The position numbers and the translations under genes were made by a program. DNA of 64,000 nucleotides from an uncultured Bacteroidota bacterium (lineage in GTDB: Bacteria > Bacteroidota > Bacteroidia > Chitinophagales > Chitinophagaceae), in the NCBI GenBank assembly GCA_903887415.1, contig CAISPO010000018.1:1-64000 (forward strand), given 5' to 3'. The notes beneath the pieces were generated by a model. The model had not been told where the DNA came from and ran no database searches. It saw nothing but the letters and a program-made list of their open reading frames with translations. Shown here piece after piece: positions 1 through 64,000 of this stretch (positions within the stretch are counted from its first letter, which is position 1; the number at the start of each line of letters is the position of its first letter).

Positions 1-46
1 AACCGCTACCAAAAGTGCCATTTAGCTTTCAATCGAAAATCAGCAA

Positions 47-313
47 GTCATGGTTCGGCGGGCTTACCATGACAATCTTCGCAGGGCTCACCATGACAAT
101 ATTCGTTCGGCTTTTTAACAAAATTAATAGCGGTTTGTTATAAAAGAAAGGTGCAGCACACTTTTGAAGTCTGCCACACCATGCGCCACCTTGGTATCTT
201 TTTTATACTTTCACATTCGTGAATAATGCAAAAAGCAAATTCGTGATCGGTACCCCGATTATAATCCGAATTAAACCTCATCTTTGTCATGGTTCGGCGG
301 GGCTTACCATGAC
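47..313. repeat. Intergenic inverted-repeat elements upstream of the GHL10 gene
   Basis: Two near-identical palindromic units lie at 47-73 and 286-313. Each has arms GTCATGGT and ACCATGAC around a GC-rich loop (TCGGCGGGCTT or TCGGCGGGGCTT). A half copy (GGGCTCACCATGAC) lies at about 84-97. The rest of the 359 bp before the first gene is AT-rich and shows no convincing gene. The units look like small REP-like dispersed repeats; no function can be read from them. Confidence 0.6.
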
Positions 314-359
314 ACTATCTATTTTACACTCACAAATTCTCCTTTGTAACTTTTAATTT

Positions 360-1874
360 ATGCAGCGATCGCTCGTCACTTTTCTTTTTTTATTGCTGAC
401 GGTAAATACACTTCACGCGCAATCGCCAAAGCGTGAGTTCCGGGCGGCATGGATAGCCTCAGTGAGCAACATAGACTGGCCCTCAAAGCCCGGCCTGCCC
501 GCCATGGAGCAACAGCAACAGTTCATAGCGCGGCTGGACCAGCTAAAGGCACTGGGCTGCAATGCGGTGATCGTGCAGATACGCCCATGCGCCGATGCGC
601 TGTATGATTCCAAAATAGAGCCCTGGAGCAGCTATCTTTCGGGCAGGCAGGGAGAGGCGCCGTTCCCATATTACGACCCGCTCCTCTTTATGATAGCAGA
701 GACGCATAAGCGCAATATGGAATTTCATGCGTGGTTCAACCCGTACCGGGCGCTTATGGACAGCAAGCAGCATTCGCCATCGCCGAAACATGTGACACGC
801 ACCCATCCCGAATGGATCATCAACTACGGCGGGCAGTCTATTATAGATCCAGGCATCCCTGAGGCGCGACAGTATGTGATAGATGTGATCACTGATGTGG
901 TGAAACGATATGACATAGACGCGGTGCACCTTGATGATTATTTTTATCCGTACCGCGTGGCGCATTCAGAATTCGGGGATGGTAAAAGCTACGCTAAGTA
1001 TGGACAAGGGGCAAACCGAGACGACTGGCGGAGAAATAATGTAAGCCTGTTCATTTCGCTGCTGAACACGAACATCAAGCACATAAAACCGTATGTGAAA
1101 CTGGGAGTTAGCCCTTTTGGCATATGGCGCAATGCAGATAAAGACCCCGAAGGATCGAACACAAAGGGAGGGCAAACCAATTATGATGACCTGTATGCTG
1201 ATGTGCTGCTGTGGATGCAGAAGGGCTGGGTGGACTACCTGCTGCCGCAACTATACTGGGAGCACACCAGCCATGCCGCGCCCTTCTCTGTGCTGATGCC
1301 CTGGTGGTACGGGCATTGCTACAAAAGGCATGTTTATTACGGCCTGGCGCCGTACCGCATGGTGACCGCAAAAAGCGGCGCGTGGGTGGGCGTGAAGGAA
1401 CTGATGTGGCAGCTCAGGGATATTCGCGGGGGCTGCCCTAATTCGGGATATGCTTTTTTCAGCGCAGCCAGTTTTGATAAGGTAAAGGCGCCGCTGAAAG
1501 ACAGCCTGCAATATGGGTTCAACAAATACCCCGCGCTGATACCGCCTATGGAATGGCTGGACAGCATACCGCCGCCTGCGCCACGGGTGAGCATGGTGAT
1601 CACCGGGCATACTGCAACACTGAACTGGAAAGAGGACAACCCTAAAAAAGAACCGCTGCGCTATGTGGTGTACCGATTTGTGAATAATGAAGCTGTGAAC
1701 CTGGAGCGGAGCGACCGCATATTATCGATACAGCAGGGCATGGAGTATGTGGACCCGGACATAGAAAAATACAAAACATGCACCTATATAGTTACCGCCC
1801 TGGACCGGTTGTGGAATGAGAGCAAGCCGAGTGAAAAGGTGAGCGGGAGTTTGAACCAAGGAGGGGCGAAATAA
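360..1874 (+). CDS. Secreted GHL10-family (DUF187) glycoside hydrolase-like protein
   Basis: The 504-aa protein begins with an n-region and hydrophobic core ending near ALA-type residues (LHAQS, about residue 21), so it is probably exported. The family signature follows at once (KREFRAAWIASVSNIDWP), then a TIM-barrel domain to about residue 390 with the typical HLDDYFYPY segment, whose Asp residues are the likely catalytic or ligand-binding positions. A fibronectin-III-like region covers roughly 410-500. GHL10 proteins (YngK type) are thought to act on cell-wall or other polysaccharides, but the substrate is not settled. It stands alone, with a convergent neighbour 260 bp downstream. The ATG at 360 is the only start giving a signal peptide. 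Confidence 0.85.
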   Translation: MQRSLVTFLFLLLTVNTLHAQSPKREFRAAWIASVSNIDWPSKPGLPAMEQQQQFIARLDQLKALGCNAVIVQIRPCADALYDSKIEPWSSYLSGRQGEAPFPYYDPLLFMIAETHKRNMEFHAWFNPYRALMDSKQHSPSPKHVTRTHPEWIINYGGQSIIDPGIPEARQYVIDVITDVVKRYDIDAVHLDDYFYPYRVAHSEFGDGKSYAKYGQGANRDDWRRNNVSLFISLLNTNIKHIKPYVKLGVSPFGIWRNADKDPEGSNTKGGQTNYDDLYADVLLWMQKGWVDYLLPQLYWEHTSHAAPFSVLMPWWYGHCYKRHVYYGLAPYRMVTAKSGAWVGVKELMWQLRDIRGGCPNSGYAFFSAASFDKVKAPLKDSLQYGFNKYPALIPPMEWLDSIPPPAPRVSMVITGHTATLNWKEDNPKKEPLRYVVYRFVNNEAVNLERSDRILSIQQGMEYVDPDIEKYKTCTYIVTALDRLWNESKPSEKVSGSLNQGGAK

Positions 1875-1917
1875 AATTGAGCAACCGCACTCCGTGAAAC
1901 CCGAAACAAGCAGAGGA

Positions 1918-1946
1918 TGTCTCAAAAGTCCGAGACACCTTCTTTT
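1918..1946 (+). terminator. Possible weak terminator after the GHL10 gene
   Basis: A 6-bp stem TGTCTC/GAGACA (1918-1923 and 1932-1937) with an 8-nt loop is followed by a T-rich stretch (CTTCTTTTA). The stem is short, so this is only a candidate. Confidence 0.3.
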
Positions 1947-2061
1947 ATCCGGATACCTGATCGAATAAGATACTCATTTACGCGATTGTCAAAGGCTTCA
2001 TTTTACTTTTGATACAGCCTCTATGTAATACAAACCGAAAAGCTGAATATTTATAATCTGG

Positions 2062-2084
2062 GAGACGTTGCAGTGCAACGTCTC
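2062..2084. repeat. Perfect inverted repeat GAGACGTTGCA / TGCAACGTCTC
   Basis: Eleven-base arms are separated by one base. The element lies between two convergent genes and may also serve as a hairpin terminator, but it has no T-run. Similar 'gagacgttgca' palindromes are dispersed in many Bacteroidota genomes, as far as I recall. Confidence 0.7.
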
Positions 2085-2135
2085 TACGTATTTAATACGA
2101 TCGATACTCACCAATTGCAAGCCATCTATCATTCC

Positions 2136-4061
2136 TTATTTTTTCCTCGCCTGTTCTGCCTTTTTGCGTTTTAGTTTTGCAATGAAATCAGGGGCGGCTT
2201 TGTAGCCAAGGTTGAGGGCGAGGTCCATGCAATAGACGGCCATAGAGTCTTTGCCTACAGAATCGTAAGCAACACTGAGATTATAAGCAGCCGACATCTG
2301 TATCTCTTTTGAGTTCAGTGTCAATACTTTGCTCCAGTCGTCAATGGCTTTTGGCATATTGTTTTTGCCAAAGTGAGCTACTCCCCGGTAAAAGTGATAT
2401 CCGGCATTGTCGGGGTTCATTTCAATAAGTACGTCATACTGATTTAAGGCGGCATCATATTTTTGCTGCTGCACAAACTCAAAACCTTTAGCTGCTATTT
2501 TCTGCTGCATATCGGTGCTCAATTTGGGAGTCGAGCCTTTCGCACCGCCTATGCTTTGCGGCAATGCGGGTACGGGGGCCGGCGCTCCCTGAGGCCGCAT
2601 CTGCGCTGATTGCTCAAACGCATCTGAAGCGCTTTTGTAATCATTCTTCATGGTGTATGCCTTGCCTATATTGTTATATACTTTTGCATCTGCCGAATGC
2701 AGCTTAACCAGTACATTGTAATCTTCAAGGGCCTTGTCAGGCATATTTTTATCCATGTAGTAGTTGCCCCGCCATTTGTAAGAGAGCAATGCGCGATAAG
2801 GGTACTTTTCAATGGCGTCTGAAAGCAGGGTTTCTGCATCATGCCAGGCATAGGTACGCTCGTGGCAACCCCAGGCCAATATACCGGATACCAGCAGCAG
2901 CGAGGTGATCATGGCTGTTTTTAAAACCGGTACTTTTTTAATGAGCTCGTACAGGAAGAATGCGATCATGAAAAAGAGGCCGAAATAGGCTACATAGGAA
3001 TAACGGTCGGCCATGATGGCAGCGCCAACGGAGATGAACTGCAGCACAAAGACAATGTTGGCAAAGAAAAACCCAAAACCGAAAGCAACTATCCGGAAAT
3101 AGAAGCGGTTTGACTTGTAGGCGAGATAAAGCAATGCTGCCGGTATGCCGAAGGCCAGGAAAGGCGCCGCATAATAGATGCCGGGCAGGTAGCCAGTAGT
3201 ATAGCGGTAGGGATATGGGTAAAAAGTGGAGAGATAAGTGGGATTAAACACCTTAGATAAGTACATCACAAAACCATAGGCCGCATACATGAAGCGTTCT
3301 GTTACTGTGAGGGTGCTGAAAGATGCGATGGCGCCGGTTTTGTTTTGGGTATAAAAGGCCATGGAGCCGCATATAAGCGAGAATAGGAAGAAAACGATCT
3401 TTTCGGTAAGCAGTTTTTTATTCCATTGCCGTTGCAATAAAATATCAACACATAATAATGACAACGGCAACACCACAGCCATAGGCTTCGACAGGCAGGA
3501 TGCAATGAAGAGGAAGAACGTGGCCAGGTACCATTTGCGCTGCCCGGTATCAATATACCTAAGGTAACAGAGCAATGCAGAGAAGTAGAAAAAAGCATAC
3601 AGCACGTCCTTGCGCTCGGCGATCCATGCCACAGATTCCACATGCATAGGGTGAATGCCAAACCACAATGCGCCGAAGGAGGCAATGAACAGTTTTCCGG
3701 TTTCATCTATATTGAGCCGGGTGCAGAGTGCAAGTATGAAGAGGAATACAAGTATTACATTGACTATATGAATAATAATGTTGGTGCAATAATAGGCCGT
3801 GGGGTTGAGCCCTGAAAAATAGTAATTGACCGCGAGCGACAACATGCACAGCGGGTGGTAATTGTTTTTAGTAATGTCCTCGGTGAAAATAACTTTGAGG
3901 TTATGCGGCGTAAATGCCTTTATGTAAGGGTCGTTGGTGACATAAAAATCATCGTCCCAGTTGGTGAACTGGTTATGCAGGGTGTAGGAAAAACAGATAA
4001 AGGTGAGCAGGCAGATGCTGCCAATGATCCATACCTTTTTGTCTAAGAAAAAATTCTTCAT
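2136..4061 (-). CDS. TMTC-like GT-C membrane protein with C-terminal TPR repeats
   Basis: The 641-aa protein has an N-terminal membrane helix, a luminal loop carrying TNWDDDFYVTNDPYI, then about ten further hydrophobic segments to near residue 410. The motifs NYHPL and HPMHVESVAWIAERKDVLY are typical of the TMTC/DUF1736 group of GT-C-fold proteins. Asp residues in the first loop are the usual catalytic positions in GT-C enzymes. The last 230 residues hold TPR units (for example KALEDYNVLVKL and AIDDWSKVLTL) and a basic tail. It would sit in the inner membrane and may transfer sugar from a polyprenyl donor; the acceptor is unknown. A paralogue with the same architecture lies at 42336-44420. 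Confidence 0.75.
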   Translation of the reverse strand: MKNFFLDKKVWIIGSICLLTFICFSYTLHNQFTNWDDDFYVTNDPYIKAFTPHNLKVIFTEDITKNNYHPLCMLSLAVNYYFSGLNPTAYYCTNIIIHIVNVILVFLFILALCTRLNIDETGKLFIASFGALWFGIHPMHVESVAWIAERKDVLYAFFYFSALLCYLRYIDTGQRKWYLATFFLFIASCLSKPMAVVLPLSLLCVDILLQRQWNKKLLTEKIVFFLFSLICGSMAFYTQNKTGAIASFSTLTVTERFMYAAYGFVMYLSKVFNPTYLSTFYPYPYRYTTGYLPGIYYAAPFLAFGIPAALLYLAYKSNRFYFRIVAFGFGFFFANIVFVLQFISVGAAIMADRYSYVAYFGLFFMIAFFLYELIKKVPVLKTAMITSLLLVSGILAWGCHERTYAWHDAETLLSDAIEKYPYRALLSYKWRGNYYMDKNMPDKALEDYNVLVKLHSADAKVYNNIGKAYTMKNDYKSASDAFEQSAQMRPQGAPAPVPALPQSIGGAKGSTPKLSTDMQQKIAAKGFEFVQQQKYDAALNQYDVLIEMNPDNAGYHFYRGVAHFGKNNMPKAIDDWSKVLTLNSKEIQMSAAYNLSVAYDSVGKDSMAVYCMDLALNLGYKAAPDFIAKLKRKKAEQARKK

Positions 4062-4096
4062 GAATAAGCTGGGTGTAGGGGCTTTAAAAATAATAT

Positions 4097-4900
4097 TTAT
4101 TCCAGTATTTTTTCCAATGCCGCTATGTAGTCAGGATTGTGGGTATAGCGGGCGTGGCCCTGGCCAGGTAAAGTGATCAGTTCATCGCCGGGTTTACAAT
4201 CTGCAATGAGCTTCACAGATGAGCCGTAATAGATAACATTATCTGCATCGCCGTGAAAAATATACACAGGAGCTTTCACCTCTTTCAAATATTTATCTGT
4301 GTTAAGGGGGAAACGGAGGAGCATAGTAGGTAAGAAAGGGTAAGTTCTTTTCATCATGTCGGTCATGCTGTAATATGGCGCCTGCAGTATGAGCGTTTCA
4401 GGGTGGTTGTGAGCGGCAAGCATAGCTGCGGGGCAGGTGCCAATGGAATACCCGAGGATGATAATTTTATTTTCAGGGTAGAGGGAGCGGAGGCTGTCGT
4501 AAGCGACCTGTACATCATCGAAAAACTGTTTTTCGGACGATATTTTGCTATCGCTTTTTCCATAGCCCCGGTAGTCGAGCATGAAAAGGTCGTAACAAAG
4601 ATCTGTGTACAGGGATGCGATGTCCCCCCACGTGTCCAATGCACCGCCGTTGCCATGCAAGTAGAAGATGAGGCCCTTTGAGGAATCGGATCTGAAAAGC
4701 AGGCCATCTAAAATGGCACCGTCGGTTTTAATTTTTTTTTCGGTAAAATTGCCATGGAATTTAAACTGGTAACTGGCCGCCAGTTTGGTGGGTGCAAAAA
4801 GAATATCCGACTGTTTGGAATAAAAATAAAAACATACTCCTATGTATAAGACCAGCAATAGTGCGGCGGTCCACAACAGGATTTTTTTAAGCAGCCTCAT
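4097..4900 (-). CDS. Membrane-anchored alpha/beta hydrolase (BEM46/ABHD-like)
   Basis: The 267-aa protein has one N-terminal hydrophobic helix (about 7-27), so the catalytic domain is probably anchored facing the periplasm. The oxyanion region YLHGNGG (80-86), the nucleophile elbow GYSIGT with Ser152, Asp218 or 220 in FHGDADNVI, and His249 in GQGHARY complete a Ser-Asp-His triad. It is 36 bp upstream of the TMTC-like gene (2136-4061) on the same strand. Its start codon overlaps the response-regulator stop (TGATG), so the two genes are probably translationally coupled. The substrate cannot be predicted; serine esterase or thioesterase activity fits. Confidence 0.8.
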   Translation of the reverse strand: MRLLKKILLWTAALLLVLYIGVCFYFYSKQSDILFAPTKLAASYQFKFHGNFTEKKIKTDGAILDGLLFRSDSSKGLIFYLHGNGGALDTWGDIASLYTDLCYDLFMLDYRGYGKSDSKISSEKQFFDDVQVAYDSLRSLYPENKIIILGYSIGTCPAAMLAAHNHPETLILQAPYYSMTDMMKRTYPFLPTMLLRFPLNTDKYLKEVKAPVYIFHGDADNVIYYGSSVKLIADCKPGDELITLPGQGHARYTHNPDYIAALEKILE

Positions 4901-5325
4901 CAGGAGTTAGCAGCAGTCTCTACGAAATACTGGTCCAGCTTTTCTTTATCGAGCGGTTTTTCCATAAAACAAGAAACGTACTGGCTAGACCTGGCCCGCA
5001 GGTGGTCATTCACATCGGCAGAAGAGGAGATCATGGCAATGATGCAATTTCTTTTTATCCTGTCTGGCAGTGAATTATAACTTTCCAGGAAGCCGAAGCC
5101 GTCCATCACGGGCATCCGGATATCCAGGAATATGACTTCCGGCAACTCTTCAGAATTTTCTATTGACTGCAGGTATTCCAGCGCTGATATGGCAGATTCC
5201 ATCAGCAGTACATCTTCGGCGAAGAAAGATCTTTTTATGATCCGGTCTGCAACGAAGCGATCTATACGGGAATCATCGATCACCATTGCCCGGCGGTGTT
5301 TAAATGAATTGTTGGTCTCTGTCAT
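4900..5325 (-). CDS. Single-domain response regulator (CheY-like receiver)
   Basis: The 141-aa protein is a stand-alone receiver domain. It has the acidic pair Asp17-Asp18 (VIDDSR), the phospho-acceptor Asp68 (FLDIRMPVMDG), Ser residues at 100-102 after beta-4, and the conserved Lys123 (MEKPLDK). There is no output domain. The reading frame is open further upstream to 5427, but that extension is a hydrophobic stretch unlike a receiver, so I use the internal ATG at 5325. No histidine kinase is nearby; the phosphodonor is unknown. It overlaps the downstream hydrolase gene by one base. Confidence 0.85.
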   Translation of the reverse strand: MTETNNSFKHRRAMVIDDSRIDRFVADRIIKRSFFAEDVLLMESAISALEYLQSIENSEELPEVIFLDIRMPVMDGFGFLESYNSLPDRIKRNCIIAMISSSADVNDHLRARSSQYVSCFMEKPLDKEKLDQYFVETAANS

Positions 5326-5544
5326 AACTTTATTTCTTTTCGTAGGGGAAATATATAAGATCACCACAAATGGTATCCAACACACTGCAAGATAATAAAA
5401 TGCAGTTATAAAAGTATAGAGAAGCACATTTTACGTATGGCGCAATTATACTTTGGGGTGAAGCGCACGAAACACAATGTTAATAACCTGTGTATTTTTA
5501 CAATGCGGTAACAATGGGGTGCTAGTATGGCATGTTATTTTCAG

Positions 5545-5552
5545 TAACTTTG
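5545..5552 (+). promoter_or_regulatory. Bacteroidota -7 motif TAACTTTG
   Basis: It matches the TAnnTTTG consensus of the Bacteroidota primary sigma factor and lies 16 nt before the ATG of the TPR gene. No clear TTTG -33 box is seen. Confidence 0.55.
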
Positions 5553-5568
5553 ATAAAACCGGACGCAT

Positions 5569-6990
5569 ATGTTTGATGACGATTTTAATGACGACGAGTG
5601 GGGCCCAATGGAAGAAACACTGGGCAAGTATGAAGAAGTGAAAAAAGGAAGGTCGGTCAGTATAATGGATGAGGAAGAGTTTGAGCGGGTGATAGAATAT
5701 TATTTCCAGAACAGCAACGAAGAGCAGGCTTTACTGGCTTGCGATATAGCCAGGACGTATTATCCGTTCTCCGGCACGATACTGCTGCTTAAAGCAGAGA
5801 TATTTACACAGGCACAGAAGTACGGGCAGGCGCTGAAAGCGCTGGATGAAATGGAGCAATATGACAGCAATAACCTGGATGCGGTATTGCTGCGTTCTGA
5901 TATTTTGCTGGCACAGTTCAAATATGACCAGGCGGCACTCTGGCTGGAACAAAAATCAGGGGAATATGGCGGAAAAGATAAAGCTGAGATATTGCTCGAA
6001 CTATCGGATGTATATGACGAAAGCGAAGAATTTGACGCCGTATTCGATACACTGAAGCGTGTAATAAAGATAGACCGCCGGAATGAGGAAGCACTGCAGA
6101 AAATATGTTTCTGGGCAGAATTCACCGAGCGGCTGGAAGAGAGTGTAGCGCTGCATACCCAACTTACAGACGATGATCCGTACAATGCACTGGCCTGGTT
6201 CAACCTGGGCGCTGCCTACCAGGGGCTGAAGCACTACGAAAAATGTATAGACGCGTATGAATATTGTGTAGCGATCGATGAAAAATTTGAATTTGCCTAC
6301 CGCAATATGGCGGACGCCTATATGCGGCTGAAATGGTATGGAAAGGCGCTGGAAGTTCTGGAGAAGCACATAGAAATAGCCAAAGCCGAAGATGTGATAT
6401 TTGAAGCAATGGGCTACTGCTGGGAAAAGCAGAAAGATTTTGCACGCGCGCGGCAGTTTTACCGCCAGGCATCGCAGCTAAGCCCGCAGGATGATGGTAT
6501 CTTTTATAAAATAGGTGAAACCTACGCCCGCGAAAAACAATGGGAGAAGGCTGTTAAGTCTTACTCTGTGGCACTGCACCTTGACAAGGATAATGCTTCT
6601 TACTGCATGGCCATAGGCAACTGCCTGATGGAGATGAATGTAAAGAGCGAGGCGCTGGTATGCTACCTGAACGCTGTGCGGTTGAAACCAGGCAATAAAA
6701 CTACCTGGGTGGCCCTGATACGCGGACTGTATATAACCGGCTATTATGATGAAGCCCTGACGCAACTGGCTGTGGCCCGGGAGCACTGTGGCGAAAAGGG
6801 AGATTTTGCTTATTACCAGGCTGCTGTACTTTTTGAGCTGGGTAAGGCCAAGGAGGCATTGCTGCAACTGGAAAAAGCCCTGAAGCTCTCCCCGGCGAGA
6901 GTAAAGATATTTACGGACCTGAATCCTGAATTCCTGCTGCGCACACCTGTTGCGGAGCTGATCGGGAAGTATAAAAAGAACAAGGGTTAG
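5569..6990 (+). CDS. Tetratricopeptide-repeat protein
   Basis: The 473-aa soluble protein has a very acidic N-terminus (FDDDFNDDEW) and then nearly continuous TPR units to the C-terminus. Recognisable copies are ALLACDIARTYYP, ALKALDEMEQY, CIDAYEYCVAI, ALEVLEKHIEIA, AVKSYSVALHL and ALVCYLNAVRL, each about 34 residues apart. No signal peptide, membrane helix or enzyme domain is seen. TPR arrays are protein-interaction scaffolds; the partner is unknown. It is monocistronic, with its own -7 motif and a repeat element just after the stop. Confidence 0.8.
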   Translation: MFDDDFNDDEWGPMEETLGKYEEVKKGRSVSIMDEEEFERVIEYYFQNSNEEQALLACDIARTYYPFSGTILLLKAEIFTQAQKYGQALKALDEMEQYDSNNLDAVLLRSDILLAQFKYDQAALWLEQKSGEYGGKDKAEILLELSDVYDESEEFDAVFDTLKRVIKIDRRNEEALQKICFWAEFTERLEESVALHTQLTDDDPYNALAWFNLGAAYQGLKHYEKCIDAYEYCVAIDEKFEFAYRNMADAYMRLKWYGKALEVLEKHIEIAKAEDVIFEAMGYCWEKQKDFARARQFYRQASQLSPQDDGIFYKIGETYAREKQWEKAVKSYSVALHLDKDNASYCMAIGNCLMEMNVKSEALVCYLNAVRLKPGNKTTWVALIRGLYITGYYDEALTQLAVAREHCGEKGDFAYYQAAVLFELGKAKEALLQLEKALKLSPARVKIFTDLNPEFLLRTPVAELIGKYKKNKG

Positions 6991-6995
6991 TAGGG

Positions 6996-7044
6996 AGCCT
7001 CTCCCCGACCCTCTCCGAAGGAAAGGGTGAAGTAGAATGAGTTA
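6996..7044 (+). repeat. CTCTCC-type repeat, copy 1
   Basis: This segment is alignable with 11081-11130: GCCTCTCC, then CGnCCCTCTCC, an AGGG block, and GTGAAGyAGAATGAGTT. Both copies start a few bases after a stop codon. The CCTCTCC/GGAAAGGG part can fold into an imperfect hairpin, so the element may act in termination or mRNA 3'-end protection. Confidence 0.6.
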
Positions 7045-7146
7045 CCTGATATCGTTGATAATCCTCTTTCAGAGATGCGGTCCCTATGTTTTGTTTTCAA
7101 GGCAGTAAAGGACAAATTCATGGCGATTTTCGACGTTCAATTATTA

Positions 7147-8394
7147 TCAATGTTTATTTGTCTTGAGGCTCATCTTTGCATATCGGGCTATTGCGAGCGC
7201 GTTTGACTTGATCTTATCACCGGCGGAAAGCCTGACCTTAAGAGCTACTGGTGCAATGCCATGCATGGCGGCAATGGCGCTAAAATATTTATCCAGGCAA
7301 GCCTGCATACTAAATTCTGCCTCTGCTAGTTTTCGTGCGGCGAGTTGCCGTGTTTGCAATGGTATGGCCGCCAACTTTCTTATTTTGGATACTGCGTCTT
7401 CAATGTCCCCGATAGTATATACCGACAAACAGTCTTCGGTGCCTGGAGCATTTTCATAGTCTTCTACGCCGCTGACCCTTGTGCCCGTGAACGCACAGCC
7501 GGATGCGAGGGCTTCCATCATAACAAGCGGCATGCCTTCGAAATTGGAGGGCAGCAACATCACATCAGATTGGTTCAGGAGTGGCTGTATCTGCTGTTGC
7601 GAGAGCCAGCCATGAAAAGAGACGAAATCTCCCACACCGGCTTCTTCGAACTGTTGCGCAAAATCTTTTTCGGAGCCGGGGCTATTGCCTGCGATATTGA
7701 GGTGAAAGGCTATGCCTTGCCGGTGCAGCAGCGCGCAGATCAGAATGAGATCTCCAGCGCGCTTCTGGTATTCTGTGATCCTGCCAATAAATATCAGCCG
7801 GATAAGATCATTTTTTTTGGTGGTGGGAGCAAACTCCGGAAGAATGATGCCGCACGGAATAGTATGCAGAATTTGCGGGTTCATCTGGGGATACTTCTGC
7901 ATTACCGTTTTTTTTATCCGGTTGGATACACAAGCACAGAGCGACATTTGCGCGTAGTATTTACCCCCAAGCTCATAATAAACAGTGTCGTCGCTGTGCA
8001 GCACGCCGATCATGGGGTATTTGTCTGCAATAGCGCCGGCCGCCGACCATACCGCCATATCATCAGATACTATGACCGGCGTTCCTTCGGGTACATTTTT
8101 CTGTACGAGGCGGCTATATACGTTTGACCGGTATGCTTCTGTGCCAAACTCAAAGGTGAAATTGACTTTCCCGGATACCAGCTTGACGCCGGCCGCATTC
8201 TTATCTATGAGCTCGCACATTGTTTCCCTGTTGCCGGCGGAAATAAATTTCTTTACGGGCTTCACGGTGATGAAATAGACTTCAAAGCCCATTTTCGCTG
8301 CACAAACGGCAGCGTCTGCCATCCAGCGGGTAACGCCGCCCCTGTGGTAGGGGTGGCATAAAAAAGCTATTCTTTTGTTATCCCATTTGATCAT
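7147..8394 (-). CDS. Glycosyltransferase family 4-like protein
   Basis: The 415-aa protein has the two-Rossmann GT-B layout. An N-terminal acceptor domain begins FLCHPYHRGGVTRWM. A linker precedes the donor-binding half, which holds LIFIGRITEYQKR, the GWLSQQQI segment and the GT4 signature SNFEGMPLVMMEALASGCA, whose Glu residues bind the nucleotide-sugar. It should transfer an activated sugar to a glycan, lipid or protein; donor and acceptor are unknown. I start at the ATG at 8394 rather than the TTG two codons earlier. It is isolated from other glycan genes, so its pathway cannot be inferred. Confidence 0.85.
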   Translation of the reverse strand: MIKWDNKRIAFLCHPYHRGGVTRWMADAAVCAAKMGFEVYFITVKPVKKFISAGNRETMCELIDKNAAGVKLVSGKVNFTFEFGTEAYRSNVYSRLVQKNVPEGTPVIVSDDMAVWSAAGAIADKYPMIGVLHSDDTVYYELGGKYYAQMSLCACVSNRIKKTVMQKYPQMNPQILHTIPCGIILPEFAPTTKKNDLIRLIFIGRITEYQKRAGDLILICALLHRQGIAFHLNIAGNSPGSEKDFAQQFEEAGVGDFVSFHGWLSQQQIQPLLNQSDVMLLPSNFEGMPLVMMEALASGCAFTGTRVSGVEDYENAPGTEDCLSVYTIGDIEDAVSKIRKLAAIPLQTRQLAARKLAEAEFSMQACLDKYFSAIAAMHGIAPVALKVRLSAGDKIKSNALAIARYAKMSLKTNKH

Positions 8395-8613
8395 TTGCAA
8401 ACTGTGGGAGCAAATTACTCTATTTGTTTAGTATGGGCAATTGACTCAGGCAAAACAAATTCCTTAATGAGATATTCCACTTTGTGATAGAAAAATAAAG
8501 CATTGAAAATAAAAACGAAGTGACTGGCAATTTGCCGGCGACTTTTTCGTTTAAAGCTGTGTTCACAAAACAATATTTCTATGAACCCTGGATGGATGAG
8601 GATTTAATGCCTA

Positions 8614-8621
8614 TACTTTTG
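8614..8621 (+). promoter_or_regulatory. -7 motif TACTTTTG before the T9SS propeller gene
   Basis: It is an exact TAnnTTTG match 42 nt upstream of the ATG at 8664. The 269-bp intergenic region otherwise shows only AT-rich sequence. No -33 TTTG is obvious at the expected spacing. Confidence 0.5.
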
Positions 8622-8663
8622 CTGAACAAACAGAAATTATAAATCTAAAACACTTTAAGAAAT

Positions 8664-10040
8664 ATGAAACAAATCATCAAAGGATCTTTGATCGCCGTTT
8701 GTATGACATTTGCTATAATTACTTCGCACGCCCAATCATGGGTACCCGTTGGCAGTCCTGGATTTTCGGACAGTACAGCGTATGGCGTATCTATAGCTTC
8801 TGATAAAAATGGCATCCCTTATGTTGTATATTCGGATGCAGCCTATGGCGGCAAAGCAACCGTTATGAAGTTCGACGGTTCAAGCTGGATAGCCGTAGGG
8901 GCTAAAGGATTTTCGGCAGGAGGGGTTAGTTCCACTTCTATTGCCGTCGATACTAATGGTACGCCGTTTGTGAGCTACTCCGATGGGGGTAACAGTTGGA
9001 AGGCAACCGTGATGAAATACAATGGCGCGGATTGGGTAAACGTGGGCAGCGCGGGGTTTTCGACCAATACCGCTGCTGATATTTTATTGGCACTTGACCC
9101 TGGAGGCACTCCATATGTTGTTTTCATAGAAGGGGGATGGGGTGGAGCGGCCAGCGTAATGAAGTATAGTGGCACCGGATGGGCGTACACGGGGACCGCC
9201 GCATTTACCACCACGCCTGTGTCATATGTTTCGATTGCGATAGATCCATCAGGTACCCCTTACATAGCCTACCAGGACGGATTAGACGGTGCGGCCACTG
9301 TGCAGAAATTCAATGGTAGCGGCTGGGGAATTGTGGGCAGCGCCGGGTTTACCGACGACAGGTCGCTGTATGAACAGATCGTTATAGATGAATCAGGTGC
9401 GCCTTACCTGGTGTATTGCGCTTTTGATGCAACTACTTCCGGGATGGTAAAGAAATTTGATGGTGGCAGCTGGGTAAATGTTGGGTCACCGTTCTCTCCG
9501 GGTTACGCAAGTCAAATGGCTATTGCGCTTGATGGTACGGGCAAGCCATTTGTATTTTTCCTTGACGACGATGACAGTGAAAAGAATAATGTAATGGATT
9601 ACAATGGCAGCTGGGCACCAGTAGGGAGCCTCGATTTTTCTTTCGGGCAAATATCAACGCCCTATATGGGTAATGTGCGCACACTGGCTGTTGATAAAGG
9701 TGGTACACCTTATGTTTGTTTCGAAGATACCGCAAGGGGTAACAAGGCAACAGTAATGAAGTACGGATTTCCTGCGGGGGTGAAAAACAGCGTTCAATCA
9801 TCTGCTTCAATTAACCTGTACCCCAATCCCAATAGCGGTACGTTTAGCCTTAATATTTCTTCAGCAACCAACGAAGATGCAACAATCACTGTTATGAACG
9901 CGGTGGGTGAAAAAGTGAAACAGATAGCTGCAAAAACGAACGAGCAGATCCAGATAGCACTGGACAGCCCGCCTGGAGTATATTTTATCAATGCTGCGAC
10001 AAAAAACGGGCAGATTAGCGCAAAGGCCCTGTTGTGGTAA
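8664..10040 (+). CDS. T9SS-secreted repeat protein, probable beta-propeller
   Basis: The 458-aa protein has a Sec signal peptide (KQIIKGSLIAVCMTF...SHAQ, about 1-23). It is followed by about seven repeats of roughly 50 residues with the pattern GTPYVVYxD...KATVMKxxGxxWxxVGSxGF, which suggests propeller blades or a sialidase-like BNR fold. The last 75 residues are a type A sorting domain (NLYPNPNSGTFSLNI ... GVYFINA ... ALLW). It would be exported by Sec, carried by T9SS and anchored or released at the surface. No catalytic motif is visible; a binding or adhesive role is only a guess. Confidence 0.8.
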   Translation: MKQIIKGSLIAVCMTFAIITSHAQSWVPVGSPGFSDSTAYGVSIASDKNGIPYVVYSDAAYGGKATVMKFDGSSWIAVGAKGFSAGGVSSTSIAVDTNGTPFVSYSDGGNSWKATVMKYNGADWVNVGSAGFSTNTAADILLALDPGGTPYVVFIEGGWGGAASVMKYSGTGWAYTGTAAFTTTPVSYVSIAIDPSGTPYIAYQDGLDGAATVQKFNGSGWGIVGSAGFTDDRSLYEQIVIDESGAPYLVYCAFDATTSGMVKKFDGGSWVNVGSPFSPGYASQMAIALDGTGKPFVFFLDDDDSEKNNVMDYNGSWAPVGSLDFSFGQISTPYMGNVRTLAVDKGGTPYVCFEDTARGNKATVMKYGFPAGVKNSVQSSASINLYPNPNSGTFSLNISSATNEDATITVMNAVGEKVKQIAAKTNEQIQIALDSPPGVYFINAATKNGQISAKALLW

Positions 10041-10195
10041 TATTTCCAGCCATGTGCCTATTTAGGCCGCAATTTTCTTAGTTGGCATTAATATTGTGTA
10101 ATGTTTTTGTAAATCAGGAAGTAATGAGGCTATTTTTTTTGCTTCCATTACGATAACAACCTATTTTGTACCCTGAAAAACACCACAACAATAGA

Positions 10196-11077
10196 ATGGA
10201 TAGCAAGGAAACGATAGTAATAGCCCGTAACAGCAGTAAGCCGCTTATAGCAAACCGCCTGGGATATGGCACGATGCGGCTGACCGGCGAAGGAATATGG
10301 GGGGAACCTAAGAACCGCGATGAAGCGCTGGAAATATTAAAGCGTTGTATAAGGGCCGGTGTGAACTTTATAGATACAGCAGATTACTACGGAGAAGATG
10401 TAACTAACCGCCTGATAGCGGAGGCGCTCTACCCATATCCGGCCGACCTGATCATATGCACAAAAGTGGGCGGCAACCGTCGGCCTGATAAAAGCTGGTA
10501 CGCTTATAACAAACCCGACGAATTGCGATCAAGTATTGAAAACAACCTGCGCACGCTGAAGCTAGACCAGATGCAACTGGTGCACTTCAGGGCGATACAT
10601 GGCGGGGAGACGCCTTTTGAAGAATCGATGGAGGCCATGTTCGAGATGCAGCGTGAGGGCAAGATATTGCATGTGGGCGTGAGCAATGTGAGCCGCGAAG
10701 ACCTGGAAACAGCCATGAAAATGGGCACCATAGCAACGGTAGAGAATATGTATGGCCACGGGCAGCGTACCACCATGCACTCGGCACATGGCGAAAGCAT
10801 GGGCGGGGCAGAGGTGCTGGATATATGCGAAGAGCACGAAATTCCACTGATCCCTTATTTCTCACTGTTGCATTCCCTGCACCGCAAGGACGATCGCGTG
10901 GCACAGATAGCGGCAAAATATAACGTTACAGAAGCGCAGGTACACATTGCCTGGCTGCTACATAAATCGCCGTGGATATTGCCGATACCCGGCACTTCTT
11001 CACTAGCGCACTTTGAAGAGAATATGAAGGCAGATGATATTACGCTTACCAGGGCGGATATGGCTTTTTTGGAGTAG
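10196..11077 (+). CDS. Aldo/keto reductase
   Basis: The 293-aa protein has the AKR barrel pattern: RLGYGTMRLTG near the N-terminus, VNFIDTADYYGED with the catalytic Asp and Tyr, LIICTKVGG with the catalytic Lys, LVHFRAIHGG with the His-position segment, and the C-terminal NADPH-binding region PIPGTSSLAHFEEN. It should reduce carbonyl substrates with NADPH; the substrate is not predictable. The ATG at 10196 is preferred over an upstream in-frame TTG at 10166 because the extra residues do not fit the family. The gene is monocistronic, followed by a repeat element. Confidence 0.88.
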   Translation: MDSKETIVIARNSSKPLIANRLGYGTMRLTGEGIWGEPKNRDEALEILKRCIRAGVNFIDTADYYGEDVTNRLIAEALYPYPADLIICTKVGGNRRPDKSWYAYNKPDELRSSIENNLRTLKLDQMQLVHFRAIHGGETPFEESMEAMFEMQREGKILHVGVSNVSREDLETAMKMGTIATVENMYGHGQRTTMHSAHGESMGGAEVLDICEEHEIPLIPYFSLLHSLHRKDDRVAQIAAKYNVTEAQVHIAWLLHKSPWILPIPGTSSLAHFEENMKADDITLTRADMAFLE

Positions 11078-11080
11078 AGT

Positions 11081-11130
11081 GGCCTCTCCGCGGCCCTCTC
11101 CCAAAGAGAGGGTGAAGCAGAATGAGTTTC
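11081..11130 (+). repeat. CTCTCC-type repeat, copy 2
   Basis: It begins four bases after the aldo/keto reductase stop and aligns with 6996-7044. CCCTCTCCC and AGAGAGGG can pair as a hairpin. It lies between two convergent genes. Confidence 0.6.
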
Positions 11131-11149
11131 TTGCAGTTCATCGCTCCCA

Positions 11150-11548
11150 CTACGATTTCACCACCGGCAACACCAACTGCTCATACAGCTCCATAAGTTT
11201 GCCTTCAGGGTCGTTGCACATGCCGCTGTGCACTTTGGACATTTGCAGGGTGGTGCTGCGCGTGGCAGATAACCAGCGAAAACGCTCGGGGGCGGGCAGT
11301 TTGGCTATGGGGCCGGCTGCTGCATCACCGATGCAGATGAGGTTAAATGTTTCGAGGTATTTTTGGGTGAGGCGAATATCCACATCCGGATATAAACTGC
11401 GCAGGCGTTTTTTATCCAGGTGGAATTTCATTTGCAAAAATTTGCGGCTGGCAGCATACAGCATCACTCCCACGTTGAGGAACTCCTCACGCTCCACTCT
11501 CGGTACCAGGCGGACCACTACATACTCATATGACTTCTTTTCTTGCAT
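11150..11548 (-). CDS. DUF3037 domain protein
   Basis: The 132-aa protein matches the DUF3037 family by its opening (YEYVVVRLVPRVEREEF, then NVGVML) and length. There is no membrane segment or signal. The family has no proven biochemical role, but it is repeatedly found beside HipA-like kinase genes. Here its first 23 bp overlap the end of such a gene, so the two are almost certainly co-transcribed and coupled. It may modulate or be modified by the kinase; that is inference. Confidence 0.8.
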   Translation of the reverse strand: MQEKKSYEYVVVRLVPRVEREEFLNVGVMLYAASRKFLQMKFHLDKKRLRSLYPDVDIRLTQKYLETFNLICIGDAAAGPIAKLPAPERFRWLSATRSTTLQMSKVHSGMCNDPEGKLMELYEQLVLPVVKS

Positions 11549-12326
11549 GCTGCGCTTCTTTTACAAAAATATGTGAATTTGCCACCCTTGCCAGCAAAAA
11601 CTCTTCGTAGGCTTCCCGGCATTCTTTGGCTGTCCGGAAGTGCGGCTCTGCTATCACCCAGTCATCCGGTATCTGGGCAACTATATCATGTATCACCTGC
11701 GGTGTTATCAGCTTCCGGCACTTACGGTCGGCATTGTCAAGCTGCGCGGCTTTGGCGAGCAGCACATGGTCTTTAACGCGGGGGAAGGGCGTTTTGGCCT
11801 GCTCTGCGGGCGGTTTTGCCCAGTTGTAATGGAAATAAAGGCAGGCGCCATGATCTATGAGCCAGAGGTCTTTATTCCAGATCAGCATATTAGGATTGCG
11901 CACCGTTCGGTCCACATTCATCACCAGGCTATCCAGCCAAACGATGGTGGATGCGAGATAGGCATTGACCTTCGTAATTCCCGGATCGAATGTGTTGCTG
12001 CGGGTAAGGTAGGCAAGGCCAACATTGAGGCCCGTACTTGCTTTGAACTGGTTTTGCAATTCCTCGTCGCTTTCCGTGCGGCCGAATACTTCGTCGAACT
12101 GAACAAAAACTAATTCGGGTACTCTGAGCCCAAGTGCGCGCGCTATTTCACCGCCTATCAGCTCTGCTATCAGCACTTTGGGGCCTTGTGCCGCACCACG
12201 GAATTTGATCACATATTTATGCCCATCATCCGCTTCCGCAAGGCCTGGCATAGAACCGCCTTCACGCAACGGCAGTATATAACGGTCGATATTTACCGTT
12301 CTGAGATGGGGAACAACGTAGGCCAT
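11526..12326 (-). CDS. HipA-like (HipA_2) protein kinase
   Basis: The 266-aa protein has a HipA/PI3K-like kinase core without the HipA N-subdomain. Visible elements are Lys41 in KYVIKF for ATP, Asp139 with Asn144 in the catalytic loop NVDRTVRNPNML, and Asp158 in LIDHGA, equivalent to the metal-binding DFG Asp. It is shorter than E. coli HipA (about 440 aa) and has no HipB-type DNA-binding partner; instead it overlaps the DUF3037 gene. The target is unknown. It may phosphorylate a translation factor as HipA does, but the divergence makes that uncertain. Confidence 0.75.
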   Translation of the reverse strand: MAYVVPHLRTVNIDRYILPLREGGSMPGLAEADDGHKYVIKFRGAAQGPKVLIAELIGGEIARALGLRVPELVFVQFDEVFGRTESDEELQNQFKASTGLNVGLAYLTRSNTFDPGITKVNAYLASTIVWLDSLVMNVDRTVRNPNMLIWNKDLWLIDHGACLYFHYNWAKPPAEQAKTPFPRVKDHVLLAKAAQLDNADRKCRKLITPQVIHDIVAQIPDDWVIAEPHFRTAKECREAYEEFLLARVANSHIFVKEAQHARKEVI

Positions 12327-12348
12327 TGAATTAACCTAAAAAATATTA

Positions 12349-12430
12349 CGCCCTTTCAGGGCTTTGTGCATGTTGTGTTTTATACCGGGGGCTTCAACCC
12401 CCCGGGCTAATATATTTCGGCCTTTCGGGT
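12349..12430. repeat. Composite REP-like hairpin element
   Basis: Three small hairpins follow one another: CCCTTTCAGGG, then CCGGGGGC paired with an offset CCCCCCGG around TTCAA, then CGGCCTTTCGGG. The element lies between two same-strand genes. It resembles dispersed palindromic repeats at 21361-21552, but the sequence is not the same. Confidence 0.55.
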
Positions 12431-12445
12431 CTGCGTATATTTTCC

Positions 12446-14209
12446 TTAATTAACCACCAATTTGGTTGTATATACGCCATCGCCATTGCGAATGATAATG
12501 GTGTATATCCCGGTTGGTATTCCGTGCAATGGGAACTGGTAAGTGTTATCTCCTGTTACGGAAACAGCATCTTTAGACCGCACTGCCTGCCCGTAAATGT
12601 TTACGAGCTTTATGTTGTATGCGCCGCTGCTTTTGGAATTAAACTCCAGGGTCACGAGGCCACTGGCAGGATTAGGGAATACGTTGATGCTATGAGCCAC
12701 AGCAAGGTTCCTGATGCCCTCTGTGGGGCAGACATTTATGGAAACAGGGTCTGATGCATTGCCATTTGCCACTACCTGCAGTGAATAGGTGCCACCGGGT
12801 ACAGTGGCAGGAATAACAAATTGCGTAGTATCGGCGGCCGCGCCCCTCATTACTCCCGTGCTGTTCCAGTTGTAAGTGGTGCAGTAATACACCGTATCAT
12901 TGCTGGTGAGCCGCACAATGGGGTAATTCGAAGACATTTGCCAGTCATCACCATAGGCTGCGCCTTCGGTAATGCCGTTAAACAAGGTGCCCACCGCAAG
13001 GAAAGTATCGCAATCCTGTTTTATCAGCCCGGTAACGGTTGGTTTTCCTGCGGCAAGCGGCGCCCCGGTAGGGGTATATACATAATATTGATCATTGCCC
13101 TGGCTTGCATAGAGTATGTTCCCGTCAGGCAGGCATAGCATATTCGACTGGAATGCGCATATGTTAAGGCTGTCACCAATAATGTACGGCACATGCAAAA
13201 GCCTGGTAAAGGAATCTACTGTGTAATCAAATACGTAGTACTCGGTCGGCCTCGGGAAAACAGTGTCTGCAGTAGGCGTATGAGAAAATGCGCAAAGTAT
13301 TTTACCATCCACCATCATAGCCGCAGCAGCATCCGGCGCTCCGAGCGAATCAGGAATTTTTGGCCCCACAGCCCAGGTGCCGTGCGATGTATCGCCTGAT
13401 GGCGTATAGTAAGCCGTGACGGGAGTAGAACCCAGGAAGAAAGCCTTTCCATTAGGGAGCAGGAACGCCGCTCCGTCTTCTTCACCATACGGGTCGTAAA
13501 GCTCCACTGGCGGGTCGGTGTCGTGTATCCAGGCGTTTAAGGAAGGAATATACCTTTCCGCATGCAAGCCACCAATATCTACAAACAGGATGCTGTTGTC
13601 TGGCAGTTTTACCCATGCCGATTCATTAGGGATGCCTATGCAATGGGGCGCCGAAGTATAAGTATTGGCAATGGGATCGTAAAAGACCATAAGGTTGGTC
13701 GCAGCGCCGCCCTGGCTCACGATGGATTGCAGCACCCTGCCATCGGGCAGTATCTCTGAGTTGGCATCTGAAATGGTATCGGTGATATTTGCCAGGCCAG
13801 GCAGCGCTGTCCAGTTGTCAATAAGCGGGTAATATCTTTCGCCCACTGTCCTGCCGCTGCCATACTCGCCGCCAGCTACATACAGGGTACCGTCTTTAAG
13901 TACCTGGGTGGAAAAATAAAGCCTTGAATTATACATTGGGCTGCCTACAGCCCAGGTGCCATTAACATAGCTGCCGTGAATGTCCGGATACAGCCGGTCC
14001 CACCGGATGCCATAAGGGTCGGCGCTTCCACCAGAGGTTTTGCACATTACAGAACCATCAGTCATCAGGATCATTACCCCGTCGTTGTAATCAGGCGCCT
14101 GGCTAATGAGCGGAGTAAAAGTGCCCTGGGCATTGCTGCTGAAAAAAATAATGTTCAGTAAAAGCAACAAAAGGCCGCTCCTGAGCTTGCCGGTCTGAAA
14201 AAGTGTCAT
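12446..14209 (-). CDS. T9SS-secreted kelch-repeat protein
   Basis: The 587-aa protein has a signal peptide (GLLLLLLNIIFFSSNAQG, about 13-29). Kelch-like blades follow, with recurring LPDGxxL and Y-P-x-x-N-W units (for example ILPDGRVLQS, KLPDNSILFVD, CLPDNILYAS-like). A region at about 385-490 ends in an Ig/early-set-like domain (VPGGTYSLQVVANG). The C-terminus is a T9SS type A sorting domain (NVFPNPASGLVTLEF ... GIYTIII ... KLVVN). The order propeller plus early-set domain recalls galactose-oxidase-like proteins, but I do not see the copper ligands clearly. It acts at the cell surface or outside; its substrate is unknown. Confidence 0.75.
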   Translation of the reverse strand: MTLFQTGKLRSGLLLLLLNIIFFSSNAQGTFTPLISQAPDYNDGVMILMTDGSVMCKTSGGSADPYGIRWDRLYPDIHGSYVNGTWAVGSPMYNSRLYFSTQVLKDGTLYVAGGEYGSGRTVGERYYPLIDNWTALPGLANITDTISDANSEILPDGRVLQSIVSQGGAATNLMVFYDPIANTYTSAPHCIGIPNESAWVKLPDNSILFVDIGGLHAERYIPSLNAWIHDTDPPVELYDPYGEEDGAAFLLPNGKAFFLGSTPVTAYYTPSGDTSHGTWAVGPKIPDSLGAPDAAAAMMVDGKILCAFSHTPTADTVFPRPTEYYVFDYTVDSFTRLLHVPYIIGDSLNICAFQSNMLCLPDGNILYASQGNDQYYVYTPTGAPLAAGKPTVTGLIKQDCDTFLAVGTLFNGITEGAAYGDDWQMSSNYPIVRLTSNDTVYYCTTYNWNSTGVMRGAAADTTQFVIPATVPGGTYSLQVVANGNASDPVSINVCPTEGIRNLAVAHSINVFPNPASGLVTLEFNSKSSGAYNIKLVNIYGQAVRSKDAVSVTGDNTYQFPLHGIPTGIYTIIIRNGDGVYTTKLVVN

Positions 14210-14380
14210 TTCCTTAATGGTTTTATATGTTAAAAGTAACGAAACGATTTTAAACGAGAATGATTTTTAGCGGGTTACGGCAACTTTTATATTTTTTACT
14301 CCGCAAATATCGGCACTAAGAAGATTTTATATTCTCCGTTCCTGAAAAATCTTTACTTTTATTCAAATAAATTGTTTGTT

Positions 14381-14920
14381 ATGAATTTCGGTATAGCTGT
14401 GCTGTTTCAAATGCTGTTTCTTTTTGCGCCTGCAGCAAAGGAGGTACCGGCAAGTATATATGAGTGTAAGGCAGCGGCCCTGAATAGCGGAAATGATATA
14501 GACCTTGCAGCATATAAAGGCAAAAAAATACTTATTGTGAATGTACCATCTCAACTGGTGAGCGACCGGCAGTATGCCGACCTTGATGCCCTGGCTAAGA
14601 AATATGTGGGTAAGCTGGCAGTGATCGGTTTCCTTTCTGATGATTTCGGGATACCCCCCGGCGAGAAGCAGGCACATGCCGATTATCGCAAAGACTACAA
14701 CGCTTCTTTCCCGATAGCTGCTAAAACCCCGGTAAGGGGGCCGGAGATGGAACCCATTTATAAATGGCTCACCCAGAAGAAATACAATAACCTGGAAGAC
14801 AGCGAGGTGAAATGGAATTTTCAGAAATACCTGCTGAATGAGCGCGGTGAGCTGGTGGCTGTTTTCGACCCTAAAATAAGGACGACCAACCCGGCACTGA
14901 TAGCAGAAATAGAAAAATAA
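14381..14920 (+). CDS. Glutathione-peroxidase-like protein lacking the catalytic Cys and Gln
   Basis: The 179-aa protein has a hydrophobic N-terminus (about 1-18, probable signal peptide) and then a thioredoxin/GPx fold. The family's NVASxCG box reads NVPSQLV, with Leu59 where the Cys or Sec should be. The FPCNQFG box reads FLSDDFG, with Asp88 in place of Gln. The third box is intact (WNFQKYL, Trp145-Asn146). Two of the four catalytic-tetrad residues are therefore gone, so peroxidase activity is unlikely. It is 13 bp upstream of a peroxiredoxin gene with intact cysteines and is probably co-transcribed with it. I start at ATG 14381, not the TTG at 14372. Confidence 0.72.
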   Translation: MNFGIAVLFQMLFLFAPAAKEVPASIYECKAAALNSGNDIDLAAYKGKKILIVNVPSQLVSDRQYADLDALAKKYVGKLAVIGFLSDDFGIPPGEKQAHADYRKDYNASFPIAAKTPVRGPEMEPIYKWLTQKKYNNLEDSEVKWNFQKYLLNERGELVAVFDPKIRTTNPALIAEIEK

Positions 14921-14933
14921 TAAACACCGACTA

Positions 14934-15407
14934 ATGGCGATACAGACAGGACAACCGGCACCGGATTTTACGCTGCGGGATACAGAGAAAAATAAAGTAA
15001 CGCTGAGCGAGCAGGAAGGAAAGAATGTAGTATTGCTGTTTTTCCCGCTGGCGTTTACGAGTACATGTACCAAGGAGCTTTGCATGACACGCGATAATAT
15101 AGCTACCTACAACGGGCTTGATGCCGTGGTGTATGGTATATCGGTCGATTCGTTGTTTTCCCTCGGCAAATTTAAGGCGGAGCAAAGCCTGAATTTTGCG
15201 CTGCTCAGTGATTTCAACAAAGCAGCTTCCAGGGCTTATGATACTATTTACGAGCATTGGTTCAATGACATGGATGGTGTTTCCAAGCGATCGGCCTTTG
15301 TGATAGATAAAGAAGGGATAGTTCGCTATGCCGAAGTGCTGGAAAATGCATCGGATATACCTAACTTTGATGCTGTGCAGCTATGTTTAAAAGAAATAAA
15401 TCAGTAA
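14934..15407 (+). CDS. Peroxiredoxin (AhpE/AhpC-TSA family)
   Basis: The 157-aa thioredoxin-fold protein has the peroxidatic motif PLAFTSTCTKELC, with Cys45 as the attacking residue (PxxxTxxC) and Cys50 as a possible resolving cysteine. An Arg near SKRSAFVID completes the active site. It has no signal peptide, so it acts in the cytoplasm on hydrogen peroxide, organic peroxides or peroxynitrite. It follows the GPx-like gene by 13 bp. Confidence 0.85.
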   Translation: MAIQTGQPAPDFTLRDTEKNKVTLSEQEGKNVVLLFFPLAFTSTCTKELCMTRDNIATYNGLDAVVYGISVDSLFSLGKFKAEQSLNFALLSDFNKAASRAYDTIYEHWFNDMDGVSKRSAFVIDKEGIVRYAEVLENASDIPNFDAVQLCLKEINQ

Positions 15408-15420
15408 GTTGCGAAGAATT

Positions 15421-15453
15421 GGTCGTAAGTCGTGAGTCGTAAGTCAGCGATAG
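15421..15453. repeat. Short GTCGTAAGTC direct repeats
   Basis: GTCGTAAGTC occurs twice within 25 bp, next to AGCGATAGCT. The same decamer recurs at 17177-17215 and, reversed, near 55812. It looks like simple dispersed intergenic sequence with no gene. Confidence 0.5.
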
Positions 15454-15509
15454 CTGCCAGGCCCATATTTTTTTAAAAGTCTAACAAATAAAAACTCAAA
15501 ACAAACAGT

Positions 15510-16505
15510 ATGAAAAAAATTTACTTTCTTTTGATTGCGCTTATAGCCGGAGGCTGCACTTTTGCGCAAACACTTCCTAACGCAGGTATGGAAACCTGGC
15601 GGACTGGTACATCGGGTGGTACCACTCCGATAAATATCCAGGCACCTTCACAATGGTACGGTTTGGATTCAACTGTTATAGCCCTGTTGCAGGAATTCGG
15701 GCCATTGATCGGGCACGCTAGCCCAAATGTTTCTGCCCAGATATTTGAGGAGTCAACTATTATTCATGGCGGTGCTCATTCCGCCAAGGTAATGACCAAG
15801 TATGAAGACACTCTCCATTATTTTGCGGGCCTGCTTTCCAACTCGGTAGTGAACATAAATGTTACTGCTTTAATGGGCGGAGCTTCTGCTGGCAGTGCCG
15901 TTACTTTTTCGGGCGGCACACCTGTCGTTGGCAGGGTTGCATCCGTAAGTGCATGGGTACAGTACACCCCCGGTAAGGACAGCACGGGCAGCGTAGGCCT
16001 GGACAGCGGCTCGCTTACAGTGAATGTTTTCAGCACAATACACGGTGTAGATTCTATGGTGGGTACAGGTATTGTAAATATCGGGCCTTCTACCAGTTTC
16101 CACCAGGTGACGGCGAACGTGGTTTATACAGATTCACTGGATGGCGCAGATACAGTACGCATATTGGTTGCGAGCAGCGGACAGAGTGACGTATCGGACA
16201 GCAGCACACTCTATGTGGACGATGTAACGATGACCTATGTACCGGGCCTGGGTGTGAAGAATGTTGTTGCTAATGACGTAAAGGTTTATCCTAATCCTGC
16301 TTCAGAAACTTTGTACATAGATGCAAAAGGAAATGAAGGTGCAGGCTTTACTTTGTTTTCTGTAAACGGCCAGGTTGTTGCCAATAAAGTATTGAGTGCT
16401 AATGATGCTGTTGATGTTTCTGCACTACCGGAAGGGCTATATTTTTATACTATTACCGGCAAGGACAACATCGTGCAGCGTGGAAAAGTAAGTGTAGTGA
16501 GATAG
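15510..16505 (+). CDS. T9SS-secreted protein, possible PCMD-type carbohydrate-related domain
   Basis: The 331-aa protein starts MKKIYFLLIALIAGG with a signal peptide to about residue 19 (FAQ). The next 230 residues begin LPNAGMETWR and read as a beta-sandwich, with SGGTPVVGRVASVSAWVQYTP and LYVDDVTMTY segments that resemble the PCMD or carbohydrate-binding-like domains of Bacteroidota. The last 75 residues are a sorting domain (VKVYPNPASETLYID ... GLYFYTI ... GKVSVVR). The first residues are shared with the T9SS genes at 31808 and 37835. It is followed by a strong terminator. Its ligand is unknown. Confidence 0.72.
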   Translation: MKKIYFLLIALIAGGCTFAQTLPNAGMETWRTGTSGGTTPINIQAPSQWYGLDSTVIALLQEFGPLIGHASPNVSAQIFEESTIIHGGAHSAKVMTKYEDTLHYFAGLLSNSVVNINVTALMGGASAGSAVTFSGGTPVVGRVASVSAWVQYTPGKDSTGSVGLDSGSLTVNVFSTIHGVDSMVGTGIVNIGPSTSFHQVTANVVYTDSLDGADTVRILVASSGQSDVSDSSTLYVDDVTMTYVPGLGVKNVVANDVKVYPNPASETLYIDAKGNEGAGFTLFSVNGQVVANKVLSANDAVDVSALPEGLYFYTITGKDNIVQRGKVSVVR

Positions 16506-16531
16506 AACCAAGATAGTTGAACTGTATTTTT

Positions 16532-16558
16532 AACCCCGCGAATGCGGGGTTATTTTTT
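16532..16558 (+). terminator. Rho-independent terminator
   Basis: An 8-bp stem AACCCCGC/GCGGGGTT (16532-16539, 16544-16551) with loop GAAT is followed by ATTTTTTGT. It ends the T9SS gene at 15510-16505. Confidence 0.85.
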
Positions 16559-16561
16559 GTA

Positions 16562-17146
16562 TCAGGTTGTTTGCCGTGTCATTATTTTTTTTGTTGGAAT
16601 GGGCGGTGTGTATTCCTCCATTTTGGTGAGCAGCTCTTCCGCGGATTCGCTGATGAGCAGCGAGGTGTTTACAAATTCATCGAGGAAGCCTTCTGTAACC
16701 ATATTGTCAGATAACGCTTTGAGGGCATCGTAGTAGCCATTTACATTGAGCAGGCCTACGGGTTTTTCGTGCAGGCCAAGCTGGCCCCAGGTAAGCATTT
16801 CAAACATTTCTTCCATAGTGCCCCAGCCGCCGGGCATAGTGATAATGCCATCGCTGAGCTCGTGCATCTTCAGCTTGCGTTCATGCATGGTGTCAACAAC
16901 GATCAGTTCAGTAAGGGCGTCATGTGCTACCTCTTGCGTTTTCAGGAAGCCGGGTGTCACGCCGGTTACCTTACCGCCGTTCTCCAGTGCGCCCTGCGCC
17001 AGTGCACCCATAAGGCCTACTTTAGCGCCGCCATACACTATCTGTATGCCGCGCCCGGCGAGCATAGCGCCAAGTTCGTAAGCCGCCTCCCGGTAACATT
17101 CATTATACCCATCTCCGGCCCCGCAGAAAACAACGATGCTTTTCAT
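16562..17146 (-). CDS. LOG-family nucleotide phosphoribohydrolase (TIGR00730)
   Basis: The 194-aa Rossmann-fold protein opens with VVFCGAGDGYNECY and carries the family signature PGGWGTMEE, where Arg/Glu residues bind and cleave the N-glycosidic bond. LOG proteins hydrolyse nucleoside 5'-monophosphates (cytokinin ribotides in plants, AMP or similar in bacteria) to free base and ribose 5-phosphate. It is monocistronic. A -7 motif lies only 4 nt before the ATG, so its mRNA may be leaderless. Confidence 0.88.
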   Translation of the reverse strand: MKSIVVFCGAGDGYNECYREAAYELGAMLAGRGIQIVYGGAKVGLMGALAQGALENGGKVTGVTPGFLKTQEVAHDALTELIVVDTMHERKLKMHELSDGIITMPGGWGTMEEMFEMLTWGQLGLHEKPVGLLNVNGYYDALKALSDNMVTEGFLDEFVNTSLLISESAEELLTKMEEYTPPIPTKKIMTRQTT

Positions 17147-17150
17147 ATAT

Positions 17151-17158
17151 CAAATGTA
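17151..17158 (-). promoter_or_regulatory. -7 motif TACATTTG of the LOG gene
   Basis: Read on the minus strand, TACATTTG matches TAnnTTTG and ends 4 nt before the start codon. Transcription would then begin at or next to the ATG. No -33 box is evident. Confidence 0.55.
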
Positions 17159-17171
17159 GGTAAAAGTCTGC

Positions 17172-17216
17172 GATAGTCGTAAGTCATAACCTGCCTGCCG
17201 GAGGGTCGTAAGTCGG
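17172..17216. repeat. GTCGTAAGTC repeats, second locus
   Basis: Two copies of the decamer flank a small CTGCCTGCCGG hairpin-like sequence. It is related to the segment at 15421-15453. Confidence 0.45.
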
Positions 17217-17263
17217 GGAGTGAGATAAAAAGTGCAGCACTTTTTGCCGGGAAATTGTTCCAT

Positions 17264-17289
17264 AAAAAAATCCCGCTTTACAGCGGGAT
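17264..17289 (-). terminator. Rho-independent terminator of the DUF2795 gene
   Basis: On the minus strand the stem ATCCCGCT/AGCGGGAT (17282-17289 with 17270-17277) is followed by a run of seven T. It lies 26 bp after the stop codon of the gene at 17315-17536. Confidence 0.85.
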
Positions 17290-17314
17290 CAATAACATTT
17301 TTGCATGTGCCGGT

Positions 17315-17536
17315 TTAATACTCATCCTCATTAAAGAAGAAGTCTTCCTGCGTAGGATAGTCGGGCCAGATGTCTTCGATGCCTTCATAAATTTCGCCTT
17401 CATCATCCAGCTCCTGCAGGTTCTCCACTACTTCGAGCGGAGCGCCAGAGCGAATGGCGTAATCTATAAGCTCATCTTTGGTGGCAGGCCAGGGGGCGTC
17501 TTCGAGGTGTGATGCTAATTCAAGTGTCCAAAACAT
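17315..17536 (-). CDS. DUF2795 family small acidic protein
   Basis: The 73-aa protein contains the DUF2795 core (WPATKDELIDYAIRSGAP...VVENLQELDDEG) and a very acidic tail (FFFNEDEY). The family is small, widespread in Bacteroidota and of unknown function. The gene has its own promoter motif and terminator, so it is expressed alone. Confidence 0.85.
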   Translation of the reverse strand: MFWTLELASHLEDAPWPATKDELIDYAIRSGAPLEVVENLQELDDEGEIYEGIEDIWPDYPTQEDFFFNEDEY

Positions 17537-17568
17537 ATTATAAATAGATTATTTTTATTCTGTTCCCG

Positions 17569-17576
17569 CAAATGTA
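17569..17576 (-). promoter_or_regulatory. -7 motif TACATTTG of the DUF2795 gene
   Basis: It is an exact TAnnTTTG match on the minus strand, 32 nt upstream of the ATG at 17536. Confidence 0.5.
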
Positions 17577-17598
17577 AGGGAAAATTCAAAACAAAACA

Positions 17599-17616
17599 TC
17601 CCGATAGCTATCGGGA
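17599..17616. repeat. 18-bp perfect palindrome TCCCGATAGCTATCGGGA
   Basis: The same 18-bp palindrome recurs exactly at 61267-61284. Here it sits between two divergent genes. It could be a protein-binding site or a mobile REP-type unit. Confidence 0.75.
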
Positions 17617-17715
17617 CAAAAATAGATTAAAAACTTAACTGAAAATTAGTGGTGTGATAGTGTTTATTATGTAATACCAATGTATGCTTTGCAGGGCAGC
17701 AAATAAAAATTTAAT

Positions 17716-17723
17716 TACCTTTA
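17716..17723 (+). promoter_or_regulatory. -7-like motif TACCTTTA before lolD
   Basis: It differs from TAnnTTTG in the last base and ends 6 nt before the ATG. The same octamer at the same distance precedes the gene at 18490. Confidence 0.4.
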
Positions 17724-17729
17724 GACACT

Positions 17730-18401
17730 ATGCTTGAGGTTAAAAACCTGTTTAAGAAATACGCAAACTTTACAGTGGTAAATGATGTGTCGCTGCATGT
17801 GGGCAAGGGGGAGATCGTTTCTATTGTTGGCCCATCTGGTGCAGGTAAGAGTACATTGCTGCACCTGGTAGGCGCGCTGGACAAGCCCGACAGCGGCAGT
17901 GTGCTTATAGATGGTACAGACATTTTACAACTGCCCTCAAAAAAGCAAGCTAAATTCAGGAACACGCATATAGGTTTTGTTTTCCAGTTCCATCATCTGC
18001 TGCCGGAGTTCAGCGCGATAGAGAATGTATCTGTGCCGTTATGGATAAAAGGGGCCTCAAAAAAAGAGGCCTTGCAACAGGCCGCTGAAATGCTGGGTGT
18101 TGTGGGCCTTGCAGGGCGCCTGGAACATAAACCATCTGAATTGTCGGGCGGGGAGCAGCAGCGCGTTGCTATTGCAAGGGCGCTGGTAACAAGGCCATCG
18201 GTGGTGATGGCAGATGAGCCCACGGGCAACCTGGACAGTGCCAACGCCCATTCCCTGCACCAACTGTTCCTGGACTTGCGCGATAAATTCGGGCAGACTT
18301 TTATCATGATCACACACAATGAAGCGCTGGCGCAAATGACCGACCGCGTTTTCACTATGCAGGACGGGAAGATTGTGAGTGAAACGGTGAATAAGAGATA
18401 G
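17730..18401 (+). CDS. lolD: LolD-type ABC transporter ATP-binding protein
   Basis: The 223-aa protein has all ABC ATPase motifs: Walker A GPSGAGKS (34-41), Q-loop in GFVFQFHHLLPEF, signature LSGGEQQR, Walker B VVMADEPTGNLD, and the switch His in ITHNEALA. The FQFHHLLPEFSAIENV stretch is typical of the LolD/MacB class. In the Lol system it powers release of lipoproteins from the inner membrane to the carrier LolA. No membrane partner (LolC/E) is adjacent, so the specific role rests on sequence only. Confidence 0.82.
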   Translation: MLEVKNLFKKYANFTVVNDVSLHVGKGEIVSIVGPSGAGKSTLLHLVGALDKPDSGSVLIDGTDILQLPSKKQAKFRNTHIGFVFQFHHLLPEFSAIENVSVPLWIKGASKKEALQQAAEMLGVVGLAGRLEHKPSELSGGEQQRVAIARALVTRPSVVMADEPTGNLDSANAHSLHQLFLDLRDKFGQTFIMITHNEALAQMTDRVFTMQDGKIVSETVNKR

Positions 18402-18475
18402 GTTGATAAGTGATAAGTTCAAAGGTTGAAAAGTGGCGCTTCCCCGGATATAACGGTTTCCTGCGTATTAAAGAC

Positions 18476-18483
18476 TACCTTTA
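18476..18483 (+). promoter_or_regulatory. -7-like motif TACCTTTA before the oxygenase gene
   Basis: It has the same octamer and the same 6-nt gap to the ATG as upstream of lolD. Confidence 0.4.
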
Positions 18484-18489
18484 GATATA

Positions 18490-19086
18490 ATGGAGGCGAA
18501 ATTTGAGGAGCTGATCGAGGGGTTTATTACGAATAAGATCGGTATATCTGAATCTTTTTTGAGCCTTCCGCTTGCTGCGGCGCTGCTGCAAAATATACAC
18601 AGGCTTAACCGCGACAGCCGCATGGAGAAAGCAGGTATCGGCAACATCGCCGTAAAAGATAAGACCCAAAAGATACGCGGCGACAAGACCTGCTGGATAG
18701 ACAGCAAGACCAAGAACACTGCCGAAATGGAGTTCCTCGACATGATAGCACAGTTCACCGGCCACCTCAATAAAACCTGTTTTACCGGTATTAATAGCTG
18801 CGAATTTCACTACGCACTATATGAAGAAGGGACTGGCTACATCAGGCATAAAGATCAGTTCAAGAACGACTACAACCGCAAATATTCTATGATGACCTAC
18901 CTGAATGAGAACTGGGTAGCAACAGACGGCGGCCAGCTTATCATACACAATGATGATGAGACTACACAGGAGATACTTCCCGCCAATCAAAAAGCGATCT
19001 TCTTCCAGAGCGATATCCTGGAGCATGAAGTTGCGGTAGCCAATCGTCAGCGCATGAGCGTGACTGGGTGGCTGAAAAGGAAATAA
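18490..19086 (+). CDS. 2-oxoglutarate/Fe(II) dioxygenase (prolyl 4-hydroxylase-like)
   Basis: The 198-aa protein has the double-stranded beta-helix iron triad His120-x-Asp122 (YIRHKDQF) and His179 (ILEHEV), with Arg188 in RQRMSVTGW placed to bind 2-oxoglutarate. The layout fits the small bacterial P4H-like or SM-20/PHD-like oxygenases. It would hydroxylate a protein or small molecule using O2 and 2-oxoglutarate; the substrate is unknown. It lies 88 bp after lolD with its own promoter-like octamer, so it need not be in the same operon. Confidence 0.83.
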   Translation: MEAKFEELIEGFITNKIGISESFLSLPLAAALLQNIHRLNRDSRMEKAGIGNIAVKDKTQKIRGDKTCWIDSKTKNTAEMEFLDMIAQFTGHLNKTCFTGINSCEFHYALYEEGTGYIRHKDQFKNDYNRKYSMMTYLNENWVATDGGQLIIHNDDETTQEILPANQKAIFFQSDILEHEVAVANRQRMSVTGWLKRK

Positions 19087-19141
19087 TGTGGAAATATGCA
19101 AATTTGAGCATGTGCAAATTTACTGTGGAGCGTTAGGAACA

Positions 19142-19663
19142 TTAATGTGAGTAGTGATAGAAGCCGAAAAATCCGTTCAGTATCTCCATCAAATAATATA
19201 GCGCGGCCATGCAGGTGCCAAAAGCAATAAGGGCATTGATCTTGTATTGGCGGTGTGCCATGCGGTGTGCTTCCAGTTCCAGCTCGCTCACACGGCGCGC
19301 CTCACTGGTTATATGCCTTTCATCTTCCAGCAGTTTGCCATAGCTGCCCTGTTTTTGCAGGTCGCGGCCACGCAGGCCGGTAAGTTTCAGGTTTTCGCCG
19401 TCCTGCTTTGCAAGGCCGTTTTCAATTAAAAAATTCGACAGCGATTTGGACATGTCCACATCTTTCCATACCGATTCAAATTCCGGATTGGCGGCAAACA
19501 GTTGTTCATATTCGCCTGGCTTTATATCTGCGATCAGTTTCTCCAGGTTGAAATCTCCCTGCAGGGGTATCTTGTTTTTTTGCAGCAGGAAGTTAAGCAG
19601 TTTTATGCGCCGGTCGTCCAGGATATTTGTTTCTGCGGGTTGTGTTTCTGTGGGTTGTTCCAT
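19142..19663 (-). CDS. Unrecognised protein with a C-terminal membrane segment
   Basis: I do not recognise this 173-aa protein. It has an acidic, mostly helical cytoplasmic part (KIPLQGDFNLEKLIADI, SLSNFLIENGLAKQDG) and a coiled-coil-like Glu/Arg stretch at about 115-145. One hydrophobic helix lies near the C-terminus (NALIAFGTCMAALYYLM), so it is probably tail-anchored. It is 37 bp downstream of the gene at 19701-19991 and probably belongs to the same three-gene unit. Confidence 0.65.
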   Translation of the reverse strand: MEQPTETQPAETNILDDRRIKLLNFLLQKNKIPLQGDFNLEKLIADIKPGEYEQLFAANPEFESVWKDVDMSKSLSNFLIENGLAKQDGENLKLTGLRGRDLQKQGSYGKLLEDERHITSEARRVSELELEAHRMAHRQYKINALIAFGTCMAALYYLMEILNGFFGFYHYSH

Positions 19664-19700
19664 TAGCTCGTTTTTGCTCCTGCGGATAGGCGGTTATTTT

Positions 19701-19991
19701 TTATTTTTCCAGCGCAAAGAATTTAAAGACATCGCGCGTTATTATTTTGCAATTCTCTGCATACTGGTTCAGTGTGCAGCTTATACGCTGCAGCCGCACA
19801 GGCAGTATGTCTTTCTCTTTCTTTTCCAGGTCTATACGTATCAGCACATCCTCATCGCTCGTAAGATCACCTTCCAGGCTGTCAAATACGCTGTTCGCAA
19901 AATCTTTGTCTGCGCCCAGGTAAAAGGTGCCAGCTTCCATCATGCCTTGCAATGTCCTTATGCTTACTACTATGTTATACACCGTGTCCAC
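19701..19991 (-). CDS. Unrecognised small conserved-looking protein
   Basis: The 96-aa soluble protein (VYNIVVSIRTLQGMMEAG ... KIITRDVFKFFALEK) has no motif I can name. The start is a GTG lying one base after the stop codon of the preceding gene (19993-20475), which makes coupled translation likely. The only upstream ATG in this region is the last codon of that gene. Confidence 0.6.
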   Translation of the reverse strand: MDTVYNIVVSIRTLQGMMEAGTFYLGADKDFANSVFDSLEGDLTSDEDVLIRIDLEKKEKDILPVRLQRISCTLNQYAENCKIITRDVFKFFALEK

Positions 19992-19992
19992 T

Positions 19993-20475
19993 TTACATGC
20001 GTTGAGGGGTTAAAATTTCGGTTTTGTTTCCAAGCCGGGGAAATTCGCCCAACAGAGAACTCCCCAGGGAGTCCAGGCGGCGCATTATTGCTCCCATATC
20101 GAAATTTGTGTTTCCCCATTTTTGCATGAGTTCGCCGGGGCTGGTGAGCTCGTTGTAAAACAAGCTGTCATTCCATACATCAGCGCCGAAGCGTTGCGTG
20201 AAAAAAGAAGGAAAGTCGCCGAATTGCTGTCCGAATGCATTCATGATACTGTCTGTCTCTGCATCATTGGTTACCCCAGCCTTGCTGGAATATGACCACG
20301 AATAAGTGCTGTCGTAGCCAATAAGGTTGCCATTATCGTCATAGCGTTTATTCACCTTCCAGCTCGCCTGCGGCTTGTTCTGCGTGGTTGTATCCTGGGG
20401 TGATGAAATATCTTTCTTAACTCCCCTTTCCTGTGCATGGCAGCCTGCAAAAGTCACTGCCATCAACCCTGCCAA
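19993..20475 (-). CDS. Probable lipoprotein of unknown function, non-canonical start
   Basis: The protein has a lipobox-like FAGC near its N-terminus, then a polar region (WKVNKRYDDNGNLIGYDST) and a C-terminal part with repeated aromatic/Asp pairs (DFPSFFTQRFGADVW). The only ATG (20463) or TTG (20475) would leave a signal peptide without its basic start. The open frame continues upstream with VIKKIFLAGLMAVTFAGC, a normal lipoprotein signal, but it has no ATG, GTG or TTG. Initiation at an ATC or similar codon near 20490, or a mutated start, is possible. It leads the three-gene unit ending at 19142. Confidence 0.6.
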   Translation of the reverse strand: MAGLMAVTFAGCHAQERGVKKDISSPQDTTTQNKPQASWKVNKRYDDNGNLIGYDSTYSWSYSSKAGVTNDAETDSIMNAFGQQFGDFPSFFTQRFGADVWNDSLFYNELTSPGELMQKWGNTNFDMGAIMRRLDSLGSSLLGEFPRLGNKTEILTPQRM

Positions 20476-20586
20476 AAATATCTTTTTGATAACCGATAAG
20501 TATTTTGTGCTTTAGCAAAAACAGGCGGCGTACAGCTACACCGCCTGCATTGGTTTTCTGTTTTCCTCTGCTATTTTCCCTTGCTT

Positions 20587-21063
20587 TTATTTTATCTCTA
20601 TAGTGCGGGAGACGGTTTGTGAACCTTCTTTTTTGGGCAGGCTCAGGTGCAGAATACCATCGGTGTAACTCCCGTTGATCTTGTTGGCATCAATCGCCTC
20701 ATCAAGATTGAAGGTGCGGGTAAACGAACGTTTGTGGCACTCTTTACGCAGCCAGCCTTCCTCTTTGTTTTGCTGATCCTGTTCGTCCTGGTGCTCAAAG
20801 CTTACGGTGAGCATGTCGCCGTGTACGTTGATCTTAAAGTCTTGCTTTTTGAGGCCCGGAGCTACCAATTCCAACTCGTAGCTCTTATCAGTTTCCTTCA
20901 CGTTTACCGGAACGCTTACATTCTGGGATACATGGTTAAAGCCCCAAAAATCGTCATCAAATAAGCGGTTCACATTGTTCTGGAAGATCTTGTCAACCAG
21001 GCCGCTGAAAGTGTTTACTGGCACTTGGCCATTGCCGTTTGTTTTTCTTACTAGCGTGTTCAT
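20587..21063 (-). CDS. Hsp20/alpha-crystallin small heat-shock protein
   Basis: The 158-aa protein has a short N-terminal arm (LVDKIFQNNVNRLFDDDFWGF) and the alpha-crystallin domain (VPVNVKETDKSYELELVAPGL, KINVHGDMLTVSFEHQ). The terminal GILHLSLPKKE carries the IxI-like patch, followed by SRTIEIK. It is an ATP-independent holdase that binds unfolding proteins in the cytoplasm. It is monocistronic. The 584 bp upstream hold a gene remnant and a repeat element. Confidence 0.9.
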   Translation of the reverse strand: MNTLVRKTNGNGQVPVNTFSGLVDKIFQNNVNRLFDDDFWGFNHVSQNVSVPVNVKETDKSYELELVAPGLKKQDFKINVHGDMLTVSFEHQDEQDQQNKEEGWLRKECHKRSFTRTFNLDEAIDANKINGSYTDGILHLSLPKKEGSQTVSRTIEIK

Positions 21064-21210
21064 AATGTGTTGTTTTTTACCCTAAAAACATCAAACCAAA
21101 TGCCAGCGCTAAAAAACGAAAATCTGGCACTGAAAAACTGAAAAAATTTCAGAATCGCCAGGACAAATTGAAACATAGCATGACAGTTAACAATATTTTA
21201 AAAGTATAAA

Positions 21211-21354
21211 TGGCTCAACGGCTCAATTGTGGTTAGCGGCCGCGCCCTGATGGGCTTGTTCTTCGGCTATGACGCAACCAATATGGCCAAAGACAGCGGC
21301 GTAACAATGACCGGCTATAATATTGGGGTGAGGTGGTGTTATATTTTTATGTAG
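21211..21354 (+). pseudogene. Possible remnant of an outer-membrane barrel gene (3' end)
   Basis: One frame reads without interruption from about 21205 to a TAG at 21352-21354 and gives GRALMGLFFGYDATN then GYNIGVRWCYIFM. Alternating aromatic residues and a near-terminal aromatic look like the last strands of a small beta-barrel. There is a stop just upstream and no start, so it seems to be the stub of a deleted gene. The call is tentative. Confidence 0.35.
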
Positions 21355-21360
21355 GCAGGA

Positions 21361-21552
21361 ATGCAAATTGCCCGCTCCCACAGTAGCCCCAGCCTTTAGT
21401 AGCCCCGGCCTTCAGGCCGGGGATTGAAAAAAGAAAATAGCATCGGCTTTAGCCAAAATTGTTTGATAACACAATCCGCGATTGTTAGGCTAAAGCCCCT
21501 TATATTTTGCGACAGTAGCCCCGGCCTAAAGGCCGGGGCTACTGTTTTTTTT
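21361..21552. repeat. Composite palindromic (REP/MITE-like) element with terminator-like end
   Basis: It contains several hairpins: CCCCGGCC/GGCCGGGG at 21403-21422, GGCTTTAGCC (21445-21454) paired with GGCTAAAGCC (21488-21497) around an inner ATTGT/ACAAT pair, and a perfect 14-bp stem CAGTAGCCCCGGCC/GGCCGGGGCTACTG at 21513-21544. The last stem is followed by eight T, so it could terminate transcription towards the plus strand. A partial AGTAGCCCC unit is also present at 21383-21406. No transposase gene is present. Confidence 0.7.
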
Positions 21553-21647
21553 CTAAAATATTATTTGCCCCATACAGTGATTTTAGTAAAAGTTTATTGT
21601 TGTAAAAATTGGTAATTTTATTAAGACTAATTTTTGCAAATCCAGCA

Positions 21648-21947
21648 ATGAAAAAACAAAAAACATCCTCTCCATTGACAGCACTACAACTCGCTTTTTT
21701 AGACGAAGAGCGAAGAAAACATTTTAATGGTGAGAGCAAATCATATAGCTGGGGGGAGATAAAGGAAATGATCAAAAAGAAAAGATTTAGTAATGATGCC
21801 GTTGAAGATTGGCACAAGCTCACCCCAACACAGCAAGAAAAAATAAAAGCAGGTATTGAGCAGACCAATGCTGGAAATACAAAGCCTGTTGCAGAAGTCA
21901 TTTCAAGGTTAAGACAGAAGTATGGTTTGAGTAGCAAAGGGGCTTAG
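21648..21947 (+). CDS. Orphan antitoxin-like protein
   Basis: The 99-aa protein has a basic N-terminus (KKQKTSSPLT) and then SYSWGEIKEMIKKK. Its C-terminal part, LTPTQQEKIKAGIEQTNAGN then KPVAEVISRLRQKYGL, parallels the antitoxin at 49298-49540 (ISDAQKASIERGLKDMEEGN then TIPHEEMVKLYSKWL). No RelE/ParE toxin gene is adjacent on either side: purL follows 69 bp later and repeats lie upstream. I start at the ATG at 21648 instead of a TTG 39 bp earlier. It may be a solitary survivor of a TA module. Confidence 0.6.
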   Translation: MKKQKTSSPLTALQLAFLDEERRKHFNGESKSYSWGEIKEMIKKKRFSNDAVEDWHKLTPTQQEKIKAGIEQTNAGNTKPVAEVISRLRQKYGLSSKGA

Positions 21948-22004
21948 GTGTAGTAACCCAATTATATTCTCCTATTTCCAAATATATCCCTCCCGAAATT
22001 TTTG

Positions 22005-22012
22005 TAGGTTTG
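22005..22012 (+). promoter_or_regulatory. -7 motif TAGGTTTG of purL
   Basis: It is an exact TAnnTTTG match ending 4 nt before the purL ATG, implying a leaderless or nearly leaderless transcript. No -33 TTTG is visible at 19-20 nt upstream. Confidence 0.55.
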
Positions 22013-22016
22013 CAGC

Positions 22017-24218
22017 ATGACTGCCACACTCGAACAAGCCACCAAACTGGGCCTTCGCGAAGAAGAATTTCAAAAGATAACCGAGATACTGGGACGCACC
22101 CCGAATTTTAATGAAACCGCTATGTACTCTGTAATGTGGAGCGAGCATTGCAGCTACAAAAATTCTATAAAATGGCTCAAGACGCTACCGCGTGATGGCG
22201 CAAAAATGCTGGTAAAAGCCGGGGAAGAAAATGCAGGCCTGATAGACATTGGTGACGGCTGGGGCTGTGTATTCAAGATAGAGAGCCACAACCACCCATC
22301 GGCTATTGAGCCCTTCCAGGGGGCGGCTACGGGTGTTGGTGGTATTCACCGCGATATTTTTACTATGGGGGCACGGCCTATAGCCTCGCTTAACTCTTTG
22401 CGTTTCGGCAAGGTGGATAATCCCAAAACGAAGTGGCTGATAAAGGGCGTGGTAAAGGGCATTGGCCATTACGGCAACTGCTTTGGCGTGCCTACTGTTG
22501 CTGGTGAAGTGTATTATGAAAGCTGCTACCAGACCAATCCGCTGGTGAATGCAATGAGTGTGGGCGTGGTGCGGGTGGGGCAAACGGTTTCTGCTACTTC
22601 ACATGGCGCGGGCAACCCCGTGTTTATTGTGGGTGCGTCAACGGGTAAGGATGGTATAGGCGGGGCATCGTTTGCATCGGCTGATATCAGTGAGAACAGT
22701 GCAGAGTCGCTGCCATCGGTGCAGGTGGGCGATCCGTTTGAAGAAAAGAAATTACTGGAAGCCTGCCTGGAAATGATACCTACGGGTGCATTGATAGGTA
22801 TGCAGGATATGGGCGCGGCGGGCATCACCTGCAGCACCAGCGAAATGAGTGCCAAGGGTGAGCATGGCATGATCATTCACCTGGATAAAGTACCTACCCG
22901 CCAGAAGGATATGAAACCGTGGGAAATGCTGCTGAGCGAAAGCCAGGAGCGTATGCTGATAGTGGTGAAGAAGGGCAGGGAAGCAGAAGTGCAAAAGATA
23001 TTTGATAAGTGGGATATTCACTGTGTGCAGATAGGAGAGGTGACGAAAGACACCAACCTGAAGTACTACATGAACGGTGAACTGGTAGCTGATGTGCCCG
23101 CAGAAAGCCTGGTGCTGGGCGGCGGTGCGCCGATCTATGAGCGGGAATACAGCGAACCGCGCTATTTTGCAGAGATCAAGAAATTCAACCCCGATACTAT
23201 TCCTGCGCCAGGCGATATGCGTGGCGTGGCGTATGAACTGATTCAACTGCCTAACATTGCCTCCAAACGCTGGATCTACGAACAGTATGACAGCATGGTG
23301 ATGACCGGCAATACTCATACCAACGAAGCCAGCGATGCAGCAGTGATCCGCGTGCATGGCACGGAAAAGGCGCTGGCTGTAACAACCGACTGCAACAGCC
23401 GCTATGTATTTGCCGACCCATACAAGGGTGCGATGATAGCGGTGAGCGAAGCTGCGCGTAATATCGTTTGCAGCGGCGGCCTGCCGGTGGCTATTACCAA
23501 CTGCCTCAACTTTGGCAATCCATACAATCCCGAGGTTTATTTCCAGTTTGTAAACGCCATAAAAGGCATGGGCGAGGCCTGCCTGAAGCTGGATACTCCA
23601 GTGACCGGAGGCAATGTGAGCTTTTACAACCAGAGCGAAGATGGGCCGGTTTACCCAACGCCTACTATAGGGATGGTAGGGGTGCTTGATTCTGTGCATC
23701 AGAAAATGTCGCTGGGCTTTAAACATGCCGGCGATAGCATATACCTGCTGGGCAAAAACAGGAACGATATTAACTGCTCTGAATACCTGCACCATCTGTG
23801 CGGTGTAACACATAGCCCTGCGCCGCATTTTGACCTGGAAGAAGAATACAAACTACAGCAGACACTGGCCCGGCTTATCGGTGCGAAGATGGTAAAGTCG
23901 GCGCACGATATTTCTGAGGGTGGGCTGTTCGCCTGCCTGCTGGAAAGCAGCATGGCCAATGGTTTAGGTTTTACCATTCATACCGATAATGACATTCGTA
24001 AGGATGCAACACTGTTCGGGGAAGCGCAGAGCCGGGTAGTTGTGAGCGTTAACCCGGACCTGCACACTTTGTTTGAAGCAGAGCTGAAAGGGTTGCCATT
24101 TACTAAAATAGGTACTGTAAATGCGAACAAGGAGATCTGTATAGATGATGAAAGTTGGGGCTTTGTGAGCGACTGGAAGGATGCTTATGATATGGCGTTG
24201 GAGAAGATGCTTGCGTAA
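22017..24218 (+). CDS. purL: Phosphoribosylformylglycinamidine synthase subunit PurL
   Basis: The 733-aa protein is the small (PurLQS-type) PurL. It opens with YSVMWSEHCSYKNS, followed by the ATP/FGAR-binding segments IGDGWGCVFKIESHNHPSA and QGAATGVGGIHRDIF. The central GAAGITCSTSEMSAKGE and C-terminal SAHDISEGGLFACLLE complete the two AIRS-like halves. It converts FGAR, ATP and glutamine-derived ammonia to FGAM in purine synthesis and needs PurQ and PurS, which are not in this window. The ATG at 22017 gives the normal family N-terminus. Confidence 0.95.
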   Translation: MTATLEQATKLGLREEEFQKITEILGRTPNFNETAMYSVMWSEHCSYKNSIKWLKTLPRDGAKMLVKAGEENAGLIDIGDGWGCVFKIESHNHPSAIEPFQGAATGVGGIHRDIFTMGARPIASLNSLRFGKVDNPKTKWLIKGVVKGIGHYGNCFGVPTVAGEVYYESCYQTNPLVNAMSVGVVRVGQTVSATSHGAGNPVFIVGASTGKDGIGGASFASADISENSAESLPSVQVGDPFEEKKLLEACLEMIPTGALIGMQDMGAAGITCSTSEMSAKGEHGMIIHLDKVPTRQKDMKPWEMLLSESQERMLIVVKKGREAEVQKIFDKWDIHCVQIGEVTKDTNLKYYMNGELVADVPAESLVLGGGAPIYEREYSEPRYFAEIKKFNPDTIPAPGDMRGVAYELIQLPNIASKRWIYEQYDSMVMTGNTHTNEASDAAVIRVHGTEKALAVTTDCNSRYVFADPYKGAMIAVSEAARNIVCSGGLPVAITNCLNFGNPYNPEVYFQFVNAIKGMGEACLKLDTPVTGGNVSFYNQSEDGPVYPTPTIGMVGVLDSVHQKMSLGFKHAGDSIYLLGKNRNDINCSEYLHHLCGVTHSPAPHFDLEEEYKLQQTLARLIGAKMVKSAHDISEGGLFACLLESSMANGLGFTIHTDNDIRKDATLFGEAQSRVVVSVNPDLHTLFEAELKGLPFTKIGTVNANKEICIDDESWGFVSDWKDAYDMALEKMLA

Positions 24219-24347
24219 ATGATCGTGATACACCACTTTTACAAAATGAGTTAAAAAGGTTTTGAGCAATCAAAGCCTTTTTGCTTTTTAAAAGCACGAT
24301 TTTTACTGCACCAAATATGAGTACCTTGCTCCGGCATTTTAAACAAC

Positions 24348-25207
24348 ATGACACCAAAAGGCACATTATTTATCATAGGCGGGCATGAGGACAAAGGGAT
24401 CGCAGGCCAGATACCTGATATTTACACCCATGAGATCCACGCTGCCCATTTCGAAATACTTGGATCGCTTATGCACGCTGTGCCCAGGGCGCATCATGTA
24501 ATTGAGATCATTGCCGCGGCTTCTTCTATTCCTGCCGAGATGGAGGAACTATATATGAATGCCTATAAAAACGCCGGCTTTAAAAAAGTGGCAATTATTC
24601 GGATAGATAGCCGGGAGCAGGCTAGTGATGAAGACTATGTGCGGCGTATAAAATATGCACACAGCGTTTTCTTTACCGGAGGCGATCAAAAAAAGCTGGT
24701 CTCGTTGTTAGGCGATACGCCAGTGCTTACAGCAATAAAAAGTAAATACCGCGACGATAAGAATTTTATAGTGGCGGGTACCAGTGCCGGTGCTATGTCT
24801 ATACCAGCGCATATGATAGCCGCGGTGTAATTGAAGAGGCGCTACTGGCCAGCGACCTGGAGATGAATGATGGGTTAGGGTTTATAGATGGCCTGATCGT
24901 AGATACACATTTTGTAAAGCGCGGAAGATTTGGCCGGCTGGCACATGCAGTGGCACGAATGCCTAATGCGCGCGTTGGCATAGGGCTGGGTGAAGATGCG
25001 GCAATGATCATCACCAATGGTAATGAGGCAAAGTGCGTAGGGTCGGGCATGGTGATCGTGATAGATGGCAGCGACATAGGCGCAACAAATATTGCAAACG
25101 CCGATGACATTACTCCCATTGCCATAGAGAACCTAAAAGTGCATATACTTGCTGAAGGTTGTAAATACCTTATAACTGAAAGGAAATTTGTACTAAACGA
25201 ACAGTAA
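24348..25207 (+). pseudogene. Cyanophycinase-like peptidase (S51), interrupted by a frameshift
   Basis: The first frame (24348-24830, 160 aa) gives the N-terminal half: GTLFIIGGHEDK, VFFTGGDQKKL and the nucleophile elbow GTSAGAM. It stops at TAA 24828-24830. The second frame takes over within 24812-24830 (YDSRGVIEEALLASDLEM), continues through GLGFIDGLIVDTHFV and GIGLGEDAAMII, and ends at 25207. Together they match one S51 peptidase of about 285 aa. Such enzymes cleave cyanophycin (Asp-Arg polymer) to dipeptides. Either the gene is broken or a base is miscalled here. The aspartase gene follows 52 bp later. Confidence 0.8.
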
Positions 25208-25259
25208 ATAATAGCCGGCCCATTTGAAACTTAACCCAACACCACAAACAGATAAAAAA

Positions 25260-26666
25260 ATGGAAACAAGAACAGAGCATGATTTTCTGGGAGAGCGGCA
25301 GGTGCCGGCAAACGCCTATTATGGCGTGCAGACACTCCGCGCACTGGAGAACTTTAATATTACCGGTATAACGAATGATAAAGAGCCACTGTACATACAA
25401 GCCTTTGGATTTGTAAAAAAGGCTGCTGCAATGGCTAACCGGGATTGTGGTATTCTTGATGCCAAAATAGCGGAAGCCATAATTTTTGCGTGCGATAAGC
25501 TAATCGCCGGTGAGTACAAAGACCAGTTCATTACCGACCTTATACAGGGTGGTGCAGGCACCTCTGTGAATATGAATGCTAATGAGGTGATAGCCAATAT
25601 AGGGCTTGAATACCTTGGGCATAAAAAAGGAGAGTACCAATATTTGCACCCTAACAACCATGTGAATTGCTCCCAGTCCACTAATGATGCTTACCCCACT
25701 TCGTTCAGGATAGCGCTGTACCGGAAAATAGATGTTTACCTCGCAGCGCTGGAGCAACTGAAAGAAGCATTTTCTAAAAAAGGTGTTGAGTTTATTAAGG
25801 TGCTCAAGATGGGTCGCACGCAACTGCAGGATGCTGTGCCTATGACGCTTGGGCAGGAGTTTCATGGTTTTGCAAGTGCAATAAGTTCAGATATCATTCG
25901 CCTTCGCGAGGCGCAGCAGCTAATCACGGAGATCAACATGGGTGGTACGGCCATCGGCACTGGAATAAATACACCCAATGGGTATGCGCCGATGGTGACG
26001 AAATACCTTGCAGAAATATCCGGCATTCCGGTGACGCTTTCCGCTGACCTGATACAAGCCACTTCAGACACGGGTGACTATGTGCAGGTCTCGGGTGCGC
26101 TGAAACGCAATGTGCTCAAGATATCCAAGATATGCAATGATCTGCGGTTACTGTCGTCGGGGCCACGGGCGGGGCTAAATGAAATAAACCTGCCGGAGAT
26201 GCAGCCCGGTTCGTCTATTATGCCAGGTAAGGTAAACCCTGTTATACCAGAGGTGGTTAACCAAACCGCGTTTTATGTAGTGGGTGCAGACCTTACCATA
26301 ACTATGGCTGCGGAAGCAGGCCAGTTGCAGCTTAATGTAATGGAACCGGTCATCACCTTCAGCCTGTTTACCTCATTGCAATATATGACCAATGCTATTA
26401 ACACGCTTGTGGAGAAATGCGTGACAGGCATAACCGCCAATGAAAAAATATCTGCCGATCATGTCATGAACAGCATAGGGATTGTTACAGCGCTTAACCC
26501 GGTGTTGGGCTATGAGATGGCCGCATCTATTGCCAAGGAAGCACATGCCTCCGGCAAATCGGTACATGATATAGCCGTTACAGAGCGTAAACTGATAACA
26601 CAGGAGAAATGGGATGAGATATACTCATTTGAGAACATGATAAACCCGGTGTTTATAAATAAGTAA
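25260..26666 (+). CDS. aspA: Aspartate ammonia-lyase
   Basis: The 468-aa protein belongs to the aspartase/fumarase superfamily. It opens EHDFLGERQVPANAYYGVQT and carries GGAGTSVNMNANEVIAN and NDAYPTSFRIA, the substrate-binding parts. The superfamily signature GSSIMPGKVNPVIPE has the catalytic Ser on the mobile loop. AspA rather than FumC is favoured by the N-terminal sequence and NCSQSTNDAYPTS. It deaminates L-aspartate to fumarate and ammonia in the cytoplasm. I start at ATG 25260, not the TTG at 25224. Its position after the cyanophycinase-like gene suggests a link to aspartate release and use. Confidence 0.9.
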   Translation: METRTEHDFLGERQVPANAYYGVQTLRALENFNITGITNDKEPLYIQAFGFVKKAAAMANRDCGILDAKIAEAIIFACDKLIAGEYKDQFITDLIQGGAGTSVNMNANEVIANIGLEYLGHKKGEYQYLHPNNHVNCSQSTNDAYPTSFRIALYRKIDVYLAALEQLKEAFSKKGVEFIKVLKMGRTQLQDAVPMTLGQEFHGFASAISSDIIRLREAQQLITEINMGGTAIGTGINTPNGYAPMVTKYLAEISGIPVTLSADLIQATSDTGDYVQVSGALKRNVLKISKICNDLRLLSSGPRAGLNEINLPEMQPGSSIMPGKVNPVIPEVVNQTAFYVVGADLTITMAAEAGQLQLNVMEPVITFSLFTSLQYMTNAINTLVEKCVTGITANEKISADHVMNSIGIVTALNPVLGYEMAASIAKEAHASGKSVHDIAVTERKLITQEKWDEIYSFENMINPVFINK

Positions 26667-26717
26667 GCCCCCCGCCCCCTAAAGCCTCCCTTTAGGGGAG
26701 GGGGTGACTGGGGTTTC
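26667..26717. repeat. C-rich repeat with 9-bp hairpin, overlapping the folB 3' end
   Basis: Arms CCCCTAAAG (26676-26684) and CTTTAGGGG (26690-26698) flank loop CCTCC. It lies between the convergent aspA and folB genes. It supplies the stop codon and roughly the last nine codons of folB. Confidence 0.6.
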
Positions 26718-27041
26718 AAAGCACACCTGCGCAAACCTCACCTCCCCCTGCATGGGCGGATGAAATTTCCGTACACAGACTTTTATTTTTTCTGAAATGG
26801 GGAATGTTTCTTTCAGGGCGGTATGGATGTTGTAGGTAAACGTCTCCAGTAATTGCCCCGGCTGGTTGAAAATCTCAGCGACTACTTTTTGGATGAGTAC
26901 ATAGTCTGCAAAGGGCCACGGCTGTGCATCGGGTATCCATACATCTACATCCACCTCAAAAGCATTGCCGAGGATGTGCTCTTCGCGGTAGAGACCGTGA
27001 GGTGCGTGTATCTTTATTCCGTGCAGCGAGACTGATAACAT
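26679..27041 (-). CDS. folB: Dihydroneopterin aldolase
   Basis: The 120-aa protein matches FolB: VSLHGIKIHAPHGLYREEH near the N-terminus with the tunnelling-fold Tyr/Glu, a central VLIQKVVAEIF helix, and LLETFTYNIHTAL with the second Glu-bearing segment. It cleaves 7,8-dihydroneopterin to 6-hydroxymethyl-dihydropterin and glycolaldehyde in folate synthesis. The tail VTPSPKGRL is encoded by an intergenic repeat and is probably not part of the fold. A minus-strand TACTTTCG motif at 27047-27054 lies 5 nt before the ATG. Confidence 0.88.
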   Translation of the reverse strand: MLSVSLHGIKIHAPHGLYREEHILGNAFEVDVDVWIPDAQPWPFADYVLIQKVVAEIFNQPGQLLETFTYNIHTALKETFPISEKIKVCVRKFHPPMQGEVRFAQVCFETPVTPSPKGRL

Positions 27042-27079
27042 AAGTGCGAAAGTAAAAATTCAAAAGTAAAAATCGTGGC

Positions 27080-28609
27080 TTACCGGAACCTGGGTGAAAT
27101 AACATACGCGTCATTGGTTACTTCATAACGCTTATTGTCGGCGGGCTGCAGCGTGTTCAGGTCGTAAACGGAGTACCAGCCGGCATTGCCGCCGCAGGTA
27201 GTGGAGTGGTGGGCGGCGATGCTGCCCGCACCTACATTGCGGCTGGCTATATATAGCAGTCCGTCCTGCTCATCAACAGCAATATCGTGCGGCGCAAAAA
27301 AATCGCCTCTTAAAACACTAACTACCTGTAGCGTATTGTAATCGATAACATAAACTGAACCCAGGTGCGGGGGCGGGTTTGTGGCATCGCCCATGCAGGC
27401 TACAAACAGGTAGTTTTTTGACGTGCTGATGTCCATTTCCTGCGGGTAAAAACCAACCGGTATCTGCGCTATGATCGAATCGGTATGGGCATCTATTACA
27501 CTCACAATACTGCTTTGCTGGCAGGTAACAAAATATTTCGAGTAATCAGGGGCCATTTGTATCTGGTGCGGATTGGGGCTGGTAGCGTCTGTAGGGTTAG
27601 TGGTAATGGGTGCACTGCCGTTAACGCTGACAGGCATAGGCACAAAATGCGGCTTAAACGTGTACTTCATCACTTCATTACCGTATTGAAGTGTAGCAAA
27701 AAAAGTATCGAAGGTAGCGTTAGCGGCAACGCCGTGCGGATAAGGAAAAAAACTGTTGCCGGTAGTTGCAATGTCGATAGACAACCTTGGGTTAACAGCA
27801 AAGTTGGCTGTGTTGATGCACAATGCGGATCCGCCTGACAGCCAACTGGTCACTAAAAGTGCAGTATCCAGCGGTGAAAAATAAATGATGCTCCATCCGT
27901 CAGTTCCCGGCAGGGTATAGTTGCTGAGGTCCAGGTTACTGGTTATTGCGTCAGTCCGTGTATCGAATTTCTGTAAGTAACTGCCGGCAAACAGCGAAAC
28001 ATAACCCGTCAGGCCATCTGCCGTTATTGCCACATCGTGCGGCGCCTGGGTATTGCCGGTAGTATTAACGCCTAACTGTATATATCGCATCACCTGCCTG
28101 CTCTTTGCATCAATCACGGCCAGCAGGTCGCAGCCCTGGTTGGTGAGGTACATTTTTTGCCGGGTATCGGGGTTGGTTGCAAATGGGATATTCCCGTTCT
28201 GGTCTGGTGCGCCATTCGTTATCCAATTTTTTATAGTGGCATATTCGGTGGGCGTAAGCGGGGTGGCTATATGGCCGGGGTCGTAAGCGATCACATCGGC
28301 AGAGTCATAGGCATTGATGTAATACAACAGTGGGCTATAGGCAGGGCTATATGCCACTACCACAGCGCCGCTCACGCCGCCGTTGAACAAGTGGTCCCAT
28401 GTGTCCAGTTCCAGGTCTGCGGCATTCTGGTAGCTGGCCGCATTATGGCATCCGGCGGTAGCGCACTTTGCAAGAAATATCTTGCCCACCGAATCAGGGA
28501 AATTGCCGTAGGCAGGAGTAACCTGCACCTGCGATTTATGCACACACGAGGTGATGCAAATAGCAGCGATAGCCACAGACAGGAATAGAAGTATAATTGC
28601 GCGGCGCAT
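27080..28609 (-). CDS. Lipoprotein with variant haem motif and YVTN-type beta-propeller
   Basis: The 509-aa protein has a lipoprotein signal with lipobox ITSC (Cys22). A short cytochrome-like domain follows, with KCATAGCH at 48-55, a CX4CH rather than CXXCH haem site. A propeller of about 300 residues then carries YVTN-like units (NQGCDLLAVIDAKSRQVM, VSVIDAHTDSIIAQIPVG, VYVIDYNTLQVVSVLRG). It should be anchored in the periplasm or at the surface. Electron transfer or simple binding is possible; no enzyme function is evident. It starts 93 bp from the divergent BamA/TamA-like gene. Confidence 0.72.
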   Translation of the reverse strand: MRRAIILLFLSVAIAAICITSCVHKSQVQVTPAYGNFPDSVGKIFLAKCATAGCHNAASYQNAADLELDTWDHLFNGGVSGAVVVAYSPAYSPLLYYINAYDSADVIAYDPGHIATPLTPTEYATIKNWITNGAPDQNGNIPFATNPDTRQKMYLTNQGCDLLAVIDAKSRQVMRYIQLGVNTTGNTQAPHDVAITADGLTGYVSLFAGSYLQKFDTRTDAITSNLDLSNYTLPGTDGWSIIYFSPLDTALLVTSWLSGGSALCINTANFAVNPRLSIDIATTGNSFFPYPHGVAANATFDTFFATLQYGNEVMKYTFKPHFVPMPVSVNGSAPITTNPTDATSPNPHQIQMAPDYSKYFVTCQQSSIVSVIDAHTDSIIAQIPVGFYPQEMDISTSKNYLFVACMGDATNPPPHLGSVYVIDYNTLQVVSVLRGDFFAPHDIAVDEQDGLLYIASRNVGAGSIAAHHSTTCGGNAGWYSVYDLNTLQPADNKRYEVTNDAYVISPRFR

Positions 28610-28701
28610 TTCGTATGATAATGAAGACTAAAGTTAGGTTTTTTTACCGGAATGCACCTGGTAACGCTGCTCGAAACTATATTATCTTGCGAAGGTTTAA
28701 C

Positions 28702-30093
28702 ATGAGATACTTCCTTCCTGCCCTTTTATCGCTTATTTTGGTTTGCTCCCACGTAGCGGGGCAGCAAAAGGGCATTAGTGGCGGCGGACGGCAAGTGACC
28801 ATCGGCAGAATAATAGTTGATGGCAACAATGTTACAAGGAGGTCTGTGATACTCAGAGAAATAGATATACATGAGGGAGAGGCCATATCCGCAGACTCAG
28901 TTTCTTTTCTAACAGAGGAAAACAAGCTAAGGTTATTTAACATGCAGTTGTTCAACGAGGTGGATCAGCACATTGAGCGCACCGGCGATGCCATCACCTG
29001 GTACATACATGTAAAAGAGCGCTGGTACATTATTCCTTCTGTTATTGTACAGTTTGCCGACAGGAATTTTAACACCTGGTGGGTGCAGGAAAACCATGAT
29101 CTCCGGCGGGCATCGGCAGGGCTCACACTCACAGATAAGAATTTCAGGGGCAACCTGGAGACACTGGCCATAACCGCGCAGGATGGCTATACCCAAAAGC
29201 TGGGGATTACCTATATGCGCCCTTATGTGAACAACGGACAAACCCGGGGGCTTGGATTTTCACTGAGCTACGCCCAGAGCAGGCAGACTTATTATGCGAC
29301 AGATTCAGACAAGCTGGCTTACGTGGGTACCTATGGGGGACCTGTCATGTTGCGGCAGGTGGAAGGGGGTATCAGCTATATTTACCGCCCGGCTTATGCC
29401 ACAAAACATACTTTTCAGCTTAACTATAAAGACTATAGGGTGAGCGATACAATATTGAAGCTGACTCCGGACTACTATGCGAACAACAGCACAAGCGCCA
29501 GGTTCATAGAATTGTATTATCGCTTTGAGTACAACGGAGTGGACAACTGGAATTATTCTTTGAAAGGATTTAAATTAGTAACACAAGGAGTAGCGCGGGA
29601 AGGAATACAGGGATTGAATTTTCAGAGCTATGCAAATGTGGAAGCAGGAATGTTTAACAACATATTTCCTAAGTGGTACACTTCCGTCATTTTTCGTGGA
29701 AGGCTCATGTATCCTATGAACCAGCCGTATTATTTCACGGGCGGGCTAGGCACACAAACTGACTATGTGCGTGGATATGAATATTATGTCATTGATGGTT
29801 ATAACTATGGCCTGCTGCGCCTGGACCTGAAGCGGGAGATCTTTAACAACACTTATTCGATCCCGGTAAAATATTTTACCGCTGTCCCTGTACGCATCTA
29901 TCCAAAGGTTTTCGCAGATGCCGGCTATATCGGAAACCCTCAGCCAGGCAATAGCTTTCTGAACAACCGGCTGCTATATAGCCTGGGGGCTGGTATAGAC
30001 ATTGTGACGCTATATGATATAAAAATACGTATAGAATTCGCCTGGAACCATTTGAGACAAAATGGATTATATTTACATTTCAATAGCGAATGA
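28702..30093 (+). CDS. Short BamA/TamA-family outer-membrane barrel protein
   Basis: The 463-aa protein has a signal peptide (LPALLSLILVCSHVAG) and one recognisable POTRA-like unit (VTIGRIIVDGNNVTRRSVIL...IDIHEGE, about 30-110). The rest is rich in aromatic beta-strands and ends in a C-terminal barrel (AGIDIVTLYDIKIRIEFAW). It is shorter than BamA, with fewer POTRA domains, so it resembles the Omp85-related surface-antigen proteins of Bacteroidota. Its function in membrane insertion or secretion is inferred. I use ATG 28702, because starts from 28597 on would put about 35 non-signal residues first. Confidence 0.75.
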   Translation: MRYFLPALLSLILVCSHVAGQQKGISGGGRQVTIGRIIVDGNNVTRRSVILREIDIHEGEAISADSVSFLTEENKLRLFNMQLFNEVDQHIERTGDAITWYIHVKERWYIIPSVIVQFADRNFNTWWVQENHDLRRASAGLTLTDKNFRGNLETLAITAQDGYTQKLGITYMRPYVNNGQTRGLGFSLSYAQSRQTYYATDSDKLAYVGTYGGPVMLRQVEGGISYIYRPAYATKHTFQLNYKDYRVSDTILKLTPDYYANNSTSARFIELYYRFEYNGVDNWNYSLKGFKLVTQGVAREGIQGLNFQSYANVEAGMFNNIFPKWYTSVIFRGRLMYPMNQPYYFTGGLGTQTDYVRGYEYYVIDGYNYGLLRLDLKREIFNNTYSIPVKYFTAVPVRIYPKVFADAGYIGNPQPGNSFLNNRLLYSLGAGIDIVTLYDIKIRIEFAWNHLRQNGLYLHFNSE

Positions 30094-30098
30094 CGTTT

Positions 30099-30187
30099 GT
30101 GGAATTGGGAATTGGTTATTTGGAATTTGGATTGTTGCGAATCGGTAAATACCTTCCTGCTGAAACAGAACTGCAAACTGTAAACTA
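30099..30187. repeat. Simple dispersed intergenic repeats
   Basis: GGAATTGGGAATTGG-type sequence (30099-30130) is followed by AACTGCAAACTGTAAACTA (30169-30187). The first type recurs in reverse at 49605-49640 and loosely at 31078-31100; the second recurs at 44441-44460. Confidence 0.45.
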
Positions 30188-30193
30188 AATGAA

Positions 30194-31072
30194 ATGTTAG
30201 TCGCTTTATATAACCGAACATTTGCCGAGCAGGATGTACCATTGCTGCTTCGTATCCTGAAGATGCTGGAGGACCATAAACTGCAGATGGTTTTCTATAA
30301 GGAATTTTATGAGCGACTGGAGCCGCATTTGTCTCTTAAAAGTACACCCCGTTTCTTTACGGGCAAGCGGGACCTTCCGCCGCATACGGATATGCTGTTT
30401 AGCCTGGGCGGTGACGGCACTATGCTGGACGTGGTGTGTTTTGTGGGCAGTTCCAATATCCCGCTGATAGGGGTGAACCTGGGCAGGCTGGGGTTCCTGG
30501 CAGCAATACCGGAAGAGGAAGTGGAAGACGCCATAGTGTCGCTGGTGAGGGGTTCATATACACTTGAAAAGCGAACCCTGCTGCACCTCGATTCGAGTGC
30601 GCCGCTGTTCAACGGATCGCCATTTGCGCTCAATGAATTTACTATACATCGGCAGGATAGCTCATCGATGATAAAGATACATACCTATCTGAACGGCGAG
30701 TTCCTGAATACCTACTGGGCCGATGGGCTGATCGTAGCCACTCCTACAGGTTCTACAGGGTATTCATTAAGCTGTGGCGGGCCGGTGGTTTTTCCGCAGA
30801 CATCCAGTTTTGTGATCACACCGGTAGCGCCTCACAACCTGAACACCAGGCCCATAGTAGTGCCTGACGACAACGTCATCTCCTTCGAGATAGAAGGCCG
30901 TTCGGATCAGTTTCTGTGCACATTGGACGCGCGTACAGAAACGATAAAGAGCAATGTGCAGCTCGCGGTAAAAAAGGAGAGCTTTTCTGTATCGCTGGTG
31001 CGGCCCGATGAGCATAATTTTCTGAATACCCTCCGCAAGAAATTATATTGGGGGATAGACAAAAGAAATTAA
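30194..31072 (+). CDS. nadK: NAD kinase
   Basis: The 292-aa protein has the NAD kinase signature GGDGT (72-76, Asp74 catalytic) in LFSLGGDGTMLD. It also carries GVNLGRLGFLA, ALNEFTIHR with the NE/D motif, and PTGSTGYSLSCGGP, which binds NAD. It phosphorylates NAD to NADP using ATP and sets the NADPH pool. It is followed 49 bp later by a small secreted protein on the same strand. Confidence 0.95.
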   Translation: MLVALYNRTFAEQDVPLLLRILKMLEDHKLQMVFYKEFYERLEPHLSLKSTPRFFTGKRDLPPHTDMLFSLGGDGTMLDVVCFVGSSNIPLIGVNLGRLGFLAAIPEEEVEDAIVSLVRGSYTLEKRTLLHLDSSAPLFNGSPFALNEFTIHRQDSSSMIKIHTYLNGEFLNTYWADGLIVATPTGSTGYSLSCGGPVVFPQTSSFVITPVAPHNLNTRPIVVPDDNVISFEIEGRSDQFLCTLDARTETIKSNVQLAVKKESFSVSLVRPDEHNFLNTLRKKLYWGIDKRN

Positions 31073-31121
31073 ATACCCAATATCAAATTCCAAACTCCAA
31101 GGCAATTAAAACCCTTAGCTA

Positions 31122-31649
31122 ATGAAGAAGATACTGGCAGGTGCGCTGCTCCTTTTCTTTGCGATTAATGTCTCTGGCCAAAAGCAGGCTAAAGAGAAGG
31201 TTGCCTGGAAAACATATACGGACGCAAAAGAAAAAGTGTCGGTTAGTTATCCTGCCACATGGGAGCAGAAAAAAGTGGAGAACGCCCTGTTTTTTTTCAT
31301 GGCCCCATATGATCATGCCGGGCAGAAGTACCGCGAAAATATACATATGATAGTCGCGCCTGCATATGACCTTTATCTCGTGGAATACCTTGCTGACGCA
31401 CGAAAGAAGCTGGGCGAGAACGTACCGGGTTTTAAAGAGCTGCAAAGCCAGTACATTAAAATTGACGGCCTTGATTGCTGCCGTATGATCTATGAATTCA
31501 AAATGAAGGACCTTGTTTTGAGAGATGCCTATTACCTTGTATTGAAAGACGGGAAAGCATATACCCTTACCTGTTCAGCGCTGGAAGGGACGTTTAACAA
31601 ATTTTTCCCCGTATTTGAAAAAATAGCCGCAAGTTTCAAAATTAAGTAA
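31122..31649 (+). CDS. Secreted PsbP/DcrB-like protein of unknown function
   Basis: The 175-aa protein has a signal peptide (KKILAGALLLFFAINVSGQ). The mature part begins with a segment typical of the PsbP/Mog1/DUF1795 fold (TYTDAKEKVSVSYPATWEQK) and ends FPVFEKIAASFKIK, the usual 'fit' helix-strand end. Such proteins are small periplasmic or outer-membrane-associated factors without enzyme activity. It may be co-transcribed with nadK; no functional link is known. Confidence 0.68.
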   Translation: MKKILAGALLLFFAINVSGQKQAKEKVAWKTYTDAKEKVSVSYPATWEQKKVENALFFFMAPYDHAGQKYRENIHMIVAPAYDLYLVEYLADARKKLGENVPGFKELQSQYIKIDGLDCCRMIYEFKMKDLVLRDAYYLVLKDGKAYTLTCSALEGTFNKFFPVFEKIAASFKIK

Positions 31650-31807
31650 CCTGATTTGTTTATTCCGCAAAGAATTCTTATTTTTCGGATGTTTAAATGA
31701 GTGTGCTTTTTATTAATTGATTTGTTATGTGGGTATTTGACTGCCTGCATAATGGTTATTTTAGTTTATTGCGAGTTGTAAATTATTCACTTTTATAGAA
31801 TACGGAC

Positions 31808-33595
31808 ATGAAAAAAATTTACTTTTTATCCCTACTGTGCAGTTTAGCTTTTGCCTCGTTTGCACAAACTGTAACACTCTTTTCCACGGGCGCTGCGGGC
31901 TCCTATACCAGTGGTAGCTGCACTTCTACAGGCACACGTGCCGATGGTACTATTGCCGTATCAGCCAGTGCTTTTGTTACTTCCAGGGGCTATGCGGTGT
32001 TTGATCTGAGCACCCTTCCTGCAGCAGCCGGCATTACTATAACCAGTTGTGTGATCGGCGTGAATGATTCGGATTATATAGCTATCGGAACTCCGGGGCC
32101 ATGGGCTACTTACGGCTATGCCGGAGACCTGTCCACAGTTACCACTCCAGCCACACTTTATGCGGATATGGTTGGTGGTACGTTGCTGAGCAATGCCACC
32201 TATGGCACAGCCACCGGTGATATTACTTTGCCGTCGGCAATTGCAACAACAAACTTTATTCACAGTAACATAGGGTCAAAAGTGTCTATTTGCTTCACCG
32301 GTGGGGGAAACGCTGTTTACTTATTTAAAGGGGAAACCGGGAGTACTCTTACAAGCAGCCCTCCTAACCACGCACCATATCTCCTCATCAATTACACCTG
32401 TGCGGGTGTGAGCGGCGTATCTGCGTTGGTTTCCGCCTCCCCGGTATGCGACGGTTCTTCAGTAACGCTGTTTGGCAATGGTACCGGCACTACATCTTAT
32501 TCATGGGCTGGCCCCGGCGGTTATAGTTCGGCATCACAAAACCCTGTGTTTACCGCTACAACCGCATCGGCTGGAGTATATACGGTTACTGCATACAATG
32601 CGTCTGGCTGCGGCACTACCGCCACAGTTAATTTATCTTTGAGCGCCTCTCCTGCCGGTACGGTAACTGCGAGCGGTCCCACGGTATTGTGCAGCGCAGC
32701 AACATTAACACTTACAGCCACGGATGCAGGCGATACCTATCAGTGGTATAATTCCGGCACGGCAATAAGCGGGGAGACAAACCAAACATACACATCAACA
32801 ACCGCCGGCAGCTATTCTGTTAAGGTTACTGCGCCGGATGGCTGTTCGACTACATCAGCAGCTACCGTAGTTGAGGTGTTAACGCCGCATCTGCCGCTTT
32901 CACCTGCAGGATCCGCCGCTTTGTGTGCAGGCGGCAGCGACCTTACGCTGAGCATCACTCCTGTGGGCCTGCCTGGTGTTACCTACCAGTGGCAGTCTGG
33001 CGGGACAAGCATACCCGGCGCTACCAACACCTCTTACACCACTGGCACCAGCGGCATATACACCAGCATCATCATGGCGCCCGGCTGCAACGACACCTCC
33101 CTGGCTACTACCGTGAACATTTACGCGTTGCCTACACCAACGATCTCCTATGACGCGGCCACGGGCATATTGTCCACCAGCAGCGCTTACGGCAGCTACC
33201 AGTGGTTTTTAAATACCGTTGCTATACCGGGTGCTACCAATTATACTCTGGCTGCGCCAAACATAGGCAGCTACCGTGTAGTGGTAACAGATGTACACGG
33301 CTGCCACAATTTTTCAAGCCCTTATATACTCAATGTACTCAACACAACCCTAGGGGTGAACCAGATCACCAACCCAGGGGTTAGTATTTATCCCAACCCT
33401 GCCAGCACAATGATACACATAGCATCGGCTGTTAGCGTGCGCGGCGTAATTACAAGTGTTGATGGCAAAAAAATATTGGAGCAGAGCAATGCAACGGATA
33501 TGGACATCAGCAGCCTTTCGCAGGGCCTGTACATTATCATGCTGTACAATGATGCCGGCGAGCGTATTGCTATCCAAAAGCTGGTGAAGGAGTAA
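31808..33595 (+). CDS. T9SS-secreted Ig-like surface protein
   Basis: The 595-aa protein starts MKKIYFLSLLCSLAFASFAQ, a signal peptide. An N-terminal beta-sandwich of about 170 residues (RGYAVFDLSTLPAAAGIT) resembles DNRLRE-type domains. Then come three or four PKD/Ig-like domains with YxW cores (TSYSWAGPGGYS, DTYQWYNSGTAISG, VTYQWQSGGTSIPG, GSYQWFLNTVAIPG). The end is a sorting domain (VSIYPNPASTMIHIA ... GLYIIMLY ... KLVKE). Its last 150 residues resemble those of the proteins at 35219 and 37835. Likely an adhesin or matrix protein; no catalytic site is seen. Confidence 0.78.
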   Translation: MKKIYFLSLLCSLAFASFAQTVTLFSTGAAGSYTSGSCTSTGTRADGTIAVSASAFVTSRGYAVFDLSTLPAAAGITITSCVIGVNDSDYIAIGTPGPWATYGYAGDLSTVTTPATLYADMVGGTLLSNATYGTATGDITLPSAIATTNFIHSNIGSKVSICFTGGGNAVYLFKGETGSTLTSSPPNHAPYLLINYTCAGVSGVSALVSASPVCDGSSVTLFGNGTGTTSYSWAGPGGYSSASQNPVFTATTASAGVYTVTAYNASGCGTTATVNLSLSASPAGTVTASGPTVLCSAATLTLTATDAGDTYQWYNSGTAISGETNQTYTSTTAGSYSVKVTAPDGCSTTSAATVVEVLTPHLPLSPAGSAALCAGGSDLTLSITPVGLPGVTYQWQSGGTSIPGATNTSYTTGTSGIYTSIIMAPGCNDTSLATTVNIYALPTPTISYDAATGILSTSSAYGSYQWFLNTVAIPGATNYTLAAPNIGSYRVVVTDVHGCHNFSSPYILNVLNTTLGVNQITNPGVSIYPNPASTMIHIASAVSVRGVITSVDGKKILEQSNATDMDISSLSQGLYIIMLYNDAGERIAIQKLVKE

Positions 33596-33637
33596 ATTCC
33601 GGAATTATTCTATTTCGCAGAGATACCGTTTTATTAG

Positions 33638-33663
33638 CATAGACGCCATTCATGGCGTCTATG
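33638..33663. repeat. Inverted repeat CATAGACGCCA / TGGCGTCTATG
   Basis: Eleven-base perfect arms flank TTCA, between the T9SS gene and the DUF4105 gene. It may act as a terminator-like hairpin without a T-run, or be a REP unit. Confidence 0.65.
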
Positions 33664-33748
33664 CCCATTTATAGCTGTTTTCGGCTGCCCGATTCAAATT
33701 TTACAAAAACTGAAACAGTCTGTTTCCGGTTTATCAGCACACTTTTAT

Positions 33749-33756
33749 TATTTTTG
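33749..33756 (+). promoter_or_regulatory. -7 motif TATTTTTG of the DUF4105 gene
   Basis: It is an exact TAnnTTTG match ending 4 nt before the ATG, again consistent with a leaderless transcript. Confidence 0.5.
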
Positions 33757-33760
33757 AAGT

Positions 33761-34996
33761 ATGCTGAAACGTGTGCTGATCTTTTTATTTGCTCTTGCTG
33801 TTTACCTGCCTGTTTATGCACAGCATGATACAACAGCTAATGGTACAGCAGACACATCGCACGCGAGCGGGAGCCATCTGCGGATCAGCCTGCTCACATG
33901 CGGCCCCGGGGAGGAGATATACGAAACTTTCGGGCACAGTGCCATCCGCGTCATAGACAGTACCAAGACCGGGCGGCAACGAGATGTGGTTTATAATTAT
34001 GGGTTTTTGGATTCATCACCAGATAATACGGTAACGCATCAGTTTCTGACGGGCCGCATCCAGGTTTACCTCGCTACAAACACCATCGAAGAATTCAATT
34101 ATCAATACAGCGATGAAAAAAGGGGGGTGGAAGAGGCCGTGTTCCTGCTCAGCGATAGCGATAAAAGGGCGCTTGTTGCAGCACTCGAAAATAATGCGCT
34201 GCGCCAGAACCGGTATTATGAATATAGCAGTGCATATGACAATTGCTGCACCCGGATCCTCGGCATTTTCTTCAAAGTTTTCGGAAACCGCTTTGTACCG
34301 GGGCCAACACTGCCAGGCGGCTTAAAGCTAAGGCTCCGGGAATTTACCGACCGGTGCGGCCCGGAAACGATACAGCACAAGTACTGGTTCTCTACTGCTA
34401 TGAACATCCTGTATGGCTGCCGCGCAAACAAAGTGGCTACAAACACGGAATCCATGTATATCGCAGATTATTTTCGCGACGGGATGACGAGGGCCACCAT
34501 TGACGGCCATCCATTGTGCGGCCCGACAATAACGATTTTTGTGGACAATGTGCGGTGGCCTGATGTACCGGATGGGCCACTCATCTTGTTTTGGACAATT
34601 GCTTTAGTTACGATTGCAGGGCTGGTGATGCGGCAACTGTCTTTACTGGGGAGCGTAATGAGCATAATCACCTTATTATTCACCGGCCTGCTCGGATGCT
34701 GTATTATATACTTTTGGGCAATAGATGCAGAGCCGGGCTGGAAAGATAACTTCAATGTCCTTTGGGCGCTGCCGACCAACCTCCTGCTCCCTTTCTGCAG
34801 TTCACGAATTAAGTCGAAATATTCGATTGTGGCTTTGGTCTTAATCGGGGTAAGCCTTGTCATTCATCTGCTAGGGATACAAACCATTCCTTTACATGAG
34901 GTCACTCCTCTTTTGCTAACACAAATATTTGTGTTTGGAGTAATGTACCGGAAGACAGCGTTAGTAAAATCCATTGAGCCGGCGCCACGCAGATAA
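33761..34996 (+). CDS. DUF4105 (Lnb N-terminal-like) membrane protein
   Basis: The 411-aa protein has a signal sequence (LIFLFALAVYLPVYAQ). The DUF4105 domain is at about 40-200, with LLTCGPGEEIYETFGHSAIRV, the HSAIR and YNYG segments, and YDNCCTRI, whose His, Asp and paired Cys are the family's conserved residues. Four or five hydrophobic helices follow at about 265-400. The domain faces the periplasm. DUF4105 resembles the N-terminal half of the lipoprotein N-acyltransferase Lnb and has a papain-like core, so lipid or peptide transfer is possible but unproven here. It sits inside the T9SS gene block but has its own promoter motif. Confidence 0.78.
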   Translation: MLKRVLIFLFALAVYLPVYAQHDTTANGTADTSHASGSHLRISLLTCGPGEEIYETFGHSAIRVIDSTKTGRQRDVVYNYGFLDSSPDNTVTHQFLTGRIQVYLATNTIEEFNYQYSDEKRGVEEAVFLLSDSDKRALVAALENNALRQNRYYEYSSAYDNCCTRILGIFFKVFGNRFVPGPTLPGGLKLRLREFTDRCGPETIQHKYWFSTAMNILYGCRANKVATNTESMYIADYFRDGMTRATIDGHPLCGPTITIFVDNVRWPDVPDGPLILFWTIALVTIAGLVMRQLSLLGSVMSIITLLFTGLLGCCIIYFWAIDAEPGWKDNFNVLWALPTNLLLPFCSSRIKSKYSIVALVLIGVSLVIHLLGIQTIPLHEVTPLLLTQIFVFGVMYRKTALVKSIEPAPRR

Positions 34997-35194
34997 AATG
35001 CAGCGATGCTTTAATATATTTTGTAGCGCTACTTTTGTCCGGCCCTCCGTTTTTTAACTCCGGGTTTATATTTTTTGCCTGGCCTGTTCTATCCAGGATT
35101 TTGACATAGTAAAAAATAAATTATTCTTAATATTCGACCAGAATTTTAGGATATTTTTATATCTTTAGCCTTACTTGGCACAATAATTGATTAT

Positions 35195-35208
35195 ATTTTA
35201 TATAAAAT
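35195..35208. promoter_or_regulatory. AT palindrome ATTTTATATAAAAT upstream of a T9SS gene
   Basis: A 14-bp perfect palindrome ends 10 nt before the ATG at 35219, in an AT-rich 222-bp intergenic region. It could be a regulator site or part of a promoter; no TAnnTTTG motif is near. Confidence 0.35.
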
Positions 35209-35218
35209 CGGGACTATA

Positions 35219-37741
35219 ATGAAGAACTCTACATTGCATCGCTTTGGAGGCGCTGGTTCGCTTGTTGCCCAAAGTATTGCCGCTATTATTACGTTTCGCC
35301 GCAATCTTTTCACAACCCAAAATTGCAGGCTCCTGATCGCCGGATTCCTGTTGTTGCTTGGGAGCGCGGGCAATAAAGCGCTGGCAATTACGACAACTTA
35401 TTACTACCCAAGCTCTGTAACCGCAGGCTCGAATGCTACGTATTGCGTAGGCGCTACGGCTGCAGCGCTCACAGGTACCGCGCCAACCGCTGGTACCACC
35501 ACTGCCCCCAGCGCTTCGGTAAGCTGGACCTGGTATTACAACACCAGCGGCGCTACAGGTACGCTTGCCGGGGCTACGGCCGTAACATCTGGGACATATA
35601 CAGCCGGGGCTGCTGCCGCTTCTATCCCGCTTGCCGGCACCAGTATCTCTACCGCAACCGCCGGGGTTTATTACTACTTCATTTACCTGACCTATACAAG
35701 TGGTGCAGGCTCGGGAACTTTATATTCGAACCTGGTTACAATCACCGTTAATGATGCCGGAACGCTTTCCGGGCCATCGAGCCTGTGCGTGGGCTCAACG
35801 GGCTCCTTCAGCAGTACGGCTACCGGGGGTACCTGGAGCGCCAGTTCCGGAATTGCCTCTATTGACCCTACCGGGCTTGCAACTGGCCTCTCACAGGGAG
35901 TTACCTCTATTATTTACAATGTTTCCGGCTGCACATCCAGCGCTACACTAACGGTAAATGCGGCTCCTGTTGCTATTACCGGAACACCCGTTGCCTGCCC
36001 TGGTACCACCACATCATTAGCAGATGCTTCCACCGGAGGCACCTGGAGCAGCAGCATACCCGGTACAGCAACTGTTGATGCCGCCGGCCTTGTAACCGGT
36101 GTGGCAGCAGGAACAACAACAATCGTATATGATAATAGCTGCGGCACTCCCGCTTCGGTTGTTGTAACGATCAACCCGATCCCCCCCGCTATTACACCGT
36201 CTAACCCCACTGTATGCAACGGCGGTGGAACAGTAACAGTAAGCGACCCTTCGGCTGGCGGCACCTGGAGCAGCTCAAACTCTGCGGTAGCACCTGTTGC
36301 GACAACCGGCATTAACACAGGCCAGATTACCGGGCTTGTTGTGGGAACCGCGAATATCACTTACACTTTACTTGGATGCAATATAAGCACGGTCGTTACT
36401 GTTGAACCGTTGCCAGGGCCGATCCTGGGGGCATTAAATGAGTGCCAGGCAACTTCAATTACACTTTCTGATGCCATTGGCGGCGGCACGTGGAGCAGTA
36501 CCACTCCATCAGTTGCTGTTATTGATCCCGTGACCGGAGTAGTTACCGGTATCAGCGGCGGCACTACCATAATTATCTATACAAATGCATGTGGTTCAGA
36601 TTCGGCAGTAGATGTTTCAATTCCGGCTCCTGATTCGCTCATTGGTCCATATACCGCCTGTGTAGGGGCAACTACCACATTTGCAGACGTTACACTTGGC
36701 GGCACCTGGAGCAGCAGCAATACTTCAGTAGCAACCGTACTTTCGGGATCAGGCATAGTTACCGGCGTGAGCGGCGGAACAGCCATCATCACTTACACAA
36801 TACCTCCGGGCTGTTCCAATAGCAGGCTGGTTAGCATCAATCCGGCACCGGCGGCCATAGGCGGCACTAAGCAGGTTTGCCCCGGCGCAACCACGACTTT
36901 GACCAATTCGCTGCACGGATTCTGGACCAGTGCTCAGACCTATATAGCCAGTGTGGGATACACTACGGGTATCGTGACGGGCATTATACCTGATACCGCC
37001 AATATCACGTTCACAGACAGCGCCGGCTGCAGCATAGGCACTACCGTAACCGTAAATCCCGCTCCTGAGCAGATCACCGGCGGTATTACCACCTGCGCTT
37101 CGAGCACAGACACCGTATTTGATGCTACACCAGGCGGCACATGGTCTAGCAGTAACCATAGCATAGCCACCATAGACCCCATAGGCGTAATAACTACCAT
37201 TACCGGCGGCACCAGCCTGATCAGCTACACAATTGGTGACGGCTGCGCCGCAACCAAAGTTGTGACGGTGAACACTTTGCCAGCAGCTACGGTAACCTAC
37301 GATTTTGCTACCAATTCCTTCTTCACGGATACTTTTTATGTCAGCTACCAATGGTACGACAGCCTGCAGGGATTGATACCCGGCGCTACCTCCTACCAGA
37401 CCGCAGCGCTCTACAATGGCAACTACTGGGTAGTGGTTACCGATACCAATGGCTGTATGGCAAGCGGCACACCGGTGCATTACAACATAAACATGGTAGG
37501 CGTGCAAAACCAGGCTGCCACATTACTGCGTGTTTATCCTAACCCGGTTACTAATATGCTGTACATTGAGTCGTCAGTAAGGGTACGCGCGGTTATCAGC
37601 AGCATAGACGGAAAGACAGAGATGGAGCAGGCTGATGCGAAAGAAATAAACACCAGCAGCCTGGCAAATGGTATGTATTTCATATCACTATACAATGACA
37701 GCGGCGTAAGGCTGATGGTGCAAAAAATAATAAAACAATAG
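35219..37741 (+). CDS. T9SS-secreted protein with seven Ig-like repeats
   Basis: The 840-aa protein has an unusually long N-terminus: about 35 polar residues precede the hydrophobic core (LLIAGFLLLLGSAGNKALA, ending near residue 58). A first beta domain is rich in Thr, Ala and Gly (to about 175). Seven repeats of about 70 residues follow, most built on GGTWSSSN...VTGxxxGTxxIxYTxxGC and PxxIxGxxxxCxG; the sixth reads HGFWTS. A SYQWYDS domain and a sorting domain (LRVYPNPVTNMLYIE ... GMYFISLY ... KIIKQ) end it. The repeats resemble bacterial Ig-like (BIG_2) folds. It is probably a rod-like surface adhesin. Confidence 0.8.
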   Translation: MKNSTLHRFGGAGSLVAQSIAAIITFRRNLFTTQNCRLLIAGFLLLLGSAGNKALAITTTYYYPSSVTAGSNATYCVGATAAALTGTAPTAGTTTAPSASVSWTWYYNTSGATGTLAGATAVTSGTYTAGAAAASIPLAGTSISTATAGVYYYFIYLTYTSGAGSGTLYSNLVTITVNDAGTLSGPSSLCVGSTGSFSSTATGGTWSASSGIASIDPTGLATGLSQGVTSIIYNVSGCTSSATLTVNAAPVAITGTPVACPGTTTSLADASTGGTWSSSIPGTATVDAAGLVTGVAAGTTTIVYDNSCGTPASVVVTINPIPPAITPSNPTVCNGGGTVTVSDPSAGGTWSSSNSAVAPVATTGINTGQITGLVVGTANITYTLLGCNISTVVTVEPLPGPILGALNECQATSITLSDAIGGGTWSSTTPSVAVIDPVTGVVTGISGGTTIIIYTNACGSDSAVDVSIPAPDSLIGPYTACVGATTTFADVTLGGTWSSSNTSVATVLSGSGIVTGVSGGTAIITYTIPPGCSNSRLVSINPAPAAIGGTKQVCPGATTTLTNSLHGFWTSAQTYIASVGYTTGIVTGIIPDTANITFTDSAGCSIGTTVTVNPAPEQITGGITTCASSTDTVFDATPGGTWSSSNHSIATIDPIGVITTITGGTSLISYTIGDGCAATKVVTVNTLPAATVTYDFATNSFFTDTFYVSYQWYDSLQGLIPGATSYQTAALYNGNYWVVVTDTNGCMASGTPVHYNINMVGVQNQAATLLRVYPNPVTNMLYIESSVRVRAVISSIDGKTEMEQADAKEINTSSLANGMYFISLYNDSGVRLMVQKIIKQ

Positions 37742-37834
37742 TTTGCTTTACTACGCTGTGCAGATAGCTATCTGTACAGCTTTGGAATCATTAGGTTTCT
37801 GCTATAAATTGCCTCAATTTTTATAATAAGATTT

Positions 37835-40800
37835 ATGAAAAAAATTTACTTATTGTTTGTTTTTTGTTGCCTGAGCTTTTCGGGCTTTTCTGCTACCTGG
37901 TATTCTATTGCTGCCGGGGGCGCTGTTAATACGCTTACTAACTGGAATAGCCTGGCCAGTGGTGCCGGTGTTACTCCTCCCGCCGGGCAATTTGCCGTTG
38001 CCGGAGATATATGGGTAGTACAGTCGAATATGACTATTGCGGGCGCTGCAGCCTGGACACTTGGTGGCTCACTGCAGATCAATACTGGTTCCAGTATCAG
38101 GAAAAGCGCAGCTGCGGGTACCAATACGATCACCATTGGCGGAAACCTCACGTTGGCAGGAACAGGCGTTATATCCTATGCTGCCGCACCTGCGGGAAGC
38201 ATTATCATTAACCTGGCGGGTAATCTGAGCCTCACCGGCACTTCGACAATTACCAATCCCGGAACGGGGACGAATACGATCAACTTCAGCGGCGCAGGCA
38301 CCCTGGCGGCACCGCAAACAATAACATGGACCAGCACCGGTACAAGCACGAATACTTCGTTGACAGTAAATACCGGTACTTATGTACAATTGCTTAGCAA
38401 TGTACCGCTGCCAACCGGCTCACCAACCGGTATGACAGTTAACGGCTCCCTTGTCTGCGGCACATTTGTTATGAGCTCTGGCACAACAGACGCATTTACC
38501 GTATCTTCAGGCGCTAATTTTTACACGGCAAACGCAGGTGGTATCAATGGCTCCGTGACTGCAATGTCTTCGACTTCTTTCAGCAGCACGGCCAACTACA
38601 TTTACAATGGTGCTGTAGCCCAGGTAACAGGCACCTTGTTACCAACTGCCATTAACTCCGGAGGATCAGTGACCATTAATAATAGCAGTACCGGAGTAAC
38701 CCTATCGCAGACAACGAATTTTGCTTCCGGTGTTAACCTGAACCTGGAGAATGGCACCTTAATCAATACTGCTGCCAACCTTGTAATGGCATCCGGTTCA
38801 AATGTGAATTGCGACAATGGCAATATAGCTGTAGCGGCTACAACATATAGCGGCGTAAACCTGACTTATATGGACTTAGGCATAAACGCTGCTGCTGTAA
38901 CTACAGGTAACGAATGGCCGGCTGCGTTTACTGGCAACGTAGTAGTCAATAAAGCAATTTCCACAGGTACTGTTACTCTTAATGGGAGCAAAGCAGTTAC
39001 GGGGCCGATAACACTTGATGCAGGTACTCTGGATGTTTCCGCCACTAGTTATAATATTTCGCTTACGGGTAACTGGATCAATAATGAGCTTTCTTCCGCT
39101 TTCCCCTTTAATGCAGAAGCAGGGACCGTAACAATGAATGGCATAGCACCTCAGACTATCGGAGGGTCCAACAGCTCATTTTTTAATAATTTTACGATAA
39201 ATAATGCTGCTGGGGTGTCTCTGGCCGGAGTTCCTGAGTATGTGAACGGAACGTTTACTTTTGTAAATGGCCGTTTGAATGTTGGCTCCACAGCTATCTT
39301 TTTTGGCCCTTTGACTCCCGCTATTGCCGGAACGCTTTCATCAGCAAATATGATCGTTTGCACTCCGTCGAGTATTGTAGGAAAGGGTATGGGTGGAAGC
39401 GGCTCGTTTACCTTTCCTGTAGGAGACGGGGCAGGGAATTACACACCCATTACAATTAATATGACCGGAAGCGCTTTCATAAGCAGCTCCGGGATGAGTG
39501 TTCAGATGAACAATGTAAAAGACCCTAACAATGCTGATGTTTCAAACTATATCAACCGTTACTGGAATATATCTACATCTGCTATTACAACACCTATATA
39601 TACTGCTGTAGCTACTTATGTACCAGGTGATGTAGTAGGAACCGAGGCGAATATTTCTGCCGGGGAATATCCCTTGGCGCTGCCGTGGAATAAATATGGT
39701 GTGACAAATACAGCTACCCATACCCTGACAACCGGTACAATAACAGCACTTGGAGGAGACATCAGCGGCATATCTACTGCTGGCCCTACTGTTACCGCTT
39801 CAGCGAGCACTTCGATCTGTGCTGGTTACAGCACTCCGATCTCTGTGGCTTCTGCGACCGGTGATCCGACCCTTAGTTATTCATGGGCGCCTGCAGGCAG
39901 CCTCTCTGTTGCAACAGGCGTATCTGTGATTGCTACGCCGACCATTACCACTACTTATACGGTTACTGTTACCGACGGCAATGGTTTTACCTCAACCGCT
40001 ACTACGACTGTTACAGTGAATTCTTCACCAAGTATCACCAGCCCCGGCATAGTATGCGTGGGACTGATAGCATTTCTCAACGGGACTCCCGGCGGGGGTG
40101 CCTGGGTTAGTACTGTCCCGACTGTCGGAACCGTTGATCCTGTATCTGGTGCGGTAGAGGGGATCGGAGCGGGTACTACCATTATTTCTTATACCGCCCT
40201 GGGCTGTACCAGCACGTCAATAATGACCGTAGTAGCATCGCCTGCTTCAATAAGCGGCCCTAATACTGTATGCGTAGGCAATAGTATAACCCTTATAGAA
40301 ACAAGCCCCGGCGGTACTTGGTCAACATCTGACCTCACCGTATCTCTCGGTTCTACGGGCATAGTAACCGGCAACTCTGCCGGGACTGCAACCATTTCGT
40401 ATACTACTATAGCGTGCAATCCCACTACCTATGTGGTTACCGTTAACGCTTATCCATCGGCAATAACCGCCCCTACTTCCTTATGTATGGGCGCTGTTAC
40501 CACCCTTGCAGACCTTACCAGCGGTGGAAACTGGACCAGCAGCAATGCTGGTATAGCGCCCGTAGGCTCAGCCAGCGGTATTGTTTCCGGTAGTGCTGTA
40601 GGGACAGCTACGATAACCTATACTGCGGGCGGCTGCGCTGTAACCCAGCCCATGACCGTAAATCCTGCGCCGTCTGCCATCATAGGGCTGTCTGTAGTTT
40701 GTGTGGGCGGCACACTGCCATTAACCGACATAACTGCTGGCGGCACCTGGAGCACCAGCGCTGCGTACGTGGCCACAGTTGATCCTACGGGCAATGTTAC

Positions 40801-42247
40801 CGGTATTTTGCCTGGCGCTGCTGCCACCATCTTCTATACGGCCGGCGGATGTGCTGCAAGCCAGGTTGTCAGTGTCGTAGCCAGCCCATCTGTTATTGGC
40901 GGGCTTTCCGCTGTTTGTGTTGGCGATTCCATATTACTGACCGACTCTGTGGGGGGCGGCGTCTGGAGTAGCAGTGCTTCCGGCAGTGCATCGATAGCCA
41001 CGCCCCCGGGAACGGTCAAAGGCATTGCGCCAGGCTCTGTTACCATTACTTATACCTTGCCCGGATGTCCAACAGCCGTTACACACAATGTTACCGTAAA
41101 CCCTGTTCCGGGGCCAATAACCGGCGTAACGACTTTGTGTGACGGCATCCCCTCAGAAGTATATGACCTAACAAATGGGGGTACCTGGAGCACCATCGAT
41201 ACGTTTGTAGCGGTAGCCAAACCAACACCGATAGGAGGCTCAATTGGTACCGGAACGGTAACAGGTGTATCATTAGGGGTCACGAGCATCGTCTATACAA
41301 TGCCCAATGGTTGTTTTGTACTCTGGCAGGTAACGGTGAACCCGGCCGCGCCGCCTATATCCGGTACGGATACGATATGCGCTACCGGTTCGGCATGGCT
41401 CACTGATATTGTGGGTGGCGGTAACTGGACGAGCAGCAATCCTGCTGTAGCTACGATAACCAGTACTACCGGCCTGCTCACCGGCCTTGTTACGGGTATT
41501 ACCTATATTGTTTACACGCTCCCTACCGGGTGTTCCACCTCTCTGCTGGAGACAAGCATTCCCCCGGTGGCGCCTATTATAGGCGCATCGCATGTGTGTA
41601 GCGGCTCAGTGGTCAACCTTGCTGACACTGCGGGGGGTGGTACCTGGAGCAGCTCAAACATCTATGTTGCCCAAGTGGATTCTGCCGGAAAGCTCACTGC
41701 TTTATATCCTGACACGGTAGTTATCACTTATATGGTATCTGCTTTCAAAGGCTGCTATGCCAATGAAACGATCACAGTTAACCCGCTGCCTACGCCGGTC
41801 ATTACTTATAATTACGGTACTCACAGCGTGAGCACTTCCGGTTTCTACAGCAGCTATCAATGGTATAATGACAATACCGGCCTTATACCGGGCGCAACCG
41901 GCGCTGCCTATTCGTTGCCGCATGCAAATGATTCTGTTTCTGTAACCGTGACCGATGCAAACGGTTGTACCGGATCTGCAAGCTGGTTCTACTATGACTA
42001 TACCGGTGTTAAAAATATAAATGCTGCGAGTGCGAGGATATATCCTAACCCGGCTACAACCACGCTGTTCATTGAGTCGGCAGTGGCCGTTCGTGCTGTC
42101 GTAAATGCCGTAGATGGCAAGATGATTATAGACCAGGCAGATGCGAAGCAACTGGATATTACCGACCTCGCAAGCGGCGTGTACATCGTTACACTCTATG
42201 ATGATGGCGGACAGGCTGTACTTACGGGCAAGCTGGTGAAAGAGTAG
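37835..42247 (+). CDS. Very large T9SS-secreted protein: beta-solenoid plus eight Ig-like repeats
   Basis: The 1470-aa protein has a signal peptide (KKIYLLFVFCCLSFSGFSA). About 600 residues are rich in Thr, Asn and Gly with short periodic strands (GGNLTLAGTGVISYAA, LAGNLSLTGTSTITN), typical of a beta-solenoid. Then come a PKD-like unit (LSYSWAPAGSLSV) and eight repeats of about 70 residues with GG(T/N/V)W(S/T)SS. The C-terminal module (SYQWYND, then ARIYPNPATTTLFIE ... GVYIVTLY ... KLVKE) matches those of the genes at 31808 and 35219. It would extend far from the cell surface, as in gliding or adhesion proteins. Frames on the other strand here are artefacts of the repeats. Confidence 0.8.
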   Translation: MKKIYLLFVFCCLSFSGFSATWYSIAAGGAVNTLTNWNSLASGAGVTPPAGQFAVAGDIWVVQSNMTIAGAAAWTLGGSLQINTGSSIRKSAAAGTNTITIGGNLTLAGTGVISYAAAPAGSIIINLAGNLSLTGTSTITNPGTGTNTINFSGAGTLAAPQTITWTSTGTSTNTSLTVNTGTYVQLLSNVPLPTGSPTGMTVNGSLVCGTFVMSSGTTDAFTVSSGANFYTANAGGINGSVTAMSSTSFSSTANYIYNGAVAQVTGTLLPTAINSGGSVTINNSSTGVTLSQTTNFASGVNLNLENGTLINTAANLVMASGSNVNCDNGNIAVAATTYSGVNLTYMDLGINAAAVTTGNEWPAAFTGNVVVNKAISTGTVTLNGSKAVTGPITLDAGTLDVSATSYNISLTGNWINNELSSAFPFNAEAGTVTMNGIAPQTIGGSNSSFFNNFTINNAAGVSLAGVPEYVNGTFTFVNGRLNVGSTAIFFGPLTPAIAGTLSSANMIVCTPSSIVGKGMGGSGSFTFPVGDGAGNYTPITINMTGSAFISSSGMSVQMNNVKDPNNADVSNYINRYWNISTSAITTPIYTAVATYVPGDVVGTEANISAGEYPLALPWNKYGVTNTATHTLTTGTITALGGDISGISTAGPTVTASASTSICAGYSTPISVASATGDPTLSYSWAPAGSLSVATGVSVIATPTITTTYTVTVTDGNGFTSTATTTVTVNSSPSITSPGIVCVGLIAFLNGTPGGGAWVSTVPTVGTVDPVSGAVEGIGAGTTIISYTALGCTSTSIMTVVASPASISGPNTVCVGNSITLIETSPGGTWSTSDLTVSLGSTGIVTGNSAGTATISYTTIACNPTTYVVTVNAYPSAITAPTSLCMGAVTTLADLTSGGNWTSSNAGIAPVGSASGIVSGSAVGTATITYTAGGCAVTQPMTVNPAPSAIIGLSVVCVGGTLPLTDITAGGTWSTSAAYVATVDPTGNVTGILPGAAATIFYTAGGCAASQVVSVVASPSVIGGLSAVCVGDSILLTDSVGGGVWSSSASGSASIATPPGTVKGIAPGSVTITYTLPGCPTAVTHNVTVNPVPGPITGVTTLCDGIPSEVYDLTNGGTWSTIDTFVAVAKPTPIGGSIGTGTVTGVSLGVTSIVYTMPNGCFVLWQVTVNPAAPPISGTDTICATGSAWLTDIVGGGNWTSSNPAVATITSTTGLLTGLVTGITYIVYTLPTGCSTSLLETSIPPVAPIIGASHVCSGSVVNLADTAGGGTWSSSNIYVAQVDSAGKLTALYPDTVVITYMVSAFKGCYANETITVNPLPTPVITYNYGTHSVSTSGFYSSYQWYNDNTGLIPGATGAAYSLPHANDSVSVTVTDANGCTGSASWFYYDYTGVKNINAASARIYPNPATTTLFIESAVAVRAVVNAVDGKMIIDQADAKQLDITDLASGVYIVTLYDDGGQAVLTGKLVKE

Positions 42248-42271
42248 TTATTCTGAAATTCAATTATAGTC

Positions 42272-42300
42272 AGAGCCCCGGTTTTTCGGGGCTCTTTTTT
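42272..42300 (+). terminator. Rho-independent terminator after the large T9SS gene
   Basis: A 9-bp stem AGAGCCCCG/CGGGGCTCT (42272-42280, 42287-42295) with a T-rich loop is followed by a run of T. It also separates the T9SS block from the TMTC-like gene. Confidence 0.9.
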
Positions 42301-42335
42301 TGCGGCTTGCCATAAGAAAAGTATATTTATACCGC

Positions 42336-44420
42336 ATGGCAAAAAAAACGAACAAACCGGCAAACGCCGTTAACGCTGCTGCTGCAAAACAGTACATGCA
42401 GCCGGCGAAGCCACAGGCAAAGCAGCCTGCAAAAGAAGAGAAAAGTGCTTTGCAGAAACCCGGCGTGCAACTGCTTATAGCCGGCGGCATCGCCTTGCTG
42501 ACCTGGTTGTTTTTTAAAGTGTGCCTGGATAACCAGATCACCAACTGGGATGATCCCGGATACATAAAAGACGACCCGCTGATAAAAGACATTTCGGCAG
42601 AAGGGATAAAGAATATCTTCTCTACCCCTATAATGGGCAACTACCATCCACTCACCATTCTCAGCTATGCCATCGAGTATAGCTATGTGCAGCTAAAACA
42701 GGAATTTTATTACGTTTATCACAGGGATAGCGTACTGTTTCATATAGCCGTCACCCTGTTGGTTTTCTGGTTTGTAAATGTGCTCACCAAGAGGCCCATA
42801 GCTGCTGCGGTGACGGCCTTGCTTTTTGGCCTGCACCCTATGCATGTGGAATCTGTAGCATGGCTGGCAGGGCGCAAGGATGTGCTGTATGGGATGTTCT
42901 TTATGGCATCCCTTGTGGCGTATGTGTATTATATACGCGCTGCCGGTTCCCGGAAATGGTCGTTGTATGCTGCAGTAGTCTTGCTGTTTGTTTGCTCTCT
43001 TTTATCGAAACCTGTGGCAGTGGTGCTGCCGGTTGCGCTATTGCTTGTTGATTATTTTGAGCAACGGGAACTCACATACCCGGGCTTTATTAATGGGCTG
43101 CCGGGTAGTGAAGGCCTTAGAAAGTTCTATGCGCTTTTTATTGAAAAGCTGCCGTTGTTTGCAATTTCGATTTATTTTGGCCTCAGGTCGGTATCTGATC
43201 AAAAGCATTTTGGCGCGCTGGATACCCAAAATGTTAAGTATAGTTTTATTGAGCGTATAGCGCTGGGCGGCTATGCATTCATCACCTATTTATGGAAGGC
43301 CATAGTGCCCCGCCAACTTAGTTGCTTTTATCCTTATCCCGCAAAAGTGGATGGCGCAATTTCATTTGTTTATTATTTGTATCCTATCGCTGCGGTGGCT
43401 ATGATCGGTTTGCTGGTATGGGCGTTTCTCCGAAAAAAGAAGATCATCGTTTTTGGCAGCATGTTCTTCCTGGTCAATATTGTCCTGCTGCTGCAATTTA
43501 TCCCGGTAGGCGGCGCCATTCTGGCCGACCGCTACACCTACATCCCCTACCTTGGTTTGTTTTTTATGGCAGGGTGGTGGGTATCTGAATATTTTGAGCG
43601 CGGTGCCAAAATGCAAATTGGCTATGCTGCCCTTGCCGTTGTGCTGGTTTATTCCCTGTATCTCGGCTACCTGAGCAATGAGCGCTGCAAAGCATGGTAC
43701 GATACCAGCAGCCTTTGGCGCGATGAGATAGAGCAGCAGCCCGATGCGCCTAATGCCTATAACAACCTGGGCTTTGAATACTTCAACAAATTCAACGACA
43801 GTGTGGATGTGAACAAGCGGAAGATATACTACGACTCATCTAACTACCTGCTGAACAAAGCTATATCGCTGCAGAAAGACTTTGTGAACCCTTACATCTC
43901 CCTTGGCGAGCTGGAGCGTAGCACCGGCCAATGGGCGGCAGCGAAAGCGAATTATTACAAAGCAATATCGCTGCATGATGCCAGTGAAACACCCAATGCC
44001 TACCTGGGGCTGGCAATTATATATGCCATCAACAATAATTTCGATTCAGCGGGTACATGTTTTAGATTGGCCCTAAAGGAGAAGCCGTATTTTCCCGAGG
44101 CAGTAAGTAACTATGGTAACTTCCTGGACATGACGGGTAAGACAGATTCGGCTATCATTGAATACGGTGCAGCGATAGCACAGAACCCGGATATGTATGC
44201 CCCTTTGCTCAACAGGGGAAGGGCGTATATGCGTAAGAACCGCCCCGATGACGCGCTAAAAGATTTCAACAGGGCAGTGGAACTTTACCCGCAGATGGGT
44301 GAGATATACTACGCCCGGGCCTCGGCATACGCAGCGAAGGGCAACAACACACAGGCCGCGCAGGATGCCGCGAGGGCACAGTCGCTTGGCTACAAGCCAC
44401 CAGCCAATGGACATCCGTAA
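42336..44420 (+). CDS. TMTC-like GT-C membrane protein with TPR repeats, second copy
   Basis: The 694-aa protein begins with a basic, Ala/Lys-rich arm (about 1-45, AKKTNKPANAVNAAAAKQ) absent from its paralogue at 2136-4061. It then repeats the same plan: TNWDDPGYIKDDPLIKDI, NYHPLTILSYAIE, HPMHVESVAWLAGRKDVLYG, several membrane helices to about residue 450, and C-terminal TPRs (AAKANYYKAISLH, ALKDFNRAVELYP). It is likely an inner-membrane GT-C transferase or scaffold. I use ATG 42336, since the frame upstream overlaps the terminator. The enzymatic role is unproven. Confidence 0.75.
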   Translation: MAKKTNKPANAVNAAAAKQYMQPAKPQAKQPAKEEKSALQKPGVQLLIAGGIALLTWLFFKVCLDNQITNWDDPGYIKDDPLIKDISAEGIKNIFSTPIMGNYHPLTILSYAIEYSYVQLKQEFYYVYHRDSVLFHIAVTLLVFWFVNVLTKRPIAAAVTALLFGLHPMHVESVAWLAGRKDVLYGMFFMASLVAYVYYIRAAGSRKWSLYAAVVLLFVCSLLSKPVAVVLPVALLLVDYFEQRELTYPGFINGLPGSEGLRKFYALFIEKLPLFAISIYFGLRSVSDQKHFGALDTQNVKYSFIERIALGGYAFITYLWKAIVPRQLSCFYPYPAKVDGAISFVYYLYPIAAVAMIGLLVWAFLRKKKIIVFGSMFFLVNIVLLLQFIPVGGAILADRYTYIPYLGLFFMAGWWVSEYFERGAKMQIGYAALAVVLVYSLYLGYLSNERCKAWYDTSSLWRDEIEQQPDAPNAYNNLGFEYFNKFNDSVDVNKRKIYYDSSNYLLNKAISLQKDFVNPYISLGELERSTGQWAAAKANYYKAISLHDASETPNAYLGLAIIYAINNNFDSAGTCFRLALKEKPYFPEAVSNYGNFLDMTGKTDSAIIEYGAAIAQNPDMYAPLLNRGRAYMRKNRPDDALKDFNRAVELYPQMGEIYYARASAYAAKGNNTQAAQDAARAQSLGYKPPANGHP

Positions 44421-44440
44421 AAATGGTAACTGCCAACTAT

Positions 44441-44460
44441 GAACTGCTAACTGTAAACTA
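44441..44460. repeat. AACTG-type simple repeat
   Basis: GAACTGCTAACTGTAAACTA here resembles 30169-30187. It overlaps the end of the aspartokinase gene, whose last codons (VQVVYS) are encoded at this point. Confidence 0.4.
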
Positions 44461-45706
44461 CCTGTACCGTCTTGCGGGTCTCCTGCCGTAACAATGTTTG
44501 CCGGTCAGTTATAAGCTTATTTATGATCTCCGGTGTGTAATGGCGTATGGTAAGTAAGGTTACTTTTTCGTTGAGCGTTACTTTATAATCTTCGCTTAAT
44601 GCAGGTATAAGCGCAGTCAATTTATCTTCCCGGTTATCTATGCAGGCAACAAAACTGATAGCAGCATTCTGTATCAGGTTGATCTTTATTTTAAGGTCGT
44701 GAAAAATACGGTACAGCGTGCTTAAATTATCTTCAGTGATAAAAGAAAAGTCGCGGGTCGTGGCTTGTATCAGCACCTGGTTTTCCTTAAGAGCGATGAG
44801 GGGAGGGTAGGCCGCTGTGACCTCCTGTTGAATAACAGTGCCTTCCAGTTTGGGGTCAAGAAAGCATTTTACATAAAGCGGGATGTGGTTATTTTGCAGC
44901 GGCTTTATAGTTTTTGGGTGAATGATCTGCGCCCCGTAAAAAGCCATTTCTATCACTTCATTATAAGAGATCTCATTGATCTTTACGGTGCCAGGAAATT
45001 GTTTCGGGTCGGCATTTTGCAGGCCTTCCACATCTTTCCATATTGTTACTGAAGCAGCGCCCAGCATAGCAGCCAGTATCGCAGCGGTATAATCAGATCC
45101 CTCGCGGCCAAGCGTAGTGGAATAGCCATCAGGCGCACTGCCTATAAAGCCTTGGGTTACCACAATTTTACCTTGTTGTAATACCTTGCCTGTTTCCTTC
45201 GCGTTTTGCTGAGACAGGTCCCAATCCACGATGGCGTCACGGTAAGTATTATCGGTGCGTATCACTTTTCGTATATCAACCCACTCACTGGGCACTTCAT
45301 TTTGCAGCAGCCAGTGTGAAAAAATACAGGTAGAAAATATTTCGCCGAGGCAAACTGCCTGGTCGTATGAGCGGTCGTAAAATTTGGGATCCGCAGTTTT
45401 AGCAGCTTGTTCTAATGCAACAAAATGTGCTTGCAAGGAGGCAACTGCTTTCGCATAATGGCTATCATCAAGCAATTGTCGCGCATAGTCGAGATGTTGT
45501 TGCTCCAGTTTTTCTGCAAGGGCTGATGCATCTTCTTTTCGGCCATGGCAAGCAGCGTTAACAATGACTTCCAGCGCATTGGTAGTTTTTCCCAAAGCCG
45601 ACATCACTATAAGTAATGGTTCTTTAGCCTCCCTAACGAGTGGTAGTAACGCAGCCATCCTCCGTGCATCTGCTATAGATGCTCCTCCGAATTTATAAAC
45701 AAGCAT
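44447..45706 (-). CDS. Aspartate kinase
   Basis: The 419-aa monofunctional aspartokinase opens VYKFGGASIADARRM (Lys and Gly for ATP/aspartate) and has IVMSALGKTTNAL. The kinase part also holds GREGSDYTAAILAA and ADPKQFPGTVKINEISY. ACT domains follow from about residue 300 (QATTRDFSFITEDNLSTLYR, NLIQNAAISFVACID). It phosphorylates aspartate, the first step to lysine, threonine and methionine; the ACT domains suggest feedback control by an amino acid. Isoform symbol is not assignable. A TACCTTTG -7 motif lies 19 nt upstream. Confidence 0.9.
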   Translation of the reverse strand: MLVYKFGGASIADARRMAALLPLVREAKEPLLIVMSALGKTTNALEVIVNAACHGRKEDASALAEKLEQQHLDYARQLLDDSHYAKAVASLQAHFVALEQAAKTADPKFYDRSYDQAVCLGEIFSTCIFSHWLLQNEVPSEWVDIRKVIRTDNTYRDAIVDWDLSQQNAKETGKVLQQGKIVVTQGFIGSAPDGYSTTLGREGSDYTAAILAAMLGAASVTIWKDVEGLQNADPKQFPGTVKINEISYNEVIEMAFYGAQIIHPKTIKPLQNNHIPLYVKCFLDPKLEGTVIQQEVTAAYPPLIALKENQVLIQATTRDFSFITEDNLSTLYRIFHDLKIKINLIQNAAISFVACIDNREDKLTALIPALSEDYKVTLNEKVTLLTIRHYTPEIINKLITDRQTLLRQETRKTVQVVYS

Positions 45707-45725
45707 TTAACGCTATTATGAGGAG

Positions 45726-45733
45726 CAAAGGTA
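45726..45733 (-). promoter_or_regulatory. -7 motif TACCTTTG of the aspartokinase gene
   Basis: It is an exact TAnnTTTG match on the minus strand, 19 nt before the ATG at 45706. Confidence 0.55.
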
Positions 45734-45787
45734 AGTAACTATTGTACTTACAATCAAACAACGCTTACCGATAGACCCACGTAGGCA

Positions 45788-46675
45788 TTATGCCTGTATC
45801 ACCAGCGACTTCATAGATATCGAAGCCATATCAAACTGCTCATTGAAGTAGGTTACTTTCTCATTTTTCTGCTGCAGGCCAAGGATGTAAAACAGCGGCA
45901 GTAAATGGTCGTAAGATGGATGGGCCATGGTGGCGGTATTCCCGAGTATCTTCTGGTAATTCATTATAGAGGCATGGTCGCCCTTGTCTATCCATTCGGT
46001 GAATTTGCTGTCAAATTCCTTCGCCCAATCATACACCTTGTTACCGCCGCTCCAGTCCACCGCACGAAGATTGTGTACCAGGTTGCCGCTGCCTATTATC
46101 AGCACTCCCTTTTCACGTAGTTTGCTCAACTGTTTTCCTATTTCATAGTGGTATGTTGGCGGCTGGTCGTAGTCGAGGCTGAGTTGATATACCGGTATAT
46201 TGGCTAGAGGGTACATCGGCAGCAGTACGCTCCATGTACCATGGTCCAGGCCCCAGCTATCATCTGTTTGTATGTGGCTGTAGGTAACCAGTTCTTTAGT
46301 AAGCTGCGCAAACTCCGGCGAACCCGGTGCAGGATATTCTGCATCAAATAGTTGCTTAGGAAAACCACCGAAATCATGTATCGTCTTCGGCTTGCCCATG
46401 CCCGTCACCTTTGTACCCTTGGTGAGCCAGTGAGCCGATATCGAGAGTATAGCCTGCGGGTGCTGCAGTTTCTTGCCCAGCGCCTTCCAGCTTTGGCTAT
46501 AGGTGTTGTCTTCAATAGCATTCATAGGGCTGCCGTGCCCGATGAACAGCACCGGCATACGTTCTGTAGGGGCCAAACTGCTCCCTAGCGCTTCTAAAGC
46601 GGATAATGTACTCATACCTGTTAATTGTGCGATGGCCGCAAGGCCGCCAGCTTTTAATAATGTTCGTCTGTGCAT
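45788..46675 (-). CDS. LigB-type extradiol dioxygenase-like protein (YgiD family), Tat-like signal
   Basis: The 295-aa protein starts HRRTLLKAGGLAAIAQ, a twin-arginine-like signal, which is unusual because YgiD proteins are normally cytoplasmic. The domain has the metal-site segments FIGHGSPMNAIED, SISAHW, and SWGLDHGTWSVL with the conserved His residues, then LIIGSGNLVHNLR and HPSYDHLLPLFY. The family includes 4,5-DOPA extradiol dioxygenase; iron or zinc is bound by three His. A role in the periplasm on a phenolic substrate is inference. A -7 motif is 11 nt upstream. Confidence 0.78.
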   Translation of the reverse strand: MHRRTLLKAGGLAAIAQLTGMSTLSALEALGSSLAPTERMPVLFIGHGSPMNAIEDNTYSQSWKALGKKLQHPQAILSISAHWLTKGTKVTGMGKPKTIHDFGGFPKQLFDAEYPAPGSPEFAQLTKELVTYSHIQTDDSWGLDHGTWSVLLPMYPLANIPVYQLSLDYDQPPTYHYEIGKQLSKLREKGVLIIGSGNLVHNLRAVDWSGGNKVYDWAKEFDSKFTEWIDKGDHASIMNYQKILGNTATMAHPSYDHLLPLFYILGLQQKNEKVTYFNEQFDMASISMKSLVIQA

Positions 46676-46686
46676 TTTTGCAAAAT

Positions 46687-46694
46687 CAAAAGTA
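46687..46694 (-). promoter_or_regulatory. -7 motif TACTTTTG of the YgiD-like gene
   Basis: It is an exact TAnnTTTG match on the minus strand, 11 nt before the ATG at 46675. It is embedded in a simple A-rich repeat (CAAAAGTAAAAATTCAAAAG) that has a relative at 27048-27070. Confidence 0.5.
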
Positions 46695-46879
46695 AAAATT
46701 CAAAAGGCAAAAACTACTTTCATTTGCAAAGTTACGTGTATATACATTTATTTGCTCAGCTACACTATTATGAGGCTATAGAGCCTAGTGATAAAGTAGT
46801 GCGAAAAACGCGATAAATATTTACTCTTTGGCGGTTTAATGCTAAGCATTTAATCAGCATAAAACAGGTACTGACGCTT

Positions 46880-46995
46880 TGCGGCCTTAAAAACAAAATG
46901 AGTTCAACTGCGACTTTGCGTCTTTGCGAGAGACCTCTTCAAAAGCACTTTCCGAGCAGTATTTTGGCGTTCAATCGGTTTTAATCCCTAAATTT
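46880..46995. repeat. Degenerate intergenic repeat, copy 1
   Basis: It aligns loosely with 61232-61350: CTTAAAAACA, ATGAG, then TTTGCGAGAGA, CTTT..GCA and GTT.AA.C...TTAATCC. The order of blocks is the same in both. The remaining gap between 46676 and 47000 shows no gene. Confidence 0.45.
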
Positions 46996-47000
46996 AATCC

Positions 47001-47618
47001 ATGGCTGCAAAGACAAATACCGCGCATCTGGAGCACTTATCTAAAGATAAAAAACTTGCCCCGATCCTGCGCACGGTAACACCCTACGTACTGAAAAAGC
47101 GGAAGAATATATGCCTGCGGCTATGCGCATCCATAATGAGCCAGCAGTTATCTACGCGCGTTGCAGAAGTTATCTTCAAGCGCTTTCTGGAATTGTATGA
47201 CGGCAATGAACCTACTCCGCAACAGATCATCGAAACGCCTTTCGATAAATTACGCGCTGTCGGTTTGTCTAACGCCAAGGTGAACTACGTGCAGAACGTT
47301 GCCAAATACCTGCTGGAGAACGGCAAAGACGACAAGGCCATAAATAAAATGAGCGACGATGAAGTGATCGATTTTCTTACCCGGATAAAGGGCGTAGGCC
47401 GCTGGACGGTGGAGATGTTGCTGATGTTTACCCTTGGGCGTGAAGATGTGTTTGCTGTTGATGACCTGGGCATACAGCAAGCCATGACGAAAATCTATAA
47501 ACTGGATGCTTCCGACAAAAAAGCAATGAAGGAAAAAATGCTGAAGATATCTGCAAAGTGGGCGCCATACCGCACCTATGCCTGTTTTTATCTGTGGAAA
47601 TATAAGGATGCAAAATAG
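47001..47618 (+). CDS. DNA-3-methyladenine glycosylase (AlkA-like, HhH-GPD)
   Basis: The 205-aa protein has the HhH-GPD fold: SIMSQQLSTRVAEVIFKRF, the helix-hairpin-helix IKGVGRWT (129-136), and VDDLG with catalytic Asp154/155. It lacks the four-Cys Fe-S loop of Nth/MutY. It should excise alkylated bases such as 3-methyladenine from DNA. It starts a likely operon: the J-domain gene follows after 6 bp and the SMUG2-type glycosylase 17 bp later. Confidence 0.88.
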   Translation: MAAKTNTAHLEHLSKDKKLAPILRTVTPYVLKKRKNICLRLCASIMSQQLSTRVAEVIFKRFLELYDGNEPTPQQIIETPFDKLRAVGLSNAKVNYVQNVAKYLLENGKDDKAINKMSDDEVIDFLTRIKGVGRWTVEMLLMFTLGREDVFAVDDLGIQQAMTKIYKLDASDKKAMKEKMLKISAKWAPYRTYACFYLWKYKDAK

Positions 47619-47624
47619 GCGGGC

Positions 47625-48275
47625 ATGAAGGACTACTATAAAACACTGGGCGTGAAACCTTCGGCTGCTGCGGCCGAAATAAAGAAAGCATACCGCACCC
47701 TCGCCTTCAAATACCACCCCGACAAAAACCCGGAAAACTCGCTGTCAGAAGCACAATTTAAGGAGGTACAGGAGGCGTATGCTACACTTTCTGATAGCAC
47801 AAAAAGAGGGAAGTATGATGACGAACGTTGGCTCTCCGGCATGGGCAGTAAAACAAAGTACCAGGAGGCCGTAACACCAGCCTGGCTGGTCACCATCTGT
47901 AAGCAACTCAATGCCAGCCTCGCCACAATGGATACACACCGCATGAGCCAGAAAGCCTTACAGGCATACATTTTGCTCATACTTACAGACGCACACCTCG
48001 GTGTGCTGCAACAGGCAGGAGATGCCGAATCCAATAATGCCATAATCTCAGAATTGATAGCGGCAACAGAAAAGCTGCAAGTGAAATATCTTAGTGAAAT
48101 AGAACAGCGGTTGATCATTATTGCTAACGGGGACCGGGACATGCTTCAAACTATTGACGAACACGTGGAAGGGCGGATGAGGAAGGCACGTATGGAAGAA
48201 CGCCTGCCATTTTTTGTTTTGATGATTACCCTGGGGCTATGCCTGCTAATGTACTGGTATGGAAAGCTGAAGTGA
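47625..48275 (+). CDS. Membrane-anchored J-domain protein
   Basis: The 216-aa protein has a J domain at 1-65 ([23 protein letters not shown] at 31-33 in [10 protein letters not shown]). A helical middle region (about 90-190) follows, with one C-terminal hydrophobic helix ([17 protein letters not shown]). The J domain would stimulate an Hsp70 ATPase. The G/F and Zn regions of true DnaJ are absent, so it is a specialised co-chaperone tethered to the membrane. Its place between two DNA glycosylase genes is odd and has no obvious explanation. Confidence 0.82.
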
Positions 48276-48292
48276 CCAATAAATAATGTGTT

Positions 48293-48991
48293 ATGAAAAC
48301 CTTTGCGGATAGAGTTATTGATTTCAATAAGAAACTGGAATTTCATGGCATATTGCCCAAAGGGGTTAGTATCATGAATCCCTTTAAGGAGAACAAGGAT
48401 GTCATTGCAATATCTTCTGCTTTTTATAAAAAATTCTACAGCGACCATCAGCGCCGGCACCTGATCCTTGGCATAAATCCGGGCAGGTTTGGAGCAGGCT
48501 TAACCGGCGTGCCATTTACTGATCCGAAGCGGCTGATAGCCAAATGCCACATACCCTATATCGGAAAAGAAACACACGAACCATCTTCCGTATTCGTGTA
48601 TGAAATGATCGATGCATTTGGCAGGGCAGAAGAATTTTACAAACATTTCTATATTCACTCCATCTGCCCGCTGGGCTTTACCGCTACCAATGACAACGGA
48701 AAAGAAGTGAATTACAATTATTACGACAGCAAAGAACTAACCGCCGCAGTTTATGATTTCATCATAGACAACATTCATAAACAAATAGCCCTCGGGATAG
48801 AAACGGATATTTGCTTTTGCTTCGGCACCGGTAAAAATGAAAAGTTCCTGCGTGAGATAAATGCAGAGCATAATTTCTTCAAAAAGATCATCGCATTGGA
48901 GCACCCGCGGTTTATCATGCAGTATAAAGCGAAGAGCAAGCAGGTGTATATTGATAAGTATTTGTCAGCTTTTAAAAATATTAGGAAATAA
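48293..48991 (+). CDS. SMUG2-type uracil-DNA glycosylase (DUF4918)
   Basis: The 232-aa protein has the UDG-fold signature LGINPGRFGAGLTGVPF (60-67 core GINPGRFG), with PYIGKETHEPSS and SICPLGFTATND in the following strands. A C-terminal HPRFIMQYK segment corresponds to the DNA-intercalation loop. SMUG2 proteins remove uracil, and in some cases other deaminated bases, from DNA. It follows the J-domain gene closely and shares the operon with the AlkA-like glycosylase, giving two base-excision enzymes in one transcript. Confidence 0.85.
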   Translation: MKTFADRVIDFNKKLEFHGILPKGVSIMNPFKENKDVIAISSAFYKKFYSDHQRRHLILGINPGRFGAGLTGVPFTDPKRLIAKCHIPYIGKETHEPSSVFVYEMIDAFGRAEEFYKHFYIHSICPLGFTATNDNGKEVNYNYYDSKELTAAVYDFIIDNIHKQIALGIETDICFCFGTGKNEKFLREINAEHNFFKKIIALEHPRFIMQYKAKSKQVYIDKYLSAFKNIRK

Positions 48992-49010
48992 CGTTGTCAA
49001 TATTTCACCC

Positions 49011-49313
49011 TCAGTACCTGAGTTTGGAAGGATCCTGCCTGTTGTCCCAAAAGTTCAGTAAATGTATTTCTTTCTTTTGTGGTTTGATATGATAAACCAA
49101 AGTGACCTTTTTGTGAATTAAAGTCTGGTGGATTTTATATCTCTTCTTGTGTACTTTCCCTATTTCTGGGTGAACGCTAAGAATATCTAATTTGTTGTGG
49201 ACGCGCTCCACAAAATTCCTGACTTCTCTTTCGGTCCATTCAGTGTTTAGATAGTCAATAATGCCCAGATAAGTGAACTTGGCTTCCGCAGACCATATTA
49301 TTTTGAAAGCCAT
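49011..49313 (-). CDS. RelE/ParE-family toxin
   Basis: The 100-aa protein has the ParE/RelE plan: FKIIWSAEAKFTYLGIIDYL at the N-terminus, a central YKIHQTLIHKKVTLVYHI strand region, and the Bacteroidota-typical end LLNFWDNRQDPSKL. It would act as a ribosome-dependent RNase or gyrase inhibitor; ParE-like features slightly favour the latter. It overlaps the antitoxin gene by 16 bp and is the second gene of the pair. Confidence 0.85.
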   Translation of the reverse strand: MAFKIIWSAEAKFTYLGIIDYLNTEWTEREVRNFVERVHNKLDILSVHPEIGKVHKKRYKIHQTLIHKKVTLVYHIKPQKKEIHLLNFWDNRQDPSKLRY

Positions 49314-49540
49314 TTGCTGTAGAGTTTTACCATCTCCTCATGCGGAATTGTATTGCCTTCTTCCATATCCTTTAGGCCCCGCTCTATCGATGCTTTTTGT
49401 GCATCGCTGATCTCATCCCACCAATCACCCGCCTGGTCTGCTTCCAGCATTGCATGTATTGCCCTTACCATGCGGTCATCAGCATGGTTTATATACTCTT
49501 TTACTTCTTTTCTGATTGTTTTTATGCTTTGCGTTTCCAT
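49298..49540 (-). CDS. Antitoxin of the RelE/ParE pair
   Basis: The 80-aa protein (KTIRKEVKEYINHADDRMV ... WWDEISDAQKASIERGL ... GNTIPHEEMVKLYSKWL) fits the antitoxins found before RelE/ParE toxins in Bacteroidota. It lies first in the pair. Upstream, TTCGTAA occurs twice in tandem (49560-49574 on the minus strand), a possible autoregulatory site. Its C-terminal half resembles the orphan protein at 21648-21947. Confidence 0.82.
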   Translation of the reverse strand: METQSIKTIRKEVKEYINHADDRMVRAIHAMLEADQAGDWWDEISDAQKASIERGLKDMEEGNTIPHEEMVKLYSKWLSK

Positions 49541-49639
49541 AAATAAAACCTAATTCATCTTACGAATTTACGAAAAAGACTTTATCTGTTAGTTTTCCAG
49601 GCAACAATCCCAATTCCAACCTCCTAATTCCCAATTCCA

Positions 49640-52600
49640 CTAATTAAGGCTCCTGAAATCCACCGGCACCAGCTTGCTCACACCAGCTTCCTGCATGGTC
49701 ACACCGTAGATCACATCTACAGCAGCCATTGTCTGCTTGTTGTGGGTTACGATGATGAACTGCGAGTTATCCGAGAACTTACGGATCATCTGTGTGAACT
49801 TGCCTACGTTGGCATCATCCAGCGGTGCGTCCACCTCATCCAATATACAGAATGGCGCGGGCTTGATAAGGTATATCGCAAACAGAAACGCAGTAGAGGT
49901 CAGCGTCTTCTCTCCACCCGATAGCTGCGTAAGCGTACTCGGCTTTTTACCCTTTGGCTGTGCATATATTTCTATATTGCTGTCCGCCATATTCTCGGGG
50001 TCAGTCAGGCGCAGGTCGCAATTATCATCTTCGGTAAACAGCGCCTTGAACACCTGCACAAAATTGGTGCGCACCATGTCAAAGGTCTCCCGGAATTTTG
50101 TATTTGCAGTATTCTCCACTTCCTCAATAGTAGATAGCAGCGATTCCTTCGCATTCACCAGGTCATCCCGCTGCTCCACAATAAAGTCATTGCGCACTTT
50201 CATTTCGGTGTATGCCTCTATTGCAGTAGGGTTTACCTCGCCCATGTTTTCCAGGCGCTTCTTCATTTTTTCAGAGTCGGCAGTCAATTCTTCTATGCTT
50301 TGCTCACCTGTTCTCGGCTGGTCCAGTATATCGTCAAGTACCACTTTAAACTCTATCGCAAGCCTTTCGCTCATACCCGCCACCTGCACCTTCATGGTGC
50401 TCAGCTTATCCTTGATGCCATTCAGCAACGCCTCAGCATGTTCCTTTTCACGGCGCTTCTGGTTTAGCTGGCCTTCCTGTGCGGTCACATTATTGCGCAT
50501 AGCATAGTAAGCGCGGTCTTTTTCATTCAGTGCCTTTTCTTCATTTTCCTTGCGGCTCATAAGCTCATACAGCTCATTGTCGCCGGCATGAAGTAGTTTT
50601 TCAGTCTCAGAAAGCTGTCCCGATATTTGCTGTAGTTGTTCACTGTTGGTTGCTATCTGGCGCTTCAGGTCAGCAAGCTGGTTGTTCCTGAACTGCAGTT
50701 CCTGCTTCAGATTTTCCAGTTTGCTGTGCTGGCGGGTATAAGCAATATTCTGCTGGTTATACTGCGCGCTTGCTTCGTTAAATGCCTGCTCTACCGTCCT
50801 GAAATCAGTTTCCGCAGTTTGTATATTTTGTTGCAGTGCTTGTAGCTCCGCAGTTATCTTTTCCAGTTCGGCACGTGTGCCTTTAATATTCTCGTGGTTT
50901 GCATCGAGTTGAGCTTGTATGTCCTGCAGGCGTTTATCTCCATTCTGGTTCAGTTGCTCAAAGTTCTCTACCTTATTGCCAAGGTTCACACTATGGTTCT
51001 GCAGCCGGTTGATCTCTTGCCTTGTCTGCTCTATGGCCTTATCGTTAAGCTCGCTGTTAAATCCGGTTATCAGCGTTTGTGTATCGGCTATATATTGTTT
51101 TAGCTCCCCGGTTGTAGCAGTCAGGTCTTGTATCTCCTTTGCCAGGCGCTCCAGGTTTTTGGCGCGGCCTATCTTATTGCCTTCGAACAAACCAATTGAT
51201 CCACCACCAAGCGTGTATTTGCCGCGTATCATTTTACCATTCCTGCCCACCAGCACATTTCCGTTCTTTAAAGCTACCTGGCTTATGTCCGCGTCATCAT
51301 CCGTAATGTACACATGCCCGAGCAGGTGTTTTGCCAGCTCGGCATATTGATCATCTACAGTTACCACGCTCAGCGCAGGCACGGCACCCTGGGGCGCTTC
51401 AGATTCATTTGCTTTGTAGGCGCCGAGATGGTCAACCAAAAAGAAGTTGGCCTTTCCTTTTTTGTTTTTATCCAGCAGCGATACTGCTTTCGCTGCTTCC
51501 TCGGTATTGGCGACTATATAATAGTTAAGGTAGTTGTCCAGTACATTTTCCAGTGCAGTACGGTATTCATTTTGCACCACAAACACATCAGACAGCAGCG
51601 GGGCGTTATTATCCCACTCCTTATTCTTCTTCAGGAACTTAATACTGTCCGGGTATCCCTCCAGGCTGTCCACCAGCGATTTCAGCAGATCGTGCTCATT
51701 CCTGCGGCTGTCCAGTTTGCGGTTTTCCTCTACCAGCTTCGCGCGCAGGCTCTCCATCTGCTCCTGGCTCTGCAGTATTTTAGACTTTACTTCCTCATGT
51801 TTCGCAATCAGGTTCTTCAGGTCCGTTTGCTTGCCGGCAAGTTGTTCTTCTGTAGTCTTCTTTTCGGTGCTTAGTTGTGTTATCTGTGCTGCGCGCTGCG
51901 TTTTTTCGTCCTGCACCTGTTGCATACTGCGCTGCAGGTTCATTACCGATGTATCTGCAATGGCCACCTTTTTCTCGGCATCAAACTGGCTGCGCTGGCG
52001 CTGCTGGTATTCACCACGCATCTGCTCCAGTACCAGTTTCTTTTCATCAAATGCTTTGCGTTTTTCATCTACCGTTGTGCGCAGCGTTTCCACTTCGGTC
52101 TTTATCTTTTCTAGGACAGCGGTTTCTTCTGCTATCTGCTTTTCAGAAAACGCAATGGACTCTTCCAGTTTTTGCGATTGCCCACCTGCACCGGAAAGGA
52201 AGTCCGTCAGTGTTTTCTCGCGTTCTTTCAAATGCTCCAGCCGCTGTGCTGCCAGTTTTTTATCGCTCTCCAGTTGGCGCAGCCTGTTCACCAGGTCATT
52301 AAATTGTTTTTGCAGCCCGCTCAATTCCTGTTCTTTTTCTATCAGCTGCACCTTCTGCTGCTCTACCGATGCTTCTTCAGTGGCTACGATAGCCTCTAGC
52401 TGCGTCCTGCGATCGGTCTCGGAATCATGTTGCTCGTTCAGTGTTTTGTACTGTTCGTTAAAGTGCTCCAGCGATGCTTTGGCCAGCTCTATGCTCACTT
52501 CTTTATATTCGCCCTTGATGGCGAAGTACCGCTCCGCTTTTTTGGCCTGGCTTTCCAGTGTGCGCAGGTTATTTCCTATTTCAAAAAGAAGGTCCTCGAT

Positions 52601-53170
52601 ACGGGCAATATCCTGTTCAGTGGCCTCCAGCTTTTGCTTGGCTTCTTTTTTGCGCGTCTTATATATGGATATACCAGCGGCCTGCTCCAGCATTCTGCGG
52701 CGGCTGCCGTCCTTGTCCTTAATAATATCATCTACCATGCCCAGCTCTATAATGGCATAGGAATCATTGCTCACCCCCGTATCAAGAAACAGGTTGTGAA
52801 TATCCTTCAGGCGGCAGCTTACATCATTAAGCCGGTATTCGCTTTCGCCGCTTTTATAAAACTTACGGGTAATGGTAACCGTGGTAAACTCAGTAGGCAA
52901 CAGGTTGCGGGTGTTCTCAAATGTAAGTGATACCTCGGCCATGCCCGACGCTGTACGCGTGCGCGATCCGTTAAATATCAGGTCTTCCAGGTTATCAGAG
53001 CGCAGGGACTTGATCTTATGCTCACCTATTACCCAGCGTATCGCATCCACAATGTTCGATTTGCCACAACCATTCGGGCCCACGATACCCGTTATCGGGT
53101 TATCCAGTATTATATGGGTTTTGTCTGCGAAAGACTTGAACCCTTTTATTTCCAACGACTTTAATCTCAA
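49640..53170 (-). CDS. smc: Chromosome segregation protein SMC
   Basis: The 1176-aa protein is a full-length SMC: Walker A GPNGCGKSN (31-39), two long coiled coils, a central hinge at about 510-680 (FLVDHLGAYKANESE, YTLGGGSIGLFEG), then signature LSGGEKTLT and Walker B FCILDEVDAPLDDAN. It forms a DNA-entrapping ring that compacts and separates chromosomes. ScpA/ScpB are not in the window. The start is TTG at 53170; the family N-terminus (MRLKSLEIKGFKSF) begins exactly there and no ATG is in frame upstream. The 98 bp upstream and first five codons are repeated at 54104-54216. Confidence 0.93.
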   Translation of the reverse strand: MRLKSLEIKGFKSFADKTHIILDNPITGIVGPNGCGKSNIVDAIRWVIGEHKIKSLRSDNLEDLIFNGSRTRTASGMAEVSLTFENTRNLLPTEFTTVTITRKFYKSGESEYRLNDVSCRLKDIHNLFLDTGVSNDSYAIIELGMVDDIIKDKDGSRRRMLEQAAGISIYKTRKKEAKQKLEATEQDIARIEDLLFEIGNNLRTLESQAKKAERYFAIKGEYKEVSIELAKASLEHFNEQYKTLNEQHDSETDRRTQLEAIVATEEASVEQQKVQLIEKEQELSGLQKQFNDLVNRLRQLESDKKLAAQRLEHLKEREKTLTDFLSGAGGQSQKLEESIAFSEKQIAEETAVLEKIKTEVETLRTTVDEKRKAFDEKKLVLEQMRGEYQQRQRSQFDAEKKVAIADTSVMNLQRSMQQVQDEKTQRAAQITQLSTEKKTTEEQLAGKQTDLKNLIAKHEEVKSKILQSQEQMESLRAKLVEENRKLDSRRNEHDLLKSLVDSLEGYPDSIKFLKKNKEWDNNAPLLSDVFVVQNEYRTALENVLDNYLNYYIVANTEEAAKAVSLLDKNKKGKANFFLVDHLGAYKANESEAPQGAVPALSVVTVDDQYAELAKHLLGHVYITDDDADISQVALKNGNVLVGRNGKMIRGKYTLGGGSIGLFEGNKIGRAKNLERLAKEIQDLTATTGELKQYIADTQTLITGFNSELNDKAIEQTRQEINRLQNHSVNLGNKVENFEQLNQNGDKRLQDIQAQLDANHENIKGTRAELEKITAELQALQQNIQTAETDFRTVEQAFNEASAQYNQQNIAYTRQHSKLENLKQELQFRNNQLADLKRQIATNSEQLQQISGQLSETEKLLHAGDNELYELMSRKENEEKALNEKDRAYYAMRNNVTAQEGQLNQKRREKEHAEALLNGIKDKLSTMKVQVAGMSERLAIEFKVVLDDILDQPRTGEQSIEELTADSEKMKKRLENMGEVNPTAIEAYTEMKVRNDFIVEQRDDLVNAKESLLSTIEEVENTANTKFRETFDMVRTNFVQVFKALFTEDDNCDLRLTDPENMADSNIEIYAQPKGKKPSTLTQLSGGEKTLTSTAFLFAIYLIKPAPFCILDEVDAPLDDANVGKFTQMIRKFSDNSQFIIVTHNKQTMAAVDVIYGVTMQEAGVSKLVPVDFRSLN

Positions 53171-53268
53171 AGCACAAAAAATTTAGGAGGGAAACAAAAA
53201 TAAACTAAAACTCAAAATTCGCAGCTATTATTCGGGGTTGGTGAATATATAATAATATCGTAAGTAAT
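53156..53268 (-). repeat. Direct repeat of the smc leader, copy 1
   Basis: This 113-bp segment holds 15 nt of smc coding sequence (TTG AGA TTA AAG TCG on the minus strand) and 98 nt upstream. It matches 54104-54216 with 6 mismatches by my count, with no gaps. It includes the TATTTTTG promoter motif. Confidence 0.9.
53195..53202 (-). promoter_or_regulatory. -7 motif TATTTTTG of smc
   Basis: On the minus strand it is an exact TAnnTTTG match, 24 nt before the TTG start. It lies in the duplicated segment. Confidence 0.5.
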
Positions 53269-53281
53269 TCCTGAAAATAGA

Positions 53282-54118
53282 TTACGACGAGTGCGTACTA
53301 ACTGACGTTAATGTCTTTGTTGTTTTTCTAAGCATTAAGATCTCGGATATTATAGCCAACACATACATCAGCATCGGTAATAGGATATATTTTTCATAAA
53401 AGGTTACGGTAACCTGTTCGGGCGAGATCCTTAATTTACAGCGAACAAAATACCAAATTAGGGTGCCTAACAGTGTTATTTCAAAAAGAGTCCTTAAAAA
53501 GTACCTTTCTTTGAATTTCTGTTGAAACCTGCTAACGAGATCACTCAGCGCCATATAACAAACCACTGTAAAAAATGGGATATAAATACTAAAGTCCATT
53601 GTCTTCAAAACAATTTCTGAAAATGCGTAAAGTAGGAGAAATATTAAAAGCTCCGACCATCTATATAAAAGCAATTTTTCAAATTTATTAAATACCCTTT
53701 GGCAAGCTTTATATGATTTTCTAAAGTCTATGATGGATAAGGTTAACGATGATATTGCAACGAATATCTCAATCGGTATAAAAATACTGAGCACGATATG
53801 TTCAATGCATAAAAATAGATTAACAAGCATCAAAAGTACCGCCAGGTAATAAGCTACATTGAATCCATTGCTAATACTAAAACGCTTCTTTGATTTAAAA
53901 AATAATACACTTATGATGTGACAAAAAATTTTATGGACAAATAAAATCATAAAATGTAGTGTAACCATGTCAAAGATATTCTCTAAAAGAGATTCACTAT
54001 AGTGATTGAAGGTGGACCGATATAAGGTGATGGAGTCAAATAAATAACACAATATGATGTAGATTACCTGCGCCGACATGTCAAATAATCTAAACAGGTA
54101 AATCGACTTTAATCTCAA
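53282..54118 (-). CDS. Orphan AT-rich multispan membrane protein starting on a duplicated smc start
   Basis: I do not recognise this 278-aa protein. It has about six or seven hydrophobic helices, few charged loops, and a short basic stretch (KSKKRF, FQQKFKERYFLR). Its base composition is visibly more AT-rich than the surrounding genes, which suggests transfer. Its start codon is TTG and its first five codons are identical to those of smc (MRLKS), because they lie in the direct repeat. An internal ATG at 54079 (MSAQVIYIIL) is an alternative start. It is read in the same direction as smc and probably driven by the copied promoter. Confidence 0.65.
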   Translation of the reverse strand: MRLKSIYLFRLFDMSAQVIYIILCYLFDSITLYRSTFNHYSESLLENIFDMVTLHFMILFVHKIFCHIISVLFFKSKKRFSISNGFNVAYYLAVLLMLVNLFLCIEHIVLSIFIPIEIFVAISSLTLSIIDFRKSYKACQRVFNKFEKLLLYRWSELLIFLLLYAFSEIVLKTMDFSIYIPFFTVVCYMALSDLVSRFQQKFKERYFLRTLFEITLLGTLIWYFVRCKLRISPEQVTVTFYEKYILLPMLMYVLAIISEILMLRKTTKTLTSVSTHSS

Positions 54119-54216
54119 AGCACAAAAAAATTAGGAGGGAAACAAAAATAAACTAAAACTCAAAATTCGCAGCTATTATTCGGGTTTAGCGGATATATAA
54201 TAATATTGTAAGTAAT
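54104..54216 (-). repeat. Direct repeat of the smc leader, copy 2
   Basis: It is the partner of 53156-53268. It provides the promoter motif, leader, TTG start and first five codons of the orphan membrane-protein gene. It ends 46 bp before the divergent S41 peptidase gene. Confidence 0.9.
54143..54150 (-). promoter_or_regulatory. -7 motif TATTTTTG, duplicated copy
   Basis: It is identical to the smc promoter motif and at the same distance from the start of the orphan membrane-protein gene. Confidence 0.5.
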
Positions 54217-54262
54217 CCGTTATCTTTATGAGGTACGAAAATGTTTACCAAACATATAGCTA

Positions 54263-55750
54263 ATGTTTTATAGAATATCCACATTGCTTTTCGCGTTGCT
54301 ATTTTTCAGTATTGTGTTTCCGCAAAAGGGATGGTCGCAATGCAACTGTAAAAGGGAGTTTTTATTCCTGCGGTCATATATGGAAAATAATTACCCCGGA
54401 TTTAAAGATAAAATGCCTGTATATGGAGGCCTTGATTACAAAAAATTTACCCAACAATATGAAACAAAGACTGCCCTTGAGAAAAACAATACCTACTGCA
54501 TGGCACTGATGAAAGAATGGCTAAGATATTTCAAAGATAACCATATACAGATGCCGCGCACACCGGTGAAGGGGAATGACAGCATGGCGCTTATAGAACG
54601 GATAAAAAATGCGGAGCGTATAAACATAACACCCAAGGCTATAAAGAAAATAAAAGAAAACAAAGGCATAGAAGGAGTTTACTACAGAGATGATTCTGTT
54701 TTTAAAGTTGCGGTAATAAAGAGCCCCAATACATGGCGCACTTATGCGGCAGTAGTACTTGAAACAAAAAATAAGAACTGGTCTCCCGGCATGGTGAAAT
54801 TTGAGCTTAAAGAAAAAAATGACAGCTCAAAATATGAAGATAAATGGTTGTTCGATTATCCGAGCATTTTCTATTTCGATGACCACACATTAACTACAAA
54901 CAAGCGGATCAGTTTCAGTGGTTACGGTATGGATGGTGGAATATGGAAGAAAGAAGGATTAAAGGAATCCGCAGATGAGCAGGCCAAAAGAGATAAATGG
55001 AAACAGGAACGAAAGAATAATCCTAAAAAAGATACATGGTCATTCCTGGAATTCAGCAAGCCGGATGAAAATTGCGCCTATATGCGTATCAGCAGCTTTG
55101 ACGGGGACAATGCGCTTAAAATTGACTCTTTTGTAAAAGCGGTTGATACCATTATCAGTCATACGCCTTACCTCATTATTGATATCAGGAATAATGGTGG
55201 CGGGGCCGATCGTTCCTATAATGCGCTGATCCCTTATCTCTATACCCGGCCTATTGTTACTGTTGGGATGTCAATGCTTGCGACTAAAGATAATATTGAA
55301 GCAGAAAAAAAAGCCATTTCCACAATTGAGTCTGAGGAAACAAAAAGCAATTTGCGTAAAGATATAGCGGAGATGCAGGAAAATTTAGGCCATTTTACAC
55401 CATCGGGAAATGATACCATTGTAATGAAATCCATTAAAAAGTATCCTGAAAAAATAGCCATACTGGTCAATGGAAATTGTGCCAGTACCGCCGAGCAGTT
55501 TTTATTAGCAGCGCAGCAAAGCAGTAAAGTGGTGATCATGGGGCAAACTACGGACGGCACCCTCGACTACTCCAATAAACGCCCCAAACCGTTTCCATGC
55601 ATACCCTATACTCTTGAATATCCCATCACCCGGTCGGGCAGGCTGCCACTACATCCTATTGATAACATTGGCATAAAACCCGACGTGTCACTAAATTCAA
55701 CAGATTGGGTGAAAGAATCGATAGAATACCTTAAAAAAGGGGTAAAATAA
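54263..55750 (+). CDS. Secreted S41-family peptidase
   Basis: The 495-aa protein has a signal peptide (LLFALLFFSIVFPQKGWSQ) and a helical N-terminal region. The C-terminal protease domain holds LIIDIRNNGGGADRSY, NGNCASTAEQFLLAA with the nucleophile Ser, and VVIMGQTTDGTLDYS. These are the usual segments of tail-specific (CtpA/tricorn-core) peptidases in Bacteroidota. No PDZ domain is clear between them, and the CtpA Lys position is not obvious. It acts in the periplasm or outer membrane. A TATCTTTA sequence at 54221-54228 may be its promoter. Confidence 0.8.
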   Translation: MFYRISTLLFALLFFSIVFPQKGWSQCNCKREFLFLRSYMENNYPGFKDKMPVYGGLDYKKFTQQYETKTALEKNNTYCMALMKEWLRYFKDNHIQMPRTPVKGNDSMALIERIKNAERINITPKAIKKIKENKGIEGVYYRDDSVFKVAVIKSPNTWRTYAAVVLETKNKNWSPGMVKFELKEKNDSSKYEDKWLFDYPSIFYFDDHTLTTNKRISFSGYGMDGGIWKKEGLKESADEQAKRDKWKQERKNNPKKDTWSFLEFSKPDENCAYMRISSFDGDNALKIDSFVKAVDTIISHTPYLIIDIRNNGGGADRSYNALIPYLYTRPIVTVGMSMLATKDNIEAEKKAISTIESEETKSNLRKDIAEMQENLGHFTPSGNDTIVMKSIKKYPEKIAILVNGNCASTAEQFLLAAQQSSKVVIMGQTTDGTLDYSNKRPKPFPCIPYTLEYPITRSGRLPLHPIDNIGIKPDVSLNSTDWVKESIEYLKKGVK

Positions 55751-55827
55751 AAGGGTGTTAACTCGATCCTTTGTTTAAACGCTAATGCTAGTAGTAAAAT
55801 ATAAACCTTTTATGACTTACGACCACG

Positions 55828-56322
55828 TCAAAACCCATTCTTCTTAGCATACTCCTGCTGTATCTCCCTAAACTTTGAAATGAGGTCAGATTCCCGCTTC
55901 GCATCCTTTTTCCCTATCTGGAATAAGATCGATATATCGTTTGGCCTTGCATCAGGCTTTAATTTTTCGAACATGGCGAGGTCATTGTGAACCATATTTT
56001 TTTCATAGCCCAGTACCGCAAGTTCGGCACGCCTCAATTGTTCAGATCCCCCTGTATCATCCATATGTTTTACATAACGCCCGCAGGAATCTATATAGTC
56101 TTCATAAGATTGCCGCACCGGCGCTATCTTCGTGTAATCTTTATTATTTATTGCTTCACCTATACAAACACCCAGGGCCTTTCCCCTTGCAAAAACGCTG
56201 TCGTTAATAACAAGAAGGGTATTACTGAGCTTTTGCGCCTCCTTTTTCGTGGGTGAGCTGCACGAAAGGCAGGCAAAGAACAATGTGAAAGCCACGCCAA
56301 CAGATATGAAAGTTCGGAACAT
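55828..56322 (-). CDS. Small lipoprotein of unknown function
   Basis: The 164-aa protein has a lipoprotein signal (FRTFISVGVAFTLFFACLSC) with lipobox CLSC (Cys21). The helical body has pairs of Lys/Glu and ends DLISKFREIQQEYAKK. I see no family match. The frame is open to 56829, but the extension runs antisense to hscA and lacks a signal, so I choose ATG 56322. It is divergent from hscA, separated by 138 bp. Confidence 0.7.
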   Translation of the reverse strand: MFRTFISVGVAFTLFFACLSCSSPTKKEAQKLSNTLLVINDSVFARGKALGVCIGEAINNKDYTKIAPVRQSYEDYIDSCGRYVKHMDDTGGSEQLRRAELAVLGYEKNMVHNDLAMFEKLKPDARPNDISILFQIGKKDAKRESDLISKFREIQQEYAKKNGF

Positions 56323-56435
56323 TTCCAAATATACAATGCTTATGCCTTTTGAGCAATCGGAGTTATAGGCGGTTTTTATTTGGGCATAGACATTTTCAGG
56401 CATTGAGCAATTAAGGTATTGAGCTATTGATAAAC

Positions 56436-56443
56436 TACCTTTG
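56436..56443 (+). promoter_or_regulatory. -7 motif TACCTTTG of the Hsp70 gene
   Basis: It is an exact TAnnTTTG match, 17 nt before the ATG at 56461. Confidence 0.55.
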
Positions 56444-56460
56444 TGCTCCAAAATAAAATT

Positions 56461-58332
56461 ATGGGCAAAATAGCCATTAATATAGCCACCGGCAGCATAC
56501 AAAAAGAAGAGATCATTGTGGGCATAGACCTGGGTACTACCAATAGCCTTATTGCTATTGTAAGAGGAGATACACACAAGCCTATTGCACTCAAAGAAAT
56601 AGATGGACTGGCGCTGGTGCCATCTATAGTTCACTTCGATGAATACGGGAATACCACCGTCGGTAACCCGGCAAAAGAACTGTTGATCGCAGAGCCGGAA
56701 CGTACCATATACTCGGTAAAACGGCTGATGGGGAAATCTTATAACGATGTGGGCCGGGATGCAGGATTCTTTGCCTATCACGTCATTGATGATAATACAG
56801 ATGCATTGGTGAAGATACAGGTTGGGCAAAAATTTTATTCACCCATCGAGTTGTCTTCTTATATTTTGAAAGAACTGAAGAAGCGCGCCGAACACATTTT
56901 GAAGGCAAGCATCAGCAAAGCAGTGATTACTGTCCCTGCCTACTTTAATGACGCTCAGCGCCAGGCCACCCGTGATGCGGGCAGGCTGGCGGGCCTTGAT
57001 GTGCTGCGCATTATTAACGAGCCCACGGCGGCCAGCCTGGCCTATGGACTTGGCGCTAAGAAGGGCGAAGAAAAAACAATTGCTGTGTACGACCTCGGCG
57101 GCGGCACATTTGATATATCTATACTGACGATTAATAACGGCATATTTGAAGTGCTCTCCACACATGGCGACACCTACCTGGGTGGTGATGATATGGACAA
57201 CCTGCTGGTAAGGTACTGGCAGGAAGATGGAGGGGAAGGTAGCTCAGACCTCGGCTTTGGCAGTAGCATTGATAAAACACTGATGCAGCAACTGAGAGTA
57301 ACTGCAGAAAAAGCAAAGATACATTTGACAAGCAATGACGTATTTGAAGGAGCGGTAAATGGCAAGCAGGTTCGTATAACAAAACAAGAATTCAATGATC
57401 TCATACAGCCGCTTATAGACCGCACGATCAACTCGTGCAAGAGTGCACTCAAGGATGCGGGCCTTACCATTCAACAGATAGATGCGGTGGTAATGGTAGG
57501 CGGCTCTACCCGTGTGCCGCTGGTAAAAGAAAGCGTGAGCCAATTCTTTGGCAAAGCAGTTTATGATCAGTTGAACCCTGACGAAGTAGTAGCCCTCGGC
57601 GCCGCTGTGCAGGCCGATATACTCGCCGGTAACAATACCGAAATGCTGTTGCTGGATGTTACACCGCTTTCATTAGGCATAGAAACCATGGGCGGCCTCA
57701 TGGATGTGCTGATACCCCGCAATTCTAAAATACCCATGAAGGCAGGACGACAGTACACCACGCAAAAAGACGGCCAGGGTGGTATGCGCATATCCGTATT
57801 CCAGGGTGAGCGCGACCTGGTGCAGGACAACCGTAAACTCGCAGAGTTCAACCTCACTGGCATCCCCGGTATGCCCGCAGGCATGCCCAAAGTAGAAGTA
57901 TCATTCCTGATAGATGCAGATGGCATACTGAAAGTAAGCGCTACAGAGCTTCGTAGCGGCATCGCACAAAGCATAGACGTAAAACCACAATACGGCCTCA
58001 CGGATGACGAAGTGGAAAAGATGCTGCTTGATTCGCTGACGCATGCAAAAGATGATATCAAAACAAGAGCATTAGTAGAAGCCGCAACAGAGGCGGAGCA
58101 GATGCTCGACACGACTGCAAAATTCCTCACCAAGTACCGCGAAGCGTTAACAGAAGAAGAGATAGCCACAACTAACGACCGTATGCGGATACTCCGTGAA
58201 GCAATAGCCGCAAAGGACAAAGACCGCATACAGCACGAAACAGAAATACTCAATGATATTTCCCGCCCTTATGCAGAGCGGGTTATGGAAGCAGCGTTGA
58301 AGGACGCTATGAAGGGCACGAAAATTATATAG
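56461..58332 (+). CDS. hscA: HscA-like Hsp70 chaperone
   Basis: The 623-aa protein has the Hsp70 ATPase motifs [48 protein letters not shown] and [13 protein letters not shown], then a substrate-binding half ([19 protein letters not shown]). HscA is favoured over DnaK by the N-terminal extension before the ATPase domain, [13 protein letters not shown] and overall length; the EF-rich DnaK tail is absent. HscA works with HscB on IscU to help Fe-S cluster transfer. No isc gene is nearby, so this assignment needs a search. It converges with the permease gene, overlapping it by 8 bp. Confidence 0.75.
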
Positions 58333-59680
58333 GCTGTGCAGGCTTCCGCATAAAAATAAAATACGCCAGCACGCCCGCGGCAATAATTCCTAGCGAAGAC
58401 AGTATATAATGATAGTCGATGGTAGAATAAATAAACAGCCAGATAACAATAGATAATATCGCAGGCACGGGAAACAACGGCATTTTATAGGGCCGCTCAT
58501 CATCTGGTTTCTTATAGTGCCAGGCTATTACGCCTATTCCCTGCGATACGAACTGCACCAGTATGCGCATCGTAAGGATGGCGGTGATCACATCTCCCAA
58601 TTTGAACAGGAGACTGAATATAAAACCCACCCCACCCACTGCCAGCAAGGATATATGCGGGAACTTATGCCTCGGATGCACCGTGGCAAATACGCTGAAG
58701 AAATTACCATCCAGCGCTGCTGCATAGGGAATGCGCGAGTAGCCCAGTATGGCCGAGAACAACGAAGAGAGCGCAATGATAAGGATAAGCAAGGTAGCTA
58801 CCTTTGCCACGGTATCGTTGTAAATATGGCTGAAATAGATACTGGCGACAAAATCAGAATTTGCGACAGTCTGCCATGGCAGTACACCAAGTATCACCGT
58901 TTGCATACAGAGGTAAAAGATGGCGATCCCCGAGATCGAAAGCAGTATGCTGCGGGGTATGTTTTTCGCGGGATCTTTTATTTCTGCGCCCAGGTGGCAT
59001 ACGTTATAATACCCCAGGTAGGAGTAAACAGACTTTAGCGACGCCTGCCCTATAGCTACATACAATAAGGATGAACTGCTGAACCCATCAAAATGAATAT
59101 TGAACGCCTGCGCAGCATTGAAGTGTGGGATACCAGATGCTATCAGCCAGATAATGGTACCGGCAGTAACCACCCACAGCATCACCGATATTTTCCCCAC
59201 GTTCTTGATGTTCCTATAGAGCAGACCGACAAGCAAGATCACAAGGCTGCCGCTCACTGCTTTCTTTTGCATTGCGGTAAGTGGTACCAGGTAGGAGAAA
59301 TAATTGGCAAACCCTATCGCGCCGCTGGCAATAACAAGGGGCGCCTGCAAAGTAGTTTGCCAGATAAATACGAACGACATCAAACGCCCACCCTTTCGCT
59401 CAACAAACAATTTTTGTAAAAAGACGTAACTGCCGCCAGCTTCCGGCCACTTAGCGCCCAGCTCCGCCCACACCATTCCATCCATAAACGCCAGCAAAGC
59501 GCCTACTAGCCAGGCAATGATGCTCGCTGGCCCATGCATCATGGTCACGATCATAGGGATGGTCACAAACGGCCCTATGCCCACCATATCTATCATATTG
59601 ATAGCAGTAGCCTGGCCCAATGAGAGGCCCCGTTCCAGTTTGTGATCGTTAGAAATTGACAAGCAAATGAATTGGTACAC
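58325..59680 (-). CDS. Amino acid permease (APC superfamily)
   Basis: The protein has about twelve membrane helices and the APC N-terminal motif ([20 protein letters not shown], then [12 protein letters not shown]) with the unwound helix-1 glycine region. [12 protein letters not shown] and a [14 protein letters not shown] segment follow. It should import an amino acid or amine by proton or sodium symport; specificity is unknown. The start is unclear: GTG at 59680 or TTG at 59662 (the latter gives [11 protein letters not shown]) are the in-frame options. It is divergent from arsR, with 100 bp between. Confidence 0.82.
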
Positions 59681-59752
59681 AAAATAGAAAATGCGGCGGT
59701 CAAATCATAAATAGGCTCATTGCCAGTATTTATTTTAGCGGTTTGTTCATTT

Positions 59753-59768
59753 ATCGTAATATTGCAAT
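59753..59768. promoter_or_regulatory. Candidate ArsR operator overlapping the arsR promoter
   Basis: ATCGTAATATTGCAAT is an imperfect palindrome centred on AATATT, as in many ArsR/SmtB operators. A TAATATTG sequence within it may be the -7 element, so bound ArsR would block transcription. It ends 12 nt before the arsR ATG. Confidence 0.5.
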
Positions 59769-59780
59769 GAAACGATCGAT

Positions 59781-60131
59781 ATGGGTATCAGTAAAACAGA
59801 ATTATTTACAAAAAAGCAAAACGAGCTGGCCAACATTGCGCGTGTGCTAGGGCATCCGGCGCGGATCGCTATACTACAGCACCTGGTGAAAATAAATGCC
59901 TGCATTTGCAATGACCTTGTGGCTGAGTTGGGCCTTGCACAGCCTACTATATCGCAGCATCTTAAAGAGTTGAAGCAAATGGGATTTATACAGGGATCAA
60001 TAGAAGGAACCAGTGTTTGTTACTGCATTGATCCCAAAGCCTGGGAAAAGTATAAAAAGCTGTTTGGGGACTTTTTTGCAGATATCACACCAATTGACAA
60101 ATCCTGCTGCGGGCCTGACTGCTGTAACTAA
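59781..60131 (+). CDS. arsR: ArsR-family arsenic-responsive repressor
   Basis: The 116-aa winged-helix protein has LGHPARIAILQHLV, the recognition helix LAQPTISQHLKELKQMGFI and the wing GSIEGTSVCYCI. Possible As(III) ligands are Cys41 and Cys43 (ACICNDL), Cys80 and Cys82 in the wing, and a C-terminal cluster (Cys109, 110, 114, 115 in CCGPDCC). The gene leads a three-gene arsenic operon and would repress it until arsenite binds. The aquaporin gene follows after 8 bp. Confidence 0.9.
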   Translation: MGISKTELFTKKQNELANIARVLGHPARIAILQHLVKINACICNDLVAELGLAQPTISQHLKELKQMGFIQGSIEGTSVCYCIDPKAWEKYKKLFGDFFADITPIDKSCCGPDCCN

Positions 60132-60139
60132 ACGATACC

Positions 60140-60784
60140 ATGAGAAAGTTACTAGCGGAATTTCTTGGTACTTATGCATTGGTATTTGCAGGTACTGGCG
60201 CCATTGTGATAGATCAGTTATCGCACAATGCTATTACTCATGTTGGTATTGCCATTACGTTTGGTCTGATAGTGATGAGTATGATCTATGCTTTTGGGGA
60301 TATATCCGGTGCGCACCTGAATCCGGCAGTGAGTATAGCATTTACGGTCGCTGGCAAATTTTCCATAAAACAAATGGCACCCTATGTTCTTACTCAGTTG
60401 ATCGGCGCATGTTTAGCCAGTTTTACTTTAATATTTATATTTCCTGAAAGTCAAATGCTGGGCGCCACTATGCCTTCCGGTACAGAAATGCAGTCGTTTG
60501 TTATGGAGCTGATCCTTACATTCTTTCTGATGCTTGTTATCATCAATGTCGCATCAGGCAGTAAAGAGCAGGGCATGTTTGCCGGTCTCGCCATTGGTGC
60601 CGTGGTTGGGCTGGAAGCCATGTTTGCAGGACCAGTGTCCGGCGCTTCCATGAATCCGGCCCGTTCACTTGGCCCGGCTATTGTCAGCGGGCATATGGAG
60701 CACGTATGGATATATATTGTTGCTCCGGTAGCAGGTGCTGTAGCCGCAGTGCCCGTTTCCGGATTTTTAAAAAAAGATAAATGA
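60140..60784 (+). CDS. MIP-family aquaporin/aquaglyceroporin in the ars operon
   Basis: The 214-aa protein has six membrane helices and both pore motifs: NPA at 61-63 (AHLNPAVSIAF) and 172-174 (ASMNPARSLGP). The residue after the second motif (Ser in NPARS) is the water-channel form, whereas glycerol facilitators usually have Asp. In some ars operons (arsR-aqpS-arsC of Sinorhizobium) a similar channel lets arsenite leave the cell by diffusion after arsenate reduction. That role is likely here by context. It overlaps arsC by 4 bp (ATGA). Confidence 0.88.
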   Translation: MRKLLAEFLGTYALVFAGTGAIVIDQLSHNAITHVGIAITFGLIVMSMIYAFGDISGAHLNPAVSIAFTVAGKFSIKQMAPYVLTQLIGACLASFTLIFIFPESQMLGATMPSGTEMQSFVMELILTFFLMLVIINVASGSKEQGMFAGLAIGAVVGLEAMFAGPVSGASMNPARSLGPAIVSGHMEHVWIYIVAPVAGAVAAVPVSGFLKKDK

Positions 60785-61182
60785 AGCACATTCTTTTCGT
60801 TTGCATTGAAAATAGTAACCGCAGCCAGATGGCGCAAGCCTTTGCTAATATGTATGGTTCAGGAGATGTAAAGACGTATAGTGCAGGCTCCAGGCCTTCA
60901 GGGAAGGTAAACCCCAAAGCCATCGCCGCTATGAAAGAGCTGGGATACGATCTTCAAATGCATAAATCAAAAGCACTGGATAAGCTGCCGGATATAGAGT
61001 TCGACTACGCGATCACTATGGGCTGTGGTGATGCATGCCCGCTTGTCCGTGCAAAACATAGACTGGATTGGACCATTCCAGATCCTCGGGACATGGATGA
61101 AGATGAATTCCGAAAAGTGAGGAACATGATCAGGGACAAAGTAAAGGATGTACTGAACAAAATGAATACAGAAAATGACTGA
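60781..61182 (+). CDS. arsC: Arsenate reductase (LMW-PTP type)
   Basis: The 133-aa protein has the phosphatase-like loop C-x5-R with Cys8 and Arg14 (VCIENSNRSQ) and the redox pair Cys82 and Cys86 (GCGDACP). The general-acid Asp101 is in the IPDPRDMD segment. It reduces arsenate to arsenite, using thioredoxin to restore the disulfide. Its start overlaps the aquaporin stop, so the two are translationally coupled. Together with ArsR they form the complete operon; no ArsB or Acr3 efflux pump is present. Confidence 0.92.
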   Translation: MKHILFVCIENSNRSQMAQAFANMYGSGDVKTYSAGSRPSGKVNPKAIAAMKELGYDLQMHKSKALDKLPDIEFDYAITMGCGDACPLVRAKHRLDWTIPDPRDMDEDEFRKVRNMIRDKVKDVLNKMNTEND

Positions 61183-61231
61183 GGCAATATACCATTTCAA
61201 CATTGAAAACCGGGCAATAGTCTTACACTCG

Positions 61232-61350
61232 TTTTGCTGTCTTAAAAACACGATGAGGGAATAGCGTCCCGATAGCTATCGGGATTGCGCCTATTTGCGA
61301 GAGATTCTTTGCGAAACACTTTTCGTGCAATAACTTATGTTCAAACGCAT
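61232..61350. repeat. Degenerate intergenic repeat, copy 2, with 18-bp palindrome
   Basis: It aligns with 46880-46995 through CTTAAAAACA, ATGAGG, TTTGCGAGAGA and ATTAATCC. It also contains the exact palindrome TCCCGATAGCTATCGGGA (61267-61284) found at 17599-17616. It lies between two convergent genes and may serve in termination. Confidence 0.55.
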
Positions 61351-63032
61351 TAATCCTGGTTCACATCCTTCTTATCCCAGTCCACCTTTTTCCATTTGTC
61401 GCCCACGCTGAATAATAGTAAGTAGCGGTCTGCCGGATGTTTTAATGTAAGGTCATAGAAGTAGCCCACGTTTATCATGTTCACTTTATAGTCTGCGGTC
61501 TCATAGCTCTGTGCGCCATGCCCTTCATACCACCACCAGTTTCCGCCGTGATTGATGAAGACGCGTACCATGCTGTCGTTCAGCACTTTCACATGTGCGC
61601 CATCATAATCGGCTGACATGTTGTAGGACATAACATCATAGATCATGTTCTTTTCAACGGTGTCGGTATATATCTCCCGCATTATTTTAAACATACCTTC
61701 AGGCTGGGCGCCTATCATAGGCGCGCCATTCATGTTCTCTGGTATGTTCAGAAGCAGCACGGTCTTATTTGGATCGTTAGGGAAATTTCGTAGCAGCCTT
61801 GTGTTGATAACATCCGACTCTATCCAGTAAGTATTAACGCCGATCAGAAAATACAGGTTGAGATCGAAATAGACACAAAATAGCGCGATGAGCAGGTACT
61901 TGTTTTTGATCAGCCTGGTGATAAGCAGCACCGCCAGCAGATATAAAAATGGGTCTGCAAAATAAGTGTACCGGTCATAAAAGATCAGCAAGGCAGGGCC
62001 GGGGAAGGACAATGGCATCACAAAACAAATGGTAACAATAGAAAAAGCAAAGAACAGGAACATTGCTTTGCCCTCACTGCTGATCTTTCTGAATCGTATA
62101 ATGGTATAGCCAAATACAAAGGCTAGTAAAGTATAAACTGCAATGAGCGCCCATACCGACTCAAAAAAAGAATAGGCGGCTTTCTTTGTTTCAAAAGAAA
62201 AATAGCGCCCGAGCAGCAGAATATGAAAAAGGTATTTCGGCAGCTTCGACAGATAGTCCGTCAGTGCCTGGTTTATTTCAATTTTGTGCGGGTGAAGCTG
62301 TTTATAGGTTGCCTTAAGCGCGATAAAATAAATGCATAACAGAATGACTTGCGGTATAAAGAAATACAAAACAGTTCGCCGGAAAACAGCCTTGTCATAA
62401 TTAAGCGCATAGCGGTAATACAGCGCAATAAACAGCACAAACACTGGCACGAGATAAAATATCTCCAGCGTCAGCGAAGCCATTACAAACAGCAGGACGG
62501 CCCCCCATATATACTTGCTACGCTGTGTACGCTGGTATTGCTGCACCCACAGCATGATCAGCAGAATGAACAGGAAACACTGGAGGTAATGATAGTATGC
62601 TTTGCACACAATGATCTCGGATATATGTGGCGATACGGTGAAGATCACCACACTGCAAAACGCTATAAGACGGGCATTCTTAACGGTTGAATCTTCAAGA
62701 ATACGGGCGCCAAAAATAAAGAACAGCAATGCGTTTATTGCTTGCAGAGTAATATACAGCACCGTCCACAAACACGGATTTATTCCCCACAGCTTGTAGA
62801 ACACAACATAATGCAGTGTGAATAATTGATAAAAGCTCTGATCGGTGGATGTGGTGCGGTTTATAAAATCCCAGAATCCCTGGTGCTTCAGATGATATAA
62901 AAAACCTGCCCCATCAATCACCCAGCCCGTTTTGCCTGCCGGTATGTATAACACAAACGTAAGCAGCCACAGCAGGATGAATACCCACATGTTCCTATTA
63001 CCGGGAAGCCTTGCTATCAGACTATTGATCAT
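61350..63032 (-). CDS. GT-C-like multispan membrane protein, tandem copy A
   Basis: The 560-aa protein has about ten membrane helices to near residue 400. The early loop reads GKTGWVIDGAGFLYHLKHQG and TSTDQSFYQLFTLHYVVF, which fits the GT-C fold. A soluble C-terminal domain ends in DRYLLLFSVGDKWKKVDW. There is no TPR, unlike the TMTC-like pair. It is likely an inner-membrane glycosyltransferase or related envelope enzyme, with donor and acceptor unknown. Its homologue ends 13 bp upstream at 63045, so the two are a tandem duplication. Confidence 0.65.
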   Translation of the reverse strand: MINSLIARLPGNRNMWVFILLWLLTFVLYIPAGKTGWVIDGAGFLYHLKHQGFWDFINRTTSTDQSFYQLFTLHYVVFYKLWGINPCLWTVLYITLQAINALLFFIFGARILEDSTVKNARLIAFCSVVIFTVSPHISEIIVCKAYYHYLQCFLFILLIMLWVQQYQRTQRSKYIWGAVLLFVMASLTLEIFYLVPVFVLFIALYYRYALNYDKAVFRRTVLYFFIPQVILLCIYFIALKATYKQLHPHKIEINQALTDYLSKLPKYLFHILLLGRYFSFETKKAAYSFFESVWALIAVYTLLAFVFGYTIIRFRKISSEGKAMFLFFAFSIVTICFVMPLSFPGPALLIFYDRYTYFADPFLYLLAVLLITRLIKNKYLLIALFCVYFDLNLYFLIGVNTYWIESDVINTRLLRNFPNDPNKTVLLLNIPENMNGAPMIGAQPEGMFKIMREIYTDTVEKNMIYDVMSYNMSADYDGAHVKVLNDSMVRVFINHGGNWWWYEGHGAQSYETADYKVNMINVGYFYDLTLKHPADRYLLLFSVGDKWKKVDWDKKDVNQD

Positions 63033-63044
63033 TTTCTCACTGTA

Positions 63045-64000
63045 TTAGTATTGATCTTCCTTTTTGTTCCAGTCAACGTTTCTCCACTGGCCAGCAATGG
63101 AGTATAACAACATATACCCGTTTGCCGGATGCTTTAAAGTCAGTTCATACAGATTCCCCGGTTTCATTTCGAGCCGGTAGTCCGCATTTTCATAATTTTT
63201 GCAGCCATACGATTCATACCACCACCACGTGCCCCACTGATTGAGATAAACCCTTACCGTACTGTCATTTACAACTTTCACATGTGCGCCATCTATTTTC
63301 GACAGCATATTAAATGCAGCGGCATCATATATTTTGTTCGGCACTTTTTTCCCTGTGTACAATTCGTACATCATCTTAAATTGACCGTCAGACTCAGCGC
63401 CGATCATCGGTACGCCATCCATGTTCTGGGGCAGGTTCAGCAGCACCACAGTTTTATTGCCGGGGTCGGGAAATTCGTGCAGCAGCCTGTTGTCCACATA
63501 GGTGGCATGTTTCCAGATCAGGTTTTCTCTTGTCGTAAAATATATGTTGACGAGGCAAAATATGCCCAGTATAACGATACGGATAAGCCTAACCGGGATA
63601 TAGCTTACCAGCAGCACCAGCAGCATATAAATGAATGCATCCAGGAAATAAGTATAGCGGTCATAAGCCACCAGTTGGATGACCGGAAAAGCAAGCGGCA
63701 TAACAATGACTATGCTCATCATTATCCAGACAAAGAGGAGCACACCGGCACGGCCTTTCGCGCTCATTTTGCCCGTTTGCGAAATGATGCCGAAGAATAT
63801 AAGTACCACAATGTTATAGAAGATGATCAGCGCCTGTCTTGATCCGACAAACTCGTAAACTTGCATACGAACATCCTGCGGGAAGAATCGGCCATAAAAC
63901 AGGATGTGGAAGATATATCGTGGCGCCTTGCAAATGTAGGAGGAGAAAGGCTGCCAGGTGTTTTCCCCGATATGTGCCAGTTGGCCATGATACCAGGCGC
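63045..64000 (-). CDS. GT-C-like membrane protein, tandem copy B (partial, 5' end outside)
   Basis: The frame is open from the stop at 63045 to the window edge, giving the last 318 or so residues. The matching stretches with copy A include PRYIFHILFYGRF, the GVPMIGAESDGQFKMMYELY segment (GAPMIGAQPEGMFKIMREIY in A), WWWYESYG and LTLKHPANGYMLLYS. The missing part should hold the N-terminal helices and catalytic loop. An internal ATG at 63866 is not the likely start because upstream codons also align with copy A. Confidence 0.65.
   Translation of the reverse strand, partial: AWYHGQLAHIGENTWQPFSSYICKAPRYIFHILFYGRFFPQDVRMQVYEFVGSRQALIIFYNIVVLIFFGIISQTGKMSAKGRAGVLLFVWIMMSIVIVMPLAFPVIQLVAYDRYTYFLDAFIYMLLVLLVSYIPVRLIRIVILGIFCLVNIYFTTRENLIWKHATYVDNRLLHEFPDPGNKTVVLLNLPQNMDGVPMIGAESDGQFKMMYELYTGKKVPNKIYDAAAFNMLSKIDGAHVKVVNDSTVRVYLNQWGTWWWYESYGCKNYENADYRLEMKPGNLYELTLKHPANGYMLLYSIAGQWRNVDWNKKEDQY

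Follow-up and report, generated by a model that had tools for sequence, protein, structure and literature searches.

How does a gene for a membrane protein of no recognised family come to lie behind a second copy of the smc leader, sharing with smc the start codon and the first five codons? We addressed this question in a stretch of 64,000 nucleotides from an uncultured member of the Chitinophagaceae (the window; positions 1 to 64,000 of contig CAISPO010000018.1, assembly GCA_903887415.1). The 113-bp direct repeat described in an earlier note on this DNA was reproduced in all respects by a repeat search and an alignment, i.e. it lies at 53156-53268 and 54104-54216, is ungapped with six mismatches (95% identity; spacing 948 bp), and contains the smc leader. 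Read on the minus strand, the repeat extends from position -98 of smc to the end of codon 5. Counted from the TTG, the mismatches are at -89, -74, -72, -70, -67 and -12; four of the six fall inside 8 bp, the longest exact run is 54 bp, and from -66 through codon 5 the copies match except for the single base at -12. The gene order is leader-orphan-leader-smc, with copy 1 leading into smc and copy 2 into the orphan ORF:

49640 to 53170, minus strand: smc, 1176 amino acids, TTG start in copy 1, protein beginning MRLKSLEIKGF (ORF list; Pfam SMC_N and SMC_hinge)
53156 to 53268, minus strand: smc leader copy 1, from -98 to codon 5 of smc (repeat search, alignment; similar leader in the congeners G001, G048, G043 and G012)
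53269 to 54103, minus strand: unique stretch of 835 bp between the copies, holding orphan codons 6-278, the stop codon and 13 bp (alignment)
53282 to 54118, minus strand: orphan ORF, 278 amino acids, TTG in copy 2 (alternative ATG at codon 14), beginning MRLKSIYLF, 32% GC, multispan by hydropathy (ORF list, hydropathy)
54104 to 54216, minus strand: smc leader copy 2, from -98 to codon 5, ahead of the orphan ORF (repeat search, leader search, alignment)

We surveyed 402,466 bases of this genome, i.e. the window and 20 further stretches, each compared only with itself, for direct repeats of at least 60 bp with at least 80% identity and less than 6 kb apart. Only three other pairs passed: two were short tandem repeats with spacings of 73 and 88, and the third was 68 bp long (87% identity, 4,270 bp apart). 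No pair in these bases was comparable to the 113-bp repeat, and it is indeed hard to attribute to chance, as had been claimed. A 72% repeat at 61489/63178 was set aside because it sits within two similar membrane-protein ORFs. In a leader search, the smc leader occurred in its own genome at these two places only; in the 34 other congeners, any match at all was obtained in 24, and second matches there were just 18-29 bp long. Thus, in this comparison with congeners of other species, only this one of the 35 genomes searched showed two smc leaders, and the upstream flanks differ.

An assembly or binning fault, i.e. a chimeric contig in which two strains were joined in the leader, could give the same picture. 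The 54-bp exact run would offer a place for such a join, and the leader-bearing congeners G001, G004 and G048 are themselves apparently metagenome-assembled. However, the copies are separated by six differences, making a fault unlikely, and the orphan side has copy 2's own base at -12 together with five smc codons, so that a wrong join higher up would leave the fusion intact. Moreover, the contig is 251,745 bp long and the genome is 99.3% complete and 0.6% contaminated. We consider a fault of this kind very unlikely.

In 34 other genomes of the genus, 29 further smc loci were found, of which 22 start with TTG and seven with GTG; in all 29, the start codon is followed by one residue and then LKSLEIKGF. 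The smc start is well founded because the loci of the relatives agree. The orphan ORF opens in frame from the same TTG, as had been pointed out for both proteins. The shared TTG is nevertheless weaker evidence than it might seem, as the phase would be kept by chance in about one case in three by our own estimate, and an in-frame ATG is present at codon 14. From the sequence, it is uncertain that translation of the orphan ORF starts at the TTG of copy 2.

What the repeat consists of became clear from the congeners. The motif TAnnTTTG is the -7 box of Bacteroidetes promoters. All 30 smc loci examined in the genus, this genome included, have such a box somewhere from -45 to -18, and its core is the same in both copies of the repeat. 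In addition, an AT-rich block lies at the upper end of the leader in both:

53195 to 53202, minus strand: TATTTTTG, copy 1, which fits TAnnTTTG (found in 30 of 30 smc loci)
54143 to 54150, minus strand: TATTTTTG, copy 2, which fits TAnnTTTG (identical sequence in the repeat)
53243 to 53268, minus strand: upper AT-rich leader block, copy 1 (ATTACTTACGATATTATTATATATTC; alignment; similar block at the same place in G001, G048, G043 and G012)
54191 to 54216, minus strand: upper AT-rich leader block, copy 2 (alignment)

In G001, G048, G043 and G012, similarity to the leader continues to about -97, including the AT-rich block from about -98 to -73, and none is visible beyond. The upper end of the repeat coincides with this limit within 1-2 bp, as judged by eye in the alignment. 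In G004, the leader is present on a contig that starts at -64; in G020, which by fourfold sites of smc is the nearest of six congeners compared (27 of 85 sites different), the leader matches only from about -40 and a ParE-like gene lies above. The sequence above the leader differs in each leader-bearing congener where it is readable, and the nearest ORFs upstream of smc are mostly unlike one another across 28 congener loci, a few pairs being alike (by eye, unclustered). Since the leader shared between species ends at about -98 with different sequence above it, the repeat is, as far as these species show, the conserved control region of smc and not arbitrary DNA. The AT-rich block, common to five species, is possibly a regulator site.

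The stretch directly ahead of the smc start codon (53171-53195) holds CCCTCCTAAATTTTTT, the first part of which is a Shine-Dalgarno complement, and CCNCC, CCCTC or CCTCA occurs in the smc 5' leader in 26 of 30 loci. A search with Rfam over 53000-54400 gave no matches. Similarly, a sigma-70 scan, a model ill-suited to this phylum, found five sites against 6.1 expected and thus no excess. In G001 (L005/L056), the ORF adjoining the smc leader resembles a REP-associated (Y1-type) transposase and has no Pfam match.

The unique insert is open over all 273 orphan codons, and none of 1000 dinucleotide shuffles equalled it (longest 164); the orphan ORF is very probably a gene. A simple hydropathy scan, read by eye, gave seven or eight membrane-spanning stretches. 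The ORF has 32% GC compared with 47% for the window, and of the 162 ORFs with an ATG start and 250 amino acids or more (six frames, 20 other stretches of this genome), six have a GC content as low as this. The insert consists of a single ORF without a family. It contains no transposase or integrase gene and no terminal inverted repeats, and near its ends we found just a 7-bp inverted and an 8-bp direct match.

Searches of the protein against Pfam and PADLOC (both at E up to 1) and PHROGs (E up to 5) returned no families, and PDB sequences no relatives; NCBIfam gave two matches with E values of 2.5 and 2.8, far under the cutoff. Thus, the earlier description as a multispan membrane protein of no recognised family holds, while the suggestion of a role in defence or immunity, or of a selfish element, found no support in Pfam, PADLOC, PHROGs or NCBIfam. 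Plasmid and phage records held no relative, and pattern scans of species-representative genome contigs and viral contigs, which reach close relatives only, confirmed none.

In a sample of the order, 25 of 395 other genomes matched the orphan with E values of 0.0036-0.098 and 13-18 bits; 17 of the 26 rows cross stop codons, and we took these matches as chance. In a sample of the phylum, which overlaps that of the order, one of 394 other genomes matched (E 3.7e-4), and this match, overlapping a 429-aa multispan ORF that is presumably flippase-like, was ascribed to shared hydrophobicity. Within the genus, matches in two of the 34 other genomes (E 0.003) were rejected after inspection, each lying on the strand opposite a likelier ORF. 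The 835-bp insert as DNA gave just 28-41 bp matches, in five of the 34 (for most genomes, only 14 first-look candidates were scored). Altogether, as far as these collections go, the orphan appears to be without believable relatives, and it was found in none of the 34 other congeners, several of which are incomplete. The proposed capture thus also survives comparison with relatives.

In this locus, the smc promoter segment is duplicated ahead of an unrelated gene, and by its sequence this is likely a natural case of capture of the smc promoter by an orphan gene. Whatever the route, codon 5 of smc and the body of the orphan must have been joined illegitimately once. Our best reading, which we hold tentatively, is that promoter and start were captured by such a join followed by a crossover in the leader. 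The orphan body would have been joined illegitimately behind codon 5 of the smc leader of a congener, and the joined piece would have entered the chromosome via one crossover between the incoming and the resident leader. The product would be P(smc)-orphan-P(smc)-smc with a foreign-looking orphan gene. Homology, and hence the repeat, would stop at -98 because the leader is common to the species up to about this point and no further; import by leader crossover would thus explain both the end of the repeat near -98 and the differences between the copies, which are of the size seen between species. By Campbell-type integration, a single crossover yields the order leader-gene-leader-target with a repeat as long as the shared homology. 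The layout here is alike, whereas no circle, plasmid or donor was found: none of the 34 other congeners and no plasmid, phage or viral record provided a donor or circle for the orphan gene, and the smc leader was absent from plasmid and phage records and, as exact patterns, from viral contigs.

In-place tandem duplication is about as likely as import and, taken by itself, is likewise no better than a tentative explanation. Here, the orphan would first have lain upstream of smc. An illegitimate duplication with one end within the orphan and the other at codon 5 of smc would have fused it to the smc leader, and the upstream copy of the orphan would later have been lost in turnover above -98. A single event would yield both repeat and join, so that fewer steps are taken than by import; the variation upstream of smc among the 28 congener loci is in keeping with such turnover; and promoter capture through homology-independent tandem duplication has been described in E. 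coli experiments (PMC11111574). By contrast, no orphan remnant is present upstream of copy 2, the duplication needs time as well as loss of the upstream orphan copy, and the six differences, being at the between-species level, imply that the event is old or that change was fast, whereas the gene was found in none of the 34 other congeners. The integration of a circle or fragment with leader homology, or recombination during transfer, as advanced in the earlier note, therefore stands in that it fits the layout, the repeat edge and the divergence, but not as the only account, because tandem duplication fits about equally.

The divergence of the copies bears on both routes. Of the 113 sites, six differ between the two copies, five between copy 1 and G001, and six between copy 2 and G001, counts that are small and in this respect speak against import. 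For comparison, 31 of 84 fourfold sites (37%) in the first 200 codons of smc differ between this genome and G001, which is a single and imperfect yardstick (96% complete, 6% contaminated, smc start on a 3.1-kb contig). A very fresh duplication is unlikely because fresh duplicates are identical, yet the copies differ about as much as the leaders of different species; copy 2 would have come from another species, or else be old or quick to change. The site patterns are almost star-like: the copies agree against G001 at two sites, copy 1 agrees with G001 at three and copy 2 with G001 at two, while at one site all three have different bases. These patterns would also fit a duplication that postdates the split from G001. 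Private bases were found in copy 1 at -74 and in copy 2 at -67 and -12, while the copy 1 base at -89 is shared only with G012; these tiny numbers give no sign of faster change in copy 2 than in copy 1. That the second copy came from a related but different allele, as had been suggested, is compatible with a divergence between the copies equal to that of leaders between species; this divergence does not prove such an origin. We also considered reading constraint on copy 2 from the placing of the six differences, five of which lie in -98 to -67 (P 0.008, with the cut chosen after seeing the data). This argument was weakened, as a cut derived from G001 gives three of six and P 0.17 and the copy 1 base at -89 occurs in G012. 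For this reason, import lost a little weight to tandem duplication and to target duplication.

We further considered insertion with long target duplication, in which the gene would have arrived whole, its entry duplicating 113 bp of the target. Such insertions have been linked to restriction-modification genes in Helicobacter (Nobusato et al. 2000, cited in PMC1643837 and PMC3031569), and the layout described in these two sources is the one seen here, with a copy of a long, directly repeated piece of target DNA on either side of a gene. However, the orphan has no restriction-modification or defence match, the upper limit of the repeat lies at the edge of leader conservation and not at a random place, and the copies have diverged about as species do (6 of 113, approximately the distance to G001). 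We regard this explanation as quite unlikely.

Under the capture reading, activity of the smc promoter would always yield the orphan product as well, with the smc-like timing suggested earlier; transcription of the orphan should be much like that of smc because the two leaders share every base from -66 to codon 5 except that at -12. Read-through from the orphan into smc would be probable, since only 13 bp separate the orphan stop codon from copy 1 and no terminator-like site was found (just 0.6 would be expected by chance). The short gap and the lack of a terminator-like site, together with the lack of relatives of the orphan, would also agree with a further possibility, compatible with the other routes, that the extra smc promoter is what is kept and the ORF is a passenger. 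We judge this unlikely: the frame of 278 codons is intact, and long direct repeats generally tend to recombine and thereby delete what lies between them. A 113-bp repeat with a 54-bp exact run should be deletion-prone, yet the orphan remains, which suggests either recent arrival or benefit.

The open-access literature searched yielded no report of a captured smc leader. According to PMC11111574, which cites Li and Bock (2019) and the E. coli citrate case, transferred genes have captured promoters by tandem duplication; as here, a rearranged or duplicated segment provides a resident promoter to a gene that was silent or foreign. In contrast to the cases covered there, the start codon and five codons are included here, the copies are 5% diverged, and there is no second copy of the captured gene. 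Gene fusions can also arise from deletions, as noted in PMC12803068.

With its clear limits, the locus illustrates from nature how a ready-made promoter and translation start may be acquired by an orphan gene beside a core gene that keeps its own leader. Because the repeat stops where conservation of the leader stops, the route is testable, and this match also outlines the smc control region of the genus. A broader idea, which we consider highly unlikely, is that the smc leader is a recurrent docking site, at which single foreign genes arrive fused to the smc control region of a congener, cross over at the leader, and can be swapped or lost in the same way. If true, newcomers would integrate without disturbing an essential gene, and their expression would be tied to that of smc from the outset. 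Should the same arrangement turn up at this site in other species, new genes would have docking points in the leaders of essential genes.

The surroundings of smc offer two further observations. An S41-family peptidase gene (54263-55750) lies divergent from the orphan, and in a search without positive control it had a DNA match in none of eight congeners tested; this neighbour may also be a newcomer. Directly downstream of smc, the window has a ParE toxin and a partner ORF (49011-49540), and ParE-like toxin genes or a partner lie directly upstream of smc in several congeners (L004, L009, L017, L025, L028 and L031). Among these, L004 and L031 matched Pfam ParE_toxin, L025 was below the cutoff, and L009 and L028 had no Pfam match; L017 has a partner-like ORF only, L009 is 54% like L004, and L028 resembles L031 by eye.
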